Assembly (NCBI RefSeq): GCF_003402535.2
Contig: NZ_AP025170.1
Location: 3,472,001-3,536,000, forward strand
Length of the DNA: 64,000 nt
Direction: 5' to 3'
Source: Cupriavidus sp. P-10
Lineage (GTDB): Bacteria > Pseudomonadota > Gammaproteobacteria > Burkholderiales > Burkholderiaceae
Below are positions 1 through 64,000 of this stretch, piece after piece. Position numbers and translations under genes: made by a program. The stretch's first letter is position 1. Each line of letters opens with the position of its first letter. The notes under the pieces were generated by a model. That model did not search any database and was not told the origin of the DNA. It saw nothing but the letters and a program-made list of their open reading frames with translations.

Positions 1-190
1 AGGCGAACACGGCCGACGCCAGCGATTGCTGCTGGCTGCCGTTGGCCTGGTTGCCCATATTGAACATCTGCGTGAGTTCAGGCCGGTCGGCGAACATCTC
101 GCGGTAGAAATGGGTGGTGATGGCCAGGCCATGCTCGCGCAGCACCGGGACGCTCGCATCGATATAGGGGCGGGAAGCGGCGGACAGCAT
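1..190 (-). CDS. hmp: Flavohaemoglobin (nitric oxide dioxygenase), N-terminal fragment
   Basis: Only the first 63 codons lie in the window; the gene runs off the left edge. The fragment starts MLSAASRPYIDASVPVL and continues with FYREMF, RPELTQMFNM and QQQSLA, which match the start of the globin domain of bacterial flavohaemoglobins. These enzymes convert nitric oxide to nitrate with O2 and NAD(P)H in the cytoplasm. The haem-ligand histidine and the FAD/NAD reductase domains would lie beyond the window. The ATG at 188-190 follows a palindromic operator and the nsrR gene, both of which support NO-dependent control. It could in principle be a single-domain globin, but the neighbouring NsrR makes Hmp much the likeliest reading. 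Confidence 0.88.
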   Translation of the reverse strand, partial: MLSAASRPYIDASVPVLREHGLAITTHFYREMFADRPELTQMFNMGNQANGSQQQSLASAVFA

Positions 191-210
191 CAGGTAACAC
201 TCCGTTTAAT

Positions 211-231
211 TCATGCATGTTATATGCATGT
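211..231. promoter_or_regulatory. NsrR-type operator upstream of hmp
   Basis: Two ATGCAT half-sites (213-218 and 224-229) lie 11 bp apart in an AT-rich stretch just before the hmp start. Known NsrR sites are imperfect inverted repeats built from ATGCAT-like arms with this spacing. Repression by NsrR, relieved by NO, is inferred from that and from the adjacent nsrR gene. Confidence 0.72.
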
Positions 232-285
232 TTTTTCGCACAATAAAACCGGCGCTCGTCGGCGCCTGCGCGGAACTCAGTCCAC

Positions 286-738
286 TCAGGCCGAACGCCG
301 GTTCAGGAAATCGCGATGCAGCCGGATGATCGACTCGGCGGTCTTGCTGCCCGTGACATCGGCCAGCGTGACATCGTCCAGCGCGCGGTAGAACGCCTGC
401 TCGGCCACGTCCAGGGCGCGCTTCAGGCGGCAGTTGCCGTTCAGCGCGCAGGGCGGGTTGTCGCAGTCGATGATGGCCTTGTGGCCTTCCAGCTCGCGCA
501 GGATCGTGCCGATGGTCAGCTGTTCGGCACCCGGCCCCAGCTGCAGGCCGCCGTGGCGGCCGCGCGTGGCCGTGATCCAGCCCAGCTTCGACAACCGCGC
601 CGCCACCTTGACCAGGTGGTTGTGCGAGATATCGAACTGCTGCCCCACTTCCGCAATGGTGATGGGCCGGCTGCCGTCGCCACGGGCGACGTACATCAGC
701 AGGCGCAGTGCATAGTCGGAAAAGCGGGTCAGTTGCAT
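286..738 (-). CDS. nsrR: Nitric-oxide-sensing transcriptional repressor NsrR (Rrf2 family)
   Basis: This 150-residue protein has the Rrf2 winged-helix start (MQLTRFSDYALRLLMYVA) and three cysteines at about 91, 96 and 102 (CDNPPCALNGNC). Those are the ligands of the NO-sensitive Fe-S cluster in NsrR. The length is normal for the family. It lies upstream of hmp on the same strand with a 95-bp gap, and both genes have an ATGCAT-type operator. The likely circuit is that holo-NsrR represses hmp and itself, and NO damages the cluster and derepresses both. The N-terminal pattern FSDYALR fits NsrR better than IscR, whose cysteine spacing differs. Confidence 0.9.
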   Translation of the reverse strand: MQLTRFSDYALRLLMYVARGDGSRPITIAEVGQQFDISHNHLVKVAARLSKLGWITATRGRHGGLQLGPGAEQLTIGTILRELEGHKAIIDCDNPPCALNGNCRLKRALDVAEQAFYRALDDVTLADVTGSKTAESIIRLHRDFLNRRSA

Positions 739-757
739 CGTGGCGACATCTTAAAAA

Positions 758-778
758 ATATGCATTCAGGATGCAAGT
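758..778. promoter_or_regulatory. Second NsrR-type operator, upstream of nsrR
   Basis: ATGCAT (760-765) and ATGCAA (771-776) are again 11 bp apart, the same geometry as the site before hmp. The site lies 20-40 bp upstream of the nsrR start codon, which suggests autoregulation. Confidence 0.62.
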
Positions 779-944
779 TAAATCCGGGCGGGTGCACGAG
801 CTGTGATTTGCATCGCACATTGCCGCGGCGCCGACGCCACCCCCATAAAACAGTCATGTGGCGCCGGTTATACTGACTGGCGAAACCGGCCCGCCGCCAG
901 CCCGGCCGCGGGCCTAGCCATTCCAGCAACGAGGTTCACAGACG

Positions 945-1418
945 ATGCGCATTTTCACTACCCGTTCCGCCAGCCCTGTCCGTTCCCGGCCCGCACGCGC
1001 CCGCCGCGCGCGCGGCTTCACCCTGATCGAGATCATGGTGGTGATCGTGATCCTTGGCGTGCTGGCGGCGCTGGTAGTGCCCAAGATCATGAGCCGTCCG
1101 GACGAAGCGCGCATCGTCGCGGCACGCCAGGATATCTCGTCAATCATGCAGGCGCTCAAGCTGTACCGGCTCGACAACAGCCGCTACCCGACCACCGAGC
1201 AAGGCCTGGCCGCGCTGGTGAGCAAGCCTACCACCGAGCCGGTGCCGAACAACTGGAAGGGCGGTGGCTACCTGGAGAAGCTGCCCAAGGATCCCTGGGG
1301 CCATCCGTACCAGTACCTGAACCCGGGCGTGCGCGGCGAGATCGACGTGTTCAGCTTCGGCGCCGACGGCCAGGCCGGCGGCAATGGCAACGACGCCGAT
1401 ATCGGCAACTGGGAATAA
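945..1418 (+). CDS. gspG: Type II secretion system major pseudopilin GspG
   Basis: This 157-residue protein has a basic leader ending in RARG, then the prepilin motif [22 protein letters not shown], which is cleaved and N-methylated by the prepilin peptidase. The conserved C-terminal part ([34 protein letters not shown]) contains the calcium-binding loop typical of GspG. It is the main subunit of the periplasmic pseudopilus that pushes folded substrates through the secretin. It is the first gene of a same-strand run gspGHIJK. The 206-bp gap before it contains a TATACT -10-like word (869-874) but no clear -35. No prepilin peptidase gene is present in the window. Confidence 0.96.
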
Positions 1419-1449
1419 GTCCCGGCGCCCCCGCCCCCTTCCCTAAACC

Positions 1450-1947
1450 ATGACCACGGCGCCGCGCCGCCGCGCGCCCTTGCGGCGCCGGGGCTTTACC
1501 CTGCTCGAGCTGCTGGTGGTCATGGTGATCGCCGGCATCGTGATCTCGCTGGTGGCGGTCAATGCCTCGCCCAACGAGCGCGGCCGCGTGCTGGATGACG
1601 GCCAGCGCATCGCACGGCTGTTCGAGCTGGCGCAGGAAGAAGCCCAGCTCGGCGCCCGCCCCCTCGCCTGGGAGGGCGACGCCAGCGGCTGGCGTTTCCT
1701 GGAGTCGACCCCGAACGGCTGGATCCCGATGCGCACCGACGTGTTCGCGCCGGGCCGGTGGCGCCTGGCGCTGGACCAGGTGGTGGTGGTCGAAGGCGGC
1801 CGCCCCACTGGCACCGGCGGCCCACTGCGGCTGGTATTCGGGCGCGAGCTGATCGATGCGCCGCAGCGGCTGGTGCTGGTGCGCGGCGACATCCGCGTTG
1901 ACGTCACCGCTGACGGTAGCGGCCGTTACTTCGCCAGCTCGCCATGA
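1450..1947 (+). CDS. gspH: Type II secretion minor pseudopilin GspH
   Basis: This 165-residue protein has a short basic leader and the prepilin motif GFTLLELLVVMVIAGIVISL, followed by a GspH-like globular part (LFELAQEEAQLGARPLAWEGD, GWRFLE). GspH is one of the low-abundance pseudopilins that join the pseudopilus. It starts 31 bp after gspG, and its stop codon overlaps the gspI start in an ATGA arrangement, which indicates translational coupling. Confidence 0.92.
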   Translation: MTTAPRRRAPLRRRGFTLLELLVVMVIAGIVISLVAVNASPNERGRVLDDGQRIARLFELAQEEAQLGARPLAWEGDASGWRFLESTPNGWIPMRTDVFAPGRWRLALDQVVVVEGGRPTGTGGPLRLVFGRELIDAPQRLVLVRGDIRVDVTADGSGRYFASSP

Positions 1948-2351
1948 CCCGCGCCCCCTTGCACGGCCGCCGGCGCCGCGCCGGCTTTACGCTGATCGAG
2001 GTACTGGTCGCGCTGACCATCCTGGCGGTGGCGCTGACCGCCGCCATGCGCGCCATGGGCTCGATGGTCGATGCCGGCGTGGCGCTGCAGACCCGCATGC
2101 TGGCCGAATGGAGCGCCGAGAACCACCTGGCCGCGCTGCGGCTGTCCAAGACCTGGCCAGAGCCCGGCGTCAGCGGTTACGCGTGCCCACAGGGCGGCAC
2201 GCCGCTGTATTGCGAGCAGTCGGTGTCGGGTACGCCCAATCCGGTCTTCCGCCGCGTCGAGATCGCGGTCTACCCGTCCGCCACCGACAAGTCCGTGCGG
2301 CTGGCGTGGCTGGTCACCATCGTTCCCAATGAAGCCCGCAACGTTCTCTGA
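1944..2351 (+). CDS. gspI: Type II secretion minor pseudopilin GspI
   Basis: This 135-residue protein has the prepilin cleavage region RRAGFTLIEVLVALTILAVAL and the GspI family pattern (LAEWSAENHLAALRL). GspI forms the tip complex of the pseudopilus with GspJ and GspK. The ATG at 1944 overlaps the gspH stop by four bases. The 3' end overlaps gspJ by 23 bp, so the genes are tightly coupled. Confidence 0.92.
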   Translation: MTRAPLHGRRRRAGFTLIEVLVALTILAVALTAAMRAMGSMVDAGVALQTRMLAEWSAENHLAALRLSKTWPEPGVSGYACPQGGTPLYCEQSVSGTPNPVFRRVEIAVYPSATDKSVRLAWLVTIVPNEARNVL

Positions 2352-3036
2352 GCGCAGGCGGCCGGGCCGGCACGCACGCGGCTTCACGCTGCTGGAGATG
2401 CTGGTCGCGATCACGCTGCTGGCGGTGATGGCAGTGATCGGCTGGCGCGCCCTCGACAGCCTGACGCGCAGCCGCGAGCGCCTGACCGACCACGATGCGC
2501 GCCTGGACGCGTTGAAGATTCTCTACGGCCAGTTCCAGTCCGACTGCGAGCACCTGGCCAACCCCACGCTGCTGCAGGGCAGCCCGGTCGAGGTCGGCCA
2601 GAACCGGCTGCTGCTGGTGCGCGACCGCCGCGACGAGGGGCAACCGCCCGCCTGGCAGGTACTCTCGTACCAGATCGACGGCAACACGCTGGTGCGGGTG
2701 GCCGCGCCGCCGGTGGCCGATCGGGCCGGGCTGCAGTCGGCACTGCTTGCGCTGCGCCAGGGCGGCAGCAATGCGGCGCAGGTGCGGCGCGTGCTGCCCG
2801 ACATCGCCGGCATGAACGCGCGCGCCTGGGTGGAGCCAGCCGGCTGGCAGGCCGATACCGGCCGCATCCGCAATGTGCTGTTCGCCGGCAACGCCGCCAG
2901 CGCGGTCGAGGCCTCGGGCGTCGGCGCGGCGCAGCCGAATTCCGCGGTGCGCGCGGTCGAACTGACCGTGTTCGCCCGCATGGGCGACGGCGACGCGCCG
3001 CGGCAGTTCCAGAAGATCTGCATGACCGGGCTATGA
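2329..3036 (+). CDS. gspJ: Type II secretion minor pseudopilin GspJ
   Basis: I place the start at the ATG at 2329 (MKPATFSERRRPGRHARGF), which gives 235 residues with the prepilin motif FTLLEMLVAITLLAVMAVIGW close to the N terminus as expected. The open frame extends further upstream through gspI, but that part has no pseudopilin leader. The protein has the GspJ body (YGQFQSDCEHLANP, LVRDRRDEGQPPAWQVL). It overlaps gspI by 23 bp and gspK by 4 bp. It is predicted to sit at the pseudopilus tip with GspI and GspK. Confidence 0.92.
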   Translation: MKPATFSERRRPGRHARGFTLLEMLVAITLLAVMAVIGWRALDSLTRSRERLTDHDARLDALKILYGQFQSDCEHLANPTLLQGSPVEVGQNRLLLVRDRRDEGQPPAWQVLSYQIDGNTLVRVAAPPVADRAGLQSALLALRQGGSNAAQVRRVLPDIAGMNARAWVEPAGWQADTGRIRNVLFAGNAASAVEASGVGAAQPNSAVRAVELTVFARMGDGDAPRQFQKICMTGL

Positions 3037-4061
3037 GGCGCGCTCCCGTCCGTTCCCGCCCGGCTTTCGCGCGGCGCCGCGCCCGAGGCGCCGCCGTGGT
3101 CACGGCGCTGCTGATCGTGACGCTGGCCGTGGTGGTGGTGTCCGGCATGCTGTGGCGCCAGCAGGTGCAGATCCGCGCCATCGAGAACCAGCGGCTGCTG
3201 GCGCAGGCGACCTGGATCGAGCGCGCCGCGGTGGACTGGGCGCGGCTGATCCTGCGCGACGACCAGCGCCGCACCAACGTCGACCAGCTCGGCGAGCCCT
3301 GGGCGGTGCCGATCGCCGAAACCCGGCTGTCGGACTTCCTCGGCGCGTCGCTGCGCACCGACGTGGCGGGCGAAACCTCGTTTTTGTCGGGCCGCATCCT
3401 CGATGCGCAGGCCCGCTTCAACCTTGCCAACCTGGTGATCTGGACCGCTACCGCCGGCCAGGGACGCGCCGCTTCGGTCGATCCCGAGGCCCAGGCCGCC
3501 TACCGCCGCCTGCTGCAGACCGTGGGCCTGAACCCGCAGCTGGCCGAGTCCACGGCGCGCGTCATGCTGCAGGCAGCGCAAGGCGGCAGCGGCGACGGCC
3601 GCGCGGCGCCACGCCCGCTCGACAGCGTGCAGGGGTTGCTGTCCCTGCCCGGCTATACGCCGGAAATGGTCGCCGTGCTGGAACCGTTCGTCACCGTGCT
3701 GCCGGAGCGCACCCTGGTCAACGCCAACACCGCCGAGGCCGAGGTGCTGGCCGCCGTGATCGACAAGCTGCCGCTGGAGCGCGCCCGCGAACTGGTGCGC
3801 CAGCGCGACCGCGCCTATTTCAACAACATCGGCAACGTGCAGACCCAGCTGGCCGCCGTCGCGCCCCAGGCCGACAGCGCCAGCCTGGCCAACATGATCG
3901 ACGTGCGCTCGCACTATTTCCTGGTCTACGGACTGGTTCGCCACGAACGCGCCAGCCGGCTGCAGGTGTCCCTGATCTTCCGCGGCGAGCCGCTGGGCGC
4001 CACCAATACGACGCGCGTAATCTGGATACAGGACGCCGACCGGTTGCCGGACCTGCGCTGA
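3033..4061 (+). CDS. gspK: Type II secretion minor pseudopilin GspK
   Basis: This is a large minor pseudopilin of 342 residues. The leader ends in RRRARGAAVVTALLIVTLAVVVV, so the usual Glu+5 is absent, which is normal for GspK. The body contains GRILDAQARFNLANLV and two helix-hairpin-helix-like stretches (SVQGLLSLPGYTPEM, VNANTAEAEVLAAVIDKLP) typical of the family. The ATG overlaps the gspJ stop. It caps the pseudopilus tip. It is the last gene of the first block; a 330-bp gap separates it from gspL. Confidence 0.93.
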   Translation: MRRAPVRSRPAFARRRARGAAVVTALLIVTLAVVVVSGMLWRQQVQIRAIENQRLLAQATWIERAAVDWARLILRDDQRRTNVDQLGEPWAVPIAETRLSDFLGASLRTDVAGETSFLSGRILDAQARFNLANLVIWTATAGQGRAASVDPEAQAAYRRLLQTVGLNPQLAESTARVMLQAAQGGSGDGRAAPRPLDSVQGLLSLPGYTPEMVAVLEPFVTVLPERTLVNANTAEAEVLAAVIDKLPLERARELVRQRDRAYFNNIGNVQTQLAAVAPQADSASLANMIDVRSHYFLVYGLVRHERASRLQVSLIFRGEPLGATNTTRVIWIQDADRLPDLR

Positions 4062-4391
4062 ATGTCTGATACAAGACGCACGAAGCATGCATAGGCGGCG
4101 CGATGTGCAGGCGTTGGCAACCGGGGAGAATGGTATTGACGCGGTTTAGTCACACAGGCAAGGTATGCTGCGACGCTGGCGCGAGCGAGGCGCCACGCCG
4201 CCCGCCGCCAAGCGCGGCCGTGCACCGCTGCCTGCTGACCCGCCCGCGTCTCCGCGCGCAGCGGCAAGCCCGCGGCGCCGCGGCATGCCGGCTGCGGGGC
4301 AACCAAAAGGCTGGCCAAGGCGCAATCCACGCGGCAATGCGCCTTCCCGGGTTCTCCCATGTCCCGCCACTGACGCCAAGCTAAGGAAATC
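4062..4391. other. 330-bp gap between gspK and gspL, no gene recognised
   Basis: The gap is GC-rich and has short open frames without family resemblance or good ribosome sites. In many related clusters gspC lies elsewhere in the operon, and I looked for it here without success. A TTGACG (4136-4141) and a TATGCT (4164-4169) are present, but they are 22 bp apart, too far for a standard sigma-70 promoter. The gap probably holds the promoter and leader for gspL onward, but this is inference. Confidence 0.4.
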
Positions 4392-5873
4392 TTGAGCACC
4401 ACCCTGTACGTCCGCCTGCCGCACCGGCCGCACGACCAGCCGCAACCCTGGCAATTCGGTGCCCTGCCGTTCGCGTTGGTACGCACCGGCGCCACTGCCG
4501 CCACCGACGCCGCACGGCGCGTGCCCGGCCGCACGGCGCCTGAAGTGTTGCGCGAAGGCCACGCCCGCATCGCCGACCTGCCCCCTGCCGAGCGCCTGGT
4601 GCTGATCCTGGCGGCCAGCGACGTACTGCTTACCACTGCCAGCGTGCCTCCGCTGCCGCCGGCACGTTTGAAACAGGCGCTGCCCAACCTGATCGAAGAC
4701 GCGCTCGCCACCGACGCACAGCCCTGCCATATCGGCGTCGGCCCCGCGCTCGACGGCAGCGCCGCAATTCGCGGCCCGCGCCGGCGGCTGCTGATGGTGG
4801 CCGACCGCGCCTGGCTGCGGGCCGTGCTCGAAGCGTTTGCCGAACACCGCCATCGCCGCCGGCATGTGCTGGCGGCGCAGCTGTGCGTGCCGTTGGCAGC
4901 GGCAGCCGAGGCGCCTGCTCAAGCGCCGGGTACCGAACCGACGCTGCGCCCGGCGGAGGAAGCCGCACAGGACGAGCCGGCCACGCTGGTGGTCGAGGCT
5001 GACGCCAGCGCCCTGGCTGCCGGCGGCGGACTGCTCGGTAGTGCGACCGTCGGCGCCACCGAGCCAGCCCCTGCGCTGGCGCGCCAGTGGCAGCTGACCG
5101 TGCGCACCGGCGCACACGCCGGTTACGGCTTGCTGCTGGGGGACGACGCCCTTGGAGCCTGGCAGGCGCTGGCGCCCGACGGCATCTGGTACGCCGACGC
5201 CGATGCTGCCGCCGCGGCGCCGGTACCCGCATTGCATGGCGCCGCACCCGCCGGCTGGCCGCTGTGGATCGAGGGCGCGCAGGAATGCCTGCGCGAGCCG
5301 GCACTGGACCTGGCGCAGTTCGAGTTTGCGCAAGGCCGCGCCGACCGCTGGAACCTGGCGGCATGGCGCGTGCCGCTGGCGCTGCTGGCCGGCCTCGTGC
5401 TGGTGCAGGTGCTGGGCATGAACATCCACTGGCTGCTGCTGCGGAACGAACAGCAGCGCGTGGAAGCCGCGCAGCAGCAGACCCTGCGCAGCGCCTTCCC
5501 GCAGATCCCGACCATCCTGGACGCACCGTTGCAAATGCGCCGGCAGGTCGAGCAACTGCGCATCGCCAGCGGCCGCAGCACGCCGGAAGACTTCCTGCCG
5601 CTGGCAGACCGCTTTGCCCAGGCCGCGCGCCGCCTGCCCCCCGATGCGCTGCAGGCGCTGGAGTACCGCGGCCGCATGCTGGTGGTGACACTCAAACCGG
5701 GCACGGACATTGCCAGCCTCCGTACTGCCGCGCGCCAGGCCGGCCTGCAGATGGAAGAGGACAAGACCGGTGGCGCGGCCGGTAGCGCACCCGGCAGTGC
5801 GGCGGGCGGCGCGTTGGGTGGCGCCACGCCGGTGACGCCGGGCTCGCGCTGGACCGTCAGGCCGGGCCTGTGA
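4392..5873 (+). CDS. gspL: Type II secretion inner-membrane platform protein GspL
   Basis: This 493-residue protein has the GspL layout: a cytoplasmic actin-like part at the N terminus (about 1-325, with LPPAERLVLILAASDVLLT), one membrane helix (LALLAGLVLVQVLGMNI, about residues 330-350), and a periplasmic ferredoxin-like part. The start is a TTG at 4392 preceded by AAGGAAAT. GspL holds the ATPase GspE at the membrane and pairs with GspM. It is followed 19 bp later by gspM. A glycine/alanine-rich stretch near residue 460 is not conserved in the family as far as I know. Confidence 0.9.
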   Translation: MSTTLYVRLPHRPHDQPQPWQFGALPFALVRTGATAATDAARRVPGRTAPEVLREGHARIADLPPAERLVLILAASDVLLTTASVPPLPPARLKQALPNLIEDALATDAQPCHIGVGPALDGSAAIRGPRRRLLMVADRAWLRAVLEAFAEHRHRRRHVLAAQLCVPLAAAAEAPAQAPGTEPTLRPAEEAAQDEPATLVVEADASALAAGGGLLGSATVGATEPAPALARQWQLTVRTGAHAGYGLLLGDDALGAWQALAPDGIWYADADAAAAAPVPALHGAAPAGWPLWIEGAQECLREPALDLAQFEFAQGRADRWNLAAWRVPLALLAGLVLVQVLGMNIHWLLLRNEQQRVEAAQQQTLRSAFPQIPTILDAPLQMRRQVEQLRIASGRSTPEDFLPLADRFAQAARRLPPDALQALEYRGRMLVVTLKPGTDIASLRTAARQAGLQMEEDKTGGAAGSAPGSAAGGALGGATPVTPGSRWTVRPGL

Positions 5874-5892
5874 GCGCGGCAGCACGATACGC

Positions 5893-6501
5893 ATGGATGC
5901 CATGAAAGACTCCGCCCGAAACCAGACGCCACGCCCGGTCCGCTCCGCTGGCCCCACCGCGCTGCGCGCACGCGTGGCGCGGCTGCGCCCGAGCGTGCCG
6001 CAGGCGTGGCGGGAACGCTTCAACGCCTTCTGGTCGGCACGCAACCCGCGCGAACAGGCCATCCTGGCCGGCGGCGCCGCGGTGCTGGCGCTGGTGATCG
6101 GCTACACGCTGCTGTGGGAGCCGGCCGCTGAAGGCCGCCAGCGCCTGGCGCGCAGCCTGCCGCAGATGCGCGCCGACCTGGCCGAAATGGAAACGCTGGC
6201 GCAGGAAGCGCGCGGCCTCAAGGCCACGCCGGCACCGGCGCTGCGCGGCGACGCGCTGACGCAGGCACTGCAGGACAGCCTGGGCCAGCATGGCCTGAAG
6301 GCGACCCGGCTGGCCGCCGGTGCCGACAACAATGTCCAGGTGCAGCTCGACAAGGTGCCCTTCGGCGCGTTCAGCAGCTGGCTGCAGGACGTGCGCCAGC
6401 AGCAGCGCATGAAAGTGATCGATGCCCGCATCGTCTATGTCGGCGCCACGGCGCTGGTCAATGTCAGCGCGACCCTGCAGGGTCCGGGCGGCCGCAGCTG
6501 A
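5893..6501 (+). CDS. gspM: Type II secretion inner-membrane protein GspM
   Basis: This 202-residue protein has one membrane helix near residues 57-73 (AILAGGAAVLALVIGYTLLW), flanked by the family pattern WSARNPREQAIL, and a small periplasmic domain. GspM binds GspL in the assembly platform. An internal ATG three codons in (5902) is an equally possible start. The stop overlaps the gspN start by one base. Confidence 0.9.
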   Translation: MDAMKDSARNQTPRPVRSAGPTALRARVARLRPSVPQAWRERFNAFWSARNPREQAILAGGAAVLALVIGYTLLWEPAAEGRQRLARSLPQMRADLAEMETLAQEARGLKATPAPALRGDALTQALQDSLGQHGLKATRLAAGADNNVQVQLDKVPFGAFSSWLQDVRQQQRMKVIDARIVYVGATALVNVSATLQGPGGRS

Positions 6502-7340
6502 TGGTACGGTTGGAAACGCTAAGGCTGCCGCGCCGCAAGCTGCGCCAGCCGGGTGCGTGGCGGCGCCTGCGCTGGCTCGCGCTGGCAGTGGCGACCGCCG
6601 CGGTGACGGTGGTGGCGATGCTGCCGGCGGCGTGGATCGCCGAGCGCGTGGCCACGCAGACGCAGGGACGGGTGCTGCTGGCCGATGCCAGCGGCTCGAT
6701 GTGGCACGGCAGCGCCACGCTGGCGCTGTCGGCCGGCGCCGGCAGCCAGACCGCCACGGTGCTGCCGGGGCGGCTGCAATGGACGCTGGCCTTCTGGCCA
6801 CTGCTGGCCGGCACCGCGCGCGCGGTGGTAACGCACACAGAAGCCATGGCTGCGCCTGTGGCGATCACCGCGACGCCGGGCGGCTGGACCGTGCAGTCCG
6901 GGGCGATGCGGCTGCCGGCATCGCTGCTGGAAGGCATCGGCGCGCCGTTCAATACGCTGCGCCTGGATGGCCTGATGCGCGCGGACTGGTCGACGCTGCA
7001 GGGCCGCTTTGGCGGCCCGGATGGCAACGGCAATGGCAACCGCAACGGCATGATGCGCGGCCATGTCACGCTGCGCATCGAGCAGGTGTCGTCCGCGGTT
7101 AGCCGGCTGCGCCCGCTCGGCAGCTACCGCGCCGAGATCGACTGGAGCGGCGCCGGCAGCGGCAAGCTGCAACTGAGTACTATCGCCGGGCCGCTGCACG
7201 TGGAGGGCAGCGGCACACTAGGCCGGCAGGCGCGCTTCGAGGGCACCGCGCATGCCGAGCCCGATGCGGAAACGCAACTGACCAGCTTGCTGAGCCTGCT
7301 GGGACGACGAGACAACAACGTGACAAGGCTGCGCTTCTGA
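6501..7340 (+). CDS. gspN: Type II secretion protein GspN
   Basis: This 279-residue protein has an N-terminal membrane helix (LRWLALAVATAAVTVVAMLPAAW) and a periplasmic part with GspN features (LLADASGSMWHGSATLAL, LPGRLQWTLAF, LRLDGLMRADW). GspN is present only in some type II systems and its exact role is unclear; it has been linked to the inner-membrane platform or secretin. The ATG overlaps the last base of gspM. Low-complexity codons for G-N-G-N-R-N occur near residue 175 (GNGNGNRNG). Confidence 0.87.
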   Translation: MVRLETLRLPRRKLRQPGAWRRLRWLALAVATAAVTVVAMLPAAWIAERVATQTQGRVLLADASGSMWHGSATLALSAGAGSQTATVLPGRLQWTLAFWPLLAGTARAVVTHTEAMAAPVAITATPGGWTVQSGAMRLPASLLEGIGAPFNTLRLDGLMRADWSTLQGRFGGPDGNGNGNRNGMMRGHVTLRIEQVSSAVSRLRPLGSYRAEIDWSGAGSGKLQLSTIAGPLHVEGSGTLGRQARFEGTAHAEPDAETQLTSLLSLLGRRDNNVTRLRF

Positions 7341-7368
7341 TGCCAGGCAGCGCCAGGAGCATACGGAA

Positions 7369-9831
7369 ATGACTATGACAAACCATGCCACCCGACCTGT
7401 TTTCCAGACCGCCTGCGCCCGCGCCGTGGCCCTGCTGTGCGGGCTCTCGCTGCTGGCGCCCGCGCCGCTGTGGGCCCAGCCTGGCGCGCCGGGCGCACGC
7501 GCCACGGGCACGCCGCCGGCCCCGCCGGACGTCACGCCGGCCAGCCGCGACCAGGTGGTCCTCAACTTCGTCAATGCCGACCTGGACTCGGTGATCAAGG
7601 CGGTCGGGCAGGCCACCGGCAAGAACTTCGTGATCGACCCGCGCGTGAAGGGCACGGTGAACCTGGTCACGGAGCAGCCGGTGTCGCGCGCGCAGGCGCT
7701 GCAGACGCTGGGCTCGGTGCTGCGCATGCAGGGCTACGCGATGGTGGAAAGCAACGGCTTCACCAAGGTCGTACCCGAGGCCGACGCCAAGCTGCAGGGC
7801 TCGCCCACGGTGATCGGCGCGGCGCCGAGCCGCGGCGACCAGGTGGTGACACAGGTGTTCCGGCTCAACTACGAGTCGGCCAACAACCTGGTGCCAGTGC
7901 TGCGGCCGATGATCGCGCCCAACAACACCATCACCGCCTACCCGGCCAACAACACGCTGGTCATTACCGACTACGCTGACAACCTGCGCCGGCTGGCGCG
8001 CATCATCGCCGCCATCGACGCGCCGGCCACCGGCGAGGTCGAACTGGTGCCGCTGCGCCATGCACTGGCCAGCGACACCGCGCTGGTATTGCAGAAGCTG
8101 CTGGACCCCGCGGCGGCGGGCGCTGCCGGCGGCGGTGCCGCGCCCGGCGCCGACGCCAGCCTGCGCACTTCGGTGGTAGCCGAGCCGCGCAGCAATGCGC
8201 TGATGATCCGCGCCTCCAGCCGCGCCCGGCTGCAGCAGGCACGCCAGCTGATCGAGAAGCTCGACCAGCCCTACGCCCGCCCCGGCAATATCTGGGTGGT
8301 GCCACTGAAGAATGCCGATGCGGTCAAGCTGGCCGCCACGCTGCGCGCCATCGTTGCCGCCGACAGCAGCTTTGCCTCCTCGACCCAGCCCGGCACCGGC
8401 GGTGCAGGCGGCGTGGGCGGCATCGGCGGCGCGGGTGGCATGACCAGTGTCGCCACGCCGGCCGGCGGCCAGTTCACCGGCGGCACCACCGGCACCCAGA
8501 CCGGCATGCGCAGCGGCACCAGCGGCACCGGCGGCGGTGCCTATGGCAACTCGGCCTTTGCCGCGTCGTTCGGCACCAGCACGCAGCCGACCACCGGCGG
8601 CATCATCCAGGCCGATCCGTCGACCAACTCGCTCATCATCACCGCCAGCGAGCCGGTCTACCGCAACCTGCGCGGCGTGATCGAAGACCTCGACGCGCGC
8701 CGGGCGCAGGTCTATATCGAATCGATGATCGTAGAGGTCACCGCCACGCAGGCGAGCGAACTCGGCATCCAGTGGCAGGGCCTCATCAGTTCCTCGAGCG
8801 GCAACAACAACGTCTTTGCCGGCACCAACTTCGGCTCCGGCGGGCAGAACATCCTGAACCTGACGCTGGCCGGTGCGCTGTTCGACACCAACCGCACCGC
8901 CGGTATCGCCGCGGCGCAGGGGCTGGTGCAGGACGTGGGCGGCCTGAACCTTGGCATCGTCAACAAGGCGATGGGACTGGGCGCGCTGCTGCGCGCGCTG
9001 GGCAGCAACGGCAGCGTCAACCTGCTGTCCACGCCGAACCTGATCACGCTGGAGAACGAGGAAGCCAAGATCCTGATCGGCCAGAACATCCCGATCACCA
9101 CCGGCTCGTATGCGCAGACCGGCGGCGCGGCCTCGGTGACGCCGTTCCAGACCTTCGACCGCAAGGACGTCGGCATCACGCTGCGCGTGAAGCCGCAGAT
9201 CACCGATGGCGGGCTGGTCAAGATGCAGATCTTCCAGGAGTCGTCGTCGGTGGTGGCTGGCACGCTGACGCAGGTGCAGGGCCCGACCACCAATGTGCGC
9301 TCGATCGAGACCAATGTGCTGGTCGACGATGGCCAGATCATCGTGCTCGGCGGCCTGATCGAGGACTCGTATGGCGACGGCGTGCAGAAAGTGCCGCTGC
9401 TGGGCGACATCCCGCTGATCGGCGGCCTGTTCCGCTACGAGAACAAGAACCGCTCCAAGACCAACCTGCTGGTGTTCCTGCGCCCGTATGTGATGCGCAC
9501 GGCAGGCGCCGCCGACCGCCTGACCGCGGACCGCTACGACTATATGCGCGCGCAGCAGCAGGGCTTTGTATCGCCTAACATCATGGTGCGCGACACCAAC
9601 ACGCCGCTGCTGCCGCCGGCCGACGCGCCGAGCACGCCGTTCGTCGATCCGCGCGCGAACGGCCCGGTAGCAACGCCGCTGCCGCTGCCGCAAACGCTGC
9701 CGCAGAATCCGCAGAACCCGCAGCAGCCCGGCTTGCCGGCACAGCCGCAACCGGTGCCGCCGCCCGCGGCCGTGCAGCAGCCGCTGAGCCAGCGCGGCGA
9801 AGCCGTCACGCCGGGCGCTGTCCAGAACTGA
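7369..9831 (+). CDS. gspD: Type II secretion outer-membrane secretin GspD
   Basis: This 820-residue protein has a signal peptide (ending near LWAQPGAPG), an N0 domain (VVLNFVNADLDSVIKAVGQ), N1-N3 repeats with a Gly/Thr-rich insert near residues 340-410, and the C-terminal secretin domain (NLLSTPNLITLENEEAKILIG, VPLLGDIPLIGGLFR). It ends with a Pro/Gln-rich tail, perhaps for pilotin or peptidoglycan contact. It forms the outer-membrane channel. The start is either ATG 7369 or ATG 7375; GGAAATG spacing slightly favours the second. It is followed 8 bp later by gspE. Confidence 0.96.
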   Translation: MTMTNHATRPVFQTACARAVALLCGLSLLAPAPLWAQPGAPGARATGTPPAPPDVTPASRDQVVLNFVNADLDSVIKAVGQATGKNFVIDPRVKGTVNLVTEQPVSRAQALQTLGSVLRMQGYAMVESNGFTKVVPEADAKLQGSPTVIGAAPSRGDQVVTQVFRLNYESANNLVPVLRPMIAPNNTITAYPANNTLVITDYADNLRRLARIIAAIDAPATGEVELVPLRHALASDTALVLQKLLDPAAAGAAGGGAAPGADASLRTSVVAEPRSNALMIRASSRARLQQARQLIEKLDQPYARPGNIWVVPLKNADAVKLAATLRAIVAADSSFASSTQPGTGGAGGVGGIGGAGGMTSVATPAGGQFTGGTTGTQTGMRSGTSGTGGGAYGNSAFAASFGTSTQPTTGGIIQADPSTNSLIITASEPVYRNLRGVIEDLDARRAQVYIESMIVEVTATQASELGIQWQGLISSSSGNNNVFAGTNFGSGGQNILNLTLAGALFDTNRTAGIAAAQGLVQDVGGLNLGIVNKAMGLGALLRALGSNGSVNLLSTPNLITLENEEAKILIGQNIPITTGSYAQTGGAASVTPFQTFDRKDVGITLRVKPQITDGGLVKMQIFQESSSVVAGTLTQVQGPTTNVRSIETNVLVDDGQIIVLGGLIEDSYGDGVQKVPLLGDIPLIGGLFRYENKNRSKTNLLVFLRPYVMRTAGAADRLTADRYDYMRAQQQGFVSPNIMVRDTNTPLLPPADAPSTPFVDPRANGPVATPLPLPQTLPQNPQNPQQPGLPAQPQPVPPPAAVQQPLSQRGEAVTPGAVQN

Positions 9832-9839
9832 GGCCTGCC

Positions 9840-11381
9840 ATGGCGAGCGAAGTCCAGACCCCTCCCCTCGATACCCTCGAACCGCCCTCGCCGATGGCGG
9901 CGCGGCTGGTTTCGTACGGCTTTGCGCGCGAAGCGCCGCTGCTGATCGCGCACCAGCGCCCGGACGGCCTGGAGGTATGGGTCAGCCGCGCCACCTCGCC
10001 AACCGCACTGGCGGAAATCGCCCGGGTGCACGGCGCGCTGCGGCTGCGCGTGCTGGAGCCCGAGGCGCTCGAGCTCGCCATGTCCGACGCCTATAACCGC
10101 CAGGACGGCAGCGCCGCGCAGGTGGTCGGCGAAGTCGAGGGCGAGGTCGACCTGTCGCGCCTGATGCAGGACATCCCGGCGGTGGAAGACCTGCTCGAAT
10201 CCGAGGACGACGCGCCGATCATCCGCATGATCAACGCGCTGCTGACGCAGGCGGCGCGCGAAGGCGCATCGGACATCCACATCGAGCCGTTCGAGTCGTC
10301 GTCGGTGGTGCGCTTCCGCGTCGACGGCACGCTGCGCGACGTGGTGCGGCCCAAGAAGGCATTGCATGGCGCGCTGATCTCGCGCATCAAGATCATGGCG
10401 CAGCTCGACATCGCCGAGAAGCGCCTGCCGCAGGACGGCCGCATCACGCTGCGCGTGGGCGGCCGGCCGGTGGATGTGCGCGTGTCGACGCTGCCGACCG
10501 GCCACGGCGAACGCGCGGTGCTGCGCCTGCTGGACAAGGAAGCGGGCCGGCTCGACCTGGCCAGGCTCGGCATGGCGCCCGACACCCTGCGCGGCTTCGA
10601 CCACCTGATCCGCCAGCCTCACGGCATCGTGCTGGTGACGGGGCCGACCGGCTCGGGCAAGACCACGACGCTGTATGCGGCACTGTCGCGGCTGGACGCG
10701 CGCACCACCAACATCATGACGGTGGAAGACCCGATCGAATACGACCTCGACGGCATTGGCCAGACCCAGGTCAACCCGCGCATCGACATGACCTTCGGCA
10801 AGGCCCTGCGTGCAATCCTGCGCCAGGACCCGGACGTGGTGATGATCGGCGAAATCCGTGACCTGGAAACCGCACAGATCGCGGTGCAGGCCTCGCTGAC
10901 CGGCCACCTGGTGCTGGCGACGCTGCACACCAACGACTCGGCCTCGGCGGTGACGCGGCTGGTCGACATGGGGATCGAGCCGTTCCTGCTGTCGTCGTCG
11001 CTGCTGGGCGTGCTGGCGCAGCGGCTGGTACGGCGGCTGTGCCCGCACTGCAAGCGCGAGGAAGTGATCGAGCTGCCCGAGGGAATGGCTGCGGTCGATG
11101 CCGAAGCGCTGCAGGCGCAGGGCAAGCCGCTGCAGCACGTGTGGCATCCGGTCGGCTGCGACAAGTGCGGACAGTCGGGCTACCAGGGCCGCATGGGCGT
11201 GTACGAGCTTCTGACCGTCGGCGACGAGATCCGCACCATGATCCACCGGCAGGCGCCGGAATCGGAGATCAAGCAGGTGGCGCTGGCGCATGGCATGCAC
11301 ACCATGCGCGGCGACGCGCAGCGCTGGATCGACAGCGGCGCGACCTCGCTTGAGGAAGTGTTGCGCGTGACGCGCGACTAA
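9840..11381 (+). CDS. gspE: Type II secretion ATPase GspE
   Basis: This 513-residue cytoplasmic ATPase has a Walker A motif GPTGSGKT near residue 268, an Asp box and Walker B (ILRQDPDVVMIGEIRDLETA), and a His box (LVLATLHTNDS). A zinc-binding tetracysteine lies near residues 400-445 (CPHCKRE and CDKCGQSG). It powers pseudopilus assembly and docks on GspL. It lies between gspD and gspF with spacings of 8 and 15 bp. Confidence 0.97.
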   Translation: MASEVQTPPLDTLEPPSPMAARLVSYGFAREAPLLIAHQRPDGLEVWVSRATSPTALAEIARVHGALRLRVLEPEALELAMSDAYNRQDGSAAQVVGEVEGEVDLSRLMQDIPAVEDLLESEDDAPIIRMINALLTQAAREGASDIHIEPFESSSVVRFRVDGTLRDVVRPKKALHGALISRIKIMAQLDIAEKRLPQDGRITLRVGGRPVDVRVSTLPTGHGERAVLRLLDKEAGRLDLARLGMAPDTLRGFDHLIRQPHGIVLVTGPTGSGKTTTLYAALSRLDARTTNIMTVEDPIEYDLDGIGQTQVNPRIDMTFGKALRAILRQDPDVVMIGEIRDLETAQIAVQASLTGHLVLATLHTNDSASAVTRLVDMGIEPFLLSSSLLGVLAQRLVRRLCPHCKREEVIELPEGMAAVDAEALQAQGKPLQHVWHPVGCDKCGQSGYQGRMGVYELLTVGDEIRTMIHRQAPESEIKQVALAHGMHTMRGDAQRWIDSGATSLEEVLRVTRD

Positions 11382-11396
11382 GGCGGAGCCCAACGG

Positions 11397-12614
11397 ATGC
11401 CAGCCTTCCGCTATGAAGCCGCCGACGCCGCCGGCAAGACCGACCGCGGCGTCATCGAGGCCGACAGCCCGCGCCAGGCACGCTCGCAACTGCGCGCGCG
11501 CGGGCTGACGCCGCTGACCGTCGATGCGCTGGCCGGTGCCGGCCTGGCGCCGCGCAGCGGCAGCCAGCTGTTCGCGCGCAAGCTGTCGACGCAGGAGCAG
11601 GCGCTCTTCACGCGCCAGCTTGCGAGCCTGATCGTGGCCGGCCTGCCGCTGGACGAAGCGCTGGGCGCGCTGGCCGACCAGGCCGAACGACCGTATGTGC
11701 ATGAACTGCTGGCCGGCATCCGCGCCGAGGTGATGGGCGGCAGCTCGCTGTCGGTGGCGCTGGCGCAGAATCCGCGCGACTTTCCGGATATCTACCGCGC
11801 GCTGGTTTCGGCCGGCGAGCATTCGGGCCATCTCGGGCTGGTGCTGGAGCGGCTGGCGGGCTATATCGAGTCGCGCAATACGCTGACGTCGAAGATCCGG
11901 CTTGCGTTCACCTATCCGGCGATCGTCACGGTGGTGGCATTCGCGATCGTGATCTTCCTGCTGTCATACGTGGTGCCGCAGGTGGTGAGCGTGTTCGCCA
12001 ATACCAAGCAGAAGCTGCCGACGCTGACCATCGTCATGCTGTGGCTGTCGGACTTCGTGCGTAACTGGTGGTGGGCCGCGCTGGCGTTCATCGCCGTGGT
12101 TGCACTAGTGATCCGCAGCTTGCTCAAGCAACCCGCGGTGCGGCTGGAATGGCACCGCTGGCTGCTGACCGCCCCGCTGTTGGGCAAGCTGATTCGTGGC
12201 TATAACACCGCACGCTTTGCCGGCACGCTGGCGATCCTGGTGTCTGCCGGCGTGCCGATCCTGCGCAGCCTGCAGGCGGCCGGCGAGACGCTGACTAACG
12301 ACGCGCTGCGCGCCAACGTGGAAGACGCCAACATGCGCGTACGCGAAGGGGCTTCGCTGGCGCGCGCGCTGGCGGCGCAGAACCAGTTTCCGCCGGTGCT
12401 GGTGCATCTGATCCGATCTGGCGAGGCAACCGGCAACCTGCCGGTGATGCTCGACCGCGCCGCGCAGGGCGAGGCACAGGAACTGGAAAGGCGCACGCTG
12501 TTTCTGACCAGCTTGCTGGAGCCGCTGCTGATCCTGACGATGGGGGTGGTGGTACTGCTGATCGTGCTGGCGGTGTTGATGCCGATTATCGAGATCAATC
12601 AGCTGGTGCGGTAG
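11397..12614 (+). CDS. gspF: Type II secretion inner-membrane protein GspF
   Basis: This 405-residue polytopic protein has two GspF domains, each followed by membrane helices (AFTYPAIVTVVAFAIVIFLLS, WWWAALAFIAVVALVI, LEPLLILTMGVVVLLIVLAVL). It begins with the typical MPAFRYEAADAAGK. GspF is the central multi-pass platform protein. It is the last gene of the cluster and is followed by a long palindromic hairpin and a convergent gene. The cluster in this window is therefore G-H-I-J-K-L-M-N-D-E-F, without gspC or the prepilin peptidase. Confidence 0.96.
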   Translation: MPAFRYEAADAAGKTDRGVIEADSPRQARSQLRARGLTPLTVDALAGAGLAPRSGSQLFARKLSTQEQALFTRQLASLIVAGLPLDEALGALADQAERPYVHELLAGIRAEVMGGSSLSVALAQNPRDFPDIYRALVSAGEHSGHLGLVLERLAGYIESRNTLTSKIRLAFTYPAIVTVVAFAIVIFLLSYVVPQVVSVFANTKQKLPTLTIVMLWLSDFVRNWWWAALAFIAVVALVIRSLLKQPAVRLEWHRWLLTAPLLGKLIRGYNTARFAGTLAILVSAGVPILRSLQAAGETLTNDALRANVEDANMRVREGASLARALAAQNQFPPVLVHLIRSGEATGNLPVMLDRAAQGEAQELERRTLFLTSLLEPLLILTMGVVVLLIVLAVLMPIIEINQLVR

Positions 12615-12658
12615 GCGGTGATACGGCAGTGGCGCCTGCATTGCCTGACGCCGCTCGC

Positions 12659-12698
12659 GTAGGCTCCGTTCTCCCGCATGCGGGAGAGCGGAGCCTAC
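12659..12698. terminator. 40-bp palindrome between convergent genes
   Basis: Arms of 20 bp (GTAGGCTCCG then TCTCCCGCA-type sequence) meet without a loop, with a single G:U-type mismatch. It lies between the gspF stop and the convergent NYN gene, so it probably ends transcripts from both sides. There is no T-tract. The core CTCCCGC/GCGGGAG recurs at 18035-18062. Confidence 0.6.
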
Positions 12699-12710
12699 CG
12701 GCGCGGTGCG

Positions 12711-14078
12711 TTATTCAGTGGCCGGTTCGGCCTTCTTGCCAGGCCGCTTGCGGGGCTTACGCGCCGGCGCCGGCGCAGGCGCTGCTTCGACAACCACTTC
12801 CTGCTGAGCCGGCGCCTCGGGCTCCGCCGCCGTCGCCACCGTCGCCGACAACACCGTCGTCCCTGGTGCCGAGAACACCGATTGATCGATCGGCCAAGGT
12901 GTCTCGCTCAACGTCACATCAGGACGACGCGCCGCGCGCTTGCGTGCCGTGCGGCCCTTGGTGGCAGGCTCGGGTTGCGGCGCTTCTTCTGGCACCGATG
13001 CCGCGGCCGGTTCCGGCTCCACCACGTCGGCGGCAACGAATGGCATTTCGGGCTCGGGTTCGCGGACTGGCTCCGGCTCCGGTGCCACTACCGGTGGCAC
13101 TACCGGTGCCACTACCGGCTGCACAATGACCGGAGCGGGCGGTTCTGCCGGCACAGGTGCCGGCTGTGGTTGCCGGCGCGGCTCCTGCTGCACAGCCTGC
13201 TGAACCTGGCGCTGCTGCGGTTGTTGCTGCTGGGCCTGCTGCTGGGCCTGCTGCTGGGCCTGCTGCTGGGCCTGCTGCTGGCCGCGGCCATCGCCCTCGC
13301 CACCGCCCTTGCCGCGCTTCTTCAGCCGGATCCAGATGGTCTTGTTGTTGCCGCCGTTACGCGTCTCGACCTCGAACAGGCCAGTGGCCGCCACCAGTTC
13401 CGATAGCTTGCCGTAGCCATAGTTGCGCGAGTCGAATTCCGGCGCCTGCTTGGCAATGTGGTTGCCCATGCTGCCCAGCGTCAGCCAGCCGTCTTCATCA
13501 GACACCGCCTGCGCCGCATTCTGCAGCAGGCGCACCAGGCGAGAATCCTGGCGCAGTTCGCCGGTGCTGCGCTTGCGCGTGGGCGCGGCGGCCCCATCGA
13601 CCCCTTCGGCGCCTTCGGTATCTGCATCGGCGCGCAGCACGTCCGAGTAGATGAACTTGTCGCAGGCGGTGACGAACGGCTTGGGCGTCTTGCGCTCGCC
13701 GAAGCCGTACACGGTCAGACCCTGCTCGCGGATGCGCGAGGCTAGCCGGGTGAAGTCGCTGTCGCTGGAAACGATGCAGAAACCGTCGAAGCGCCCGGTG
13801 TACAGCAGGTCCATGGCGTCGATGATCATGGCGCTGTCGGTGGCGTTCTTGCCGACGGTGTAGCGGAACTGCTGGATCGGCTGGATTGAATGCGACAGCA
13901 GCCGCTCCTTCCAGCCGGCCAGGTTGGGCCGGGTCCAGTCGCCGTAGATGCGCTTGACTGCCGCGACGCCGTACTTGGCGACTTCGGCCAGCAGGCCTTC
14001 GACGATGGCGGGCGCCGCGTTGTCGGCGTCGATCAGCACGGCCAGGGTCGCGGTGCCCTGGCGGGGGGAATTGGTCAT
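12711..14078 (-). CDS. NYN-domain (LabA/DUF88) protein with OST-HTH/LOTUS domain
   Basis: From the ATG at 14078 (MTNSPRQG) this is 455 residues; an ATG ten codons upstream is possible, and neither has a strong ribosome site. The N-terminal NYN domain (about 8-150) has LAVLIDADNAAP, the acidic residues in DSAMIIDAMDLL and FCIVSSDSDF, and FGERKTP. These are the metal-binding acids of PIN-like ribonucleases. An OST-HTH/LOTUS RNA-binding domain follows (about 175-255: SRLVRLLQNAAQAV, WLTLGSMGNHI, KLSELVAATGLFEV). A Gln/Ala-rich repeat and a long Pro/Glu/Val-rich region with basic patches come next, ending KPRKRPGKKAEPATE. The likely role is an RNase or RNA-binding protein; the substrate is unknown. 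Confidence 0.85.
   Translation of the reverse strand: MTNSPRQGTATLAVLIDADNAAPAIVEGLLAEVAKYGVAAVKRIYGDWTRPNLAGWKERLLSHSIQPIQQFRYTVGKNATDSAMIIDAMDLLYTGRFDGFCIVSSDSDFTRLASRIREQGLTVYGFGERKTPKPFVTACDKFIYSDVLRADADTEGAEGVDGAAAPTRKRSTGELRQDSRLVRLLQNAAQAVSDEDGWLTLGSMGNHIAKQAPEFDSRNYGYGKLSELVAATGLFEVETRNGGNNKTIWIRLKKRGKGGGEGDGRGQQQAQQQAQQQAQQQAQQQQPQQRQVQQAVQQEPRRQPQPAPVPAEPPAPVIVQPVVAPVVPPVVAPEPEPVREPEPEMPFVAADVVEPEPAAASVPEEAPQPEPATKGRTARKRAARRPDVTLSETPWPIDQSVFSAPGTTVLSATVATAAEPEAPAQQEVVVEAAPAPAPARKPRKRPGKKAEPATE
13224..13283. repeat. Five tandem 12-bp units encoding AQQQ repeats
   Basis: The unit CTGCTGCTGGGC is repeated five times with small changes in the first and last copies. On the minus strand it encodes the AQQQ run of the NYN protein. 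Copy number is likely to vary between strains by slippage. Confidence 0.9.
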
Positions 14079-14417
14079 GTTCGGGTATTCGCTGGTTTGC
14101 CCGTGCATGAGACGGGCAATCGGAAATCAGGTTGCACCAGGCTGGCGCGGCAGATGTGGTGCATCGAAGACCGCGGAGCGGCATCGCCGGCGTTCTCGAT
14201 GCAACGCAGTGTACACGCGAACCCCCATCCGTACGGGAAAACACGGTTGCCACGGGCACGTTTCGTGCTGCGCTGCAAGGTACCGCCGACCGCACGGCGG
14301 TGCTACCATCCCGCGCAGAGACACAGCCGCCCAACGCCTCCACAAGAGGCCGCGAGGCGATTGCCCACAACTGCAGGTGTCGGTGATCCCGACAACACGC
14401 CCCATAGAGGAGCACCT
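14079..14417. other. 339-bp divergent intergenic region (NYN gene / indolepyruvate oxidoreductase gene)
   Basis: The region lies between two divergently transcribed genes and must hold both promoters. I see no confident -35/-10 pair or operator. A GAGGAG-type ribosome site (14407-14413) precedes the ATG at 14418. Nothing else was recognised. Confidence 0.4.
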
Positions 14418-17400
14418 ATGAATGCCCCCCTGACCCCTCCGGTCAGCGACGCCATCCGCCGCGCGCTCGAAAACGTTTCCCTCGACGACAAATACACGCT
14501 GGAGCGTGGCCGCATCTATATCAGCGGCACGCAGGCCCTGGTACGCCTGCCGATGCTGCAGCAGGAGCGCGACCGCGTTGCCGGCCTGAATACCGCCGGC
14601 TTTATCTCCGGCTACCGGGGCTCGCCGCTGGGCGCGTTGGACCTGTCGCTGTGGAAGGCCAAGAAGCACCTCGCCGCGCACAACATCGTGTTCCAGGCGG
14701 GCCTCAACGAGGACCTGGCCGCAACCTCGGTGTGGGGGTCGCAGCAGGTGAACATGTATCCGGATGCCAGGTTCGATGGCGTGTTCGGCATGTGGTACGG
14801 CAAGGGGCCGGGCGTGGACCGCACCGGTGACGTGTTCAAGCACGCCAACTCGGCTGGCTCGTCGAAGCACGGCGGCGTGCTGGTGCTGGCGGGCGACGAC
14901 CACTCGGCCAAGTCCTCGACGCTGGCGCACCAGTCCGAGCACATCTTCAAGGCCTGCGGCCTGCCGGTGCTGTATCCGTCGAACGTGCAGGAGTATCTGG
15001 ACTACGGCCTGCACGGCTGGGCCATGAGCCGCTACTCCGGGCTATGGGTGGCGATGAAGTGCGTGACCGACGTGGTGGAATCGTCGGCCTCGGTCGAGTT
15101 GGACCCGCACCGCGTGCAGATCGTGCTGCCGGACGACTTCATCATGCCGCCGGGCGGCCTGAACATCCGCTGGCCGGATCCGCCGCTGGAACAGGAAGCG
15201 CGCCTGCTCGACTACAAGTGGTACGCGGGCCTGGCCTATGTGCGCGCCAACAAGATCGATCGCATCGAGATCAATTCGCCGCACGCGCGCTTCGGCATCA
15301 TGACCGGCGGCAAGGCCTACCTGGACACGCGCCAGGCGCTGGCCGACCTGGGCCTGGACGATGCCACCTGCGCGCAGATCGGCATCCGCCTGTACAAGGT
15401 CGGCTGCGTCTGGCCGCTGGAAGCGCATGGCGCGCGCGCGTTTGCCGAGGGCCTGCAGGAAATCCTGGTGGTCGAAGAGAAGCGCCAGATCATGGAGTAC
15501 GCGCTCAAGGAAGAGCTGTACAACTGGCGCGATGACGTGCGCCCGAAGGTCTACGGCAAGTTCGACGAAAAGGACAACGCGGGCGGCGAATGGTCGATCC
15601 CGCAGAGCAACTGGCTGCTGCCGGCGCATTATGAGCTGTCGCCGTCGATCATCGCCAAGGCCATCGCCACGCGGCTGGACAAGTTCGAGCTGCCGATGGA
15701 CGTGCGCGCGCGCATCACCGCGCGCCTGGCCATCATCGAGGCCAAGGAAAAGGCCTTGGCCACGCCGCGCGTGGTTGGGCAGGAAAAGGCGGAGCGCAAG
15801 CCATGGTTCTGTTCGGGCTGTCCGCACAACACCTCGACCAACGTGCCCGAGGGCTCGCGCGCGCTGGCCGGCATCGGCTGCCACTACATGACGGTGTGGA
15901 TGGACCGCAGTACCAGCACCTTCAGCCAGATGGGCGGTGAAGGCGTGGCGTGGATCGGGCAGGCACCGTTCGCGGGCGACAAGCATGTGTTCGCCAACCT
16001 GGGCGACGGCACGTACTTCCATTCTGGCCTGCTGGCGATCCGCGCGTCGATCTCCGCGGGCGTGAACATCACCTACAAGATCCTGTACAACGATGCGGTG
16101 GCGATGACCGGCGGGCAGCCGGTGGACGGCCAGCTGTCGGTGCAGGACATCGCCTGGCAGGTGCACAGCGAGGGCGCGAAGAAGATCGTCATCGTCACCG
16201 ACCAGCCAGAGAAGTACAACGCGGCGATCAAGCTGCCCCAGGGCATCGACATCCATCACCGCGACCAGCTGGACAGCGTGCAGCGCGAACTGCGCGAAGT
16301 GCCGGGCTGCACCATCCTGATCTACGACCAGACCTGCGCCACGGAAAAGCGCCGCCGCCGCAAGCGCGGCACGATGGAGGACCCGGCGCGCCGCGTCTTC
16401 ATCAATGACACGGTGTGCGAAGGCTGCGGCGATTGCTCGGTCAAGTCGAACTGTTTGTCGGTAGAGCCGCTTGAGACGGATTTCGGCACCAAGCGCCAGA
16501 TCAACCAGTCGTCGTGCAACAAGGACTTCTCGTGCCTGAACGGCTTCTGCCCGAGCTTTGTCTCGGCCGAAGGCGCACAGGTGCGCAAGCCCGAGCAGCA
16601 CGGCGTGTCGATGGACAGCCTGCCGGCGCTGCCTGCGCCTGAGCTGCCGGCGATTCGCCGCGCGTATGGCATCCTCGTGACCGGCGTCGGCGGCACCGGC
16701 GTGGTGACCATCGGTGGCCTGCTGGGGATGGCGGCGCACCTGGAAAACAAGGGCGTGACCGTGCTCGACATGGCGGGCCTGGCGCAGAAAGGCGGCGCGG
16801 TGCTGTCGCACGTGCAACTGGCCGCGCGCCCCGATGACCTGCACGCAACGCGCATCGCGATGGGCGAGGCGGACCTGGTGATCGGCTGCGATGCCATCGT
16901 GTCGGCCACCGACGAAGTCATCTCCAAGACGCAAGCCGGCCGCACGCGCGCCGTGGTCAACACCGCCCAGACGCCAACCGCCGAGTTCATCAAGAACCCG
17001 AAGTGGCAGTTCCCGGGGCTGTCGGCGGAACAGGACGTGCGCAACGCCGTCGGCGAGAAGTGCGACTTCATCAACGCCAGCGGCCTGGCCGTGGCGCTGC
17101 TGGGCGATGCCATCTACACCAACCCGCTGGTGCTGGGCTACGCCTGGCAAAAGGGCTGGATCCCCCTGACGCTGCAGGCGCTGGAGCGCGCCATCGAACT
17201 CAACGGCGTGGCCATCGAGAAGAACAAGGCCGCGTTCGACTGGGGCCGGCACATGGCGCACGATCCGGAGCACGTGCTGTCGCTGACCGGCAAGCTGCAG
17301 ACCACCGCGGAAGGCGCGGAAGTGGTCAAGCTGCCGACCTCGACCGGCGCGATGCTGGAGAAGCTGGTCGCCCGCCGCATGGAACACCTGACGGCCTACC

Positions 17401-18023
17401 AGGACGCCGGCTACGCGCGCACCTACCGCGAAGCGATCGACCGCGTGCGCACGGCCGAAAGCGCGTTGGCCGGCAGCGGCAAGCCACTGCCGCTGACCGA
17501 AGCCGCGGCACGCAACCTGGCCAAGCTGATGGCGTACAAGGACGAGTACGAGGTGGCGCGCCTTTATACCGATCCCGTCTTCCTCGACAAGCTGCGCGCG
17601 CAGTTCGAAGGCGAACCGGGCAAGGACTACCAGCTCAATTTCTGGCTGGCGCCGCCGACAACGGCCAAGCGCGACGACAAGGGGCACCTGGTCAAGCGCA
17701 GATTCGGCCCATCAACCATGACGCTGTTCCGCGTGCTGGCGAAGATGAAGGGGCTGCGCGGCGGCATGTTCGATGTCTTCGGCAAGACCGAGGAACGCCG
17801 CACCGAGCGCGCGCTGATCGGCGAATACCGCGCCTTGCTGGATGAACTGGTGGCGGGGCTGAATGCTGCCAACCACGACACCGCCGTCGCGCTGGCCAAC
17901 CTTCCGGACGATATCCGGGGCTTCGGGCACGTGAAGGAAAACAACCTGAAGGCGGTGCGCGGGCGCTGGGCGAAACTGCTCGAGCAGTTCAGGCATCCTG
18001 AGACGGCGCAGCGCGCGGCGTAA
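14418..18023 (+). CDS. Indolepyruvate ferredoxin oxidoreductase, fused IorA-IorB type
   Basis: The ATG at 14418 (MNAPLTPPVSDAIRRAL) follows AGAGGAGCACCT and gives 1201 residues, the usual length of the fused form; the frame is open further upstream but without coding features. The order is a pyruvate-oxidoreductase-like N-terminal domain (about 40-430), a thiamine-diphosphate domain (GDGTYFHSG, NDAVAMTGGQPVDG), and a ferredoxin-like Cys cluster near 665 (CEGCGDCSVKSNC). The gamma-like domain near 755 (GVGGTGVVTIGGLLG) completes it. It would oxidatively decarboxylate aryl (or branched) 2-oxo acids to acyl-CoA with ferredoxin as acceptor. It is a single-gene unit followed by a hairpin. Confidence 0.92.
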   Translation: MNAPLTPPVSDAIRRALENVSLDDKYTLERGRIYISGTQALVRLPMLQQERDRVAGLNTAGFISGYRGSPLGALDLSLWKAKKHLAAHNIVFQAGLNEDLAATSVWGSQQVNMYPDARFDGVFGMWYGKGPGVDRTGDVFKHANSAGSSKHGGVLVLAGDDHSAKSSTLAHQSEHIFKACGLPVLYPSNVQEYLDYGLHGWAMSRYSGLWVAMKCVTDVVESSASVELDPHRVQIVLPDDFIMPPGGLNIRWPDPPLEQEARLLDYKWYAGLAYVRANKIDRIEINSPHARFGIMTGGKAYLDTRQALADLGLDDATCAQIGIRLYKVGCVWPLEAHGARAFAEGLQEILVVEEKRQIMEYALKEELYNWRDDVRPKVYGKFDEKDNAGGEWSIPQSNWLLPAHYELSPSIIAKAIATRLDKFELPMDVRARITARLAIIEAKEKALATPRVVGQEKAERKPWFCSGCPHNTSTNVPEGSRALAGIGCHYMTVWMDRSTSTFSQMGGEGVAWIGQAPFAGDKHVFANLGDGTYFHSGLLAIRASISAGVNITYKILYNDAVAMTGGQPVDGQLSVQDIAWQVHSEGAKKIVIVTDQPEKYNAAIKLPQGIDIHHRDQLDSVQRELREVPGCTILIYDQTCATEKRRRRKRGTMEDPARRVFINDTVCEGCGDCSVKSNCLSVEPLETDFGTKRQINQSSCNKDFSCLNGFCPSFVSAEGAQVRKPEQHGVSMDSLPALPAPELPAIRRAYGILVTGVGGTGVVTIGGLLGMAAHLENKGVTVLDMAGLAQKGGAVLSHVQLAARPDDLHATRIAMGEADLVIGCDAIVSATDEVISKTQAGRTRAVVNTAQTPTAEFIKNPKWQFPGLSAEQDVRNAVGEKCDFINASGLAVALLGDAIYTNPLVLGYAWQKGWIPLTLQALERAIELNGVAIEKNKAAFDWGRHMAHDPEHVLSLTGKLQTTAEGAEVVKLPTSTGAMLEKLVARRMEHLTAYQDAGYARTYREAIDRVRTAESALAGSGKPLPLTEAAARNLAKLMAYKDEYEVARLYTDPVFLDKLRAQFEGEPGKDYQLNFWLAPPTTAKRDDKGHLVKRRFGPSTMTLFRVLAKMKGLRGGMFDVFGKTEERRTERALIGEYRALLDELVAGLNAANHDTAVALANLPDDIRGFGHVKENNLKAVRGRWAKLLEQFRHPETAQRAA

Positions 18024-18034
18024 CGCGCTGTTCC

Positions 18035-18062
18035 TTCCCTCTCCCGCTTGCGGGAGAGGGAA
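18035..18062. terminator. Perfect hairpin after the indolepyruvate oxidoreductase gene
   Basis: Perfect 13-bp arms (TTCCCTCTCCCGC and its complement) with a 2-nt centre lie 11 bp after the stop, between convergent genes. There is no T-tract. The core matches the palindrome at 12659-12698. Confidence 0.65.
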
Positions 18063-18089
18063 CACAATCGGTCCGCTCGTGGCGCCGCC

Positions 18090-18701
18090 CTACGGCTGCG
18101 CCAACTCCTTCTCGCCCGGCTTCACATACATCGAATTCTTCGGCTGCGACAGCACCCGCCGCACCATCGGCTCGAAGAACGATAAGGGCAGCGTGTCGTA
18201 GTCCGTCATGAACGCTGCCGCATCGTACTTGCGGCAGAACTCGGCCGTGCGCTCGAACAGCTCCGGCTGATTGCGATACTGCTCGCGCAGGTTGCGATCC
18301 AGCCCGAGGTGATGGAAGAAGTAGTAGCCCTGGAACACGCCATGCTTTTCCACCATCCACAAATTCTCGGCACTGACGAACGGCTTCAGAATCGCCGCCG
18401 CGATATCGGGATGGTTGAAGCTGCCAAGCGTATCGCCGATATCGTGCAGCAGCGCGCAGACCACGTATTCCTCATCCTGCCCGTCCCGGTGCGCGAGCGT
18501 CGCGGTCTGCAGCGAATGCGTGAGCCGGTCCACCGGAAAGCCGCCGCAATCGCCATCGAGCAGCCGCAGGTGCGCCAGCACGCGGTCCGGCAGCGCCCGC
18601 GCATACGGCATGAACTCGGCGGAAATGGCCGCCCAGTCCTCGCGGGTGCCGTGTTCCATATGGCTGAAGCTCGCGCGCGCAGGCGCATGGGTGTCGCTCA
18701 T
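18090..18701 (-). CDS. HD-domain protein (possible phosphohydrolase or HD-type diiron oxygenase)
   Basis: From the ATG at 18701 (MSDTHAPARASF), preceded by AGGAGACC, this is 203 residues. The HD signature is H62 (THSLQTATLAHR), H86-D87 (ALLHDIGD), H97, H120 (VEKHGVFQGYY) and later Asp residues. The compact single-domain layout with a histidine after NHPDIAA resembles the PhnZ/inositol-oxygenase-like HD group as well as ordinary HD hydrolases, so the reaction is uncertain. It lies convergent to the oxidoreductase gene and divergent from an acetyltransferase gene. Confidence 0.72.
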   Translation of the reverse strand: MSDTHAPARASFSHMEHGTREDWAAISAEFMPYARALPDRVLAHLRLLDGDCGGFPVDRLTHSLQTATLAHRDGQDEEYVVCALLHDIGDTLGSFNHPDIAAAILKPFVSAENLWMVEKHGVFQGYYFFHHLGLDRNLREQYRNQPELFERTAEFCRKYDAAAFMTDYDTLPLSFFEPMVRRVLSQPKNSMYVKPGEKELAQP

Positions 18702-18840
18702 GCTGGGTCTCCTGTTGTGGGGGCGTGTGCGGGGGCCGCACATCCGCTCGTCATGTTGTGCGGGCATTGTGGCATCCGTAGCGGCGCTACACTGTCAAAA
18801 AGCTAACAATGTGCCGGCATATTGCAGCGCACCACCGTCC

Positions 18841-19260
18841 ATGCTGATCCGTCCCTTCCGTCCTGAAGACGAACCCTGCGTCATTGACTTGTGGCAGGCC
18901 TACGGCCTGACCCGTCCGTGGAACGACCCGCGGCGCGATATCGCGCGCAAGCTCACCGAGCAACCCGAACTGTTCCTTGTCGGTGAAGCCGACGGGCAGC
19001 CCGTGGCCACTGCGATGGTGGGGTTCGACGGCCACCGCGGCTGGGTCTACTATGTGGCCGTACATCCCGAGCTGCAGGGCCGCGGCTACGGCCGCGTGCT
19101 GATGGCGCATGCCGAGCAGTTGCTGATCGAACGCGGCTGCCCCAAGATCAACCTGCTGGTGCGCACGGGCAACCGCGCGGTGATCGATTTCTACGGCAAG
19201 CTGGGCTACGCGCCCGACGAAGCGGTCAGCCTGGGCAAGCGGCTGATCCCGGATATCTAG
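18841..19260 (+). CDS. GNAT-family N-acetyltransferase (YpeA-like)
   Basis: The 139-residue protein starts MLIRPFRPEDEPCVIDLW. It has the acetyl-CoA-binding motif A (YYVAVHPELQGRGYGRVLMAHAEQLL) and motif B (VRTGNRAVIDFYGKLGY). It closely resembles the small acetyltransferase YpeA, whose substrate is not known. I chose this start because the upstream in-frame extension has no GNAT features and runs into the divergent gene. The gfa-like gene follows after 30 bp, so the two may be co-transcribed. Confidence 0.88.
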   Translation: MLIRPFRPEDEPCVIDLWQAYGLTRPWNDPRRDIARKLTEQPELFLVGEADGQPVATAMVGFDGHRGWVYYVAVHPELQGRGYGRVLMAHAEQLLIERGCPKINLLVRTGNRAVIDFYGKLGYAPDEAVSLGKRLIPDI

Positions 19261-19290
19261 CAGCAACAGACTGAGGATCAAGGAGACGAC

Positions 19291-19641
19291 ATGACGTTCC
19301 ACGGAAGCTGCCACTGCGGCAACATTGCCTTCGAGGTCGAGGCCGAAAGCATCCCGAGCGTGATCCGCTGCAATTGCTCGATCTGCCGCCGGCGCGGCCA
19401 CCTGCTGTGGTTCGTGCCGCGCGCGACGTTCAAGCTGGAAACGCCGGAGAGCAATGCGTCGACCTACCGCTTCAACACCATGAAGATCGCGCACCGCTTC
19501 TGTCCGGTGTGCGGCTGCGGCCCGTACGCGGATGGCCAGGACAAGGACGGCAGGCCGATGGCAGGCGTGAACGTGCGCTGCCTGGACGATGTCGACCTGG
19601 ACAGCCTGAAGGTCATCGACTACGACGGCCTGCACCACTGA
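19291..19641 (+). CDS. GFA-family (Mss4-like) zinc protein
   Basis: This 116-residue protein has the cysteine pattern of the glutathione-dependent formaldehyde-activating (GFA/CENP-V) family: CHCGN near residue 7, CNCSICRRRG near 28, and CPVCGCGPY near 73. These would bind two zinc ions. Few members have a proven role in formaldehyde conversion, so the reaction is left open. An AAGGAGACGAC ribosome site precedes the ATG. The VOC-protein gene starts 8 bp downstream, so they are probably in one transcript. Confidence 0.88.
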   Translation: MTFHGSCHCGNIAFEVEAESIPSVIRCNCSICRRRGHLLWFVPRATFKLETPESNASTYRFNTMKIAHRFCPVCGCGPYADGQDKDGRPMAGVNVRCLDDVDLDSLKVIDYDGLHH

Positions 19642-19649
19642 CGCGCGCC

Positions 19650-20078
19650 ATGTTCCGCATCCTCGATCTCGACCACCTGGTGCTGCGCACCGCCGACGTG
19701 GACACGCTGCGACGCTTCTATGTCGACGTGCTGGGCTGCAGCGTCGAGCGCGAACAGCCTGACTTCGGCCTGACGCAACTGCGCGCGGGCAGCGCGCTGA
19801 TCGACCTGGTCTCGCTGGACGGCCCGCTCGGCCGTGCCGGCGGCGCGGGCCCGGGCGCCGAGGGTCGCAACCTCGACCATTTCTGCCTGCGCATCGAACC
19901 GTTCGACGAGCCCGCGCTGCGCGCGTGGCTGGCCCGGCACGACGTGCAGGCCAGCGACGTGGCGCAGCGCTTCGGTGCCGAGGGCAAGGGCCCGTCGCTC
20001 TACATCAGCGACCCGGACGGCAACGTGGTCGAACTGAAAGGCCCGCCTGCACCAGCATCGGCGATGACCGCACAGTAA
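19650..20078 (+). CDS. VOC-family (glyoxalase/dioxygenase fold) protein
   Basis: The 142-residue protein starts MFRILDLDHLVLRTADVDTL. It has the two paired beta-alpha-beta-beta-beta modules of the vicinal oxygen chelate fold, with likely metal ligands His in LDHLVL, His in NLDHFCLRIE and Glu near the end (DPDGNVVELKG). The substrate cannot be told from sequence. Small members like this include glyoxalase-like and fosfomycin-resistance-like proteins. It lies 8 bp after the GFA gene. Confidence 0.87.
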   Translation: MFRILDLDHLVLRTADVDTLRRFYVDVLGCSVEREQPDFGLTQLRAGSALIDLVSLDGPLGRAGGAGPGAEGRNLDHFCLRIEPFDEPALRAWLARHDVQASDVAQRFGAEGKGPSLYISDPDGNVVELKGPPAPASAMTAQ

Positions 20079-20148
20079 GCGGCGCACCGTCGCGCAGCGT
20101 GCGCGCAGGATCGCTACAATTTGCCACTGGTCCCGCGCGCCGCCAGCC

Positions 20149-21474
20149 ATGGCGACTCCCCCGCCGGGGCCCGCCATGACAACGCTAGAAGCCAGCTCCG
20201 ATCCGGACGCCGCCAGTACCGCCGATTCTTCCGCAGACGCCAGCCCGGCACGCGCCGGACCCGCGCAGCCAGCCACGCCGCCGCGCCGGCTGGTCTGGGT
20301 CCTCGGCCTGACCGAGACCATCTCCTGGGGCACGCTGTTCTTCGCCTTCACCGTCTTCATCGAGCCGATGATCCGCACCACGGGCTGGTCCAGGCCATTC
20401 CTGGCGGGCGGCTATTCGCTGGGGTTGCTGGTGTGGGCAATGTGCTCGTTCGCGGTGGGCCGGCTGCTGGACCGCGCGCCGGCGCGCAGGGTGATGGGCG
20501 CGGGTTCGGTGCTTGCCGGCCTGGGGCTGCTGCTGTGGGCATGGTCGCCCTCCCCCGCCATGTTCCTGCTGATGTGGGTGCCGATCGGGCTGGCGATGGC
20601 CACCACGCTGTACGAGCCAGCCTTCGTGGTGCTGCGCCAGGCCTATGGCGACCAGTACCAGAAGCCGATCATGGCGGTCACGCTGATGGCCGGCTTCGCC
20701 AGCACGATCTTCGTGCCGCTGGCGCAATGGCTGGTGCTGCATGTCGGCTGGCGGCCCACGCTGGTTGGCTTCGCGCTGCTGAACCTGCTGGTCTGCGCGC
20801 CGCTGCACGCGCGCATGCGCTATGCCATGCATCCCACCTACACTGGCACGCCGACCGCCGGTGCCGACGCGGGCAGCGCCGGCATCGCGCGCACCACGCT
20901 GCGCCAGCCGGTGTTCTGGGCCGTGGTGCTGGCCTTCACCGCGACCGCCGTGGTGGCCTCGCTGCTGGGCGCGCACCTGATCCCGATGCTGACCGAGAAA
21001 GGCCTGCCGGTGTCGCAGCAACTGGCGGTGGCGGCGCTGATCGGCCCGGCGCAGGTGGTGGGCCGCATGCTGATGATGCGGGCGGCGGTGCGCCACCCGG
21101 TGCGGCTGTCGCTGCCGGTCTACCTGCTGATGAGCATGGGGCTGCTGTGCTTCGCGCTCGGCCACGGCGCCTGGCTGATGGTGGCCGCGGTGCTCTACGG
21201 CTGCGCCAACGGCGTCAACACGATGCTGCGGGCGATGGCCATGCCCGAACTGATCTCGCGCCACCACTACGCCACGCTGAACGGCCTGATGATGACACCG
21301 GTGCTGCTGATGCAGGCCGCCGCGCCGTGGCTGGGCGCGCTGATGTGGCGGGCGGCGGGCGGCTACTGGCTGATGCTGTGGGTGATGCTGGCGCTGGCGC
21401 TGGGCGCGCTGCTGGCGTTCGGCTACGCGCTGCACCGGCGCGGGCTGCTGCGCCTGGCGGATACCGCGCCGTAG
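20149..21474 (+). CDS. Major facilitator superfamily transporter
   Basis: The 441-residue membrane protein has about 12 predicted helices, beginning with LVWVLGLTETISWGTLFFAFTVF and PFLAGGYSLGLLVWAMCSFAVG. The MFS loop 2-3 pattern appears as GRLLDRAPARRVMGAG. A second possible start at 20176 (MTTLEASSDPD) would remove nine residues. The substrate is unknown; similar proteins are annotated only as MFS carriers. It is followed by a second, distinct MFS gene on the same strand. Confidence 0.85.
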   Translation: MATPPPGPAMTTLEASSDPDAASTADSSADASPARAGPAQPATPPRRLVWVLGLTETISWGTLFFAFTVFIEPMIRTTGWSRPFLAGGYSLGLLVWAMCSFAVGRLLDRAPARRVMGAGSVLAGLGLLLWAWSPSPAMFLLMWVPIGLAMATTLYEPAFVVLRQAYGDQYQKPIMAVTLMAGFASTIFVPLAQWLVLHVGWRPTLVGFALLNLLVCAPLHARMRYAMHPTYTGTPTAGADAGSAGIARTTLRQPVFWAVVLAFTATAVVASLLGAHLIPMLTEKGLPVSQQLAVAALIGPAQVVGRMLMMRAAVRHPVRLSLPVYLLMSMGLLCFALGHGAWLMVAAVLYGCANGVNTMLRAMAMPELISRHHYATLNGLMMTPVLLMQAAAPWLGALMWRAAGGYWLMLWVMLALALGALLAFGYALHRRGLLRLADTAP

Positions 21475-21560
21475 CGCCGCCAGGCCCCGGTCGCCCGGAT
21501 GCACGACAATAGGGGCTTTTGCGGCCGCGCCGACGGCGCCGGCCGCGCCCCCGCATCACG

Positions 21561-22781
21561 ATGTCAGACTCCAACTCGCCACCCGGCACCGCCCCGCTCG
21601 CCATCGCCGCCCCATCCACGCCGGGCGCGCTCGCGCGCGCCACACGCGGCACCATGGCGCTGTTTTTCGTCAACGGCGCCACCTTTGCCACCTGGGGCGT
21701 CCATATCCCCACCATCAAGGCGCGTTTCGGCCTGTCCGACGCGATGCTGTCGCTGGCGATGCTCGCTGTCGCCGGCGGCGCCCTCCTGGCAATGGGGCCG
21801 GTCGGGCGCTGGGTCACCCGCGTCGGCAGCGCACGCACGGCGACAGCCAGCGGGCTGTTGTTCGCGCTGGCCACGGTGGCGATCCTGGCGATGCCTTCGT
21901 TCTGGTGGCTGCTGCCCGCGCTGGTGGTATTCGGCATCGCCAATGCCGGCTTCGACGTGGCCATGAACGCGCAGGCCGCCACCGTGGAGGCCAGCCGCCC
22001 GCGCCCGGTGATGTCGGCGCTGCACGGCATGTTCAGCCTCGGCGGCATGGCCGGCGCGGCCTTCGGCGGGCTGATGCTGTCGCTGGACGTGGCGCCGCTG
22101 GCGCACGCGGCGATGATGGCGGGCGTGACCGCGTTGGCTGCGCTCGCGGCCATGCCCGGCCTGCTGCCTGACCACCCGGTGATGCCTGGCGCCGGCCACC
22201 ATCGCGACCACGCGGTGCGCGCGCTGTGGCTGCTGGGCCTGCTGGCGTTCCTGGGGCTGATCGGCGAAGGGGCGATGTACGACTGGACCAGCGTCTATAT
22301 GCGCGATGTGACCGCGGCGCCAGCCGGGTGGATCAGCCTGGGCTACGCCGCCTTCTCCGGCGGGATGGCGTGCGGGCGCTTCGGCGGCGACCGCCTGCGC
22401 GCACGCCTGGGCGATGGCGCCACGCTGACCGGCAGCGCCTGGCTGGGCTTTGCCGGCATCGTGCTGGCGCTGATGGTGCCGCTGCCACTGGCGGCGCTGG
22501 TGGGTTTTACGCTGATGGGACTGGGCGCCGCCAACATGGTGCCGATCTTCTTCGTGGCCGCGTCGCGGCTGCCCGGCGTGGCACCGGCCGAGGCGATCTC
22601 GCGCGTGGCGCGCTTCGCCTACCTGGGGCTGCTGCTGGGCCCGGTGCTGATCGGCGGCGTGGCGCACCTGGCCGACCTGCGCGTCGGGCTGGCCGTGGTG
22701 GCACTGACCATGGGCTGGATTGCGCTGGCCGGCGCGCGCTCGGCGCGGCGCTACCTGCCGCCGCGCAGGGATGGGCGCTGA
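21561..22781 (+). CDS. Major facilitator superfamily transporter (YbjJ-like)
   Basis: This is 406 residues from the ATG at 21561 (MSDSNSPPGT); the frame is open upstream but that part is arginine-rich and untypical. The signature WGVHIPTIKARFGLSDAMLSLAMLAVAGGAL and NAGFDVAMNAQAATVE match the YbjJ group of MFS proteins, which are putative efflux carriers with no proven substrate. It ends 18 bp before a convergent dioxygenase gene. Confidence 0.86.
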   Translation: MSDSNSPPGTAPLAIAAPSTPGALARATRGTMALFFVNGATFATWGVHIPTIKARFGLSDAMLSLAMLAVAGGALLAMGPVGRWVTRVGSARTATASGLLFALATVAILAMPSFWWLLPALVVFGIANAGFDVAMNAQAATVEASRPRPVMSALHGMFSLGGMAGAAFGGLMLSLDVAPLAHAAMMAGVTALAALAAMPGLLPDHPVMPGAGHHRDHAVRALWLLGLLAFLGLIGEGAMYDWTSVYMRDVTAAPAGWISLGYAAFSGGMACGRFGGDRLRARLGDGATLTGSAWLGFAGIVLALMVPLPLAALVGFTLMGLGAANMVPIFFVAASRLPGVAPAEAISRVARFAYLGLLLGPVLIGGVAHLADLRVGLAVVALTMGWIALAGARSARRYLPPRRDGR

Positions 22782-22799
22782 GCAGCGCCTGCAGAAAAC

Positions 22800-23705
22800 T
22801 CAGGCTGCCGCACGCAATGGCGTGCCGGCGCCTAGTCCCTCGAACACAAAGCTGTCCATTGCCAGCACGCCGTAGGTGACCTCATCGGCCACGCAAGCCA
22901 CGCTGGCCGGCGCTGGCATCGTACCTGCGGCGCCTGCGCTCCGCGGCCCCAGCGCGGCACCCAGCGCCACGTAGAACGGCAGCAGGTGCTCGTCGGTCGG
23001 GTGCGCGCGGCGGGCGTATGGGGCCTCGGCGCGGTAGTTGGCAATGCGGCCGGTGTCGCCGGTGGCCAGCGCCTCGTCCAGCGCGTCGCGCATCCAGCCG
23101 CGGAAGGCCTCGACATAGGGTTCGGCCTGCGGCCCGTGCTGGTCGGGGCGGGCGCCGCTGCCGAACACCTCCTGCAGGTTATGCGTGAAGCTGCCCGAAG
23201 CCAGCACCAGCACACCATCCTCGCGCAGAGGGGCCAGGGCACGGCCGATCTCGATCTGAATGGCGGGTGACAGGTACGGGTTCAGCGCCAGCTGCACCAC
23301 CGGTACGTCAGCGTCCGGGAAGAAGTGCCGCATCGGCATCCAGGCGCCGTGGTCGAGCGGCCGCTCGTCGTCCTCGCCGACAAACCCCGCGCCTGGAATG
23401 GCAGCGGCCTCGACCAGCGCCTTGACGCGCGCGGCCAGCGCCGGCGAGCCCGGGGCATCGTAGCGCAGCGCATACAGCTCGCGCGGGAAGCCACCGAAGT
23501 CGTGCCACGCTTCCTGCCGCTCGCGGCTGCTCACCGCCAGCGTGCTGTAGATCCAGTGCGCCGACACCACCAGCACCGCGCGCGGCGGCTGCGCGCGCAG
23601 GCGCTCGCCAAGTGCGTCGAAGGCCGCGCCGGTGGGGCCGGGATCGATGGCTAGCATGGGGGAACCGTGCGAGATGAACAGTGCGGGAAGCATGGCGTCG
23701 GGTCT
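22800..23705 (-). CDS. LigB-superfamily extradiol ring-cleavage dioxygenase-like protein (YgiD/DODA type)
   Basis: From MRPDAMLPALFISHGSPML this is 301 residues (ATG at 23693 would give 297). It has the LigB-fold metal ligands: His in FISHGSP, His in VSAHWIYST, His in LDHGAWMPM and His near SGSFTHNLQEV. E. coli YgiD is a DOPA 4,5-dioxygenase of this group. The natural substrate here is unknown. It is divergent from a small membrane protein gene. Confidence 0.85.
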   Translation of the reverse strand, partial: RPDAMLPALFISHGSPMLAIDPGPTGAAFDALGERLRAQPPRAVLVVSAHWIYSTLAVSSRERQEAWHDFGGFPRELYALRYDAPGSPALAARVKALVEAAAIPGAGFVGEDDERPLDHGAWMPMRHFFPDADVPVVQLALNPYLSPAIQIEIGRALAPLREDGVLVLASGSFTHNLQEVFGSGARPDQHGPQAEPYVEAFRGWMRDALDEALATGDTGRIANYRAEAPYARRAHPTDEHLLPFYVALGAALGPRSAGAAGTMPAPASVACVADEVTYGVLAMDSFVFEGLGAGTPLRAAA

Positions 23706-23900
23706 CATTGATCTGTGTACTTGCCATTGAGTTTGGCAAAGATCGGCCGCCGTCACGGCCCGCTTTTGCGCATCTTTCATGCAAAAAAACTGAACTGGCG
23801 CAGGTGAGGTGGGCTAGACCACACACCGCCCCAGACATGCCGGGACGCCGCCGGCGCCGCCACCCTATGATGCAGCCGAGGGGGCAAGCGCCGCGCCGGC

Positions 23901-24320
23901 ATGCCTCTGCGCCAATGCATGACGCCGCCAGCACGCCTTGCGCGCCGGGTGGCCGGAGACATCGTGGTACCGAATCTGCTGCGCCGCACCGGGCGGCGCC
24001 TCCCCCTTCCAGCCCACTGGTGGCAGCCGGGCGTCTACGGCAGCGTGCCTGCGGTCGCGCTGTGGATCGCGGCGCGACTGCCTGCGCAATGGCTGTGGTC
24101 GCTCGCCGGCCAGCCGGATGCCGGCGAATGGCTGAACCAGGTGGGAGATACGGTGTTTGTTGCCGGCTGGGCCGGCAGCGCGCTGATGCTGTGGGTGACC
24201 CGCCACCGGCCCCCGCCGGCGGCCAGGACCGAAGTGGCGAATGTGGCGAACATGGCCAATGCGGCCGAAGCAGGCGATGCCGGCAGGCGGCAGACACCTC
24301 GCCGCCATCCGGCAGGCTGA
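23901..24320 (+). CDS. Hypothetical small membrane protein
   Basis: A 139-residue frame with strong G/C third-position bias, so it looks coding. It has two likely membrane segments, SVPAVALWIAARLPAQWLWSL and DTVFVAGWAGSALMLWVT, and a hydrophilic Ala/Asn-rich tail. An internal ATG at 23919 is an alternative start. No family was recognised. It lies between the divergent dioxygenase gene and an outer-membrane protein gene on the same strand. Confidence 0.5.
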   Translation: MPLRQCMTPPARLARRVAGDIVVPNLLRRTGRRLPLPAHWWQPGVYGSVPAVALWIAARLPAQWLWSLAGQPDAGEWLNQVGDTVFVAGWAGSALMLWVTRHRPPPAARTEVANVANMANAAEAGDAGRRQTPRRHPAG

Positions 24321-24459
24321 TCCTGGCCCCGCGCCCGATTCAATTCGTCGGCAACCCGATCTGAAAACTTTTGCGCAGTGCTCCCACGCCCGCCCGCGTG
24401 GCTAGAATGGCTGCTGCCTCGCGGCGCGCCGCGTAAGCCGTGTGCAAGGGGGAATGCCC

Positions 24460-25461
24460 ATGTCCGTACGCCTGCTGACCGCCCGGCTTCGCGCCAGCCT
24501 GCGCCGCGCTGCCAGTTGGCGCGCCGTGGCGGCGACGCTCGGCTTGCTGGCCGCGGGTACCGCGCACGGCCAGGCCGGCAACGGGCTGCAGCTCGTAGGT
24601 GCCAACGTGCAGCGGCACGCCAACGCGGTGCTGTCGCTGATGGCGTATTCGGTGGTGCCTGACCTGACTTCCAGTTCGCTGTCCATCAACAACGCCAGCA
24701 CCGACGATCCCGGCGTCGTCATGTCGCAGCTCGGCGGCGGCTTCACCATCAGCAAGTCGTTCCCCCTCTACCTCGAAGGCGCGATCGCCTACAGCCGCTA
24801 CGATCCCACCTTCATTGCCAGCAACGGTACCGAATCGCGCGCCATCCCGACCCGCTGGAATACGTTCTCCGGCACCATCGGCATCGGCTGGGATTTCCCG
24901 ATCACCGCCAACAAGGAGCTTGTGATCCGGCCGATCTTCAATTTCTCGCTGGGCAATGTCTCCAGTGACCTGTCGATCGGCAAGTTCGCGGTGGAACGCG
25001 TGACGGACCGCCAGATCAACTTCCTCGATGGCGGCAGCCTGAACGCGTACGGCCTGGGCGGCTCGTTGATGCTGGACTTGGAGCACTACCGCGAGAACTA
25101 CGAGGTCGACGTCGAGCTGCGCTACACCAGCATCCACCTGCAAAGCTTCGGCGGCACGACCAGTTCAGTCACCGGCACGGCGACCGCGCAGACCGCCAAC
25201 CTGTGGGCGCGCTGGCGGGCACCGACCGGCCTGTACGCGCTCGACCGGCCGGTGCGCTATGTGCTGGAGCTGTCGCATTCGCACTATTTCGGCAGCCAGG
25301 CAGGCATTCTCGGCTTCAACTACCTGACCACGCTTGGCACCGGGCTGGAGCTGGATACCAGTGCGCACGAGGTGTTCGTCACGCGGATACGGGCGGTGGT
25401 GCGCTATGTGTTCGGCAACAATGTGTCGGGGGTTTCACTGGGACTGGCGGCGAGCTTCTGA
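24460..25461 (+). CDS. Outer-membrane beta-barrel protein (autotransporter-barrel-like)
   Basis: I place the start at ATG 24460 (MSVRLLTARLRASLRR), spaced 7 nt from AAGGGGG; an ATG two codons earlier is possible. The 333-residue product has a signal peptide ending near AAGTAHGQA. Alternating hydrophobic strands follow (LYLEGAIAYSRY, FSGTIGIGWDFP, ELVIRPIFNFSLGN, YVLELSHSHYF). The terminal Phe in VSLGLAASF is the usual BAM recognition residue. No passenger domain is present, so it is a stand-alone barrel of unknown function. Confidence 0.75.
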   Translation: MSVRLLTARLRASLRRAASWRAVAATLGLLAAGTAHGQAGNGLQLVGANVQRHANAVLSLMAYSVVPDLTSSSLSINNASTDDPGVVMSQLGGGFTISKSFPLYLEGAIAYSRYDPTFIASNGTESRAIPTRWNTFSGTIGIGWDFPITANKELVIRPIFNFSLGNVSSDLSIGKFAVERVTDRQINFLDGGSLNAYGLGGSLMLDLEHYRENYEVDVELRYTSIHLQSFGGTTSSVTGTATAQTANLWARWRAPTGLYALDRPVRYVLELSHSHYFGSQAGILGFNYLTTLGTGLELDTSAHEVFVTRIRAVVRYVFGNNVSGVSLGLAASF

Positions 25462-25484
25462 CCCGCCCAGGGAGTTGGCTGCGC

Positions 25485-25841
25485 TCACTCCGCCTCATCC
25501 CCTTCCCGGTAGATATTGATCACATGCCTCGCCTCGAAGCAAAGCGGCATGCCCGGCGCCATATCCTCGGTGCAATACGGCTGGTTATCCAGTTCGCCGG
25601 TATAGAGGCTGCCCTCGCGCCCGGTCACGATCACCCACATCCGCTCGACATGGACCTCCTCGCTGTCGTCGTCGGCGGCGACCAGGATACGGAAGATCAG
25701 CTTGACCTGCTGGCCCGGCACCAGCGCTTCACGTTCCTCGCGGGGCGGAATCCAGAAGGTGTCGGGATGGGCGGCGGCAATGGGCTCGCCGTCGTCCAGC
25801 TCCCAGCCGTCTTCATCCAGGGTCGTCAATCGCATGTCCAT
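25485..25841 (-). CDS. Hypothetical acidic protein, 118 residues
   Basis: Starts at ATG 25841 (MDMRLTTLDEDGWELDD) after GGAAGG. It contains HPDTFWIPPREEREALVPGQQVKLIFRI, VERMWVIVTGREGSLYTGELDNQP and ARHVINI. That pattern resembles small regulatory or immunity-type proteins (DUF2185/DUF2314-like), but I cannot assign it firmly. It is cytoplasmic with no signal or membrane segment. It is convergent with the barrel gene and divergent from tag. Confidence 0.7.
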   Translation of the reverse strand: MDMRLTTLDEDGWELDDGEPIAAAHPDTFWIPPREEREALVPGQQVKLIFRILVAADDDSEEVHVERMWVIVTGREGSLYTGELDNQPYCTEDMAPGMPLCFEARHVINIYREGDEAE

Positions 25842-25955
25842 TTTCAGCCTTCCGCAATGTCTCAGGTGCGGGCATGATCGCAGCAAATGCGGCGCGCCGC
25901 GAGCCAGTTGAGCGGCCGCCGCGCCGGATCCACCGAAATGGGAGAAAGGTTGCGC

Positions 25956-26591
25956 ATGACAAGCAAGAAGGAAGCGCAGGCAGCCACGACAGCGCCGGTG
26001 CGCTGCGGCTGGTGCGGCACGCTGGAAGACTATTGCCACTACCACGACCACGAGTGGGGCTTCCCGGTCGCGGATGACCGGCGGCTGTTCGAGAAGCTGT
26101 GCCTGGAGGGTTTCCAGGCGGGCCTGAGCTGGCTGACGATCCTGCGCAAGCGCGAGGCCTTCCGCAAGGCCTTCGCCAACTTCGACATCGACAAGGTCGC
26201 CCGCTTCGGCGAGCGCGACATCCAGCGCCTGCTCGGCGATGCCGGCATCGTGCGCCACCGCGGCAAGATCGAGGCCGCCATCAACAACGCCCAGCGTGCG
26301 CGCGAACTACTGGAAACGGAATCGTCGCTGGCTGCCTATTTCTGGCGCTTCGAGCCGGATCCGGACAGCCGGCCCAAGGTGCTGACGCCCGAGGTGCTGC
26401 GCACCATGGCGGTCTCGCCCGAGTCGACGGCGCTGTCCAGGGACCTGAAGAAGCGCGGCTGGCGCTTTGTCGGGCCGACCACCATGTACGCGCTGATGCA
26501 GGCGATGGGCCTGGTTAACGACCACCAGGACGGCTGCTCGACGCGGGCGGAAGTGATACGGGCGCGCAAGGTGTTCAAGGTGCCGCGTTGA
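25956..26591 (+). CDS. tag: DNA-3-methyladenine glycosylase I
   Basis: From ATG 25956 (MTSKKEAQ), after GAGAAAGG, this is 211 residues. The Tag zinc-snap residues are visible: Cys in RCGWCG, His in YHDHEWG near the N terminus, and His and Cys in VNDHQDGCS near the C terminus. The family core GFQAGLSWLTILRKREAFRKAF is intact. It removes 3-methyladenine from alkylated DNA in base excision repair. An earlier in-frame ATG at 25938 is less well placed. Its 3' end faces an unusual 365-bp intergenic element. Confidence 0.94.
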   Translation: MTSKKEAQAATTAPVRCGWCGTLEDYCHYHDHEWGFPVADDRRLFEKLCLEGFQAGLSWLTILRKREAFRKAFANFDIDKVARFGERDIQRLLGDAGIVRHRGKIEAAINNAQRARELLETESSLAAYFWRFEPDPDSRPKVLTPEVLRTMAVSPESTALSRDLKKRGWRFVGPTTMYALMQAMGLVNDHQDGCSTRAEVIRARKVFKVPR

Positions 26592-26956
26592 CCAGCGTTA
26601 ACGATGGTCCGCGCTCATCACGCGACGTATACGTCCGCCGCAAGGCGATGCATTGTTCAGCGCCTGACCGATGCGGTCGATGCAACGGTCCTTGTGATGG
26701 TTTTTATATTGTTTACATATGTAAACATAGTAGTAGTAGGTAAACCAGTCACTGCGCCGTGGATAAGTCACCTTTTCCCTTTCGCCTCAAGGACTTGCAA
26801 GAAAGATAACCACGGCGGCAGCACATGCGTATACGTGGATAGCCGGGCGCTTGCGTATACGTCCGCGACGGCGGCGCGATTGTTGTTCGTATACGTCCCA
26901 CAGCGCACCCCCAGGCGGGACACAGCTTGTCCGGCGAGTTATCCCCAGGTGCGGGC
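26592..26956. other. Low-GC 365-bp element between two convergent genes, with repeats and an 18-bp palindrome
   Basis: Both flanking genes end here, so no promoter is needed for them. Four copies of CGTATACGT occur (cores at 26627-26634, 26829-26836, 26855-26862, 26889-26896), and the sequence TGTTTACATATGTAAACA at 26710-26727 is a perfect palindrome. Words close to the DnaA box lie at 26758-26766 (CGTGGATAA), 26834-26842 (CGTGGATAG) and 26939-26947 (TTATCCCCA). A 118-codon open frame (26604-26960) crosses it but has unlike composition and no known features. I read it as a protein-binding DNA site, or an unrecognised small transcription unit. Confidence 0.55.
26710..26727. repeat. 18-bp perfect palindrome TGTTTACATATGTAAACA
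   Basis: A perfect dyad. The GTTT...AAAC frame resembles ParB-binding parS sites (chromosomal parS has GTTTCACGTGAAAC; some Burkholderia secondary-replicon sites have GTTTATGCGCATAAAC), but the centre differs. It could equally be the operator of an unknown regulator. Confidence 0.7.
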
Positions 26957-27964
26957 CTAGATGTCCACAGCCGCCTGGCCGGCGGCGGCGGTTCTGGTGG
27001 AGGCCCCTGCGGCGTATGCGGGATTAACCTGCGCGGGATTAACCTGCGCGGGATCGACGTGCGTCATCACGTTGAGCACGTGATGGTGTTCGAGCGCGCG
27101 GCGCCGTGCCTCGACCGCGATCGCATGGCCCTGCGCCACGGTCAGGGTGCCGTCGATCTCCAGGTGCACGTCGACCAGCACCTGGTCGCCCATCTTGCGC
27201 GTACGCAGGTCATGCAGGCCCTGCACACCCGGCGTGCCGAGCAGGGTCGCCTCGATCGCTGCGACGGTTTCTTCGTCGGCGGCACGGTCCATCAGGTCGT
27301 TGAGCGCGTCCCAGCCGAAGCGCAGGCCCATGCGCGCCACCATCAGCCCGACCACGATCGCCGCCACCGGGTCCAGCAAGTGATAGCCGAGCAGGTTGCC
27401 GCCGATGCCCAGCGCCACCACCAGCGACGAGGCCGCGTCGGAACGCGCATGCCAGGCATTGGCGACCAGCATGCCGGAACGCACGCGCCGCGCCACCGCC
27501 AGCATGTAGCGGAACAGCAGTTCCTTGGCAACCAGCGTGGCCAGCGCCACCCACAGCGCCAGCGCCTGTACCGGCTGGGCGCCGCCGGGGTGCTGCAACT
27601 TGCCGACCGCGGCCCACAGCATGCCCGCGCCGACTGCCAGCAGCAGCCCGCCCAGCGCCAGCGACGCCGCGGTTTCGAAACGGAGGTGGCCGTACTGGTG
27701 GTCGCCGTCGGGATCCTTGCGGCTCTGCCAGGCGGCCAGCAGCACCACGAAGTCGGAGAGCAGGTCGGACAGTGAGTGCGCTGCGTCGGCCAGCAGCGCT
27801 TGCGAGCCGGCGAGCAGGCCTGCGGCGCCCTGCGCCGCAGTCAGCACGATATTGACCCCCACGCTGACCAGCGTGCAGCGCCGGCCCGCGCGGTGGCGCG
27901 CGTCGGCTTCGGCCGCGGTCGCGGCGGTGGTGTCGTCGGGCAGGCTGGCTGATTGGGATTGCAT
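26957..27964 (-). CDS. Cation diffusion facilitator (CDF) family metal exporter
   Basis: From ATG 27964 (MQSQSASLPDD) this is 335 residues; a GTG five codons upstream is an alternative. There are six predicted membrane helices. The metal-site residues lie in LLADAAHSLSDLLSDFVVLL (helix 2) and NAWHARSDAASSLVVALG (helix 5). The cytoplasmic domain has the CDF histidines (LQGLHDLRTRKMGDQVLVDVHLEID, EHHHVLNVMTHVD). It would export Zn2+, Co2+, Fe2+ or similar by proton antiport. The 3' end carries a 15-bp direct repeat (27020-27049) that duplicates VNPAQ. A truncated MarR-like frame lies 18 bp upstream. Confidence 0.9.
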   Translation of the reverse strand: MQSQSASLPDDTTAATAAEADARHRAGRRCTLVSVGVNIVLTAAQGAAGLLAGSQALLADAAHSLSDLLSDFVVLLAAWQSRKDPDGDHQYGHLRFETAASLALGGLLLAVGAGMLWAAVGKLQHPGGAQPVQALALWVALATLVAKELLFRYMLAVARRVRSGMLVANAWHARSDAASSLVVALGIGGNLLGYHLLDPVAAIVVGLMVARMGLRFGWDALNDLMDRAADEETVAAIEATLLGTPGVQGLHDLRTRKMGDQVLVDVHLEIDGTLTVAQGHAIAVEARRRALEHHHVLNVMTHVDPAQVNPAQVNPAYAAGASTRTAAAGQAAVDI

Positions 27965-27982
27965 GGGTTCACGTCGCACGGG

Positions 27983-28138
27983 TCAGCGCTCCACCGCGGC
28001 CGCCAGGTAAGCCAGCGCGCGGCATTGCGTGCGCGTCAGGTCCAGCGTGGACTTCGGCAGGTCGTCGAAGCGCTTGCCGCAGAGCCGCCCGACATCGGTG
28101 ACCAGGAAGCCAGAGCGTTTTTCGGATTCCGATTCCAT
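27983..28138 (-). pseudogene. Truncated MarR-family regulator (N-terminal 51 residues)
   Basis: The frame starts MESESEKRSGFLVTDVGRL and reads GKRFD, LDLTRTQCRALAYLA, closely matching the first helices of MarR regulators (FLV.DV.RL...RFD......LTR.Q...L.YLA). It then hits a stop at VER, before the DNA-recognition helix and wing. The CDF gene begins within about 20 bp, so the rest of the regulator is absent rather than frame-shifted nearby. It is a remnant, or a very short derived protein. A TATAGT -10-like word lies directly upstream. Confidence 0.6.
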
Positions 28139-28417
28139 CGCGCGACTATAGCCCAGGAAGGCACCCACGATGCCGACCGGGAGACGCGGGCGCCCCACTG
28201 GCGTTGCCGCCCTGCCCGGCCGTCATGCTGGCACGGGCCCGCTGTGGCAGGCCGGAGATCGCCAGCCGTGCTTGGTCACCGACGATATTTCCTCCATCGC
28301 GGCCAGCATGTGCCCTCTTTTGTAGCCGATCTTGCCGCACGGCGTGGCAGTTCCGACTGCAATCGTGCCGATTTCGTAACAGCGCTGGCGAAGTTCATGC
28401 GACGCTCTTACCGTAGT

Positions 28418-28441
28418 CAGTGACCGGCCTGCCGGTCACTG
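28418..28441 (+). promoter_or_regulatory. Perfect 24-bp palindrome abutting a Shine-Dalgarno sequence
   Basis: Arms CAGTGACCGGC and GCCGGTCACTG are separated by CT, and the palindrome is followed at once by CAAGGAGGG, the ribosome site of the gene at 28459. It could form an mRNA hairpin that limits ribosome access or stabilises the 5' end, or be an operator. The rest of the 320-bp gap 28139-28458 shows nothing else that I recognise. Confidence 0.55.
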
Positions 28442-28458
28442 CAAGGAGGGCCTTTACG

Positions 28459-28710
28459 ATGGCGATTCGGTCACTTGCCTCGCACAGCACGTCGCAACTG
28501 CGCCGCCTGGTCGGCCAGATGCAGGCGGAAGTCGATGCACTGGAACAACTGTCCACCTCCGATGCCGATGCGCAAAGCCGGCTCGGCTATGCCACTGCGC
28601 GGCTGCGCGACGGCATCGAGGCCGTGGAAGACGCGCTGCAGTCGCTGCGCGCGCTGCAACAAGTAAGGCCTTCGGCGATGAAAGCCCGGCGGCCGACGCG
28701 GGTGGCGTAG
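28459..28710 (+). CDS. Hypothetical small protein, 83 residues, helical
   Basis: The start ATG 28459 has an excellent ribosome site (AAGGAGGG). The product MAIRSLASHSTSQLRRL is followed by QMQAEVDALEQLSTSDADAQSRLGYA and a likely coiled coil, with a basic end. No signal or membrane segment is seen. I do not recognise the family. A gene is supported by the ribosome site and the frame composition. Confidence 0.65.
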   Translation: MAIRSLASHSTSQLRRLVGQMQAEVDALEQLSTSDADAQSRLGYATARLRDGIEAVEDALQSLRALQQVRPSAMKARRPTRVA

Positions 28711-28818
28711 GACGGCGGGCTTTCATTGCCGAGGGCGTCCGACTTCGGCTCAGCCCGATTGACCGCCGACGGCGCATCCGGAACGCGTGCCCGTCTTGCG
28801 GCACGCCGCCATCAAACG

Positions 28819-28846
28819 ATTCAATCGGCTTCAGAAAAGATTGAAT
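28819..28846. promoter_or_regulatory. Inverted repeat ATTCAATC-N12-GATTGAAT upstream of the EF-hand gene
   Basis: Two perfect 8-bp arms (28819-28826 and 28839-28846) lie about 105 bp before the EF-hand start codon in an otherwise GC-rich gap. It could be an operator. No regulator is assigned. Confidence 0.35.
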
Positions 28847-28950
28847 TCTGCCGAACAGTCGCCGCTGCTAGAGTGCCCCTTGCCACCCGGGCCAGAAGCC
28901 AGGCCATCGACACGGGCCGGCTATTCCAAGACACAAGCGAGGAGACTTTG

Positions 28951-29361
28951 ATGACGAAACGCGTACTGGTGACCGGCGCCCTGTTGACTGCCGTGTTCTT
29001 CGCCGGGCAGGCCGGCGCCCAGCAACAGCCGCAGGCACAACCGGCGCAACCGGCACAGCCCGCACAGCCCGCACAGCCCGCACAGCCCGCACAGCCCGCA
29101 CAAGCGGCGCAGCCACGGAAGCCGATGACTGCCCAGGAGATGAAGGCGGCGTTTGCGGAAAAATTCAAGGCCGCCGATGCCGACCACGACGGCAAGCTGA
29201 CCCGCCAGGAAGCCGAGGCCGGCATGCCCGAGGTGGCGAAGAACTTCGACAAGATCGACCGCAAGAAGACCGGCTATGTCACGCAGAAGCAGGTCGGCTC
29301 TTACGCTGTCGCCAGGGCCAAGCAGCGCAAGACGGCGCAGGATCCCAGTTCGCTGAACTGA
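28951..29361 (+). CDS. Secreted EF-hand protein with AQP repeats
   Basis: From ATG 28951 after GAGGAGAC this is 136 residues. A signal peptide ends near AGQAGAQ; a run of about seven AQP repeats follows, then MTAQEMKAAFAEKF. One canonical EF-hand loop is present (DADHDGKLTRQE) and a degenerate second one (DKIDRKKTGYVTQKQ). It is probably a periplasmic or envelope calcium-binding protein; the partner is unknown. A strong bidirectional terminator follows. Confidence 0.82.
   Translation: MTKRVLVTGALLTAVFFAGQAGAQQQPQAQPAQPAQPAQPAQPAQPAQPAQAAQPRKPMTAQEMKAAFAEKFKAADADHDGKLTRQEAEAGMPEVAKNFDKIDRKKTGYVTQKQVGSYAVARAKQRKTAQDPSSLN
29041..29103. repeat. Seven 9-bp tandem repeats in the EF-hand gene
   Basis: Units of the CCCGCACAG type encode AQP; the central five differ only at the last base of the final copy. 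Near-identity at DNA level suggests recent expansion by slippage and likely strain-to-strain length change. Confidence 0.9.
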
Positions 29362-29396
29362 CGGCTGGCCCCGGTCTACTGGTGGGGGCCCAAAGC

Positions 29397-29437
29397 AAAA
29401 CAACGCTCGGCATCGTGAGATGCCGAGCGTTGTTTTT
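29397..29437. terminator. Bidirectional intrinsic terminator between EF-hand gene and tRNA-Ala
   Basis: Perfect 18-bp arms (AAAACAACGCTCGGCATC and complement) with a GTGA loop are followed by T-runs on both strands. It ends the EF-hand transcript (+) and the tRNA transcript (-). Confidence 0.93.
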
Positions 29438-29448
29438 GTATGGAATCC

Positions 29449-29524
29449 TGGTGGACCGAAGGAGGATCGAACTCCCGACCTCTGCATTGCGAACGCAGCG
29501 CTCTCCCAGCTGAGCTATCGGCCC
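29449..29524 (-). tRNA. tRNA-Ala (anticodon CGC)
   Basis: The complement reads GGGCCGATAGCTCAGCTGGG and folds into a full cloverleaf of 76 nt with encoded CCA. The acceptor stem is GGGCCGA/TCGGTCC and the anticodon loop is TTCGCAA, giving anticodon CGC, which reads the GCG codon common in this genome. The T-loop TTCGATC is present. Confidence 0.96.
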
Positions 29525-29608
29525 GTCGCGAGGATTGTAGCCTACTTCGCCGGCCGCCTTCAATCCTCGGCGGCCACCATGAGGACGCCGCGCAACATCG
29601 CCGGCAAG

Positions 29609-31330
29609 TCAGGCGGCGATGCCGGGGTTGCCGTCCATGCCACGGACCGTGGGCAGGTTCAGCGGCCGTGCGCTGACTTCCTTCGTGCTGCGCAGCCACT
29701 GCGCCATCACGTCCCAGATGGGTGCGCCGCCGTTGTTGCGCGCCTCCTCGGCCACCGGCGCCCAGCCTGCCACCTTGTAGGTCTTGCCCACCTCCAGCGG
29801 CTTGCCGGCCAGGCGCATGGCGGTGATGCGCTTGCCCATGCCGGCGTTGGGATCGATGGTGTACTGCAGGCCGCCGACGCGCACCATGTCGCCGCCCTGC
29901 TGGTAGTACGGATCGGGGTTGAACAGGTTGTCGGCGACGTCTTCCAGGATGGTCTTGATGGTCTCGCCGCTCATCGCCGTCACGGTCGTGTACGGGTAGG
30001 TGATGGCGGTCTGGTCCATCAGGTGTTCCATGGTAATGGCCTGGCCCGGCAGCAGCGTGGTGCCCCAGCGAAAGCCCGGCGAGAACGCGATCTGCGCGCC
30101 CTGCACCTGCATCAGGCCGTCCAGGATCAGTTGGTCAAACGTGCCGTTGAAATTGCCGCGGCGGTACAGCACGCCACGGTTGACGGCGAGGACTTCGGAC
30201 AGCTTCTGTTCATACGGCGCCCGTACCTGCTTGATGAGCGCGTCCATCGCCGGGTCGGCCGGCAGGTAGTTGGCGAACACCGGCAGCAGCCGGTAGCGGA
30301 AATCCGCCACCTTGCCGCCCTTCACGTCAAAATCCAGTACGCCCAGGAACTTGCCGTTGGAGCCGGCATTGGTCACCAGCGTGGTCCCGCCGGCGTTCTT
30401 CACCGCCACTGGCCTGGGCACGCCGTCATGGGTGTGGCCGCCGAGGATGGCGTCCAGCCCGCGCACGCGCGAGGCCAGCTTCAGGTCGACGTCCATGCCG
30501 TTGTGCGACAGCAGCACCACTGCCTGCGCGCCTTTGCCGCGCGCCTCGGCGATGACGTGCTGCAGGTTTTCTTCCTGGATGCCGAAGGTCCAGTCGGGCA
30601 CGAAATAGCGCGGGTTGGCGATCGGCGTGTACGGAAAGGCCTGGCCGATGATGGCCACCGGCACGCCGTTGATCTCGCGGATCACGTAAGGATCGAACAC
30701 CGGGTCGCCGAAGTCGTTGGTCTTGATGTTCTGCGCGAGGAAGGCAACCTTGCCCTTGAAGTCCTTGTCGACAATCTCCTTGACACGGTCTGCGCCGAGC
30801 GTCATTTCCCAGTGCGGAGTCATCACGTCGACGCCGAGCGCCAGCGCCGCATCGACCATGTCCTGCCCCTTGGTCCACAGCGCCGTGGCCGAGCCCTGCC
30901 AGGTATCGCCGCCATCGAGCAGCAGCGCGCCCGGCCGCCCCGCCTTGAGCCGCTTCACCAGCGTGGCCAGGTGCGCAAACCCGCCGACCTTGCCGTAGCG
31001 GCGCGCGGCCTCGTTGAAATCTAGATAGGTGAACGCATGCGCCTGCGGCGTGCCGGGGCGGATGCCGTAGTGGCGCAGCAACGCGTCACCGACCAGGTGC
31101 GGCGGCTTGCCGGCGTAGTCGCCGATGCCGAGGTTGACGTTGGGTTCGCGGAAATACACCGGCCGCAGCTGCGCGTGGCAGTCAGTGAAATGCAGCAGGT
31201 GGACGTTGCCGAAGCGCGGCACGTCGTACATCGACTCGGCGGCCTGCGCGGCGTGCGCGTCGTGGTGGGGGAAAGTCATGCCGCCGGCGCCGGCGATGGC
31301 CAGCACCTGCAGGAACTCGCGTCGGTTCAT
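29609..31330 (-). CDS. soxB: Thiosulfohydrolase SoxB
   Basis: This 573-residue protein has a twin-arginine signal (MNRREFLQVLAIAGAGG). The 5'-nucleotidase-like metallophosphoesterase domain follows, with di-manganese residues in HLLHFTDCHAQLRP (D50, H52), LLLDGGDTWQGS, LSHNGMDVD and ILGGHTHDGVPRP. A 5'-nucleotidase C-terminal domain ends it. SoxB hydrolyses the sulfonate from SoxY-bound cysteine S-thiosulfonate in the periplasm. It is the last gene of the sox run, 57 bp after the thioredoxin gene. Confidence 0.97.
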   Translation of the reverse strand: MNRREFLQVLAIAGAGGMTFPHHDAHAAQAAESMYDVPRFGNVHLLHFTDCHAQLRPVYFREPNVNLGIGDYAGKPPHLVGDALLRHYGIRPGTPQAHAFTYLDFNEAARRYGKVGGFAHLATLVKRLKAGRPGALLLDGGDTWQGSATALWTKGQDMVDAALALGVDVMTPHWEMTLGADRVKEIVDKDFKGKVAFLAQNIKTNDFGDPVFDPYVIREINGVPVAIIGQAFPYTPIANPRYFVPDWTFGIQEENLQHVIAEARGKGAQAVVLLSHNGMDVDLKLASRVRGLDAILGGHTHDGVPRPVAVKNAGGTTLVTNAGSNGKFLGVLDFDVKGGKVADFRYRLLPVFANYLPADPAMDALIKQVRAPYEQKLSEVLAVNRGVLYRRGNFNGTFDQLILDGLMQVQGAQIAFSPGFRWGTTLLPGQAITMEHLMDQTAITYPYTTVTAMSGETIKTILEDVADNLFNPDPYYQQGGDMVRVGGLQYTIDPNAGMGKRITAMRLAGKPLEVGKTYKVAGWAPVAEEARNNGGAPIWDVMAQWLRSTKEVSARPLNLPTVRGMDGNPGIAA

Positions 31331-31387
31331 GTCTCTTCCTGTGGATAAGTGCGTGCCGGTGGGCGCGTGGCGTCCGGCATCGCATCG

Positions 31388-31882
31388 CTATGGCTTCGCG
31401 TAACGCTCCAGCGCGGCCACGTCGTCTTCGAGCATCTCGCCCACTTCCTTCTGCACCACGCGCCCGCGCGCGTCGATCACGTACAGCTCGGGCAGGCCTT
31501 TGCGCTTGCCGAACACGGCCTGCAGCGCGGCGGAATCCATCGTCGCCGGGAAGGTGTAGCCGCGCTTCTTCATGTAGTCGGCGGCTTCGCGCGGGTCCTT
31601 GTCGATGCTGATGGCCAGCACCTGCAGCGGCGTGCCGCGCGTGCGTTCGTACAGCTTCTGCAGGCGCGGGTTCTGCATCGCGCAGAACGGGCACCACGAG
31701 GCCCAGTATTCGACCACCAGCGGCTTGCCGGCCAGCGTTGCGGCGCGCAGCGTGCGGCCGTCGAGCGTCTGCACGTCGGGCAGGCGCACGGTGTCACCCA
31801 CTTCCAGCGCGGCGGCGCCACCTGCGGCGCTGGCCAGGCCAGCGGCCAGCAGCCAGCGCAGCAGCACGGCACGCGCGCGCAT
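31388..31882 (-). CDS. soxW: Periplasmic thioredoxin-like protein (SoxW/TlpA type)
   Basis: The 164-residue protein has a signal peptide (MRARAVLLRWLLAAGLASA) and a thioredoxin fold with the redox motif WCPFC at residues 63-67. In sox clusters such proteins are thought to keep SoxY or other Sox cysteines reduced. The usual partner SoxV (a CcdA-like membrane protein) is not in this window. The start lies 5 bp after the soxX stop, so they are co-transcribed. The assignment to SoxW rather than a general TlpA rests on context. Confidence 0.8.
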   Translation of the reverse strand: MRARAVLLRWLLAAGLASAAGGAAALEVGDTVRLPDVQTLDGRTLRAATLAGKPLVVEYWASWCPFCAMQNPRLQKLYERTRGTPLQVLAISIDKDPREAADYMKKRGYTFPATMDSAALQAVFGKRKGLPELYVIDARGRVVQKEVGEMLEDDVAALERYAKP

Positions 31883-31887
31883 CGGGC

Positions 31888-32550
31888 TTACTGGTTGACC
31901 GGCGAGGCCGGGTCGAGCAGCAGCGCCATCACGTCGCGGATCTGGGCTTCGGTCAGGATGCCCTTGTGGCCGAAGCGCGGCATGTTGGAGCAGGCGGAGT
32001 AGGCGTTCGAATCCCAGATCTTGCCCCAGGTGTACCTGACCACTTCCTGCGAGTTGCCGCGCAGCTTGCCGTACTGGTACAGCGACGGGCCGATATTGCC
32101 GAACGAGATCTCGGCCTTGGTCATCTGGTGGCAGGCGTAGCAGTTGCCGCCGTTGGTGCCGCCGACCTGGTCGGTGAACTGCATGCCGCGGCCGTTCTGG
32201 GCGACCTTCTCGCCTTCCTTCCAGTCACCGAGCCAGTTGCTGTCGGCGGGATATTTCACCTGCTTGAGCTCGGCGGCCTCGATCTTCTTCGCCAGCTTGT
32301 CCGGCACCTTGCTGCGGTCGGGGTACTGGCTGCAGGCCTGCTGCATGGTGTCCTGGTTCAGCACGCCTTCCACGGTGGCCGGGCCCCTGGAGGAAAACGA
32401 GTCCTCGATCAGGTGCTTCATGTCGGCGTTGCTGACGGCGGCGGGCTTGCCCTTGGCGGGGCGGGCCTTGGCGTTGTCCTGTGCGTGCGCACCGGTTGCC
32501 ACCAGGGTAGCCAGCGCGGCGATGGCGAGCGCCTTGTATTGTCGTTGCAT
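31888..32550 (-). CDS. soxX: SoxX, cytochrome c subunit of the SoxAX complex
   Basis: The 220-residue protein has a signal peptide (MQRQYKALAIAALATLVATGAHA), a long N-terminal extension, and one haem site CYACH (residues 137-141) in GGTNGGNCYACHQM. The probable Met ligand is in CSNMPRFGHKG. SoxX with SoxA joins thiosulfate to the SoxY cysteine. It is 5 bp before the thioredoxin gene and 19 bp after soxA. Confidence 0.93.
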   Translation of the reverse strand: MQRQYKALAIAALATLVATGAHAQDNAKARPAKGKPAAVSNADMKHLIEDSFSSRGPATVEGVLNQDTMQQACSQYPDRSKVPDKLAKKIEAAELKQVKYPADSNWLGDWKEGEKVAQNGRGMQFTDQVGGTNGGNCYACHQMTKAEISFGNIGPSLYQYGKLRGNSQEVVRYTWGKIWDSNAYSACSNMPRFGHKGILTEAQIRDVMALLLDPASPVNQ

Positions 32551-32569
32551 GTTGTCTCTCCCGTACTGG

Positions 32570-33397
32570 TCAGCGCTTCATCGCCGGGCCATCGTAGGTG
32601 CCGCCGTTGGCGTTCTTGGCCAGGAACATGGTCAGCGCGGTGATCACGTCCGAGCCATAGGCGGGTTCGGGAAAGCGTTGCTGGCGCAGGCAGTCGTACA
32701 GGCGGTGCTGCATCGAGCGGACCTCGCCCTGCGACACGCGGTAGGCGGGCCACGTGGTGTAGGCCGCCTGCGCGCCCTTGTCTGTCAACAGGTTGGGCAG
32801 GTCCTGCAGGCGGATGCGCTGGCCGTCGACCGCGTGGCAGGTGGCGCAGGCGAAGTCATAGGCGCCGCCGCGGTAGAAGAACATTTTCTGGCCGAGGGCG
32901 TAGGTGCGCTTCTCTTCCGGATGATTGAGCTGCACGTTCATCTTCACGCCGCGCGATTCGCCGGTCAGGTACGCAACCAGGCGCTCGATGTCGGACGGCT
33001 TGCCCGACGCGGAGAACGGATTCTTCGTCGCCTCTTCCCTGGTCAACCCCTGCAGCGTCGTGCGGCACCAGGCCAGCCGCTGCTCCAGGTCCATCACCTT
33101 GTCGGCGTCCTTGAAGTAGCGCGGCAGCTCGGCGTAGGCGCCCTTGGTCACGCCCGGGCCCTTGCCCAGGTCGCACTGTTCGAGCGAGACGTTCTTGGGG
33201 CCGGCCGGCTTTTTCCACAGTTCTTCGCCGGCGGCTTCCCACAGCTCGGCGGGATTGCCTTCGGCCAGCATCTGGCGGTACTTGGCGATTTCGTCGGCGG
33301 TGCTGCCCTGCGCATGCACGGCGGCGGCGCCGGCAACTGCCGCGGTGGCGGCCGTGGCCAGCGCGGCGCGCCGGACCAGGCTTCGGATCGATTTCAT
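32570..33397 (-). CDS. soxA: SoxA, catalytic cytochrome c subunit of the SoxAX complex (mono-haem type)
   Basis: The 275-residue protein has a signal peptide ending AAAVHAQ. The haem-binding site is CATCH (184-188), and C236 in HRLYDCLRQQRFP is the catalytic cysteine-persulfide haem ligand. C75 and C111 replace the first haem site of di-haem SoxA, as in the mono-haem class where they form a disulfide. SoxAX oxidatively conjugates thiosulfate to SoxYZ. Confidence 0.95.
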   Translation of the reverse strand: MKSIRSLVRRAALATAATAAVAGAAAVHAQGSTADEIAKYRQMLAEGNPAELWEAAGEELWKKPAGPKNVSLEQCDLGKGPGVTKGAYAELPRYFKDADKVMDLEQRLAWCRTTLQGLTREEATKNPFSASGKPSDIERLVAYLTGESRGVKMNVQLNHPEEKRTYALGQKMFFYRGGAYDFACATCHAVDGQRIRLQDLPNLLTDKGAQAAYTTWPAYRVSQGEVRSMQHRLYDCLRQQRFPEPAYGSDVITALTMFLAKNANGGTYDGPAMKR

Positions 33398-33475
33398 GGG
33401 GCTTCTCCTCGCGGCCGCGCCTTTCGGGACGGGCCGTTCTTCTCTTGTCTTGCCTTCAGACCGCGCCAGCCCGGC

Positions 33476-33940
33476 TCAGGGCTTGATATAGGCGTAGCCT
33501 TCCTCGGCCTGCAGGCGGGCAATCTCGACCACGCCAGCCTGTACCACCTTTGCTTCCATCAACAGCTGCGATTCGGTAATCCTGCGCGCGGTCAGCGTAT
33601 TGCGGCACACGCGGAACTCCACGCCTTCTGCGGCCAGCGCGCCAACCGGGCTTTCGAAGCTGTTGCCGCGCGCATCCTTGGCGCCTTCGACCAGGAAATC
33701 GATGCCATAGCCGAACGCGACCACCACGATCCTGGTGCCGGGGGCGCCATTCAGGTGGTTGCGCAGGTTGCCCATCGCGCGCACGGCCTGGTCAATGCCT
33801 TCCGACAGCTGGTACACCACCTTCACGCGCCCGCCCTTGCCGGCACCGGCCGGCGCCGACTGGCCGGACTGTGCAGAGGCCCTGGCCGCCAGGCCGATGG
33901 CGGCCAGGGCCGCCGATGCTCGAATAAATGCTCGCCGCAT
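33476..33940 (-). CDS. Secreted DsrE-family protein in the sox cluster
   Basis: The 154-residue protein starts MRRAFIRASAALAAIGLAARASA, a signal peptide. A DsrE/DsrF-like fold follows (RVKVVYQLSEGIDQAVRAMGNLRNHL, IVVVAFGYGIDFLV, ALAAEGVEFRVCRNTL). C112 sits where DsrE-type sulfur carriers have the active cysteine. Cytoplasmic DsrE proteins carry sulfane sulfur; a secreted version between soxA and soxZ may carry or relay sulfur in the periplasm. That role is inference. Confidence 0.82.
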   Translation of the reverse strand: MRRAFIRASAALAAIGLAARASAQSGQSAPAGAGKGGRVKVVYQLSEGIDQAVRAMGNLRNHLNGAPGTRIVVVAFGYGIDFLVEGAKDARGNSFESPVGALAAEGVEFRVCRNTLTARRITESQLLMEAKVVQAGVVEIARLQAEEGYAYIKP

Positions 33941-34052
33941 AATGCTCCTTCCGTCCGGGTCCGTCCCGGCATTCCGCCCCGAACCTTAGCAGAGGACGGC
34001 GCGGCCTGCCGGCGACATCCCGGCCGTAACCCGGGACCAGGATCGGGCAGCG

Positions 34053-34364
34053 TCAGGCGATGGTCGCTTCGTCGGTGCGCTTGTCGCCCTTGTTGTCGAC
34101 CCAGGTCACGGTGACCTTGTCGCCCTTGGCGCCGCCCTTGAACTTGAAGTTCAGGAACGGGTCCTTGGACACCGCCGGCCCGAACTGGGCGCGGAACACT
34201 TCCTTGCCCTTGCACTGTGTGGTCACGGTCTGGATATGCCAGGCCGGGATGACCTTGCCGGACGCATCCTTGCGCTGGCCGGTCTCCATGTCGTGCTTCA
34301 TCAGGATCTTTACATCAACCACGCCGCCGTTCTCGGTGGCGCGTACGCGCATCGGGTCTGCCAT
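34053..34364 (-). CDS. soxZ: SoxZ, sulfur carrier complex subunit
   Basis: The 103-residue protein starts MADPMRVRATENGGVVDVKILM. It has the immunoglobulin-like SoxZ pattern (HDMETGQRKDASGKVIPAWHIQ, GPAVSKDPFLNFKFKGG, VTVTWVDNKGDKRTDEA). There is no signal peptide, as usual; it is exported as a complex with SoxY. It starts 58 bp after the soxY stop. Confidence 0.96.
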   Translation of the reverse strand: MADPMRVRATENGGVVDVKILMKHDMETGQRKDASGKVIPAWHIQTVTTQCKGKEVFRAQFGPAVSKDPFLNFKFKGGAKGDKVTVTWVDNKGDKRTDEATIA

Positions 34365-34422
34365 GTGTTTCTCCGGTTGCAGTTGGCGGAAATCTTGGTT
34401 ACGGGGATAAGGGGGGCCGGCC

Positions 34423-34878
34423 TCAGCCGCCGCAGCCGCCCAGCGTGACCTTGATTTCCTTCGATGCCACGTACCACTTGCCGCCGGCCTTGACCGCGGC
34501 GTGCACCACCGAGGTCTGGCCCATCTTCACGCGCGTGGAGACGAACGGCTCGGTGCCGGCCGGGATGATGAAATCGGCGGCCAGGGTATTGGGGTTCTTT
34601 TCCACCAGGATCGCGATCTGCTCGGTATCCGGGATGGTGCTGGTCACGGCCACCGGCACCACGGCGCCGTTCTCGGCGATGTCGGGGGCGTTAAAGGTGA
34701 TGGCGGTGCTTTTCTCGGTGCCGCTGCCGCCAAGTGCCTTGATCACGTCGGCAACGCTCTTGCCGTCAAAGGCGGTCTTGTTCCATTCGGCCGCCTGCGC
34801 TTCGCTGATCAGGCCGGTGGCGGCCATCAGCGACAGGACAGCGGTGACCCGCAGCACTTCTCGTCGTTTCGAATTCAT
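34423..34878 (-). CDS. soxY: SoxY, substrate-carrying subunit of the SoxYZ complex
   Basis: The 151-residue protein has a twin-arginine-like signal (MNSKRREVLRVTAVLSL) and ends VTLGGCGG, the family's C-terminal GGCGG swinging arm. C149 carries all covalent sulfur intermediates of the pathway. It lies upstream of soxZ in the operon. A 197-bp gap before it contains a GC-rich hairpin. Confidence 0.97.
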   Translation of the reverse strand: MNSKRREVLRVTAVLSLMAATGLISEAQAAEWNKTAFDGKSVADVIKALGGSGTEKSTAITFNAPDIAENGAVVPVAVTSTIPDTEQIAILVEKNPNTLAADFIIPAGTEPFVSTRVKMGQTSVVHAAVKAGGKWYVASKEIKVTLGGCGG

Positions 34879-34974
34879 TTCTTATCTCTCCGGCTACTCC
34901 GTCCCAATCGGCTTGCGTCCGCTTTGGCGGTACTCGTTGGTGTGTCCTGCTTGTGTCGTGCTTGTGCCCTGCTT

Positions 34975-34997
34975 GCGGCCGGTACATTGCCGGCCGC
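34975..34997. promoter_or_regulatory. Hairpin in the gap upstream of soxY
   Basis: Perfect 8-bp arms GCGGCCGG/CCGGCCGC flank a 7-nt loop. It is bordered by a three-fold imperfect repeat of a TGCTTGTG-type word (34950-34976). There is no T-tract. It may be an mRNA-processing or partial-termination structure that sets the ratio of SoxYZ to SoxCD. Confidence 0.4.
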
Positions 34998-35075
34998 TGG
35001 ATCTGTCCAGGTCGGGTCGGCTTGCGCCGTCCGGCCCGTTGCATCGGTGGACTGCCCGCGCGGGGCGGTCAGGCT

Positions 35076-35402
35076 TTACTTGGCGGGCGCGCCTGCGAGC
35101 ACCCACTCGACCACGGTCTTCAGGTCGGCGTCGCTGATGGCGGCGTTGGCCGGCATCGGCACCGGGCCCCAGACGCCCGAACCACCGCTCTTGACCTTCT
35201 TGCTCAGGGTCGCGAGGGCGTTCTTGTCGCCCTTGTACTTGGTGGCGACTTCCTTGTAGGAAGGACCGACCAGCTTCTTGTCGACCTGGTGGCAACCCAT
35301 GCAGGCGTTCTTGTTGGCGATTTCCTGTGCCTTGGCGGCATCGACCGCGTGGGCCGATGCGGCGGCGCCCAGCATCAGCGCTGCGATGACAAACTGCTTC
35401 AT
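35076..35402 (-). CDS. Small c-type cytochrome (c-551/c-552-like) in the sox cluster
   Basis: From ATG 35402 (MKQFVIAALMLGAAASAHA, a signal peptide) this is 108 residues. The haem site is CMGCH (34-38), and the Met ligand is probably in WGPVPMPAN. It closely resembles the C-terminal domain of SoxD next door (ACMGCHQVDKKLVGPSY versus QCVACHATDRKLVGPSF). It likely accepts electrons from SoxAX or SoxCD and passes them to the oxidase. It may serve the role of SoxE, though that name is used for a di-haem protein elsewhere. Confidence 0.88.
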   Translation of the reverse strand: MKQFVIAALMLGAAASAHAVDAAKAQEIANKNACMGCHQVDKKLVGPSYKEVATKYKGDKNALATLSKKVKSGGSGVWGPVPMPANAAISDADLKTVVEWVLAGAPAK

Positions 35403-35529
35403 TGTTAAGCTCTCCAAGCTCTGTAAAGCCGTGGGGACGGCAAAGGCCGCTCGGCGTACTGCAAGGACTGCAAGCTGCTTCGCGGCACACACCGGCCGCC
35501 GCCTCGGGGGCACTGCGGCGGCCAGCCCG

Positions 35530-36579
35530 CTATTTTGCCTCAAGAATCCACCCCACCATGGCATGGACGTCCGAATCGGGGATCTGCGGCTGCGGCGGCA
35601 TCGGCACGCTGCCCCAGGCGCCCTGCCCGCCTGCCTTGACCTTCCTGGCCAGCGCGGCGTGCGCGTCCTGGCCCTTGTACTTGCCTGCGATATCCGCGAA
35701 GGACGGGCCGACCAGCTTCCGGTCCGTCGCATGGCAGGCCACGCACTGGTACTGGCTGGCCAGCCTGGCGCCAGCCGGCGCGGGCGCTGGAGCGGCGGAT
35801 GCGGCACCCGCTGGCGCTGCGCCATGGGCCGCAACCCCGCGCACCGGGCCGAAGCCGCGCTGCTGCTGCGCCAGGTCGCCATGCGTGTCATGGGCATAGT
35901 CCGGCATCGCCGAGGCGATCGCGACCTGGCCAGCGCAGTCCTTCATGCAGGCGGTATTGCGCGTGTCCGGGCGGCCGCGTCCCGGCCACAAGCCGTGGTC
36001 GGTGGTCATGCCGTCGCGGTTGGGCATGCGCCGCTGCACGGTGGCGATATTGGCGTCGGACAACGTGAAGTCCGCCGGCACGATCTCGCCCAGGTTCAGC
36101 AGGTAGGCGGTGACGGCATAGACCTCGTTGACGGACAGGCTCTTGGGCGCGTTCCACGGCATGGCGCGGTGGATGTAGTCCCACAGCGTGCTGACCGTGC
36201 TGACCTTCATCAGTGTGGTGCGGTAGGGCTGGTTGCCGGTCATGGCGGCGACGCGGCCGCGCTTGATGTCCTCGGCCGTGGTGCCGCCGACGAGCGGCGT
36301 GAAGATCTCGTTGGACTCGCCGAAATCGCCGTGGCAGGACGCGCACTTCCCGTCCCAGACCTTCTGCCCTTGCGCCACGGTGCCGCTGCCCTTGGGCAGG
36401 CCCTTGAAGTCCGGGCGGACGTCGATGTCCCAGGCGGCCACTTCGGCCGGGGTAGCGGTGCGGCCAATTGCCGCACGGGCCTCGGCCGTGCCGGCGGCCC
36501 AGGACGGCGCCGCGCAGGCCGCGGCCAGCGCCAGCGTTGACACCAGCAAGGCGGTGCGGCGCTCAGCCCACATGGACAT
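35530..36579 (-). CDS. soxD: SoxD, di-haem cytochrome c subunit of sulfane dehydrogenase
   Basis: The start ATG 36579 (MSMWAERRTALL) has GAGG upstream and overlaps the soxC stop by 17 bp; ATG 36573 is an alternative. The 349-residue protein has a signal peptide, an N-terminal cytochrome domain with CASCH (79-83), an Ala/Pro-rich linker (about 250-272), and a C-terminal domain with CVACH (279-283). SoxD takes six electrons from SoxC during oxidation of the SoxY-bound sulfane. The second domain is a paralogue of the adjacent small cytochrome. Confidence 0.93.
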   Translation of the reverse strand: MSMWAERRTALLVSTLALAAACAAPSWAAGTAEARAAIGRTATPAEVAAWDIDVRPDFKGLPKGSGTVAQGQKVWDGKCASCHGDFGESNEIFTPLVGGTTAEDIKRGRVAAMTGNQPYRTTLMKVSTVSTLWDYIHRAMPWNAPKSLSVNEVYAVTAYLLNLGEIVPADFTLSDANIATVQRRMPNRDGMTTDHGLWPGRGRPDTRNTACMKDCAGQVAIASAMPDYAHDTHGDLAQQQRGFGPVRGVAAHGAAPAGAASAAPAPAPAGARLASQYQCVACHATDRKLVGPSFADIAGKYKGQDAHAALARKVKAGGQGAWGSVPMPPQPQIPDSDVHAMVGWILEAK

Positions 36580-37912
36580 TGGACACCTCGCCGCCTGCCG
36601 CCACCTGCCAGCTCTGGATGGCGTTGTTGTGATAGATCGAGCGCGTGCCGCGCACCGCGCGCAACTGCGCCATCTTCGGCTGCACGTAGCCGGTCTCGTC
36701 GATGGCGCGGCTCTGCAGGATGACGGGACTGCCATCCCAGACCCAGTCCAGGTTGAAGCGCGTCAGGCACTTCGACAGCACCGGCGATTCCAGCCGCGCG
36801 GTGCGCCAGTTACGGCCGCCGTCGGTCGACACATCGACCCGCCGGATGCGCCCGCGCCCCGACCACGCCAGCCCGCTGATGTTGTAGAAGCCCTTGCCCA
36901 CCAGTTGCTGTCCGCCCGAGGGTGTGGTGATCACCGACTTGCACTCCTGGATCGAGGTGTACTGGCGCAGCTTGCCGTCCGGCATCATGTCCACGTAGTG
37001 GATGGTCTCGTCCTTGGCGTTCCACGGCTGGTCGCCCACCTCCAGCCGGCGCAGCCACTTGACCCACGACACGCCCTGCACGCCCGGCACCACCAGCCGC
37101 AGCGGGTAGCCGTTCTCGGGTCGCAGCATCTCGCCGTTCATGCCCCAGGCCACGATGATCTCGTCGGCCAGTGCCATTGGGATGGTGCGCGTCATCGACG
37201 AGCCCTCGCCGCCCTCGGCGAGCAGGTAGCGGCCGCGGCGCAGGTCGGCGCCGGCGTCGTCCAGCAGCACCCTGAGCGGCACGCCGGTGAATTCGCAGCA
37301 GGACAGCATGCCGTGGGTGTACTGGACCGTGGGCACGGCCACGTTGCCCCACTCCATGCCGGTATTGGCCCCGCACTCGATGAAATGCATGCGCGACACC
37401 GCCGGCAGGCGCATCAGATCGTCCATGGTGTAGACGCGCGGCGTGCGCACCAGGCCGTTGATCATCAGGCGGTGGCGGGCCGGGTCGATATCGTGCCAGC
37501 CCTGGTGATGGCGCTCGAAATGCAGGCCGTTGGGGGTGATGATGCCGAAGAAGCCCTGCAGCGGCGCGAAGGCGACCGACGCCGCGGCCACGCGCGTCAG
37601 GCCCGGCGACTCGCGCCGTATCAGGTTCTTTTCATGGACCGAAGGCTGCCCATAGGGCCGCGCCGCGACCGGCTGCCCGAGCGAAGTGGCCCAGGGCTGC
37701 GGCTCCAGGATGGCGGGATCGCCGTCCGCCGCCAGCGCGCGCCGGCCGGCGGTGGCGGCGGCGATACCTGCCGCGGCGCCCAGGAAGCTCTTGCGCAGGA
37801 AGTCGCGCCGCGGCGCGTCCAGGCCGTGCCGGCCGATGTCCTGCTGCAGCGATGCGCTGACGAAGTGCTCGGGCGCGGGCACGATGCGCCCGGGCCGGTT
37901 CCGTTCCTGCAA
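36563..37912 (-). CDS. soxC: SoxC, molybdenum subunit of sulfane dehydrogenase
   Basis: The 449-residue protein has a twin-arginine signal near residues 35-55 (RRDFLRKSFLGAAAGIAAA). The sulfite-oxidase-type molybdopterin domain follows, with the Mo-ligand cysteine C180 in MHFIECGANTGMEWG, then the dimerisation domain. SoxC oxidises the sulfane sulfur on SoxY after SoxB acts. Its presence means thiosulfate can be oxidised fully to sulfate without sulfur globules. The signal is set in from the N terminus, so a later start is possible, but no better site was seen. Confidence 0.95.
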   Translation of the reverse strand: MQERNRPGRIVPAPEHFVSASLQQDIGRHGLDAPRRDFLRKSFLGAAAGIAAATAGRRALAADGDPAILEPQPWATSLGQPVAARPYGQPSVHEKNLIRRESPGLTRVAAASVAFAPLQGFFGIITPNGLHFERHHQGWHDIDPARHRLMINGLVRTPRVYTMDDLMRLPAVSRMHFIECGANTGMEWGNVAVPTVQYTHGMLSCCEFTGVPLRVLLDDAGADLRRGRYLLAEGGEGSSMTRTIPMALADEIIVAWGMNGEMLRPENGYPLRLVVPGVQGVSWVKWLRRLEVGDQPWNAKDETIHYVDMMPDGKLRQYTSIQECKSVITTPSGGQQLVGKGFYNISGLAWSGRGRIRRVDVSTDGGRNWRTARLESPVLSKCLTRFNLDWVWDGSPVILQSRAIDETGYVQPKMAQLRAVRGTRSIYHNNAIQSWQVAAGGEVSNVHVG

Positions 37913-38020
37913 TGCCGTCTCCTCCGGCAGCTTGCGTGCGTGGGGGCCGCGCTGCCTGTTATTCGTGCCGCCGCGCGGTCGCGCAACAGCTATCGATTGG
38001 CCGGAAGAGCCGGATCGCGC

Positions 38021-38401
38021 TCAGCTTGCCGCCCGGCGCCTGCGCGCGGGCGCTGCCTCGGGCTGCGCCATGAAGCGGTCGACCGCGCCGGAGGGCAAGG
38101 CGTTGTCCTCCAGCCGGCTGGCCACCTGCACGCATACGGTGCGGCACAGCTCGATCACGCTCTCGTCCGCAATCGCGTAGAAGACGAGGTTGGCCTCCTT
38201 GCGGCGCGACAGCACGCCCGAGCGGTACATCGCGTTGAGATGCCGCGACACGTTGGTCTGCGACGAACCCACCGTCTCGACCACCGTGCTGACCGGCTTC
38301 TCGCCATCGCACAAGGCGTGCAGGATCTTCAGCCGCGTCGGCTCCGCCAGCAGGCTGAAGTAGCCCGACACCTTCTCGAATACGCGATCCAGCTCTTCCA
38401 T
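38021..38401 (-). CDS. soxR: ArsR-family repressor of the sox genes, SoxR
   Basis: From ATG 38401 (MEELDRVFEKVSGYFSLLAE) this is 126 residues with the ArsR winged helix (LAEPTRLKILHAL, SSQTNVSRHLNAMYRSGVL). Cysteines at 31, 86 and 90 fit the thiol-persulfide-sensing branch (SqrR/BigR/SoxR) rather than metal sensors. It would repress the sox genes until persulfide or thiosulfate-derived sulfur oxidises the cysteines. It lies 109 bp upstream of soxC and has a dyad operator just before its own start. An upstream ATG (38437) is possible but lies inside the operator. Confidence 0.88.
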   Translation of the reverse strand: MEELDRVFEKVSGYFSLLAEPTRLKILHALCDGEKPVSTVVETVGSSQTNVSRHLNAMYRSGVLSRRKEANLVFYAIADESVIELCRTVCVQVASRLEDNALPSGAVDRFMAQPEAAPARRRRAAS

Positions 38402-38413
38402 GCCATCCAATAT

Positions 38414-38439
38414 ATTCGTATATGCGTGAATGCGCATAT
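38414..38439. promoter_or_regulatory. Probable SoxR operator
   Basis: The AT-rich stretch holds ATATGCG-N6-CGCATAT (38420-38426, 38433-38439) and ATTC-N10-GAAT (38414-38417, 38428-38431). ATTC...GAAT dyads are typical of SqrR/BigR-type ArsR regulators, though with shorter spacing. It lies 13-38 bp upstream of the soxR start. Confidence 0.6.
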
Positions 38440-38533
38440 GGTGTTTACCCAATGATGCAGAACAACATGATTGTGCCGGCCATGGCTGCGCGGCACCAAT
38501 CATGGTTTGCCAGCGGTGGCGCCGGGTGGTGGC

Positions 38534-39427
38534 CTATCGGCGCTGCATTGCCCTGCCCGCCCACAGGCGCCGGCCGAACACATTGAGCAGCAGCCCCGCC
38601 ATGACCACCGCCGCGCCCCCCCATTGCGCCGGCGACAGGTCTTCACCCAGCAACACATGCGCCGACACCAGTCCCACCACCGGCACCAGCAGCGTCAGCG
38701 GCGCCACCTGGCTGGCGGGATAGCGCGTCAGCAGCCGGCCCCACATGGTGTAGCCGAACACGGTGGCGGCGAATGCCAGGTACGCCACGGCGAACACGCC
38801 CATGGCCGACACATGCGTGACGCTCTGCACGATGCGCGCCGGCCCTTCCGCCCACAGAGACAGCAGCGTGAACGGCACGATCGGCACCAGCGCGCCCCAG
38901 ATCACCAGTCCCAGCAGGTCGACCGGTCCGATTTTCTTGCTGACGATATTGCCGCTGGCCCAGCAGAACGCCGCGCACAGCGTCAGCACGAAGCCGGCCA
39001 CGCTCATGCCACCGGTGCTGGCGGCGGCACCCGAGCCGATCAGCGCCAGTCCGGCGGCGGCAACCGCCATGCCGGCGATGTTGTGCCAGCGCACAGGTTC
39101 GCCCAGCCACAGCGCAGCAATCGCCAGCGTGAAGAACGCCTGCGACTGGAGCACCAGCGAAGCCAGCCCGGCCGGCATGCCCACCGCCATCGCGTAGAAC
39201 AGGAAGGCGAACTGGCCCAGGCTGATGGTCACGCCGTACGCCAGCAGCAAGCGCCACGGCACGCGCGGCCGCGGCACGAAGAAGATCGCGGGGAAGACCA
39301 CCAGCAGGAATCGCAATGCGCCGAGCAGCATCGGCGGCATGCCCGCCAGCCCTACCTTGATGATGACGAAGTTGACGCCCCAGACGCAGACGATGGCGAG
39401 GGCGAGGAGACGGTCTCTGGCTTGCAT
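38534..39427 (-). CDS. eamA: EamA-type exporter, probably for O-acetylserine/cysteine
   Basis: The 297-residue protein has ten predicted helices in two EamA halves. Stretches such as VWGVNFVIIKVGL, GMPAGLASLVLQSQAFFT and VAPLTLLVPVVGL match E. coli EamA (YdeD), which exports cysteine and O-acetylserine. A thiol or sulfur-metabolite exporter fits its place between soxR and fccB, but the substrate is inferred. It is on the same strand as the sox genes, 132 bp upstream of soxR. Confidence 0.85.
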   Translation of the reverse strand: MQARDRLLALAIVCVWGVNFVIIKVGLAGMPPMLLGALRFLLVVFPAIFFVPRPRVPWRLLLAYGVTISLGQFAFLFYAMAVGMPAGLASLVLQSQAFFTLAIAALWLGEPVRWHNIAGMAVAAAGLALIGSGAAASTGGMSVAGFVLTLCAAFCWASGNIVSKKIGPVDLLGLVIWGALVPIVPFTLLSLWAEGPARIVQSVTHVSAMGVFAVAYLAFAATVFGYTMWGRLLTRYPASQVAPLTLLVPVVGLVSAHVLLGEDLSPAQWGGAAVVMAGLLLNVFGRRLWAGRAMQRR

Positions 39428-39573
39428 GGCGGGGGCGGCCTGGATGGCCGGTCTCTATGGCGATTGGGGGGGCGATCAAACCCCCAAGCCTACCAGCCGC
39501 CCCGCGCGCGGCATTGCACGTTCTTGCGGTTTTGTCATGAGGCGCCTGGCGCGCTCCGAACTTCCAGGGCCTT

Positions 39574-39612
39574 ACGCCAGTGCCTAACGCCAGTGCCTAA
39601 TGCCAGTGCCTA
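39574..39612. repeat. Three tandem 13-bp repeats overlapping the fccB stop
   Basis: ACGCCAGTGCCTA occurs at 39574-39586 and 39587-39599, and ATGCCAGTGCCTA at 39600-39612. The last copy contains the fccB stop codon (complement of CTA), so each copy supplies a spare TAG. Possible causes are slippage or a protein-binding array. Confidence 0.85.
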
Positions 39613-40884
39613 TCCCAGCATCTCCGACCAGATGCCCTTGGCCCACGACAGCGCGTACACCCCCTCCAGCGTATTGGGCGCGTCCGACAGCCCGCCCGAG
39701 CCCGGCACGGTCAGCATGGTCTTCTGCGCGGCATCGTAGCGGTGCACGCTCGCCACATGCACCGCCTCGCGGTCCGAGGTAAAGCTGTAGCAGGTGTTGT
39801 TATAGAGCGGCTGCGGGTCCGGCGCCCGGCCCGAGAGCAGCGCCACGATCGCCGCCGCCGCCACCTTGCCATGCTGGTTGGCCATATGGCCGGACTTGGG
39901 CATCAGCTGCGCGATCTGGATGGCGTCGCCGACCACATGGATATTGGGCGCCGCGCGCGACTCGAATGTGACGAAATCGACATCGCACCACTTGGCATTG
40001 GCCGTGGCCAGCCCCGTCGCCACCGCGATCGCGCCCGCGCGCTGCGGCGGCAGCACGTTGATCACGTCGGCGCGCACGTCCTCCTGCACCTCGAACTTGA
40101 GCGTGCGCGTGGCCGGGTCGACGTCGACCGTGTTGTATTGCGGCCGGTACTCGACCATGCCGGCATACTGCCCCGCCCACACCTTGCGGAACAGGCCGGC
40201 CTTGGACGTGATGTCCGGGTTGGCGTCCAGGACCAGCACCTTGCTGCGAGGCTTGTGCTGCTTGAAATAGTGCGCCACCTGGCAAACACGCTCGTATGGG
40301 CCGGGCGGGCAGCGGTACGGTGCCGTAGGGATGGTGATGGCGTAGGTGCCACCATCGGGCATCGCTTCCAGCTGGCGGCGCAGCGCCACGGTCTGCGGGC
40401 CGGCCTTCCAGGCGTGCAGCACCTGGTCGCCGCCGGGCCGCTTCAGGCCGGGCAGCGCATCGCTCATCAGGTCGATGCCGGGCGACAGCAGCAGGCGATC
40501 GTAGGACAGCGTGCTGCCACTGGCCAGCCGCACCGTGCGCTTGCCCGGATCGATGGCGACGGCAGTGTCGCGCACCAGTTTCACGCCGTGGCGGCGCACC
40601 AGCTGGTCGTACGACAGCGTGATGTCGCCCATCTGCCGGCTGCCCCCGATCACCAGGTTGGACAGCGGGCAGGAGATAAACACAGGGTTGGGTTCGACCA
40701 GCGTGACTTCGATGGCATTGCCGCTCCACTCGCGCAGGTAGCGCGCGGCGGTGGCGCCGCCGTAGCCGCCGCCGATCACCACCACCCTGGCCGGCGCCGC
40801 GGCCCTCGCCGCGAGTACGCCCATCGAGCCCATCGAACCCAGCACCGCGGCGCCGGCGGCGCCCAGGAAATGTCGTCGTTGCAT
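39610..40884 (-). CDS. fccB: Flavocytochrome c sulfide dehydrogenase, flavoprotein subunit
   Basis: The 424-residue protein has a twin-arginine-like signal (MQRRHFLGAAGAAVLG) and an FAD-binding fold (RVVVIGGGYGGATAARYL). C72 in FISCPLSN is the probable covalent FAD attachment site. C192 (YRCPPGPYE) and the Cys in YNNTCYS are the likely redox disulfide. The C-terminal FCSD domain ends LSWAKGIWSEMLG. With FccA it oxidises sulfide in the periplasm and passes electrons to cytochrome c. It starts 13 bp after fccA. Confidence 0.93.
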   Translation of the reverse strand: MQRRHFLGAAGAAVLGSMGSMGVLAARAAAPARVVVIGGGYGGATAARYLREWSGNAIEVTLVEPNPVFISCPLSNLVIGGSRQMGDITLSYDQLVRRHGVKLVRDTAVAIDPGKRTVRLASGSTLSYDRLLLSPGIDLMSDALPGLKRPGGDQVLHAWKAGPQTVALRRQLEAMPDGGTYAITIPTAPYRCPPGPYERVCQVAHYFKQHKPRSKVLVLDANPDITSKAGLFRKVWAGQYAGMVEYRPQYNTVDVDPATRTLKFEVQEDVRADVINVLPPQRAGAIAVATGLATANAKWCDVDFVTFESRAAPNIHVVGDAIQIAQLMPKSGHMANQHGKVAAAAIVALLSGRAPDPQPLYNNTCYSFTSDREAVHVASVHRYDAAQKTMLTVPGSGGLSDAPNTLEGVYALSWAKGIWSEMLG

Positions 40885-40897
40885 GGCGCTCTCCCCC

Positions 40898-41278
40898 TCA
40901 ACGCACGTTGGCGAACCACGCCGCGATCACGGCGAGCTGGTCGTCGGTGTAGCCCTTGGCGATCTGGTGCATCACCGTGGCCGGGCGTGCCCCGGAACGG
41001 AACGCCTGCATCTGCGCCATCAGTTCGGCCTGCTGGCGTCCGGCCAGCGACGGGATGGTGCTGCCTTCGGGCGCACGGCCGGATGGCCCGTGGCAACTGG
41101 TGCAGGCGGCGGCATGGCTGCGTGCGCGCTGGGCGGCGTCGATGGCGGGGACTGCGGCGGGAACCGAGGCAGGGACAGAGGCCGCGGGATCGGCGGACAG
41201 CGCGGGCTGGGCGCCGCACAGCGCCGAGGCCAGCATTGCCAGCCGCACGATCACAGCGGGCCGGGGGATGGTTGTCAT
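40898..41278 (-). CDS. fccA: Cytochrome c subunit of sulfide dehydrogenase
   Basis: From ATG 41278 (MTTIPRPAVIVRLAML) after GGAGCGAGACC this is 126 residues. It has a signal peptide, an Ala/Ser/Val/Pro-rich linker (about 31-46), and one haem site CTSCH (59-63) with SLAGRQQAELMAQMQAFRSG and the Met ligand in ATVMHQIAKGY. A class I cytochrome of this form pairs with FccB. It is the first gene of the fccAB unit; only one haem is present, unlike the di-haem FccA of purple bacteria. Confidence 0.88.
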   Translation of the reverse strand: MTTIPRPAVIVRLAMLASALCGAQPALSADPAASVPASVPAAVPAIDAAQRARSHAAACTSCHGPSGRAPEGSTIPSLAGRQQAELMAQMQAFRSGARPATVMHQIAKGYTDDQLAVIAAWFANVR

Positions 41279-41386
41279 GGTCTCGCTCCGTGTGGGGATG
41301 CCGGGCGCTGGCATCGGCAAGATGCCGGCGGGCGTGGCAACCGTATCACATCGGAAGCGGGCGGTGTGCGGTGAAAACCGCAGAAC

Positions 41387-41418
41387 GAAAAACGGCGCCC
41401 GCATGTGCGGACGCCGTT
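41387..41418 (-). terminator. Intrinsic terminator after dolP
   Basis: Arms AACGGCG and CGCCGTT, with CCGC/GCGG inside and one mismatch, close a 4-nt loop. On the minus strand the stem is followed by TTTTTCG. It ends the yraN-diaA-dolP transcript. Confidence 0.88.
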
Positions 41419-41440
41419 GATCGGCAGCGAGTCAGCCCGC

Positions 41441-42280
41441 TCAGGGCAGACTCCGGCCCGGCGGCAGCGCAACGGGCGAGGAGACCGGCGAACTTACCGG
41501 GCTGGTAGTCACCTGGCTGGGCGTGCTGGCCGGCGCATCGACCGGTCCGCCCACGCCAGGCACCGACTGCACCGGCGCCGGCGTGCCGACGGTGCCATCC
41601 ATCGACGGGTTCTGCGCGGTCGAGGCCGAATCCAGGCGCGCGCGCTCGGTGTCGTTGACGTAGTCGAATGCCTTGACGACCTTGGTCACGCCGGAGGCGT
41701 TGCGCGCCACGTCGGTGGCGCGGTCGCCTTCCTGCTGGGTGACCACGCCGAGCAGGTAGACCACGCTCTTCTCGGTGGTGATCTTGATCGAGTTCGACGG
41801 CACGCCATCCGCGGTCATCAGCAGCGTCTTGACCTTGCTGGTCAGGTAAGCGTCCTGGCTCTGCGTCATGAAGCCGGGCGAACTGACCACTTCGAGCTCG
41901 TTGATCACCACGCGCGCATTCTGCAGGCCGCGCACGTACTGCTCGACCTGCTGCTTGACGCTGTCGTTGCTGGCCTCGCCGGTGAGCAGAACCTTGCGGT
42001 TGAACACGGTCACGTTGACGCGGGCCTGGCCGCTGTAGCGCGAGTTGATGGTGCTCTCGGCTTCCATTTGCAGGCCGCGGTCGACGGTCTGCGTGGCGGC
42101 CGGGCGGCGGTCGGTGGCCATGGTCACGCCGGTTCCGACGGCGCCGGCGATCACGGGGAAGCAGCCGGCCAGCTGAGTGGCGGAAACCAGCACCGCCGCC
42201 GCGGTCAGCGTGGCGCGAAGGATGCGGCCGGTGCCGGCGGCGCCGGTCCGGGGTTCAGGCGTAGTGGGCAGGTTCGTCAT
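41441..42280 (-). CDS. dolP: Outer-membrane lipoprotein with two BON domains (DolP/YraP type)
   Basis: The 279-residue protein has a lipobox (ATQLAGC) and two BON domains (about 70-135 and 140-215; VNVTVFNRKVLLTGEASN, IKITTEKSVVYLLGVVTQ). A Ser/Pro/Val-rich tail follows. DolP maintains outer-membrane integrity and assists the BAM complex. The order yraN-diaA-dolP beside rsmI is the same as in enterobacteria. The starting methionine lies well before the signal, with 14 extra residues. Confidence 0.9.
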   Translation of the reverse strand: MTNLPTTPEPRTGAAGTGRILRATLTAAAVLVSATQLAGCFPVIAGAVGTGVTMATDRRPAATQTVDRGLQMEAESTINSRYSGQARVNVTVFNRKVLLTGEASNDSVKQQVEQYVRGLQNARVVINELEVVSSPGFMTQSQDAYLTSKVKTLLMTADGVPSNSIKITTEKSVVYLLGVVTQQEGDRATDVARNASGVTKVVKAFDYVNDTERARLDSASTAQNPSMDGTVGTPAPVQSVPGVGGPVDAPASTPSQVTTSPVSSPVSSPVALPPGRSLP

Positions 42281-42343
42281 GCGGTCCTTGCTGTGGCTGG
42301 ATGTTGGAAATTGGGTCGGAAGTGAGGAAGCAGGCGAGCGCGC

Positions 42344-43380
<1,037 letters not shown>

Positions 43381-43395
43381 CGACGGAAGTTCTCA

Positions 43396-44304
43396 ATGAG
43401 TGACTGGATCTCGCTGGCGGCCGGCCAGTCGTACCCGGGCGGCACGCTGTATGTCGTGGCCACGCCCATCGGCAATGTCGCGGACCTGTCGCTGCGGGCG
43501 CTGCATGTGCTCGGCCTGGCCGACGCGGTGGCCTGCGAAGACACCCGCAATACCGCCCAACTGCTGTCGCGCGTGGGCCTGCAGCGGCCGCTGGTGGCCG
43601 TGCACGAGCACAACGAGCGCGAGGCGGCCGGCCGCATTGCCGCGCGGCTGGCCGCGGGCGAGCGTATCGCCTACGTCTCGGACGCCGGCACGCCGGGCAT
43701 TTCGGATCCGGGCGCCAGGCTGGTCGAGGCGGTGCGCGCCGCCGGCCACCCGGTGGTGCCCCTGCCCGGCCCCAGTGCCGCGGTGGCCGCGCTGTCGGTG
43801 GCGGGCGAAATGCTCGACGCCGGCGAAGGCCGCTTCACCTTCGTCGGCTTCCTGCCGAGCAAACCGAAGGCGCGCGGCGAGGCCATCGCGCGGCTCGCCG
43901 CGCTGGACCATGCCTGGGTCTGCTACGAGGCGCCGCACCGCATTGCCGACACGCTGGCCGCGCTTGCCGCCGGCCTGCCGGCCGAGCGCCGCCTGCTGGT
44001 CGGGCGCGAGCTGACCAAGCTGTTCGAGGACATCGCGGTGGTGACCGCAGCGCAGGCGCCGGCGTGGCTGGCGGCCGACCCCAACCGGGCCAAAGGGGAA
44101 TTCGTGCTGGTGGTGGAAGGCGCCGGTGGTGACGCGGCTGCGGACGGTGCGCCGGATGCCGAGGCGCAGCGCGTGCTGGGACTGTTGCTGGCGGAACTGC
44201 CGGCCAAGCGCGCCGCCAAGCTGGCGGCCGCGATTACCGGGGCCAGCACCGACGCGCTCTACCAGCTGGCGCTGGCGCAACGTTCCGGAAACAGCGGGGA
44301 CTGA
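43396..44304 (+). CDS. rsmI: 16S rRNA 2'-O-ribose C1402 methyltransferase RsmI
   Basis: The 302-residue protein has the tetrapyrrole-methylase fold typical of RsmI: GGTLYVVATPIGNVADLSLRAL, CEDTRNTAQLLSRVG, YVSDAGTPGISDPGARLV, VPLPGPSAAVAALS. It methylates C1402 of 16S rRNA in the decoding centre using SAM. It is divergent from yraN with only 15 bp between start codons, so the promoters must overlap the coding ends. LpoA, which lies here in enterobacteria, is missing. Confidence 0.95.
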   Translation: MSDWISLAAGQSYPGGTLYVVATPIGNVADLSLRALHVLGLADAVACEDTRNTAQLLSRVGLQRPLVAVHEHNEREAAGRIAARLAAGERIAYVSDAGTPGISDPGARLVEAVRAAGHPVVPLPGPSAAVAALSVAGEMLDAGEGRFTFVGFLPSKPKARGEAIARLAALDHAWVCYEAPHRIADTLAALAAGLPAERRLLVGRELTKLFEDIAVVTAAQAPAWLAADPNRAKGEFVLVVEGAGGDAAADGAPDAEAQRVLGLLLAELPAKRAAKLAAAITGASTDALYQLALAQRSGNSGD

Positions 44305-44392
44305 AGCCGCCCGGGCGACGGCGCCGGGGCGATGCGGGGAAAGTAACGGAGAGGTGTCAGCGCGCGGTGGCATGCATCGGGCGCTGCCGGCG

Positions 44393-45157
44393 TCAGTGGC
44401 GCTTGCGCTTGACGGTCTTGCCGCTGGCCTTGGCCTTGCGCGCCTTGGCGGGCGCCAGCGAGTTGGCCAGTTCGGGCACGGAGACATCGTCGTCGCCGCT
44501 GCCATCGCCGGCCTCGGTGCCGCTGGCATCGATCTGCGGGCCCAGCGCCGCGACTTCGGTGCGCGTCAGCCGGCGGATCTCGACGTTGGTGGCGCCGCGT
44601 TCGACGAAGCCAAGCCGGCGGGCGGCGCCCATGGACACGTCCAGCACACGGTTGCCGTGGTAAGGACCGCGGTCGTTGATGCGCAGCACCGCGACCTTGT
44701 TGTTGCGCAGGTTGCGCACCAGCACCCAGCTGTCGAGCGGCAGCGACGGATGGGCGGCGGTCATCGCGCGCATGTCGAAGCGCTCGCCATTGGCGGTCTT
44801 GCGGCCATGGAAGCCCTTGCCGTACCAGGAAGCGACGCCGCGCTGCTCGAAGGTGCCGATGTCCGCGCGCAGGCCGTCGAGCGAGCTGCCGCTGCGGCCT
44901 TCGTCCGGGTCGTAGCCGAACAGGTTCCAGCTGCCGCCTTCGGACGACGCACGGGCGCTCCTGTCCGCGTCGTTGCGGCCAGCCTTGCCGGCGTTCTTCG
45001 CGGCGCGCGTGGGCACCGCGTTCGACGTACCGGCAACGTCCGCATTGTCGCCCTCGGGGGGCGTGGCACAAGCGGCCAGCACCAGGGCGCATGCGCTGCA
45101 TGTCCCGAGCTTGGCCAGCCGTTGCCAGCGCTTGGTGAGGGCGGTGAAATTAAGCAT
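44393..45157 (-). CDS. rlpA: Septal-ring lytic transglycosylase-like lipoprotein RlpA
   Basis: The 254-residue lipoprotein has a lipobox (VLAAC) and the RlpA double-psi barrel (GVASWYGKGFHGRKTANGERFDM, TAAHPSLPLDSWVLVRNLRNNK, INDRGPYHGNRVLDVS). It lacks a C-terminal SPOR domain and ends in a Lys/Arg-rich tail (KARKAKASGKTVKRKRH). RlpA cuts naked glycan strands during daughter-cell separation. It is convergent with rsmI. Confidence 0.91.
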   Translation of the reverse strand: MLNFTALTKRWQRLAKLGTCSACALVLAACATPPEGDNADVAGTSNAVPTRAAKNAGKAGRNDADRSARASSEGGSWNLFGYDPDEGRSGSSLDGLRADIGTFEQRGVASWYGKGFHGRKTANGERFDMRAMTAAHPSLPLDSWVLVRNLRNNKVAVLRINDRGPYHGNRVLDVSMGAARRLGFVERGATNVEIRRLTRTEVAALGPQIDASGTEAGDGSGDDDVSVPELANSLAPAKARKAKASGKTVKRKRH

Positions 45158-45451
45158 GGGCGCGAGTCTAGCATTGACTATTGCTGACTATCTCTTTCAT
45201 TTTGTTACGAAATCTGTTCGATCTCGCACGAACGGGATCTATCTCGCCCGCGATCCACGGCGTGACAAGGGATTGCGGGCGATTGGGCGATTTTGTAACT
45301 GAGTGGTCATTACGTCTCATTCAGTCATGCGCCGCAACAATTTAGCCCCTGGCGCTACAATGCAAAGCATGAATGCCGGCCAGTTTTTCGACACTGTCGC
45401 GGCGCGTGCGGCGCGAGTTGTACATGCCGCATGGATCACAAAAAATCACCG
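45158..45451. other. Divergent rlpA / MBL-hydrolase intergenic region
   Basis: The 294-bp gap is AT-richer than its surroundings. A good -10 word TACAAT lies at 45356-45361, with no strong -35, suitable for the MBL gene about 90 bp downstream. A TTGACT word at 45174-45179 has no matching -10. No operator was recognised. Confidence 0.35.
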
Positions 45452-46102
45452 ATGAAAGTCCTCCTTATTCCGGTCACCCCCTTCCAGCAAAACTGTTCGC
45501 TGCTGATCGACGAAAGCACCGGCACCGCAGCCGTCTGCGACCCCGGCGGCGACCTCGAGCGCATCCGCGAAGCGCTCCGGGAGCAAGGGGTCACGCTGCA
45601 GAAAATCTTCCTGACGCACGGTCATGTCGACCACTGCGCCGGTGCCGCGGCGCTGGCGCGCGAATTCGGCATCCCCATCGAAGGGCCGCAGCAGGACGAG
45701 CGTTTCTGGATCGAGCAGCTGCCCGACCAGACGCGGCGCTTCGGTTTCGGCCATGCGGAAAGCTTCGAACCCGACCGCTGGCTGGAAAACGGCGACACCG
45801 TGCAGTTCGGCAATGAAACGCTAGAGGTCTACCACTGCCCTGGCCACACGCCCGGCCACGTGGTGTTCTTCTCGCGCGCCAACAAGCTGGCGGTGGTGGG
45901 CGACGTGCTGTTCGCCGGCTCGATCGGCCGCACCGATTTCCCGCGCGGGAACCACGCCGACCTGATCCGCTCGATCCGCACGCGGCTATGGCCGCTGGGC
46001 GAGGACGTGACCTTCATTCCCGGCCACGGCCCGGTTTCAACCTTCGGCGAGGAGCGCCGCAACAACCCCTACGTGGCCGACCACCTGATCGACGTGGGCT
46101 GA
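45452..46102 (+). CDS. Metallo-beta-lactamase-fold hydrolase (glyoxalase II-like, YcbL type)
   Basis: From ATG 45452 ([15 protein letters not shown]) this is 216 residues; seven more residues are possible from 45431. The metal motifs are [11 protein letters not shown] (HxHxDH), [24 protein letters not shown] and IPGHGP. It is shorter than glyoxalase II and lacks its helical C-terminal domain, like E. coli YcbL. It probably hydrolyses a thioester such as S-lactoylglutathione. The exonuclease gene follows after 4 bp. Confidence 0.9.
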
Positions 46103-46106
46103 CGCC

Positions 46107-46763
46107 ATGGCCAAGCGACAGCTGCCCGACGCCCGGCCGGAAATCTACGTCAGCACCGACGTCGAGGCCGACGGCCCCATTCCGGGCCCGCACTCGATGC
46201 TGTCGTTCGCTTCGGCGGCCATGCTGGCGGACAAGACGGTGATCGGCACGTTTTCGGCGAACCTGGAGACGCTGCCCGGCGCGGCGGGGCATCCGGTGCA
46301 GATGCAGTGGTGGCAGACCCAGCCCGAGGCCTGGAGCGCCTGCCGGCGCGACCTGCAGCGCCCGGAGGACGTGATGGTGCGCTACGTGGAGTGGGTCGAG
46401 AGCCTGCCCGGCAAGCCGGTCTTCGTGGCCTTCCCGGCCGGCTTCGATTTCACCTGGATGTTCTGGTACATGATGCGCTTCGCCGGGCGCTCGCCCTTCG
46501 GCTGGGCCGCGCTGGACATCAAGACGCTGGGCTTTGCGCTGACAGGCCGGCCTTACCGCAAGACCGTGAAAGCGGCATTCCCGAAGGAATGGCTGGATCC
46601 GCTGCCCCACACCCATGTGGCGCTGGACGATGCGCTGGAACAGGGTGCGCTGTTCTGCAACATGCTGGCAACGCTGCGCGCGCAGGAAGCGTCGCTGGCG
46701 AGCCTGGCGCCGGCCGTGGCCGATGGCGCGAGCGAGTCCTCACAGCCTGATCCAAAGCCCTGA
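46107..46763 (+). CDS. 3'-5' exonuclease-like protein (RNase H fold, DEDDh type)
   Basis: The 218-residue protein has the acidic pair in STDVEADGP (D18, E20), a middle region [15 protein letters not shown] with Asp, and the end motif [14 protein letters not shown] with His and Asp. That is the order of the DEDDh exonuclease active site. The substrate is not clear; it resembles small DnaQ-like exonucleases of unknown role. It is in one operon with the MBL gene (4-bp gap). The last 25 residues are Ser/Pro-rich. Confidence 0.8.
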
Positions 46764-46971
46764 CGCGTTGCCGCAGCGCGGCATGTGCTGCGGCACGCCC
46801 CTTGCAGGCCGCGCTCTCGCATCTGCCGCCAACCCGCCTATAGTAGAAGTGGATGTGGCGCACCGGGCGAAACGAGCCAACCGACTATTCGGCGCAATTG
46901 CGCAACCCGCCATCATCCGCCTGACCGATGTTGCCCGGAGCCGCGCGGCGCCTGCCGAGGAGGTGTCGATC

Positions 46972-47205
46972 ATGCGTTTTCCTACCGACCTGCACTTGAG
47001 AGACCTGGCCGGCCGGATTCACTGGCCGCATGGGTCGCACCCGAAGGGCGCCACGCCCATCACCCATCACCACACCTCGGATGAAGACGCCGAAGTCGCC
47101 AAGGCCACGCTGTACGTCAGTACGGTGACACTGGTGGTACTGCTGGTCGTGCTCGCGGCCATCGCTTTCGGTCAGGAGGCCATGCACTGGCTGGGTGTTC
47201 ATTAG
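46972..47205 (+). CDS. Small histidine-rich single-pass membrane protein
   Basis: The start ATG 46972 has an excellent ribosome site (GAGGAGGTG). The 77-residue product starts MRFPTDLHLRDLAGRIHWPHGS, has THHHTSDEDAE, and one membrane helix YVSTVTLVVLLVVLAAIAF. It ends HWLGVH. Six or more His in the soluble part may bind metal. I do not recognise the family. A TATAGT word lies at 46839-46844, and a strong terminator follows the gene. Confidence 0.75.
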   Translation: MRFPTDLHLRDLAGRIHWPHGSHPKGATPITHHHTSDEDAEVAKATLYVSTVTLVVLLVVLAAIAFGQEAMHWLGVH

Positions 47206-47240
47206 ACGACCCGCCTGAAGCTGTTTGTCTCGCAGACCGG

Positions 47241-47274
47241 CCGGCCCCCACAGCTCGTGGGGGCCGGTTTTATT
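47241..47274 (+). terminator. Intrinsic terminator after the small membrane protein gene
   Basis: Arms CCGGCCCCCAC and GTGGGGGCCGG close a 5-nt loop and are followed by TTTTATT. It ends the + strand gene at 47205. Confidence 0.93.
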
Positions 47275-47286
47275 CCGGCGGCCGGT

Positions 47287-47646
47287 TCAGGCCAGCAGCG
47301 GCACTACGTTTTCGGGCGGGCGGCCGATGGCGGCGCGGCGGTTGCGCACGACCACCGGGCGCTGCAGCAGGATCGGGTTATCGGCCACGGCGGCCAGCAG
47401 CTCGGCATCGGTCAGGCCGGGATCGGCCAGGCCGAGTTCGGCGTAAGGCGCCTCGTTGTCGCGGATCATCTCGCGCACCGGCACGCCCAGCATGGTGTTG
47501 AGCTGTCGCAGCGCCGGCACGGACGGCGGGTTCTTCAGGTACTCCACGATTTCCACCGGCTCACCCAGGCGCCCGGCGGCTTCTTCGACCATGGCAAGCG
47601 TTTCGCGCGACTTGGAGCAGCGGGGGTTGTGGTAGATCGTGATCAT
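47287..47646 (-). CDS. ArsC-family (glutaredoxin-coupled) arsenate reductase-like protein
   Basis: From ATG 47646, after AAAGGACACC, this is 119 residues: MITIYHNPRCSKSRETL, with the catalytic Cys at position 10, then EYLKNPPSVPALRQL, and IGRPPENVVPLL. This matches ArsC/YfgD proteins that reduce arsenate with glutathione and glutaredoxin. The chromosomal location away from ars genes suggests YfgD-like use rather than a dedicated resistance operon. The frame is open upstream, but the start is clear. Confidence 0.88.
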   Translation of the reverse strand: MITIYHNPRCSKSRETLAMVEEAAGRLGEPVEIVEYLKNPPSVPALRQLNTMLGVPVREMIRDNEAPYAELGLADPGLTDAELLAAVADNPILLQRPVVVRNRRAAIGRPPENVVPLLA

Positions 47647-47827
47647 GGCAGGTGTCCTTTCTTGTTGATGGGCGCCCCACGCTTGGGCGGTGGCACTAAT
47701 GCGGTGCAAATCCAACGGCACTATATACAACACAACGGGCTGCGCGCAGGTACAAAGCCACAAGTGTCGGGCACGCATCCTGCGTTGCCCCAAGTCCATG
47801 CATCCGGCCACAGGCCTTGCTTCCGCA

Positions 47828-48403
47828 ATGACAACCGCTACCGCCACCAAACGTCCTGTCCCCGCCCGCAAGCCGTTCACGCTGCGCGACGCCACCGCCG
47901 CCGACGTGCCGGCCATCCACGCCATCTACGCGCACCATGTCCTGCACGGCCGCGCTTCATTCGAGGAAGTGCCGCCGACCGTCGACGACATGCGCCTGCG
48001 CTTCGCCGAGGTGCACCGCAAGAACCTGCCCTACCTGGTCGCGGAGCGCGATGGCGAGGTGCTGGGCTACGCCTATGCGTCGGCCTACCGCACCCGCAGC
48101 GCCTACCGCTTCGCTATCGAGGATTCGATCTATATCGACCACCGCTGCGTGGGCGAGGGATTGGGACAGGCGCTGCTGTCAGCGCTGATCGCGCGCTGCG
48201 AGACCGGGCCGTGGCGCCAGATGGTCGCGGTGGTCGCCTGCACCGCCAGTGGCGAAGGTGCTGGCTCGGTGGCGGTGCATGAGCGGCTGGGGTTTCAAAC
48301 CGTGGGCCGGCTGGAAGCGGTCGGCTATAAGCATGGGCAGTGGATCGATACGGTGTTGATGCAGCGGATGCTGGGGACGGGGGCGAAGACGCTGCCGGAG
48401 TAG
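47828..48403 (+). CDS. GNAT-family acetyltransferase (phosphinothricin/methionine sulfone type)
   Basis: From ATG 47828 (MTTATATKRPVPARK) this is 191 residues; ATG 47798 is an alternative. Features are FTLRDATAADVPAIHAIYAHHVLHG, ASFEEVPPT, IDHRCVGEGLGQALLSALIARCE (acetyl-CoA loop; the usual R/Q-x-x-G-x-G/A is VGEGLG) and VHERLGFQTVGRLEAVGYKHGQW. This matches the Pat/YncA family, which acetylates toxic amino acids such as phosphinothricin or methionine sulfoximine. Confidence 0.88.
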   Translation: MTTATATKRPVPARKPFTLRDATAADVPAIHAIYAHHVLHGRASFEEVPPTVDDMRLRFAEVHRKNLPYLVAERDGEVLGYAYASAYRTRSAYRFAIEDSIYIDHRCVGEGLGQALLSALIARCETGPWRQMVAVVACTASGEGAGSVAVHERLGFQTVGRLEAVGYKHGQWIDTVLMQRMLGTGAKTLPE

Positions 48404-48468
48404 GCGGAAGCGGCACACATCGCGACAACTGGCCGCCATCCTCTGGTAGCTCTCGCTGAAGAAACAAA

Positions 48469-48498
48469 AAAACGCCACGGCAATGCCCGTGGCGTTTT
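48469..48498. terminator. Bidirectional intrinsic terminator
   Basis: Perfect 12-bp arms AAAACGCCACGG/CCGTGGCGTTTT close a 6-nt loop. T-runs follow on both strands, so it ends the acetyltransferase gene (+) and the M20 peptidase gene (-). Confidence 0.92.
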
Positions 48499-48546
48499 CA
48501 TGCTGCAAGCGAGCAATGCCGATGACAGTCGTCCGGAACGACTCGC

Positions 48547-49815
48547 TTACTTCATCAGGTCCGACAACGCCAGCGCCACCACCTTGGTCGCACGGTTCAG
48601 GTCGTTCAGGCGCAGGTTCTCGTCCGAGTTGTGGCCACGTGCTTCCATCAGCGTGCGCGGGCCGGCACCGTACAGCACCGTCGGAATGCCGCGCTTGGTG
48701 TAGTGGCGGGCATCGGTGTAGAGCGGCACGCCCTGCACCGGGATTTCCACGCCGAACACCGACTCGGCACGGCTCTTCAGGGCACCAATCAGCTTCTCGA
48801 CGCCCGGCAGTTCCGACAGCGGCTCGGCCAGGATGATGCGCTCGACCTTCACTTCGATGCCCGGGCGGTCCTTGGCGGCCTTCTCGACCACGGCGCGGAT
48901 TTCGCCTTCGGCGTCGAAGCCGATTTCCTCGGGGATCATGCGGCGGTCAACGCGGAAGGTCACCAGGTCAGGCACCACGTTGGTGTTGATGCCGCCCTTG
49001 ATCAGGCCGACGTTCAGCGTGGCGGTGTCGATGCCAGGCACCTTCGACTTGCGCGTGGCCAGCTCGGCACGCAGGCCGTAGATGGCTTGCAGGATATGGG
49101 TGGCGGCTTCAATCGCGTCGACGCCGGTGTGCGGCATGGCGGCGTGGCCTTGCTTGCCCTTGACCGTCACTTCGACGTGCAGGCAGCCGTTGTGCGACGA
49201 GGTGATGCCGTACGAGAAGCCGGCCGAGATGGCGTAGTCGGCCTTGCTCAGGTTGTTGTCGAGCAGGAACTTGGGACCGATGTCGCCGCCGGTTTCCTCG
49301 TCATAGGTGAACTGCAGTTCGACCGCGCCGTTGATCGTGGCGCCCTGCTTTTCGGCTTCCATCAGCGCCAGCACGGCGTAGGTGTAGGTGGCGAAGTCCG
49401 ACTTGGACACCGCCACGCCGCGGCCGTACATGACCGGGCCGTGCTCGCTGTCGGCAATCTCGCCGCCGTACGGATCCTTGGTCCAGCCCAGGCCCGGGGG
49501 CACCACGTCGCCGTGGGCGTTCATGGCGATGGTCGGGCCGCCCGTGCCGAACTGCTTGCGCACGATCAGGTTGGTGGCGCTGATCATGCCGGCTGCCTTC
49601 ACCTGCGCGTCGGGGACCTTGTGCGCCTCCACGGCAAAGCCCAGACCCTCCAGCAGTTCCCTGGCGCGCTTGCCGTGGGCATCGCAATCGCCTGCCGGGT
49701 TGTCCGAGGGCACCTTGACCAGCTCGGCCAGGAAGGCTTCCTGCTGCGGGCGGTGCTGGTCGATGAACTGCGTCAGCGTGGTTTCGGTGGGGTTCATATT
49801 GTCTCGTGCGGTCAT
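48547..49815 (-). CDS. M20-family metallopeptidase / deacylase
   Basis: The 422-residue protein starts MTARDNMNPTETTLTQFIDQ (ATG 49800 is an alternative). It has the di-zinc residues of the M20 fold: MNAHGDVVPPGLGW, DEETGGDIG, a dimerisation domain (KGKQGHAAMPHTGVDAIEAA) and a C-terminal RGHNSDENLRL. This resembles ArgE/DapE-type deacylases but cannot be assigned a substrate. It lies 53 bp downstream of an allantoate-hydrolase-like gene on the same strand, so the two probably act in one pathway. Confidence 0.88.
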   Translation of the reverse strand: MTARDNMNPTETTLTQFIDQHRPQQEAFLAELVKVPSDNPAGDCDAHGKRARELLEGLGFAVEAHKVPDAQVKAAGMISATNLIVRKQFGTGGPTIAMNAHGDVVPPGLGWTKDPYGGEIADSEHGPVMYGRGVAVSKSDFATYTYAVLALMEAEKQGATINGAVELQFTYDEETGGDIGPKFLLDNNLSKADYAISAGFSYGITSSHNGCLHVEVTVKGKQGHAAMPHTGVDAIEAATHILQAIYGLRAELATRKSKVPGIDTATLNVGLIKGGINTNVVPDLVTFRVDRRMIPEEIGFDAEGEIRAVVEKAAKDRPGIEVKVERIILAEPLSELPGVEKLIGALKSRAESVFGVEIPVQGVPLYTDARHYTKRGIPTVLYGAGPRTLMEARGHNSDENLRLNDLNRATKVVALALSDLMK

Positions 49816-49868
49816 GACTTGTTCTCGTAACTTCTCAGGAGGGTTCGGGTGGGCTTGCGGGCGCTGGC

Positions 49869-51149
49869 TTACTGCTGCAGCCGGAAGTGCTCGACGAAAT
49901 CGCTGAACACGCGCGCGGACAGTGCTGCGTCCTCGGCGGTCATGGTTTCGGTGGGATGGTGGCTGATGCCGCCGTTGCCGCAGCGCACGAACAGCATGGC
50001 GACATCGGCGATGGCGGCAATGGCCATGGAGTCATGGCCGGCACCGGACGGCAGATGGCGCACGGGCACGCCCTGGCGGGCGATGGCGGCGGCCCATTGC
50101 TCTTGCAGCCACGGGGCGCAAGGCACGCTGTTCGCCTCGTGGGTCTTGCGCACTTGCACGCGCACGTTGCGGCGCGCGCACACGCGTTCGATCTCGGCCA
50201 GCACGTCGTTGACGGCGGCCTCGCGCTCGGCGTCGATGCCCGAGCGAATGTCGATGGAAAACACCGCGTGGCCCGGCACCACGTTGGTGGCGCCATTCGG
50301 CACGTTGAACTGGCCGACGGTGCCGACCAGGCCCGGCTTGCCGCCGCAGCGCTTTTCAATGTACAGGCCGATTTCGGCACCGGCCATGGCGGCATCGCGG
50401 CGCATGTCCATCGGCACCGTGCCGGCGTGGCCAGCCAGGCCTTCCAGTTCGACGATAAAGCGCGTGGCGCCAGAGATCGCGGTGACCACGCCGACCGGCA
50501 GGCCCTCGTTCAGCAGCACCGGACCCTGCTCGATATGCACCTCGATGAAAGCGGCAACCTTGCTGCGGTCATGCTTGGCGGCAGGCAGGTCGGCGGCGTC
50601 GAAGCCAGCCTCGCGCATCACTTCGCGCATGGTCTTGCCGCTGTCGTCGACATTGTCCAGCACCTTGTTGTCGAAGGTACCGGCAATGGCGCGGCTGCCC
50701 AGCAGCGTTGCCTTGAAGCGCACGCCCTCTTCCTCGGCAAAGCCGACTACTTCGAGCGCGAACGGGAAGCGCTTGCCCTGGCGGTTCCACTCGGCCACAC
50801 AGGCAATCGGCAGGATCACGCCCAGGTTGCCGTCATAGCGGCCGCCGTCGCGCACGGTGTCGAAGTGCGAGCCGGTCAGCAGCGCCGGCGCGTCCGGCGT
50901 GGTGCCCTCATAGCGGCCGATCACGTTGCCGGCGGCATCGCGCCGCACCGTCATGCCGGCTTGCTGCATCCATTCGGTCAGCTGCGCGGCGGCGCCGTGG
51001 TGGGCCTCGGTCAGGTAGGTGCGGGTGAGCATGCCGGGCTGCTCGGTGTGGACGGCCAGGGTATCGGCCCAGGCCATGATGCGCGTGCCTACCTCTGCGG
51101 CTGCCGGCGCGGTTGTCGGCATGCTGGCCGACGACGGATTTGCTGCCAT
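49869..51149 (-). CDS. Zn-dependent amidohydrolase of the N-carbamoyl-amino-acid/allantoate hydrolase type
   Basis: The 426-residue protein has the M20-type motifs LLTGSHFDTVRDGGRYDGNLG, FAEEEGVRF (catalytic Glu), EVHIEQGPVL and PSGAGHDSMAIA. These are signatures of AllC/HyuC enzymes that hydrolyse carbamoyl groups of allantoate, ureidoglycolate or N-carbamoyl-L-amino acids. Which one is not clear: no allantoinase or hydantoinase is in the window. It is divergent from dctA, 393 bp apart. Confidence 0.87.
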   Translation of the reverse strand: MAANPSSASMPTTAPAAAEVGTRIMAWADTLAVHTEQPGMLTRTYLTEAHHGAAAQLTEWMQQAGMTVRRDAAGNVIGRYEGTTPDAPALLTGSHFDTVRDGGRYDGNLGVILPIACVAEWNRQGKRFPFALEVVGFAEEEGVRFKATLLGSRAIAGTFDNKVLDNVDDSGKTMREVMREAGFDAADLPAAKHDRSKVAAFIEVHIEQGPVLLNEGLPVGVVTAISGATRFIVELEGLAGHAGTVPMDMRRDAAMAGAEIGLYIEKRCGGKPGLVGTVGQFNVPNGATNVVPGHAVFSIDIRSGIDAEREAAVNDVLAEIERVCARRNVRVQVRKTHEANSVPCAPWLQEQWAAAIARQGVPVRHLPSGAGHDSMAIAAIADVAMLFVRCGNGGISHHPTETMTAEDAALSARVFSDFVEHFRLQQ

Positions 51150-51542
51150 GCGTGTCTCCTGCTGGATGTACTTGAAAGCCGCGGCGGCGTGGCTGGCGGG
51201 GTGCCAGTGCGGGCGGGACGCCCAGGCCGAAGCTCTATTCTGTGCGATTCATGGTAGCACAGTGAATTCAAAAATTGCATACAAAAATGATATGCACTAT
51301 ATTCGGTTCCACGTTCAGACAATCCGCTGCGGACAATCCGGTCCGGACAACGGATTGCGTGGATTCCGCCCCAACAGGGGGGCTGTCCGCGCGGTGGCGC
51401 GCTCCCGACCCGGAGCCCCGCCCGAGACGTAAGGCCGGCAGCCCACCCAGCCGTCAGAGCAGTACGGGGCCGCCGGTGATTCCTGGATCGAAATGGGCCA
51501 GCCAGCGCACATGCACAGGACCGGCCCGGCACGGAGACAACC
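51150..51542. other. Divergent control region between amidohydrolase operon and dctA
   Basis: The 393-bp gap contains one strong sigma-70-like promoter (see 51275-51303) reading toward dctA, about 240 bp upstream of its start. The remainder is GC-rich with no gene; no second promoter toward the amidohydrolases stood out. Confidence 0.5.
51275..51303 (+). promoter_or_regulatory. Promoter with overlapping dyad operator upstream of dctA
   Basis: TTGCAT (51275-51280), a 17-bp spacer and TATATT (51298-51303) form a good sigma-70-type promoter. An inverted repeat TGCATA-N9-TATGCA (51276-51281, 51291-51296) fills it, and TTGCATACAA resembles GntR/FCD-family sites (TTGTATACAA type). The GntR gene at 52997 is the natural candidate repressor. 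Confidence 0.7.
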
Positions 51543-52949
51543 ATGCAGCACGCAGTTCCCTCGCAGAACCGCCCGGGCACACCACGCCTGCACACCCGCT
51601 TTACCCGTTCGCTGTTCGGCCAGGTGCTGATCGCCCTGGTGATCGGCACCGCACTCGGCCTTGCCTTCCCCGAATTCGCAGCCAAGCTCAAGCCGCTCGG
51701 CGACGCCTTTATCAAGCTGATCAAGATGCTGATCGGCCCGATCGTGTTCTGCGTGGTGGTGGCCGGCATCTGCGGCGCCGGCGAGCTGAAGAAGGTCGGC
51801 CGCGTCGGCATCAAGGCGGTGGTGTACTTCGAGATCGTCACCACCATCGCGCTGGCGCTGGGCATTCTCCTGGCTTATGTGTTCCAGCCCGGCGTCGGCA
51901 TGAACGTGGATCCGCGCTCGCTCGACGCGTCGGCCATTGCCGGTTTTATCGACAACGCCACCAAGGTGAAAGACCAGGGCACGGTCGACTTCCTGCTCAA
52001 GCTGATCCCCAATACCGTGTTCGGCGCCTTTGCCAACGGCGACGTGCTGCAGGTGCTGCTGGTGTCGATCCTGTTCGGCTGCGCGCTGTCGCTGGTGGGC
52101 GAGCCGGGCAGGCCGCTGGTCAGGCTGATCGACACGTTCTCGCACACGCTGTTCAAGATGATGGGCTTCATCATCAAGCTGGCGCCGCTGGGCGTGCTGG
52201 GCGCGGTGGCCTTCACCGTCGGCAAGTACGGCATCGGCTCGCTCAAGCAACTGGGCTTCCTGGTGTTCCTGTTCTACGGCGCGGTGATCGTGTTCGTGCT
52301 GGTGGTGCTGGGCACCATCATGCGCGTGTGCGGCTTCTCGGTGATCAAGCTGATCCGCTACCTGCGCGCCGAGCTGCTGGTGGTGCTGGGCACGGCCTCG
52401 TCCGACAGCGTGCTGCCGCAGGTGATGAAGAAGCTGGAGTTCATGGGTATCAAGAAGTCCGTGGTGGGCCTGGTGATCCCGACCGGCTATTCGTTCAACC
52501 TGGACGCGTTCTCGATCTACCTGACGCTGGCCGCGGTGTTCATCGCGCAGGCAACCAACACGCCGCTGGCGATGGGCGACCTGCTCGGCATCCTGGCGGT
52601 GGCGCTGGTCACCTCCAAGGGCGCGCACGGCATTCCGGGCTCGGCCATCGTGATCCTGGCGGCGACGCTGTCGGCGCATCCGGCAATCCCGGCGATCGGC
52701 CTGGTGCTGGTGCTGTCGGTGGACTGGTTTATCGGCATCGCGCGCGCGCTCGGCAACCTGATCGGCAACTGCGTGGCGACCGTGGTGGTGGCCGCGTGGG
52801 AGAAGGATATCGACCGGGCGCGGGCGCATGGCGTGCTCAATGGCACCATCGAGGCGACCGACCTCGATGCCGGCCTGGCCGCGATGGCAGAGGACGTGGC
52901 CGCTGCCGCTTCGCCGGCCGCCGTGCCCGGCACCGTCGCGGGGCGCTAG
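51543..52949 (+). CDS. dctA: C4-dicarboxylate/proton-sodium symporter DctA
   Basis: The 468-residue protein has the DAACS family features: FGQVLIALVIGTALG, IKLIKMLIGPIVFCVVVAGI, GTASSDSVLPQVMKKLE (the re-entrant serine-rich hairpin), VIPTGYSFNLDAFSIYLTLA and SKGAHGIPGSAIVILAATL. It takes up succinate, fumarate, malate or similar acids in the inner membrane. In this context it may import the carboxylate product or substrate of the amidohydrolases. It is followed 47 bp later by a GntR gene. Confidence 0.92.
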   Translation: MQHAVPSQNRPGTPRLHTRFTRSLFGQVLIALVIGTALGLAFPEFAAKLKPLGDAFIKLIKMLIGPIVFCVVVAGICGAGELKKVGRVGIKAVVYFEIVTTIALALGILLAYVFQPGVGMNVDPRSLDASAIAGFIDNATKVKDQGTVDFLLKLIPNTVFGAFANGDVLQVLLVSILFGCALSLVGEPGRPLVRLIDTFSHTLFKMMGFIIKLAPLGVLGAVAFTVGKYGIGSLKQLGFLVFLFYGAVIVFVLVVLGTIMRVCGFSVIKLIRYLRAELLVVLGTASSDSVLPQVMKKLEFMGIKKSVVGLVIPTGYSFNLDAFSIYLTLAAVFIAQATNTPLAMGDLLGILAVALVTSKGAHGIPGSAIVILAATLSAHPAIPAIGLVLVLSVDWFIGIARALGNLIGNCVATVVVAAWEKDIDRARAHGVLNGTIEATDLDAGLAAMAEDVAAAASPAAVPGTVAGR

Positions 52950-52996
52950 AATCACGGCATCTCCCCAACGCGCAGCCCCTGCGCAAGTGCGCTGCC

Positions 52997-53689
52997 ATGC
53001 CCGAGCATATCGATCCTGACATGACCGCCGAAGCGATCGCCGAAGACATCGTCGCGGCGATCGTCTCGCACCGCCTGCCGCCCGGCACCAAGCTGCGCGA
53101 GGAGGCGCTGGCCAGCGTCTACCGCGTCAGCCGCACCAAGGTGCGCGCGGCGCTGCTGATGCTGAGCAAGGACAAGGTCATCCAGATCGTGCCGGACAAA
53201 GGGGCGTTCGTCGCCAAGCCCAGCGCGGAAGAGGCGCGCGAGGTCTTCGCCGTGCGCCGCATCCTGGAAGCGGCGCTGGCGCGAGAGTTCGTCGCCAAGG
53301 CCACCGCGGCCGACTACAAACGCATCGACAAGCACCTGGCCGCCGAGCGCAAGTCGCTGGGCGGCAACGATGCGCAGGTGCGCACCCGTCTGCTGGGCGA
53401 TTTCCATATCGTGCTGGCCGAGGTGGTGGGCAACGGCGTGCTGACCGAGATGATGCGCGAGCTGTCGGCGCGCAGCGCGGTCATCACCATGCTGTACCAG
53501 TCGCGGCGCGATGCGGCGTGCTCGTCGGACGAGCATCGCGAGTTCATCGAGGCCGCGCGGGCTGGCGATGTCGAGCGCGCCGTCGCGCTGATGGTGGACC
53601 ACCTCGGCCATGTCGAAGGCGCGCTGCATTTCGAGGAAACCCCGCCGGTGGCGCGGGGCAAGGACCTGGTCGCGGCGCTGCTGGCGTAG
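52997..53689 (+). CDS. GntR-family (FCD/FadR subfamily) transcriptional regulator
   Basis: From ATG 52997 (MPEHIDPDMTAEAIAEDI) this is 230 residues; the frame is open much further upstream through dctA, where it is a shadow. It has the GntR winged helix (AIVSHRLPPGTKLREEALASVYRVSRTKVRAALLML) and an all-helical FCD effector domain with metal-binding His in FHIVLAEVVGN and DEHREFIEA. It probably controls dctA and the divergent amidohydrolase genes through the dyad at 51276-51296. Confidence 0.9.
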   Translation: MPEHIDPDMTAEAIAEDIVAAIVSHRLPPGTKLREEALASVYRVSRTKVRAALLMLSKDKVIQIVPDKGAFVAKPSAEEAREVFAVRRILEAALAREFVAKATAADYKRIDKHLAAERKSLGGNDAQVRTRLLGDFHIVLAEVVGNGVLTEMMRELSARSAVITMLYQSRRDAACSSDEHREFIEAARAGDVERAVALMVDHLGHVEGALHFEETPPVARGKDLVAALLA

Positions 53690-53715
53690 GACCAGAGTCG
53701 GCCGTTGAGCAGCGC

Positions 53716-53729
53716 TTGACGTGAGTCAA
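53716..53729. promoter_or_regulatory. FNR/CRP-type box TTGAC-GTGA-GTCAA
   Basis: A perfect dyad of the Anr/FNR class (TTGAY-N4-RTCAA). With its centre at 53722.5, CACACT at 53752-53757 falls where a class II FNR -10 element should lie, giving a transcript start near 53764. Confidence 0.65.
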
Positions 53730-53763
53730 AGCGGCTTGGGCCGCGCCGGGGCACACTTGTCCT

Positions 53764-53868
53764 CGCCATGAAGACGCGGGGGCGCACTTCATGAGCACTC
53801 CGCCTTCCGCGCATCATTGCCGGAAGGCCGCCCGCACGCTGCAACGGTGTGCGGGCTTTCTTTTTTCT
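53764..53868 (+). ncRNA. Candidate FNR-regulated small RNA (about 105 nt)
   Basis: Downstream of the FNR-type box come three hairpins in a row. The first is ATGAAG...CTTCAT (53768-53773/53787-53792), the second GCCTTCCG...CGGAAGGC (53802-53809/53821-53828), and the third a terminator with a T-tract ending near 53868. The only open frame is eight codons (53768-53794, MKTRGRTS). A short structured RNA with its own promoter and terminator is the simplest reading; the alternative is that the terminator only ends the GntR transcript. Confidence 0.45.
53830..53868 (+). terminator. Intrinsic terminator
   Basis: Arms GCCCGCAC and GTGCGGGC (53830-53837 and 53849-53856) are followed by TTTCTTTTTTCT. 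It ends the GntR gene transcript and/or the candidate small RNA. Confidence 0.92.
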
Positions 53869-54296
53869 GAGGGCTGGCTTTTGCGGCGCTGAGCGTCGCC
53901 GGCCCGCGGGCCCCGGCAAACGATGCCGCCGCGCGGCATTTTCCCTTTCCGGCCAATCACTTGCGCAAACGCGGGCAGCCGGCAGGTCGTGCGGGGTCAC
54001 GCACATTGCCGCGCCACACAGCTCCAGCGCTGGCGGAAAGCGGCCATAACCGAACGCGTCCTTCAGGTTAGGATCGCGAGGGCCCAATACAGAGGCCTGC
54101 GCCGCGGCATCGCCGCGGACGCGCACCAGAACAACCGTCATGGAGACCCATCATGCGTGATCGCACCGCGCCCGCGCGGCCGTCCGGCCTGCGTTCGCAC
54201 CCTCTCCCGGTTTTCGTTTCCTGAGCGCCCCGCCCCGCTTCTGGCGGGTGCGTCCGCCCCTCGCATTGCCCTGACCATCGATCAAGAGGACTAACC
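53869..54296. other. 428-bp gap before the dienoyl-CoA reductase-like gene
   Basis: No gene was recognised. Short arginine- and serine-rich frames look like GC-rich noise. The last part contains AAGAGGAC (54285-54292), the ribosome site for the gene at 54297. A promoter must lie here but none is clear. Confidence 0.4.
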
Positions 54297-55100
54297 ATGC
54301 CCAGTGCCTTCCGCGCAGACGCCTTCGCCGGCAAGACCGTATTCATCGCCGGTGCTTCTTCCGGCATCAACCTCGGCATCGCGCACGGCTTCGCCCGCGC
54401 CGGCGCCAAGCTGGCGCTGATCAGCCGCACCGAGGACCGCATCCAGGCCGCTGCCGAAGGCATCGCCGCCGCGGGCGGCACCGCGATTGGCATGGCGGCC
54501 GACGTTCGCGACTATGCCGCGGTGGAAGCGGCACTGGCGCGCACGCGCCAGGAGCTCGGCCCGATCGACGTGGTGATCTCCGGGGCCGCCGGCAACTTCC
54601 TGGCACCAGTGGTCGGCATGTCGGCCAATGCGTTCAAGACCGTGGTCGACATCGACCTGCTCGGCACCTTCAACGTGTTCCGCGCCAGCTTCGACTACCT
54701 GAGCAAGCCGGGCGCATCGCTGATCGCGATCACCGCGCCGCAAGGCGTCAACGCCATGATGTTCCAGGCCCACGCCTGCGCGGCCAAGGCCGGCATCAAC
54801 ATGCTGATCAAGTGCCTGGCAATGGAATGGGGCCCGGCCGGCGTGCGCGTGAACGGCATCTCGCCCGGCCCGATCGCCGATACCGAAGGCATGGCGCGGC
54901 TGGCGCCGACGCCGGAGGTCGAGGCGCGCTACAAGGCCCGCCTGGCGCTGCGCGACTACGGCACCAAGGACGATATCGCCGACGCGGCGATGTACCTGAG
55001 CAGCGACAACGCGCACTACGTGACCGGCACCATCCTCGACTGCGATGGCGGCAGCAAGCTGGGCGACGCATCGGCCGATGCGCTCAAGCCCAACCGCTGA
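54297..55100 (+). CDS. SDR-family 2,4-dienoyl-CoA reductase-like enzyme
   Basis: The 267-residue protein has the SDR NAD(P) fold (GKTVFIAGASSGINLGIAHGFARAG, NAG replaced by GAAGN). The usual YxxxK tyrosine is missing: the segment reads FQAHACAAKAGINMLIK, with the Lys kept. That, plus EWGPAGVRVNGISPGPIADTEGM, is the pattern of eukaryotic-type 2,4-dienoyl-CoA reductases, which use a different tyrosine. It would reduce dienoyl-CoA in breakdown of unsaturated fatty acids with NADPH. Two crotonase genes follow at 55 and 202 bp. Confidence 0.82.
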   Translation: MPSAFRADAFAGKTVFIAGASSGINLGIAHGFARAGAKLALISRTEDRIQAAAEGIAAAGGTAIGMAADVRDYAAVEAALARTRQELGPIDVVISGAAGNFLAPVVGMSANAFKTVVDIDLLGTFNVFRASFDYLSKPGASLIAITAPQGVNAMMFQAHACAAKAGINMLIKCLAMEWGPAGVRVNGISPGPIADTEGMARLAPTPEVEARYKARLALRDYGTKDDIADAAMYLSSDNAHYVTGTILDCDGGSKLGDASADALKPNR

Positions 55101-55155
55101 TACCCGACCCGACAAATACACAAGAGCAACCACAACGATTCATGGAGATCCAACG

Positions 55156-55941
55156 ATGACAGCATCCGTGCTCTACCAATCCAGCGCAGGCGTGGCGACG
55201 CTGACCCTGAACCGCCCGGACGTACTCAACGCGATGAACGCCGACCTGATGCGCGACCTGCGTGAAGGCGTGGATCGTGCCGCCGCCGACGCCGAAGTGC
55301 GCGCCGTACTGATCACCGGCGCGGGCCGCGGTTTCTGCGCCGGCGCCGACCTCGCGGCGCGCCAGGCTGGCGGCAACGGCATCCAGGATTCCGGCCAGAT
55401 GCTGCGCGAGCGCTATCACCCGATCATCCTGGCGCTGCGCCAGATGCCCAAGCCGGTCATCACCGCGGTCAACGGTGTCGCCGCCGGTGCCGGCATGAGC
55501 CTGGCGCTGGCCGGCGACGTGGTGCTGGCGGGCCGCTCGGCCAGCTTCCTGCAGGCATTCTCCAAGATCGGCCTGATTCCCGATGCCGGCAGCACCTACT
55601 TCCTGCCGCGCTACGCCGGCGAGATGCGCGCCCGTGCGCTGGCCATGCTGGCCGAGAAGATCGACGCCGAGGAGGCGCACCGCATCGGCCTGGTGTGGAA
55701 GGTCCATGACGATGGCGCGCTGCAGGATGAAGCCGGCAAGCTCGCGCACCACCTCGCCGCCATGCCGACGCTGGCCTACGGCATGATCAAGGAAGCCCTG
55801 AACCAGAGCTTCGGCAACGATCTCGCCGCGCAACTGGAAGTCGAAGCCACGCTGCAATCGCGCGCCAGCCGCAGCGAAGACTGCAAGGAAGGCGTCGCCG
55901 CCTTCATCGAGAAGCGCAAGCCGCAGTTCAAGGGCCGCTGA
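55156..55941 (+). CDS. Enoyl-CoA hydratase/isomerase, PaaG-like
   Basis: From ATG 55156 (MTASVLYQSSAGVATLTLN), after GGAGATCCAACG, this is 261 residues. The crotonase oxyanion-hole regions are GAGRGFCAGADLA and NGVAAGAGMSLALAGDVVLA; the catalytic Asp/Glu region is FSKIGLIPDAGSTYFLPR. The tail SRSEDCKEGVAAFIEKRKPQFKGR is typical of PaaG-type isomerases of phenylacetate degradation and of related beta-oxidation isomerases. Without other paa genes here, a general isomerase role beside the dienoyl-CoA reductase is more likely. Confidence 0.88.
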   Translation: MTASVLYQSSAGVATLTLNRPDVLNAMNADLMRDLREGVDRAAADAEVRAVLITGAGRGFCAGADLAARQAGGNGIQDSGQMLRERYHPIILALRQMPKPVITAVNGVAAGAGMSLALAGDVVLAGRSASFLQAFSKIGLIPDAGSTYFLPRYAGEMRARALAMLAEKIDAEEAHRIGLVWKVHDDGALQDEAGKLAHHLAAMPTLAYGMIKEALNQSFGNDLAAQLEVEATLQSRASRSEDCKEGVAAFIEKRKPQFKGR

Positions 55942-55988
55942 GCAGCGCCCTCGCCGTTTGCAGCACGTTCGCAGCACGTTTGCAGCCC

Positions 55989-56012
55989 CCCCGGCGACGG
56001 CCGTCGCCGGGG
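55989..56012. terminator. 24-bp perfect GC palindrome between two crotonase genes
   Basis: CCCCGGCGACGG is followed directly by CCGTCGCCGGGG, 48 bp after the first crotonase stop. There is no T-tract. It may be an mRNA-stabilising or attenuating hairpin between the genes. An 11-bp direct repeat with the core GCAGCACGTT (55959-55980) lies beside it. Confidence 0.5.
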
Positions 56013-56143
56013 CAAGGGAAACAGCACCTGGGAGACATCGTGCTTGGTCTCATGCAAGACCGTCCGTCGCGACTACGTGCTGCCGACCGTCGACACGGCC
56101 CGCAGCGCCTGAACCGGCAACACCAAACCCAAGGAGCCCGCGC

Positions 56144-56980
56144 ATGAGCGCCAGCAGCAATGAACGGATCATCGTCACCATCGAAGGCGGCGTCGCCGAC
56201 GTCCGCCTGAACCGTCCCGACAAGATGAATGCGCTCGACCAGGCGATGTTCGATGCGCTGATCGAAACCGGCGAGCAACTGGCACGCATGCAGGACCTGC
56301 GCGCCGTGGTGCTGTCGGGCGAAGGCCGCGCGTTCTGCGCGGGCCTGGACATGGGCCGCATGGCCGGCATGCTGTCCGGCGATGGCGGCAGCAGCGAAAG
56401 CGACAGCATCGGCGGCGGCCGGCTCGGCAAGCGCACCAACGGCATTTCCAACCGCCCGCAATATGCCTGCATGGTGTGGCGCGAGCTGCCGGTGCCGGTG
56501 TTCGCGGCGGTGCACGGCGTGGCCTTCGGCGGTGGCCTCCAGGTGGCGCTGGGCGCCGACGTGCGCTACGTCGCGCCCGATACGAAGTTGTCGGTAATGG
56601 AGATGAAGTGGGGGCTGGTGCCGGACATGGCCGGCATGGTGCTGACGCGCGGGCTGGTTCGCCCTGACGTGCTGCGCGAGCTGGTCTACAGCGCGCGCGT
56701 GCTCAGCGGCACCGAAGCATGCGAACTGGGGCTCGCCACCTACGTCGCCGACGACCCGCGCGCCGCGGCGCTGGAGGCGGCGCGCCAGGTGGCGCAGAAG
56801 AACCCGGATGCGGTCCGCGCGGCCAAGCGGCTGATGGCCGTGGTCGAGCGCGGCGACAATGCCGCCATCCTGCAGTCCGAATCGGACGAACAGGACCGGC
56901 TGGTCGGCTCGCCCAACCAGCGAGAAGCGGTGCTGGCCAACATGGAGAAACGCGCGCCGCGCTTTAACCCGGCGCGTTGA
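56144..56980 (+). CDS. Crotonase/enoyl-CoA hydratase family protein
   Basis: From ATG 56144 (MSASSNERIIVTIEGG), after AAGGAGCCC, this is 278 residues. The oxyanion-hole regions are GEGRAFCAGLDMG and HGVAFGGGLQVALGADVRYV, with MEMKWGLVPDMAGMVLTRGLV as the active-site segment. An insertion (GDGGSSESDSIGGGRLGKRTNG) after the first region is shared by a subgroup of bacterial crotonases of unknown substrate. It probably hydrates an enoyl-CoA in the same pathway as the preceding genes. Confidence 0.87.
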   Translation: MSASSNERIIVTIEGGVADVRLNRPDKMNALDQAMFDALIETGEQLARMQDLRAVVLSGEGRAFCAGLDMGRMAGMLSGDGGSSESDSIGGGRLGKRTNGISNRPQYACMVWRELPVPVFAAVHGVAFGGGLQVALGADVRYVAPDTKLSVMEMKWGLVPDMAGMVLTRGLVRPDVLRELVYSARVLSGTEACELGLATYVADDPRAAALEAARQVAQKNPDAVRAAKRLMAVVERGDNAAILQSESDEQDRLVGSPNQREAVLANMEKRAPRFNPAR

Positions 56981-56990
56981 AGCCTGCAGC

Positions 56991-57353
56991 TCAGTGGCGG
57001 CGCCGGCGGCGCCACCACACCGCGTAGACCGCCACGTTGACCACCAGCACCACCAGGCCGAGCCACATTTGCACGGCGGGCGTCAGGCCCGCCGGATAGA
57101 TCAGCGGCAACAGGTAGCGCTCGACAAAGCCCCCGCTGTAGCCCGCTTCGCCCGCGGCACGACGCAACGCATTCTCCAGCGGCGTCAGCGGGCAGATCCA
57201 CCCGGACCACTCGATCAGCACGCCCCACGCCGCGGCGGGCAGGTGTACCCACGCCAGTCGCGGCCAACGCAGCACCAGCAGGCCGCCGGCCACCACGAAC
57301 ACGATAAACAGGCCGTGCACGATGACGACGAGGTCGGCCAGCCAGGCTGCCAT
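56991..57353 (-). CDS. DUF2784 membrane protein
   Basis: The 120-residue protein starts MAAWLADLVVIVHGLFIVFVVAGGLLVLRW and has three to four predicted helices. The conserved motifs ADLVVIVHGLFI, GWICPLTPLEN and YLLPLIYP identify the DUF2784 family, whose function is unknown. It is convergent with the crotonase gene, only 10 bp between stops. Confidence 0.88.
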   Translation of the reverse strand: MAAWLADLVVIVHGLFIVFVVAGGLLVLRWPRLAWVHLPAAAWGVLIEWSGWICPLTPLENALRRAAGEAGYSGGFVERYLLPLIYPAGLTPAVQMWLGLVVLVVNVAVYAVWWRRRRRH

Positions 57354-57383
57354 GGCGTCTCGATTCGTTGCGCCCGGCCGCCC

Positions 57384-58304
57384 TCAGTCGCCGTTGCCGC
57401 CGGCCATCCAGTAGCCGGGGCGCGCGAACTGCGCTTTCAGGTGCTCGATAAAGAAGCGGATCTTGGCCGGCACCGGGCGCTGCTGCGGGTACACCGCGAG
57501 GATGTCGTAGTCGGGCAGCGCGTACTCGTCGAGCACGGTAATCAGTTCGCCGCTCTCCAGCTGCGGCAGGATTTCCCAGGTCGAGCGCCAGCCCAGCCCC
57601 AGTCCCTCGCCGGTCCAGCGGTGCAGCAGTTCGCCATCGTTGCAGTCGAGGTTGCCATTGACCCGCACCGTCACGGCCTTGCCGTTCTGGCTGAAGTACC
57701 AGCCGCGCTGCTGCCCGCCCTGCAGGTTGAATGCCAGGCAGTTATGGTGCTCCAGGTCGTCCAGCGTCTGCGGCACGCCGTACCTGGCGAAGTAAGCCGG
57801 CGTGCCGCACACCACGCGCTTGTTCTGCGCCAGCTTGATCGCGACGAAGTTGGGGTCGATCGCGCCGCCAATGCGGATACCCACGTCATAGCCCTCGCGC
57901 ACCAGGTCGACCACGCGGTCGGTCAGGTTGAACGAGATCTGCACTTCCGGGTTGGCGGCCAGGAAGGCCGGCGCGTGCGGCGCCACGTGCTTGCGGCCGA
58001 ACGCGGCCGGCGCCGACACGATGAGGTGGCCGGTGGCCTTGTGCTTGCCTTCGGCGATCAGCATCTCGGCGCGGTCCAGGTCGGACAGCGCCTTCTTGCA
58101 CTGCTCCATGAACACCGCGCCCTGCTCGGTCACGGCGATGCGGCGCGTGGAGCGGTGCAGCAGCTTGACGCCGATGCGCGCTTCCAGTGCGTTGATGCGG
58201 CGGCCGATCATCACCGGCGTGACGTTCTGCGTCAGCGCCGCGGCGGCCATGCTGCCGTGCTCCACCACGGCGATAAAGGCTTCGATTTGCTTGAGTTTGT
58301 CCAT
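57384..58304 (-). CDS. LysR-family transcriptional regulator
   Basis: The 306-residue protein starts MDKLKQIEAFIAVVEHGSMAAAAL, with the LysR helix-turn-helix (VTPVMIGRRINALEARIGVKLLHRSTRRIAVT) and a substrate-binding domain (KATGHLIVSAPAAFGRKHVAP, VREGYDVGIRIGG). The subgroup resembles AaeR/CrgA-like regulators. The target is unknown; the DUF2784 gene lies 30 bp downstream on the same strand. Confidence 0.92.
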   Translation of the reverse strand: MDKLKQIEAFIAVVEHGSMAAAALTQNVTPVMIGRRINALEARIGVKLLHRSTRRIAVTEQGAVFMEQCKKALSDLDRAEMLIAEGKHKATGHLIVSAPAAFGRKHVAPHAPAFLAANPEVQISFNLTDRVVDLVREGYDVGIRIGGAIDPNFVAIKLAQNKRVVCGTPAYFARYGVPQTLDDLEHHNCLAFNLQGGQQRGWYFSQNGKAVTVRVNGNLDCNDGELLHRWTGEGLGLGWRSTWEILPQLESGELITVLDEYALPDYDILAVYPQQRPVPAKIRFFIEHLKAQFARPGYWMAGGNGD

Positions 58305-58367
58305 CGGATATCAGTCTCCCGGGCGCCATTGTGCGGCATCGGCGCCGCCGTGGCACCCCGGCGGCGC

Positions 58368-59318
58368 TTATGAAGCGGATCGGGCCCGGCGCATGGCGGG
58401 CGGCGCATCGCGGCGCTCACGGGCACAGTGGCGCACTTCGCGGCTGAATTCGGCGCAAACATGCGTCATCAGGTCGACCGAGCGATAAACCAGGAACACG
58501 CGAAAATCCGGCAACTCGTCCTGGATCGGCAGCGGCACCAGCTGGTCGCTGGCCAGTTGCAGCGGGCCGCCAGTGCCGTGGAAGACAAAGTCCGACCACA
58601 TGCTGATCAGGTCAGTGCGCGTGGCCAGCTGCAGCCCAAGCAGGTTGGACGCGCTCTGCACCACCCGGCGCGGCATTTCCATCCGGTGCAGCCGCATCAG
58701 GCTGGCGAGCGGGCTGCCGGCATCGTCGACCGGGTCGAGCACCAGCCAGTCGGCGTCCAGCAGCGGCCGCAGCCGGCGTGTGCGCCGCAGCGGGTGCCCG
58801 GCGCGCACCGCCAGCTTCATGCCGACCGAGAACAGCGGCTCCCATTGCAGCGACGCCGAGCCGGGGCCGCTGTTGGTGGAGATCAGTCCCAGGTCGAGCC
58901 GCCCCTCGCGCAGCCCTTCCTGGATCTGCTGGGGGCGCAGCTCGAAGCCGCGCAGCGCGACGTTGGGGAAGCGCTGCCGGAATGCCGCGATGGCCGCAGG
59001 CAACGGGCCGCTCGACGCCACGGCGGTAAAGCCGATGTTCAGTTCTGCCTCGGCATGGCCGCGGATCGACTCGATGTCTTCCAGCGCGTGCCGCAGCTCC
59101 TGCTCGACCACGCTGGCGCGCTTGACCAGCGCCAGGCCGTAGGCGGTCAGGCTGACGCCGCGCACCGAGCGCGACAGCAGCGTCACGCCCAGCTCGCGCT
59201 CCAGCTCGGCGATGGCCTTGGACAGCGCAGGCTGCGAGATATGCAGCGCGCGCGCCGCTTCGTGGATGCTGCCGTGCTCGGCCACGGCCAGCAGGACCCG
59301 CAGTTGGTGCAGCTTCAT
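58368..59318 (-). CDS. LysR-family regulator, probably of the divergent transporter/hydrolase operon
   Basis: From ATG 59318 (MKLHQLRVLLAVAEHGSIHE), after GGAAACG, this is 316 residues. It has the LysR helix-turn-helix (ARALHISQPALSKAIAELERELGVTLLSRSVRG) and an effector domain of the TsaR/CbbR-like group (LNIGFTAVASSGPLPAAIAAFRQRFPNV). It is divergent from an MFS transporter and an M20 hydrolase gene, the usual arrangement for its targets. An arginine-rich upstream extension of the frame is not coding-like. Confidence 0.91.
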   Translation of the reverse strand: MKLHQLRVLLAVAEHGSIHEAARALHISQPALSKAIAELERELGVTLLSRSVRGVSLTAYGLALVKRASVVEQELRHALEDIESIRGHAEAELNIGFTAVASSGPLPAAIAAFRQRFPNVALRGFELRPQQIQEGLREGRLDLGLISTNSGPGSASLQWEPLFSVGMKLAVRAGHPLRRTRRLRPLLDADWLVLDPVDDAGSPLASLMRLHRMEMPRRVVQSASNLLGLQLATRTDLISMWSDFVFHGTGGPLQLASDQLVPLPIQDELPDFRVFLVYRSVDLMTHVCAEFSREVRHCARERRDAPPAMRRARSAS

Positions 59319-59691
59319 CGTTTCCGTTTCCTGTTCCAGGGTGCCGTGCGTTGCCATGCGGAATGCCCCGGCGCGGGGCAACACGCCCCATCGACGAGCG
59401 CGGCGCCGACGCGCGCCGCGGGCCGCACTTCCGCCCCTTCGCCGCATCGGTCAAGGCTTTGCAGGCGCCCTTCAGTAGTTTTCCCGATACCGGGCGGACA
59501 CCGGTTATGACGGTGATTCAATTTGGTTATCAGGATGAAAATATATGATTTTTTGTCCTGGTCCGTTTGCCTGAATACTCAGCGCCACAGGTTGCCAACC
59601 TGACTGCCGCGCGAGCCGATCCTGCTCACCGGGCCCCGACAACACCGGTCCGCCGTGCGTGCAGCCCCCCACCAGTTCGTGGAGACCTTGC
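59319..59691. promoter_or_regulatory. Divergent LysR/MFS control region with an AT-rich nested dyad
   Basis: The 373-bp gap contains an AT-rich block. CAGGA (59532-59536) and TCCTG (59557-59561) form outer arms, with AAAAT (59539-59543) and ATTTT (59549-59553) inside, slightly off-centre. A LysR-type site and a promoter probably overlap here. The ribosome site GGAGACC (59679-59685) serves the MFS gene. The part next to the LysR gene is GC-rich with nothing recognisable. Confidence 0.45.
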
Positions 59692-61005
59692 ATGAACGAC
59701 GCCACCCTCGCGACGCCTGCCAGCGTTGCGGCCGCCCCCGCCACAGCCGCAAGCACGCCCCGCAACCAGAGCCAGTTCCGCCTGATCGCGGCGTGCTCGC
59801 TGGGCAATGCGCTGGAGATGTTCGACTTCACCGTCTACAGCTTCTTCTCGCTGCTGATCGGCAAGCTGTTCTTCCCCTCCGACAGCCCCTACGGCTCGCT
59901 GCTGCTGGCAGTGGCCACCTTCGGCATCGGCTTCGTGATGCGCCCGCTCGGCGGCGTGGTGATCGGCAGCTACGCCGACCGGCGTGGCCGCAAGGCGGCG
60001 ATGACGCTGACCATTGGCCTGATGGTGCTGGGTACCCTGTTCATCGCGCTGGCGCCGCCGTATGCGTCGGCCGGCATGGTCGGCTCGCTGATGATCGTGG
60101 CGGGCCGCTTGCTGCAGGGCTTTTCGCTCGGCGGCGAGATCGGTGCCTCGACCGCGATGCTGATGGAGGCAGGCGGGGTCAAGGGCCGCGGCTGGCGCGT
60201 CAGCTGGCAGCTCGGCAGCCAGGGCATCTCGGCGCTGCTGGGCGCGCTGACCGGCGCCACGCTGTACGCCGTGCTGCCGACCGCGTCGCTGGAAAGCTGG
60301 GGCTGGCGCCTGCCCTTCCTGGCCGGCCTGCTGATCGCGCCGGTGGGGCTGTATATCCGCGCGCACCTCGATGAAACCCACCAGGCCGACGCTCACGCGC
60401 CGAGCCCGCTCGGCGAGCTGTTCCGCAACCACGGCGCCACCGTGCTCAAGGGCATCCTGGCGACCACGGCCGGCACCGCGACGATGTACCTGGTGGTGTT
60501 CTTCATGCCCACCTACATGATCCGCGTGCTGCATATGCCGGCGTCGCTGTCGTTCCTGTCGGGCTGCGTCACCGGGCTGACGCTGACGGTGGTGTCGCTG
60601 TTCGCCGGCCGCCTCGCCGACCGCCTTGTCGCGCGCAAGCCGCTGGTGGTGGCATCGCTGGTGCTCAGCATGCTGGCGGTGTACCCGGCGTTCTGGCTGA
60701 TCAATGCCTACCCGAGCGTGCCTCTGGTGCTGTGCGTGTCGGCGCTGCTGACCGCGCTGGTCAACCTGGGCACCACGCCGATGTTCCTGATGATGCTGGA
60801 GATGCTCCCCGCCGGCGTGCGCGCCAGCGGCCTGTCGGTGATCTACAGCGTGGGCGTGACTGTGTTCGGCGGCTCGTCGCAATTCATCGTCACGTGGATG
60901 CTGGCCCGCACCGGCAACCCGATGTCGCCGGCCCTCTACATGCTGGCCTGCGGCGTGATCACGCTGCTCGCCGTGCTGCGCATCCGCGAGATCCGCGCCC
61001 ACTGA
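59692..61005 (+). CDS. MFS transporter of the metabolite/H+ symporter group
   Basis: From ATG 59692 (MNDATLATPASVAAAPA) after GGAGACCTTGC this is 437 residues. The family loop pattern is GSYADRRGRKAAMTLTI and the helix LLQGFSLGGEIGASTAMLME, both typical of the MHS group (citrate, ketoglutarate, shikimate, proline/betaine carriers). FTVYSFFSLLIGKLFFPS is also characteristic. It is 42 bp before an M20 hydrolase gene, so it likely imports that enzyme's substrate or a related carboxylate. Confidence 0.9.
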   Translation: MNDATLATPASVAAAPATAASTPRNQSQFRLIAACSLGNALEMFDFTVYSFFSLLIGKLFFPSDSPYGSLLLAVATFGIGFVMRPLGGVVIGSYADRRGRKAAMTLTIGLMVLGTLFIALAPPYASAGMVGSLMIVAGRLLQGFSLGGEIGASTAMLMEAGGVKGRGWRVSWQLGSQGISALLGALTGATLYAVLPTASLESWGWRLPFLAGLLIAPVGLYIRAHLDETHQADAHAPSPLGELFRNHGATVLKGILATTAGTATMYLVVFFMPTYMIRVLHMPASLSFLSGCVTGLTLTVVSLFAGRLADRLVARKPLVVASLVLSMLAVYPAFWLINAYPSVPLVLCVSALLTALVNLGTTPMFLMMLEMLPAGVRASGLSVIYSVGVTVFGGSSQFIVTWMLARTGNPMSPALYMLACGVITLLAVLRIREIRAH

Positions 61006-61047
61006 GCCGCGCCCACTGAACCCTATACATTTTCGGAGACCGATCCC

Positions 61048-62262
61048 ATGACCCGCGCACCGACGCTCCAGCCGTTCCAGTACCTGCCCCACCTGCTGCC
61101 GGCCATCGGCATCGACGCCGAGACCTTCGTCGGCATCCGCCGCCAGATCCACGCGCAGCCCGAGCTGGGCTTTGAGGTCGGCGCGACCAGCAGGCTGGTG
61201 GCGACGCTGCTGGCGGAATGGGGCTACGAGGTCCACACCGGCATCGGCAAGAGCGGCGTGGTGGGCCAGCTCAAGCGCGGCAGCGGCGCGCGCCGCCTCG
61301 GCATCCGCGCCGACATGGACGCCCTGCCGATCACCGAAGCGACCGGCCTGCCCTACGCCAGCCGCGTGCCCGGCAAGATGCACGCTTGCGGCCACGACGG
61401 CCATACCGCGATCCTGCTGGCGGCGGCCAGGGCGATTGCCGACAAGCCTGATTTTGACGGCACGCTCAACCTGATTTTCCAGCCCGACGAAGAGAACCTG
61501 TGCGGTGCGCGCGCGATGATGGAGGACGGGCTGTTCGAGCGCTTCCCGTGCGATGCGATCTTCGCGCTGCACAACATGCCGGGCGTGCCGGCGGGTTCCT
61601 TCCGCGTGCTGCCGGGACCGGTGAGCCTGTCTTCGGACGTGGCCGACGTGACCGTGCGCGGCGTGGGCGGCCACGGCGCGATGCCGCACCGCGCGCGCGA
61701 CCCGATCGCGGCGGCCGCGGCCATTGTCACTGCGCTGCAGACCGTGGTGGCGCGCAATGTCGCGCCGGACGATACCGCGGTGGTGTCGGTGGGATTTATC
61801 CGCGGCGGCGCCACGCACAACGTGATTCCGGAAGCCGTGACGCTAGGGCTCAACGTGCGCGCCGCGCGGCCAGAGACGCGCGCGCTGGTCGAGCAGCGCA
61901 TCCGCGAGGTCGTTTCACTGACCGCGCAGGCGCATGGCGTGGAAGCGGAGATCGACTACCGCCAGCTGACGCCGCCGATGGTCAACGCGGAAGCCGAAAC
62001 GCTGCTGGCGCAGCGCGTCTGCACCGAGCTGGTCGGCGCGGACAACGTGGTCACGCAGGCGCCGAAGGGCCTCAACGGCAGCGAAGACTTTGCCTGGATG
62101 CTGAACGCGGTGCCCGGCTGCTACCTGATCCTTGGCAATGGCGAAGGCGAGTTCGGCGGCTGCATGGTGCACAACCCCGGCTACGACTTCAACGACGCGG
62201 TGCTGCCGCTGGGCGCGGCGGCGTGGGTACGGCTGGTGCAGGCCTATCTCGCCGCGGCCTGA
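61048..62262 (+). CDS. M20D-family amidohydrolase (hippurate hydrolase/aminoacylase type)
   Basis: The 404-residue protein has the M20D motifs RRQIHAQPELGFEV, LGIRADMDALPITEATGLPY, HACGHDGHTAILL (metal-binding His/Cys), FQPDEENLCGARAMM, HNMPGVPAGSF and GSEDFAWML. Enzymes of this type hydrolyse N-acyl amino acids such as hippurate. The dimerisation domain (DVTVRGVGGHGAMPHRARDPIAAA) is intact. It forms an operon with the transporter upstream, under the divergent LysR. Confidence 0.92.
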   Translation: MTRAPTLQPFQYLPHLLPAIGIDAETFVGIRRQIHAQPELGFEVGATSRLVATLLAEWGYEVHTGIGKSGVVGQLKRGSGARRLGIRADMDALPITEATGLPYASRVPGKMHACGHDGHTAILLAAARAIADKPDFDGTLNLIFQPDEENLCGARAMMEDGLFERFPCDAIFALHNMPGVPAGSFRVLPGPVSLSSDVADVTVRGVGGHGAMPHRARDPIAAAAAIVTALQTVVARNVAPDDTAVVSVGFIRGGATHNVIPEAVTLGLNVRAARPETRALVEQRIREVVSLTAQAHGVEAEIDYRQLTPPMVNAEAETLLAQRVCTELVGADNVVTQAPKGLNGSEDFAWMLNAVPGCYLILGNGEGEFGGCMVHNPGYDFNDAVLPLGAAAWVRLVQAYLAAA

Positions 62263-62289
62263 TTACGTCTTCCTGATCACGCCGCTTGA

Positions 62290-63030
62290 TCACGCCTCCT
62301 GCCGGGCGGCGGCGCGTTGCGCGCGCCGCGCGTCCAGTTCGGCATTCATTCGCGCCGCCTCGCCCAGCACGTACGCCAGCCGCCGCAGCGGCCGGCTGCA
62401 CTGCATATGCAGGTACAGGTAGGTGGCGCCGCCAGCGACCAGCATCACGCCATAGCCCCACAGCAGCGTCGGCACCGTCTGCTCCGGACGCGGCAATGCG
62501 CGCCACGCGCTCGCCAGCACCACCGCGGCGGGCGCCAGCGCCAGCAGTAGCCCTACCGTGCGTGCCGCCCCTTCCCATAACCGCAGCTGCAAGGCCACGC
62601 GACGCTGCCGCGCCTCCAGCTGCGCCGGCGGGACGCGCGCCAGCTGCCGCAGCAGCGCATCCTCGGCGGTGCGCTGGCGGTCCATTTCGGCGGCTTGCCA
62701 GCGCAGCGGGTTGCGCAGCCTGGCCAGCACCGAGCGCGAGCGCGCCACACCTGCGCCGACATAGCAGGCGGCCGCCGTGGCCAGGGATGCCTCGAACGCG
62801 CGCAGCGACCACGGTGGCACCGGGTGCTTCAGCCACAGCCGCCATACCGCAAGCGCCCCGCTGCCAAGCAGGGTCGCCACCAGCGCGACGATAAAGCCGA
62901 TCCACAGCAAGCGGGCCAGCCCGCCGGCCGGCGCACTTTCCTTTGGCGGCGCGGGCGCGCTGCTGGCTTCAAGCGCTTCAAGCAATTCGTAGGTCGGCGG
63001 CAGCCTGGAATACATGGTCGGCATGGGCAA
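62290..63030 (-). CDS. Hypothetical four-helix membrane protein
   Basis: The 246-residue protein has four likely membrane segments (LLWIGFIVALVATLLGSGALAVW, SLATAAACYVGAGVA, TVGLLLALAPAAVVLASAW, LLWGYGVMLVAGGATYLYL). A long cytoplasmic helical region lies between them (AEDALLRQLARVPPAQLEARQRR), with a charged coiled end (ARMNAELDARRAQRAAARQEA). No family was recognised. It is divergent from gcl. Confidence 0.75.
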   Translation of the reverse strand: MPMPTMYSRLPPTYELLEALEASSAPAPPKESAPAGGLARLLWIGFIVALVATLLGSGALAVWRLWLKHPVPPWSLRAFEASLATAAACYVGAGVARSRSVLARLRNPLRWQAAEMDRQRTAEDALLRQLARVPPAQLEARQRRVALQLRLWEGAARTVGLLLALAPAAVVLASAWRALPRPEQTVPTLLWGYGVMLVAGGATYLYLHMQCSRPLRRLAYVLGEAARMNAELDARRAQRAAARQEA

Positions 63031-63060
63031 CGGGATGGCGCCATTTTCGCCGCTCGGGGC

Positions 63061-63100
63061 ACGTGCCGGATAGTCACCACGACTAGCAGTGCCGGCACGT
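63061..63100. promoter_or_regulatory. Inverted repeat in the divergent gap before gcl
   Basis: ACGTGCCGG (63061-63069) and CCGGCACGT (63092-63100) are perfect 9-bp arms separated by 22 nt, in a 280-bp gap of lower GC. It could be a two-half-site operator or a hairpin in the leader. No clear promoter pair was found for gcl in this gap. Confidence 0.4.
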
Positions 63101-63310
63101 ACCTATTGCTGCGCAACGTGGCCGCTTCATCACACCATATATCCAATTGCATACGCTGGCGTGCCATCGGCGACCGTCTCATCAGGCTTCCAAGCCCATA
63201 TTCCATACCCGAAGTATCGAATCAACTGATCGTCCTTCTGTTTATCCCAGCCGGGTTGGGGGAATAGGATCGACTCCAATGCGAATCCCACCACCATTGG
63301 AGACAAGATC

Positions 63311-64000
63311 ATGGCAAAGATGAGAGCAATCGACGCGGCCATCGCGGTTCTGGAAAAGGAAGGCGTGACCACGGCGTTCGGCGTTCCGGGCGCGGCGATC
63401 AACCCGTTTTACTCGGCGATGCGCAAGTCGGGCAACATCAGCCACGTGCTGGCCCGCCACGTCGAAGGCGCCTCGCATATGGCCGAGGGCTACACCCGTG
63501 CCGAGCCGGGCAATATCGGCGTCTGCGTCGGCACCTCGGGCCCCGCGGGCACCGACATGATCACCGGCCTGTACTCGGCCTGGGCGGATTCGATCCCCAT
63601 CCTCTGCATCACCGGCCAGGCCCCGCGCGCCCGCCTGTACAAGGAAGACTTCCAGGCCGTCGATATCGAGTCGATCGCCAAGCCCGTGACCAAGTGGGCC
63701 GTCACCGTGCGCGAGCCGGCGCTGGTGCCGCAGGTGTTCCAGCAAGCCTTCCACATCATGCGCTCGGGCCGTCCGGGCCCCGTGCTGATCGACCTGCCGT
63801 TCGATGTGCAGGTTGCCGAGATCGAATTCGATGTCGACACCTACCAGCCGCTGCAGCCGTACAAGCCGGCCGCCTCGCGCGCCCAGATCGAGAAGGCCAT
63901 CTCCATGCTCAACGCGGCCGAGCGCCCGCTGATCGTCTGCGGCGGCGGCGTGATCAACGCTGACGCTTCGGAGCTGCTGGTCGAGTTCGCCGAGCTGGTC
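63311..64000 (+). CDS. gcl: Glyoxylate carboligase (tartronate-semialdehyde synthase), N-terminal part
   Basis: The first 230 codons are in the window; the gene continues past the right edge. It starts [18 protein letters not shown] and then [35 protein letters not shown] and [25 protein letters not shown], nearly identical to known Gcl proteins. Val51 occupies the site of the catalytic glutamate of other thiamine-diphosphate enzymes, which is diagnostic for Gcl. It joins two glyoxylates into tartronate semialdehyde with CO2 loss. hyi and glxR usually follow. The ATG follows GGAGACAAGATC. Confidence 0.97.

Follow-up and report, generated by a model that had tools for sequence, protein, structure and literature searches.

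Why should a gap between two convergent genes be packed with repeated words of the type that proteins bind? The question is raised by a 365-base spacer on chromosome 1 of Cupriavidus sp. P-10, which we analysed within a stretch of 64,000 nucleotides (hereafter the window) and which separates tag, on the plus strand, from the gene of a CDF family cation transporter, on the minus strand (Table 1). The GC content of the spacer is 0.559, versus 0.682 in the window and 0.688 in the flanks (1 kb on each side), and only five of 1273 segments of the same length, taken in steps of 50 bases, fall below it, three of which overlap the spacer itself. An earlier note, written from the letters alone, had drawn attention to this drop in GC and to the convergent, promoter-less setting, and both observations hold, no promoter-like or terminator-like site having been found when the spacer was scanned. 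The same note proposed a protein-binding site related to replication, a proposal for which the module anatomy described below speaks. Our own reading, to which we give a probability of roughly 0.7, is that chromosome 1 has in the spacer a second, conserved DnaA module of the oriC type, which probably regulates initiation.

The four CGTATACGT sites which had been reported in the spacer start at 26626, 26828, 26854 and 26888. They give five hits, because the first site also reads on the minus strand, and none of 100 shuffles of the spacer reached at least five (shuffle mean 0.07). The genome-wide search suggested in the note confirmed the clustering but not a restriction to the spacer, since the P-10 genome has 20 hits of CGTATACGT, some of them in further small groups (C1:3643885-3644322 and the end of C2) and others standing singly elsewhere. 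The words are thus present as described, but the real repeat unit is GTWWAC, which is common to the CGTATACGT words, to both halves of a palindrome and to two further sites; eight of the ten GTWWAC sites in the window lie in the spacer. Judged by the GTWWAC frequency over 460 kb of this chromosome, the enrichment has a Poisson probability of about 2e-15, but we had picked the motif once the sequence had been seen, which makes the figure post hoc. Three other groups in the 460 kb have at least three GTWWAC sites per 400 bases: one of three sites at C1:3625432 and two that adjoin each other, with 15 sites, in the intergenic region that separates a SET-domain gene from an HU gene (SET/HU, Table 1). 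GTWWAC is also clustered at the chromosome-2 origin end, with seven sites in the last 1300 bases. The perfect palindrome, TGTTTACATATGTAAACA, is present as the note had it and occurs at a single place in the 9.08-Mb genome.

In Burkholderia cenocepacia, an orphan methyltransferase of the Burkholderiaceae methylates GTWWAC on adenine, and the motif is also found near origins (PMC7364216); GTWWAC adenine methylation has been reported in Ralstonia solanacearum (PMC5390034), and GTWWAC methylation is stated for plasmid DNA of C. necator (PMC12645576). The R. solanacearum study, which asked about regions upstream of genes, describes five loci at which two or more methylated sites are conserved upstream, including the upstream region shared by SET and HU and megaplasmid repA (PMC5390034). 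A gap between convergent genes, such as the tag-CDF spacer, is upstream of no gene. The sole PF01555 methyltransferase match in P-10, at C1:2476511-2477167 (L248) and next to a gene which, judged by eye on its translation, is trpB-like, is a candidate for the GTWWAC enzyme.

The spacer is organised as an AT-rich stretch with GTWWAC sites, followed by four TAG repeats and then by DnaA-box-like words (Table 1). Its core, at 26702-26769, matches with E 2.5e-16 the model R1, a sequence-only model of the core derived from 34 sequences which include the window, as well as the SET/HU copy of P-10. Over 330 bases there are two DnaA-box-like words with at most one mismatch, where base shuffles lead one to expect 0.06, and four with at most two mismatches, where 0.47 are expected. 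Words 1 to 3 had been recognised before, a fourth lies beyond the end given in the note, and the TAG repeats had been missed. The spacer module combines a DnaA box cluster with AT-rich DNA, as is looked for in a chromosomal oriC. It also shows what is looked for in a basal unwinding system (BUS: DnaA box, spacer, DnaA-trio), namely a DnaA box with at most two mismatches (box 1 has one mismatch in 36 of 37 spacer modules and two in the other) and at least three trios, at best 3'-GAT-5' (four in the window; TAGTAGTAG in 35 of the 37 modules). Box 1 stands 18 nt from the TAG run in 27/37 spacer modules and 28/28 SET/HU modules, a gap longer than the 0-16 nt of the published BUS search rule (PMC8287927); our script counted to the last TAG before box 1, and values other than 18 are partly an artefact of it. 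In the third module of g24, a genus that we guess to be Ralstonia, the gap between box and trio reads 5 nt, with tandem boxes (L251, L254 and L257). The spacer module may well act like a BUS, and we do not claim strict membership of that class.

Table 1 Features of the tag-CDF spacer, its neighbours and the SET/HU region (positions in the window unless marked C1).
Feature	Position	Strand	Remarks
Intergenic spacer tag/CDF	26592..26956	.	Between both stop codons; carries most of the module
tag, left neighbour	25887..26591	+	Outside the module; DNA-3-methyladenine glycosylase I family; TIGR00624, 224.8 bits, slightly below the cut-off of 232.5
CDF family cation transporter, right neighbour	26957..27979	-	TIGR01297, 226.7 bits (cut-off 82.35)
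oriC-type DnaA module, about 270 bases	26701..26969	+	Core plus DnaA-box-like words; box offsets as in SET/HU copies
AT-rich stretch, GC 0.286	26690..26745	.	Candidate unwinding element, putative function
Eight GTWWAC sites	26597..26894	.	At 26597, 26627, 26711, 26721, 26740, 26829, 26855 and 26889
Perfect palindrome TGTTTACATATGTAAACA	26710..26727	.	18 bases; two inverted GTWWAC sites
Four TAG repeats TAGTAGTAGTAG	26728..26739	+	DnaA-trio-like (3'-GAT-5'); adjoins the palindrome
DnaA-box-like word 1, CGTGGATAA	26758..26766	-	1 mismatch; 18 nt from the TAG run
IHF-like word	26785..26797	+	Weak; +27 from box 1
DnaA-box-like word 2	26834..26842	-	2 mismatches; +76 from box 1; poorly kept in relatives
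DnaA-box-like word 3, TTATCCCCA	26939..26947	+	1 mismatch; +181 from box 1
DnaA-box-like word 4, ATGTCCACA	26961..26969	+	2 mismatches; +203 from box 1; inside the 3' end of the CDF gene
SET/HU intergenic region	P-10 C1:3643714-3644521 (L122, about 3715-4522)		Between SET-domain and HU genes; 15 GTWWAC sites, stronger module

Comparison of the spacers between orthologous tag and CDF genes, as the note had advised, showed that the module is conserved. It lies 3' of tag in 35 of 80 tag loci from named genomes, all 35 being within the first 38 listed (L042-L079). R1 gave no match up to E 1 in the other 45 (L052, L059, L078 and L080-L121), among which L052, L059, L078 and L085 bear Cupriavidus names and the others are from outside the genus. 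Our set of 37 spacer modules comprises the 38 loci L042-L079 minus the core-less L052, L059 and L078, plus the window and C. metallidurans CH34, and the set of 28 SET/HU modules comprises 29 loci minus L235, which failed the pattern of the script; some assemblies occur both among the named loci and among the genomes with G handles, so that the two sets lack independence. TAGTAGTA is found in 37/37 spacer modules, and in 36 aligned cores the columns of GTTTAC, TAT, TAGTAGTA and GTnGATAA are invariant while the surrounding columns drift. Spacer DNA matches 58 of 60 genomes of the genus, some of the matches being the tag end or a short core only. R1 (E <= 0.1) matches 59 of the 60, with at least two matches in 56, one in three and none in a genome that is 54% complete; the three genomes from which the second module is absent (G001, G016 and G042) have SET/HU as their sole module. 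Across the P-10 genome, R1 at E <= 10 finds the spacer and SET/HU (E 5.4e-13), mutually inverted and 145 kb apart; both matches are there by construction, because R1 was built from them (the same applies to the matches of the other sequences that went into R1), and the news is that there is no third.

The module extends well beyond Cupriavidus, as R1 (E <= 0.1) matches 186 of 200 genomes and 20 of 25 genera of the family, small genomes often weakly. All copies lie on one contig per genome in the 24 genomes that were inspected closely. Inverted pairs 3-4 kb apart are seen in g13, g25, g7 and some g20, with an extra copy elsewhere in some; copies are spaced by 46-61 kb in g11 (probably Burkholderia, on the basis of one 100-base query), by 166-236 kb in g9 and by about 0.5 kb in one g15 genome. 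In g24 the copies number three, with 139-152 kb between the first and the second, and there is a single match in 21 of the 23 g10 genomes listed with a match. In g25, inverted modules about 3 kb apart lie at L167:2024-2099 and 5013-5088 and at L176:2535-2610 and 5528-5601. Thirteen of 16 loci inspected adjoin gyrB, gcl/antiporter/MarR/SET/HU or tag-CDF, the remaining three (L201, L203 and L205) having none of the reference genes, and one module copy of g20 follows gyrB. The old order, found in several genera, is response regulator, kinase, SET, MarR, module, gcl, antiporter, inverted module, HU; Cupriavidus has retained SET, module and HU, and its gcl and antiporter genes now lie between the two modules. 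The module pair around antiporter/gcl, plain in L167 and L198-L200, looks like a bipartite oriC, and most of the modules inspected sit at the places, and show the anatomy, expected of oriC. In the first g24 module of L203, L249 and L252, TAG repeats and boxes accompany a core without GTWWAC, which is therefore not indispensable to the module. A search of PLSDB gave no module match, and a plasmid origin was rejected.

Which of the two Cupriavidus copies is oriC? The SET/HU region is about 91 kb from dnaA on chromosome 1 of P-10. According to the CH34 genome paper, the transition in GC skew is near 3,837,500, some 90 kb from dnaA and beside three perfect DnaA boxes (PMC2864759); in the genome that we used as CH34, the coordinates of which agree with that paper, the SET/HU module is at 3,835,908-3,835,974 and the spacer module at 3,683,266-3,683,336. 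Over 40 kb on each side, the CH34 skew changes sign at SET/HU (-0.063 to +0.014) and not at the spacer (-0.022 to -0.005). P-10 alone does not decide the origin, because its skew is flat over a long stretch: there is no sign change at SET/HU (-0.042 to -0.004) or at the spacer (-0.009 to -0.008) over the same 40 kb, and the minimum within 460 kb is at C1:23,003. The share of minus-strand genes is 0.91 and 0.80 just left of SET/HU and 0.40 and 0.44 to its right (P-10 and CH34, respectively), and at the spacer it is 0.66 left and 0.47 right in P-10 and 0.59 and 0.63 in CH34. The dnaA-rpmH region was rejected as oriC, as R1 finds no module there (best E 0.66). Nor does R1 find one at ori2 (best E 0.4 with filters off), and the initial visual impression of a shared core at that place was abandoned. 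Skew, above all the switch in CH34, gene strand and the module-less dnaA-rpmH and ori2 therefore make SET/HU the probable chromosome-1 oriC; the spacer is not a main origin. The sign change of GC skew that is looked for at a chromosomal oriC is absent from the spacer, and neither skew nor gene strand gives a consistent signal of a second origin there. The earlier judgement that a full origin is unlikely thus stands for the main origin, although the spacer has the anatomy of an origin module.

Some other places attracted our attention. The four-box cluster of the CH34 paper, at 3,707,588-3,707,653, was considered as a counterpart of the spacer and proved to be another place, without GTWWAC. In P-10, four DnaA-box-like words lie at C1:3602941-3603414, outside any GTWWAC group; one of them is perfect and the other three have one mismatch each. 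At 63098-63112 of the window, on the minus strand, chromosome 1 has a word like the chromosome-2 RepA iteron with one mismatch, which may be due to chance.

We then compared the spacer copies with the SET/HU copies. Relative to box 1, all 28 SET/HU modules have words at +76 (with two to three mismatches), at +181/182 and at +203/204, and the commonest offsets among the 37 spacer modules are 76 (in 19), 180/181 (in 17) and 202/203 (in 18), the remaining offsets differing perhaps partly via indels and the free choice of pair by the script. Box 2 is hardly kept in the spacer copies, because it has at least three mismatches in 33/37. Box 1 is perfect in 11/28 SET/HU versus 0/37 spacer modules, box 3 in 11/28 versus 4/37 and box 4 in 23/28 versus 3/37; by these counts the spacer boxes are weaker than the SET/HU boxes. 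An IHF-like word (a weak match to the consensus in the spacer) is found at +27 from box 1 in 28/28 SET/HU and 30/37 spacer modules, and the spacer word has at most two mismatches in 21/37, which is only modestly above the level of shuffles (about 25%). We placed 38 modules in a tree, namely 13 spacer modules (out of 37), 11 SET/HU modules (out of 28), 12 modules from g24 and two from g10. Support is 100/99 for the spacer clade, 98/98 for the SET/HU clade and a weak 62/86 for the g24 clade, the program having warned of long branches (L070 and g10). As the spacer copies form one clade, the module has been inherited within the genus as a locus of its own. Concerted evolution of both Cupriavidus copies was not seen, core identity (three to four sequences a group) being 0.64 between spacer and SET/HU (g1) compared with 0.69 for SET/HU between g1 and g24. 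The three g24 copies are mutually alike (core identity 0.78-0.85).

How could such a module regulate initiation? At the oriC of E. coli, weak boxes favour the loading of DnaA at high ATP-DnaA. According to the DnaA-trio theory, DnaA binds duplex boxes and an ATP-bound filament extends from there onto the trio strand (PMC8287927). In the spacer module, where the trio strand is kept while the duplex boxes are weak, abundant ATP-DnaA would load on the weak boxes and reach the TAG repeats on single-stranded DNA. A site 145 kb from oriC would be copied soon after initiation and so doubled, and could then take up or reset DnaA; alternatively, the doubled site could fire by itself. The GTWWAC sites in the unwinding stretch may be hemimethylated after fork passage and thereby offer a SeqA-like gate. 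The spacer would then be a satellite control locus of initiation, which takes up, senses or resets DnaA in the manner of datA and DARS, rather than the main origin. Our preference for a control role over a dormant origin is a matter of argument, and the former receives more weight from us because no switch of skew is seen at the spacer.

A dormant origin nevertheless deserves to be weighed. The spacer could be an auxiliary replication origin of chromosome 1, used rarely or upon failure of oriC, with low-affinity boxes that would make it fire late or only at high ATP-DnaA, a reading which we regard as possible but unlikely. In its favour, origin anatomy is retained, and the TAG repeats above all; related genera have two inverted modules about 3 kb apart around gcl/antiporter, much as in a bipartite origin, skew is weak to the right of the spacer in both P-10 and CH34, the minus-strand gene share of P-10 drops across the spacer, and double origins have been predicted in Ralstonia pickettii, at other loci (Gao 2015, PMC4403523). 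However, neither CH34 nor P-10 has a sign change of skew at the spacer, the minus-strand share of CH34 does not drop there, and the boxes are weaker than at SET/HU. A more specific form, in which the tag-CDF locus is a conserved second origin that fires at high ATP-DnaA or when oriC is blocked and is coupled to SET/HU by GTWWAC methylation, is somewhat more doubtful. That the module is a functionless relic of an ancestral bipartite oriC, split by rearrangement, appears improbable: the order SET-MarR-module-gcl-antiporter-inverted module of several genera is indeed broken up in Cupriavidus, but conservation in the intergenic gap is position-specific across the genus, down to the invariant columns of the 36 cores.

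A crtS-like site on chromosome 1, the replication of which triggers chromosome 2, is a very improbable reading. GTWWAC is clustered at the chromosome-2 origin end too, and in Hi-C of C. necator ori2 touches a large part of chromosome 1 (PMC13342612). On the other hand, the RepA-iteron-like word is absent from the spacer at up to three mismatches, versus 27 matches in an 8.2-kb ori2 stretch, R1 detects no module at ori2, the three genomes without the spacer module keep the chromosome-2 RepA (94-96% identity), and G214, with a 6.68-Mb chromosome and a 34-kb contig, still has two modules. The spacer lacks binding sites of the chromosome-2 initiator as far as the iteron word is concerned, and a site of another kind is possible; an essential crtS-like trigger fits poorly, and a helpful but dispensable role in chromosome-2 timing is possible. 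The other readings offered in the note, a ParB or nucleoid site, to which one may add the operator of a regulator, or else a small RNA or hidden gene, are scarcely credible. The palindrome, as well as an open frame of 118 codons at 26604-26960, could be quoted in their favour. Yet the palindrome, where parS would require a conserved one of 16 bases, is kept in 11/37 spacer modules, the other 26 having GTTTACGTATAC instead, and the one parS-like match in the window, for which chance would account, lies elsewhere than in the spacer. Substitutions between the spacer and ten relatives are even over codon positions (304/328/333), leaving the 118-codon frame with no coding signature, and a search of Rfam gave no match to the spacer up to E 1, to which the lack of promoter-like and terminator-like sites may be added.

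The reading of the spacer as a second oriC-type module with a probable control role concerns a precisely delimited locus of 270 bases, present in nearly all of a genus that includes laboratory strains and paired with a matched but stronger copy at a distance of 145 kb. Why one bacterium keeps two such sites is a directly testable question. The module also provides a recognisable oriC-type core for the family, where published predictions leaned on the position of dnaA and on DnaA-box counts. Our search of the open literature, outside which most subscription papers lie, found no description of the tag-CDF spacer or of an oriC-type module there, and the CH34 paper (PMC2864759) and Gao 2015 (PMC4403523) come nearest. 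The predicted double origins of the latter share the idea of two origin-like regions per chromosome, Ralstonia included. Those predicted in R. pickettii are DnaA-box clusters adjacent to dnaA and hemE, tag-CDF and SET/HU being absent from Table 1 of that paper, which states that there is no evidence of two functional origins being used on one bacterial chromosome (PMC4403523). There has been a call for further timers of replication in multi-chromosome bacteria, in addition to those known from V. cholerae and A. tumefaciens (PMC13342612), and Du et al. 2016 suggested seeking a crtS-like mechanism in B. cenocepacia (PMC4948915). Like crtS of Vibrio cholerae, the spacer is a non-coding chromosome-1 site in a multi-chromosome genome; unlike it, the spacer is without the iteron word of the chromosome-2 initiator, and its module is missing in three RepA-keeping genomes. 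With datA, DARS1 and DARS2 of E. coli and the DnaA-box clusters of B. subtilis it has in common that it is a non-coding DnaA-box locus off oriC (PMC13220808). In the accessible text of that source these loci are not described with DnaA-trios. A DnaA box, repeated 3'-GAT-5' trios and AT-rich DNA are shared with the BUS of B. subtilis and other oriCs, from which the spacer departs in having a gap of 18 nt instead of at most 16 and in lying outside the probable oriC (PMC8287927). With the oriC-type modules of its own family, located at SET/HU in Cupriavidus and at gcl-MarR or gyrB elsewhere, the spacer module shares the core, the TAG repeats, GTWWAC and offsets of about 182/204, and it is set apart from them by its weaker boxes, the absence of a GC-skew switch, its place between convergent genes and its distance of 145 kb.
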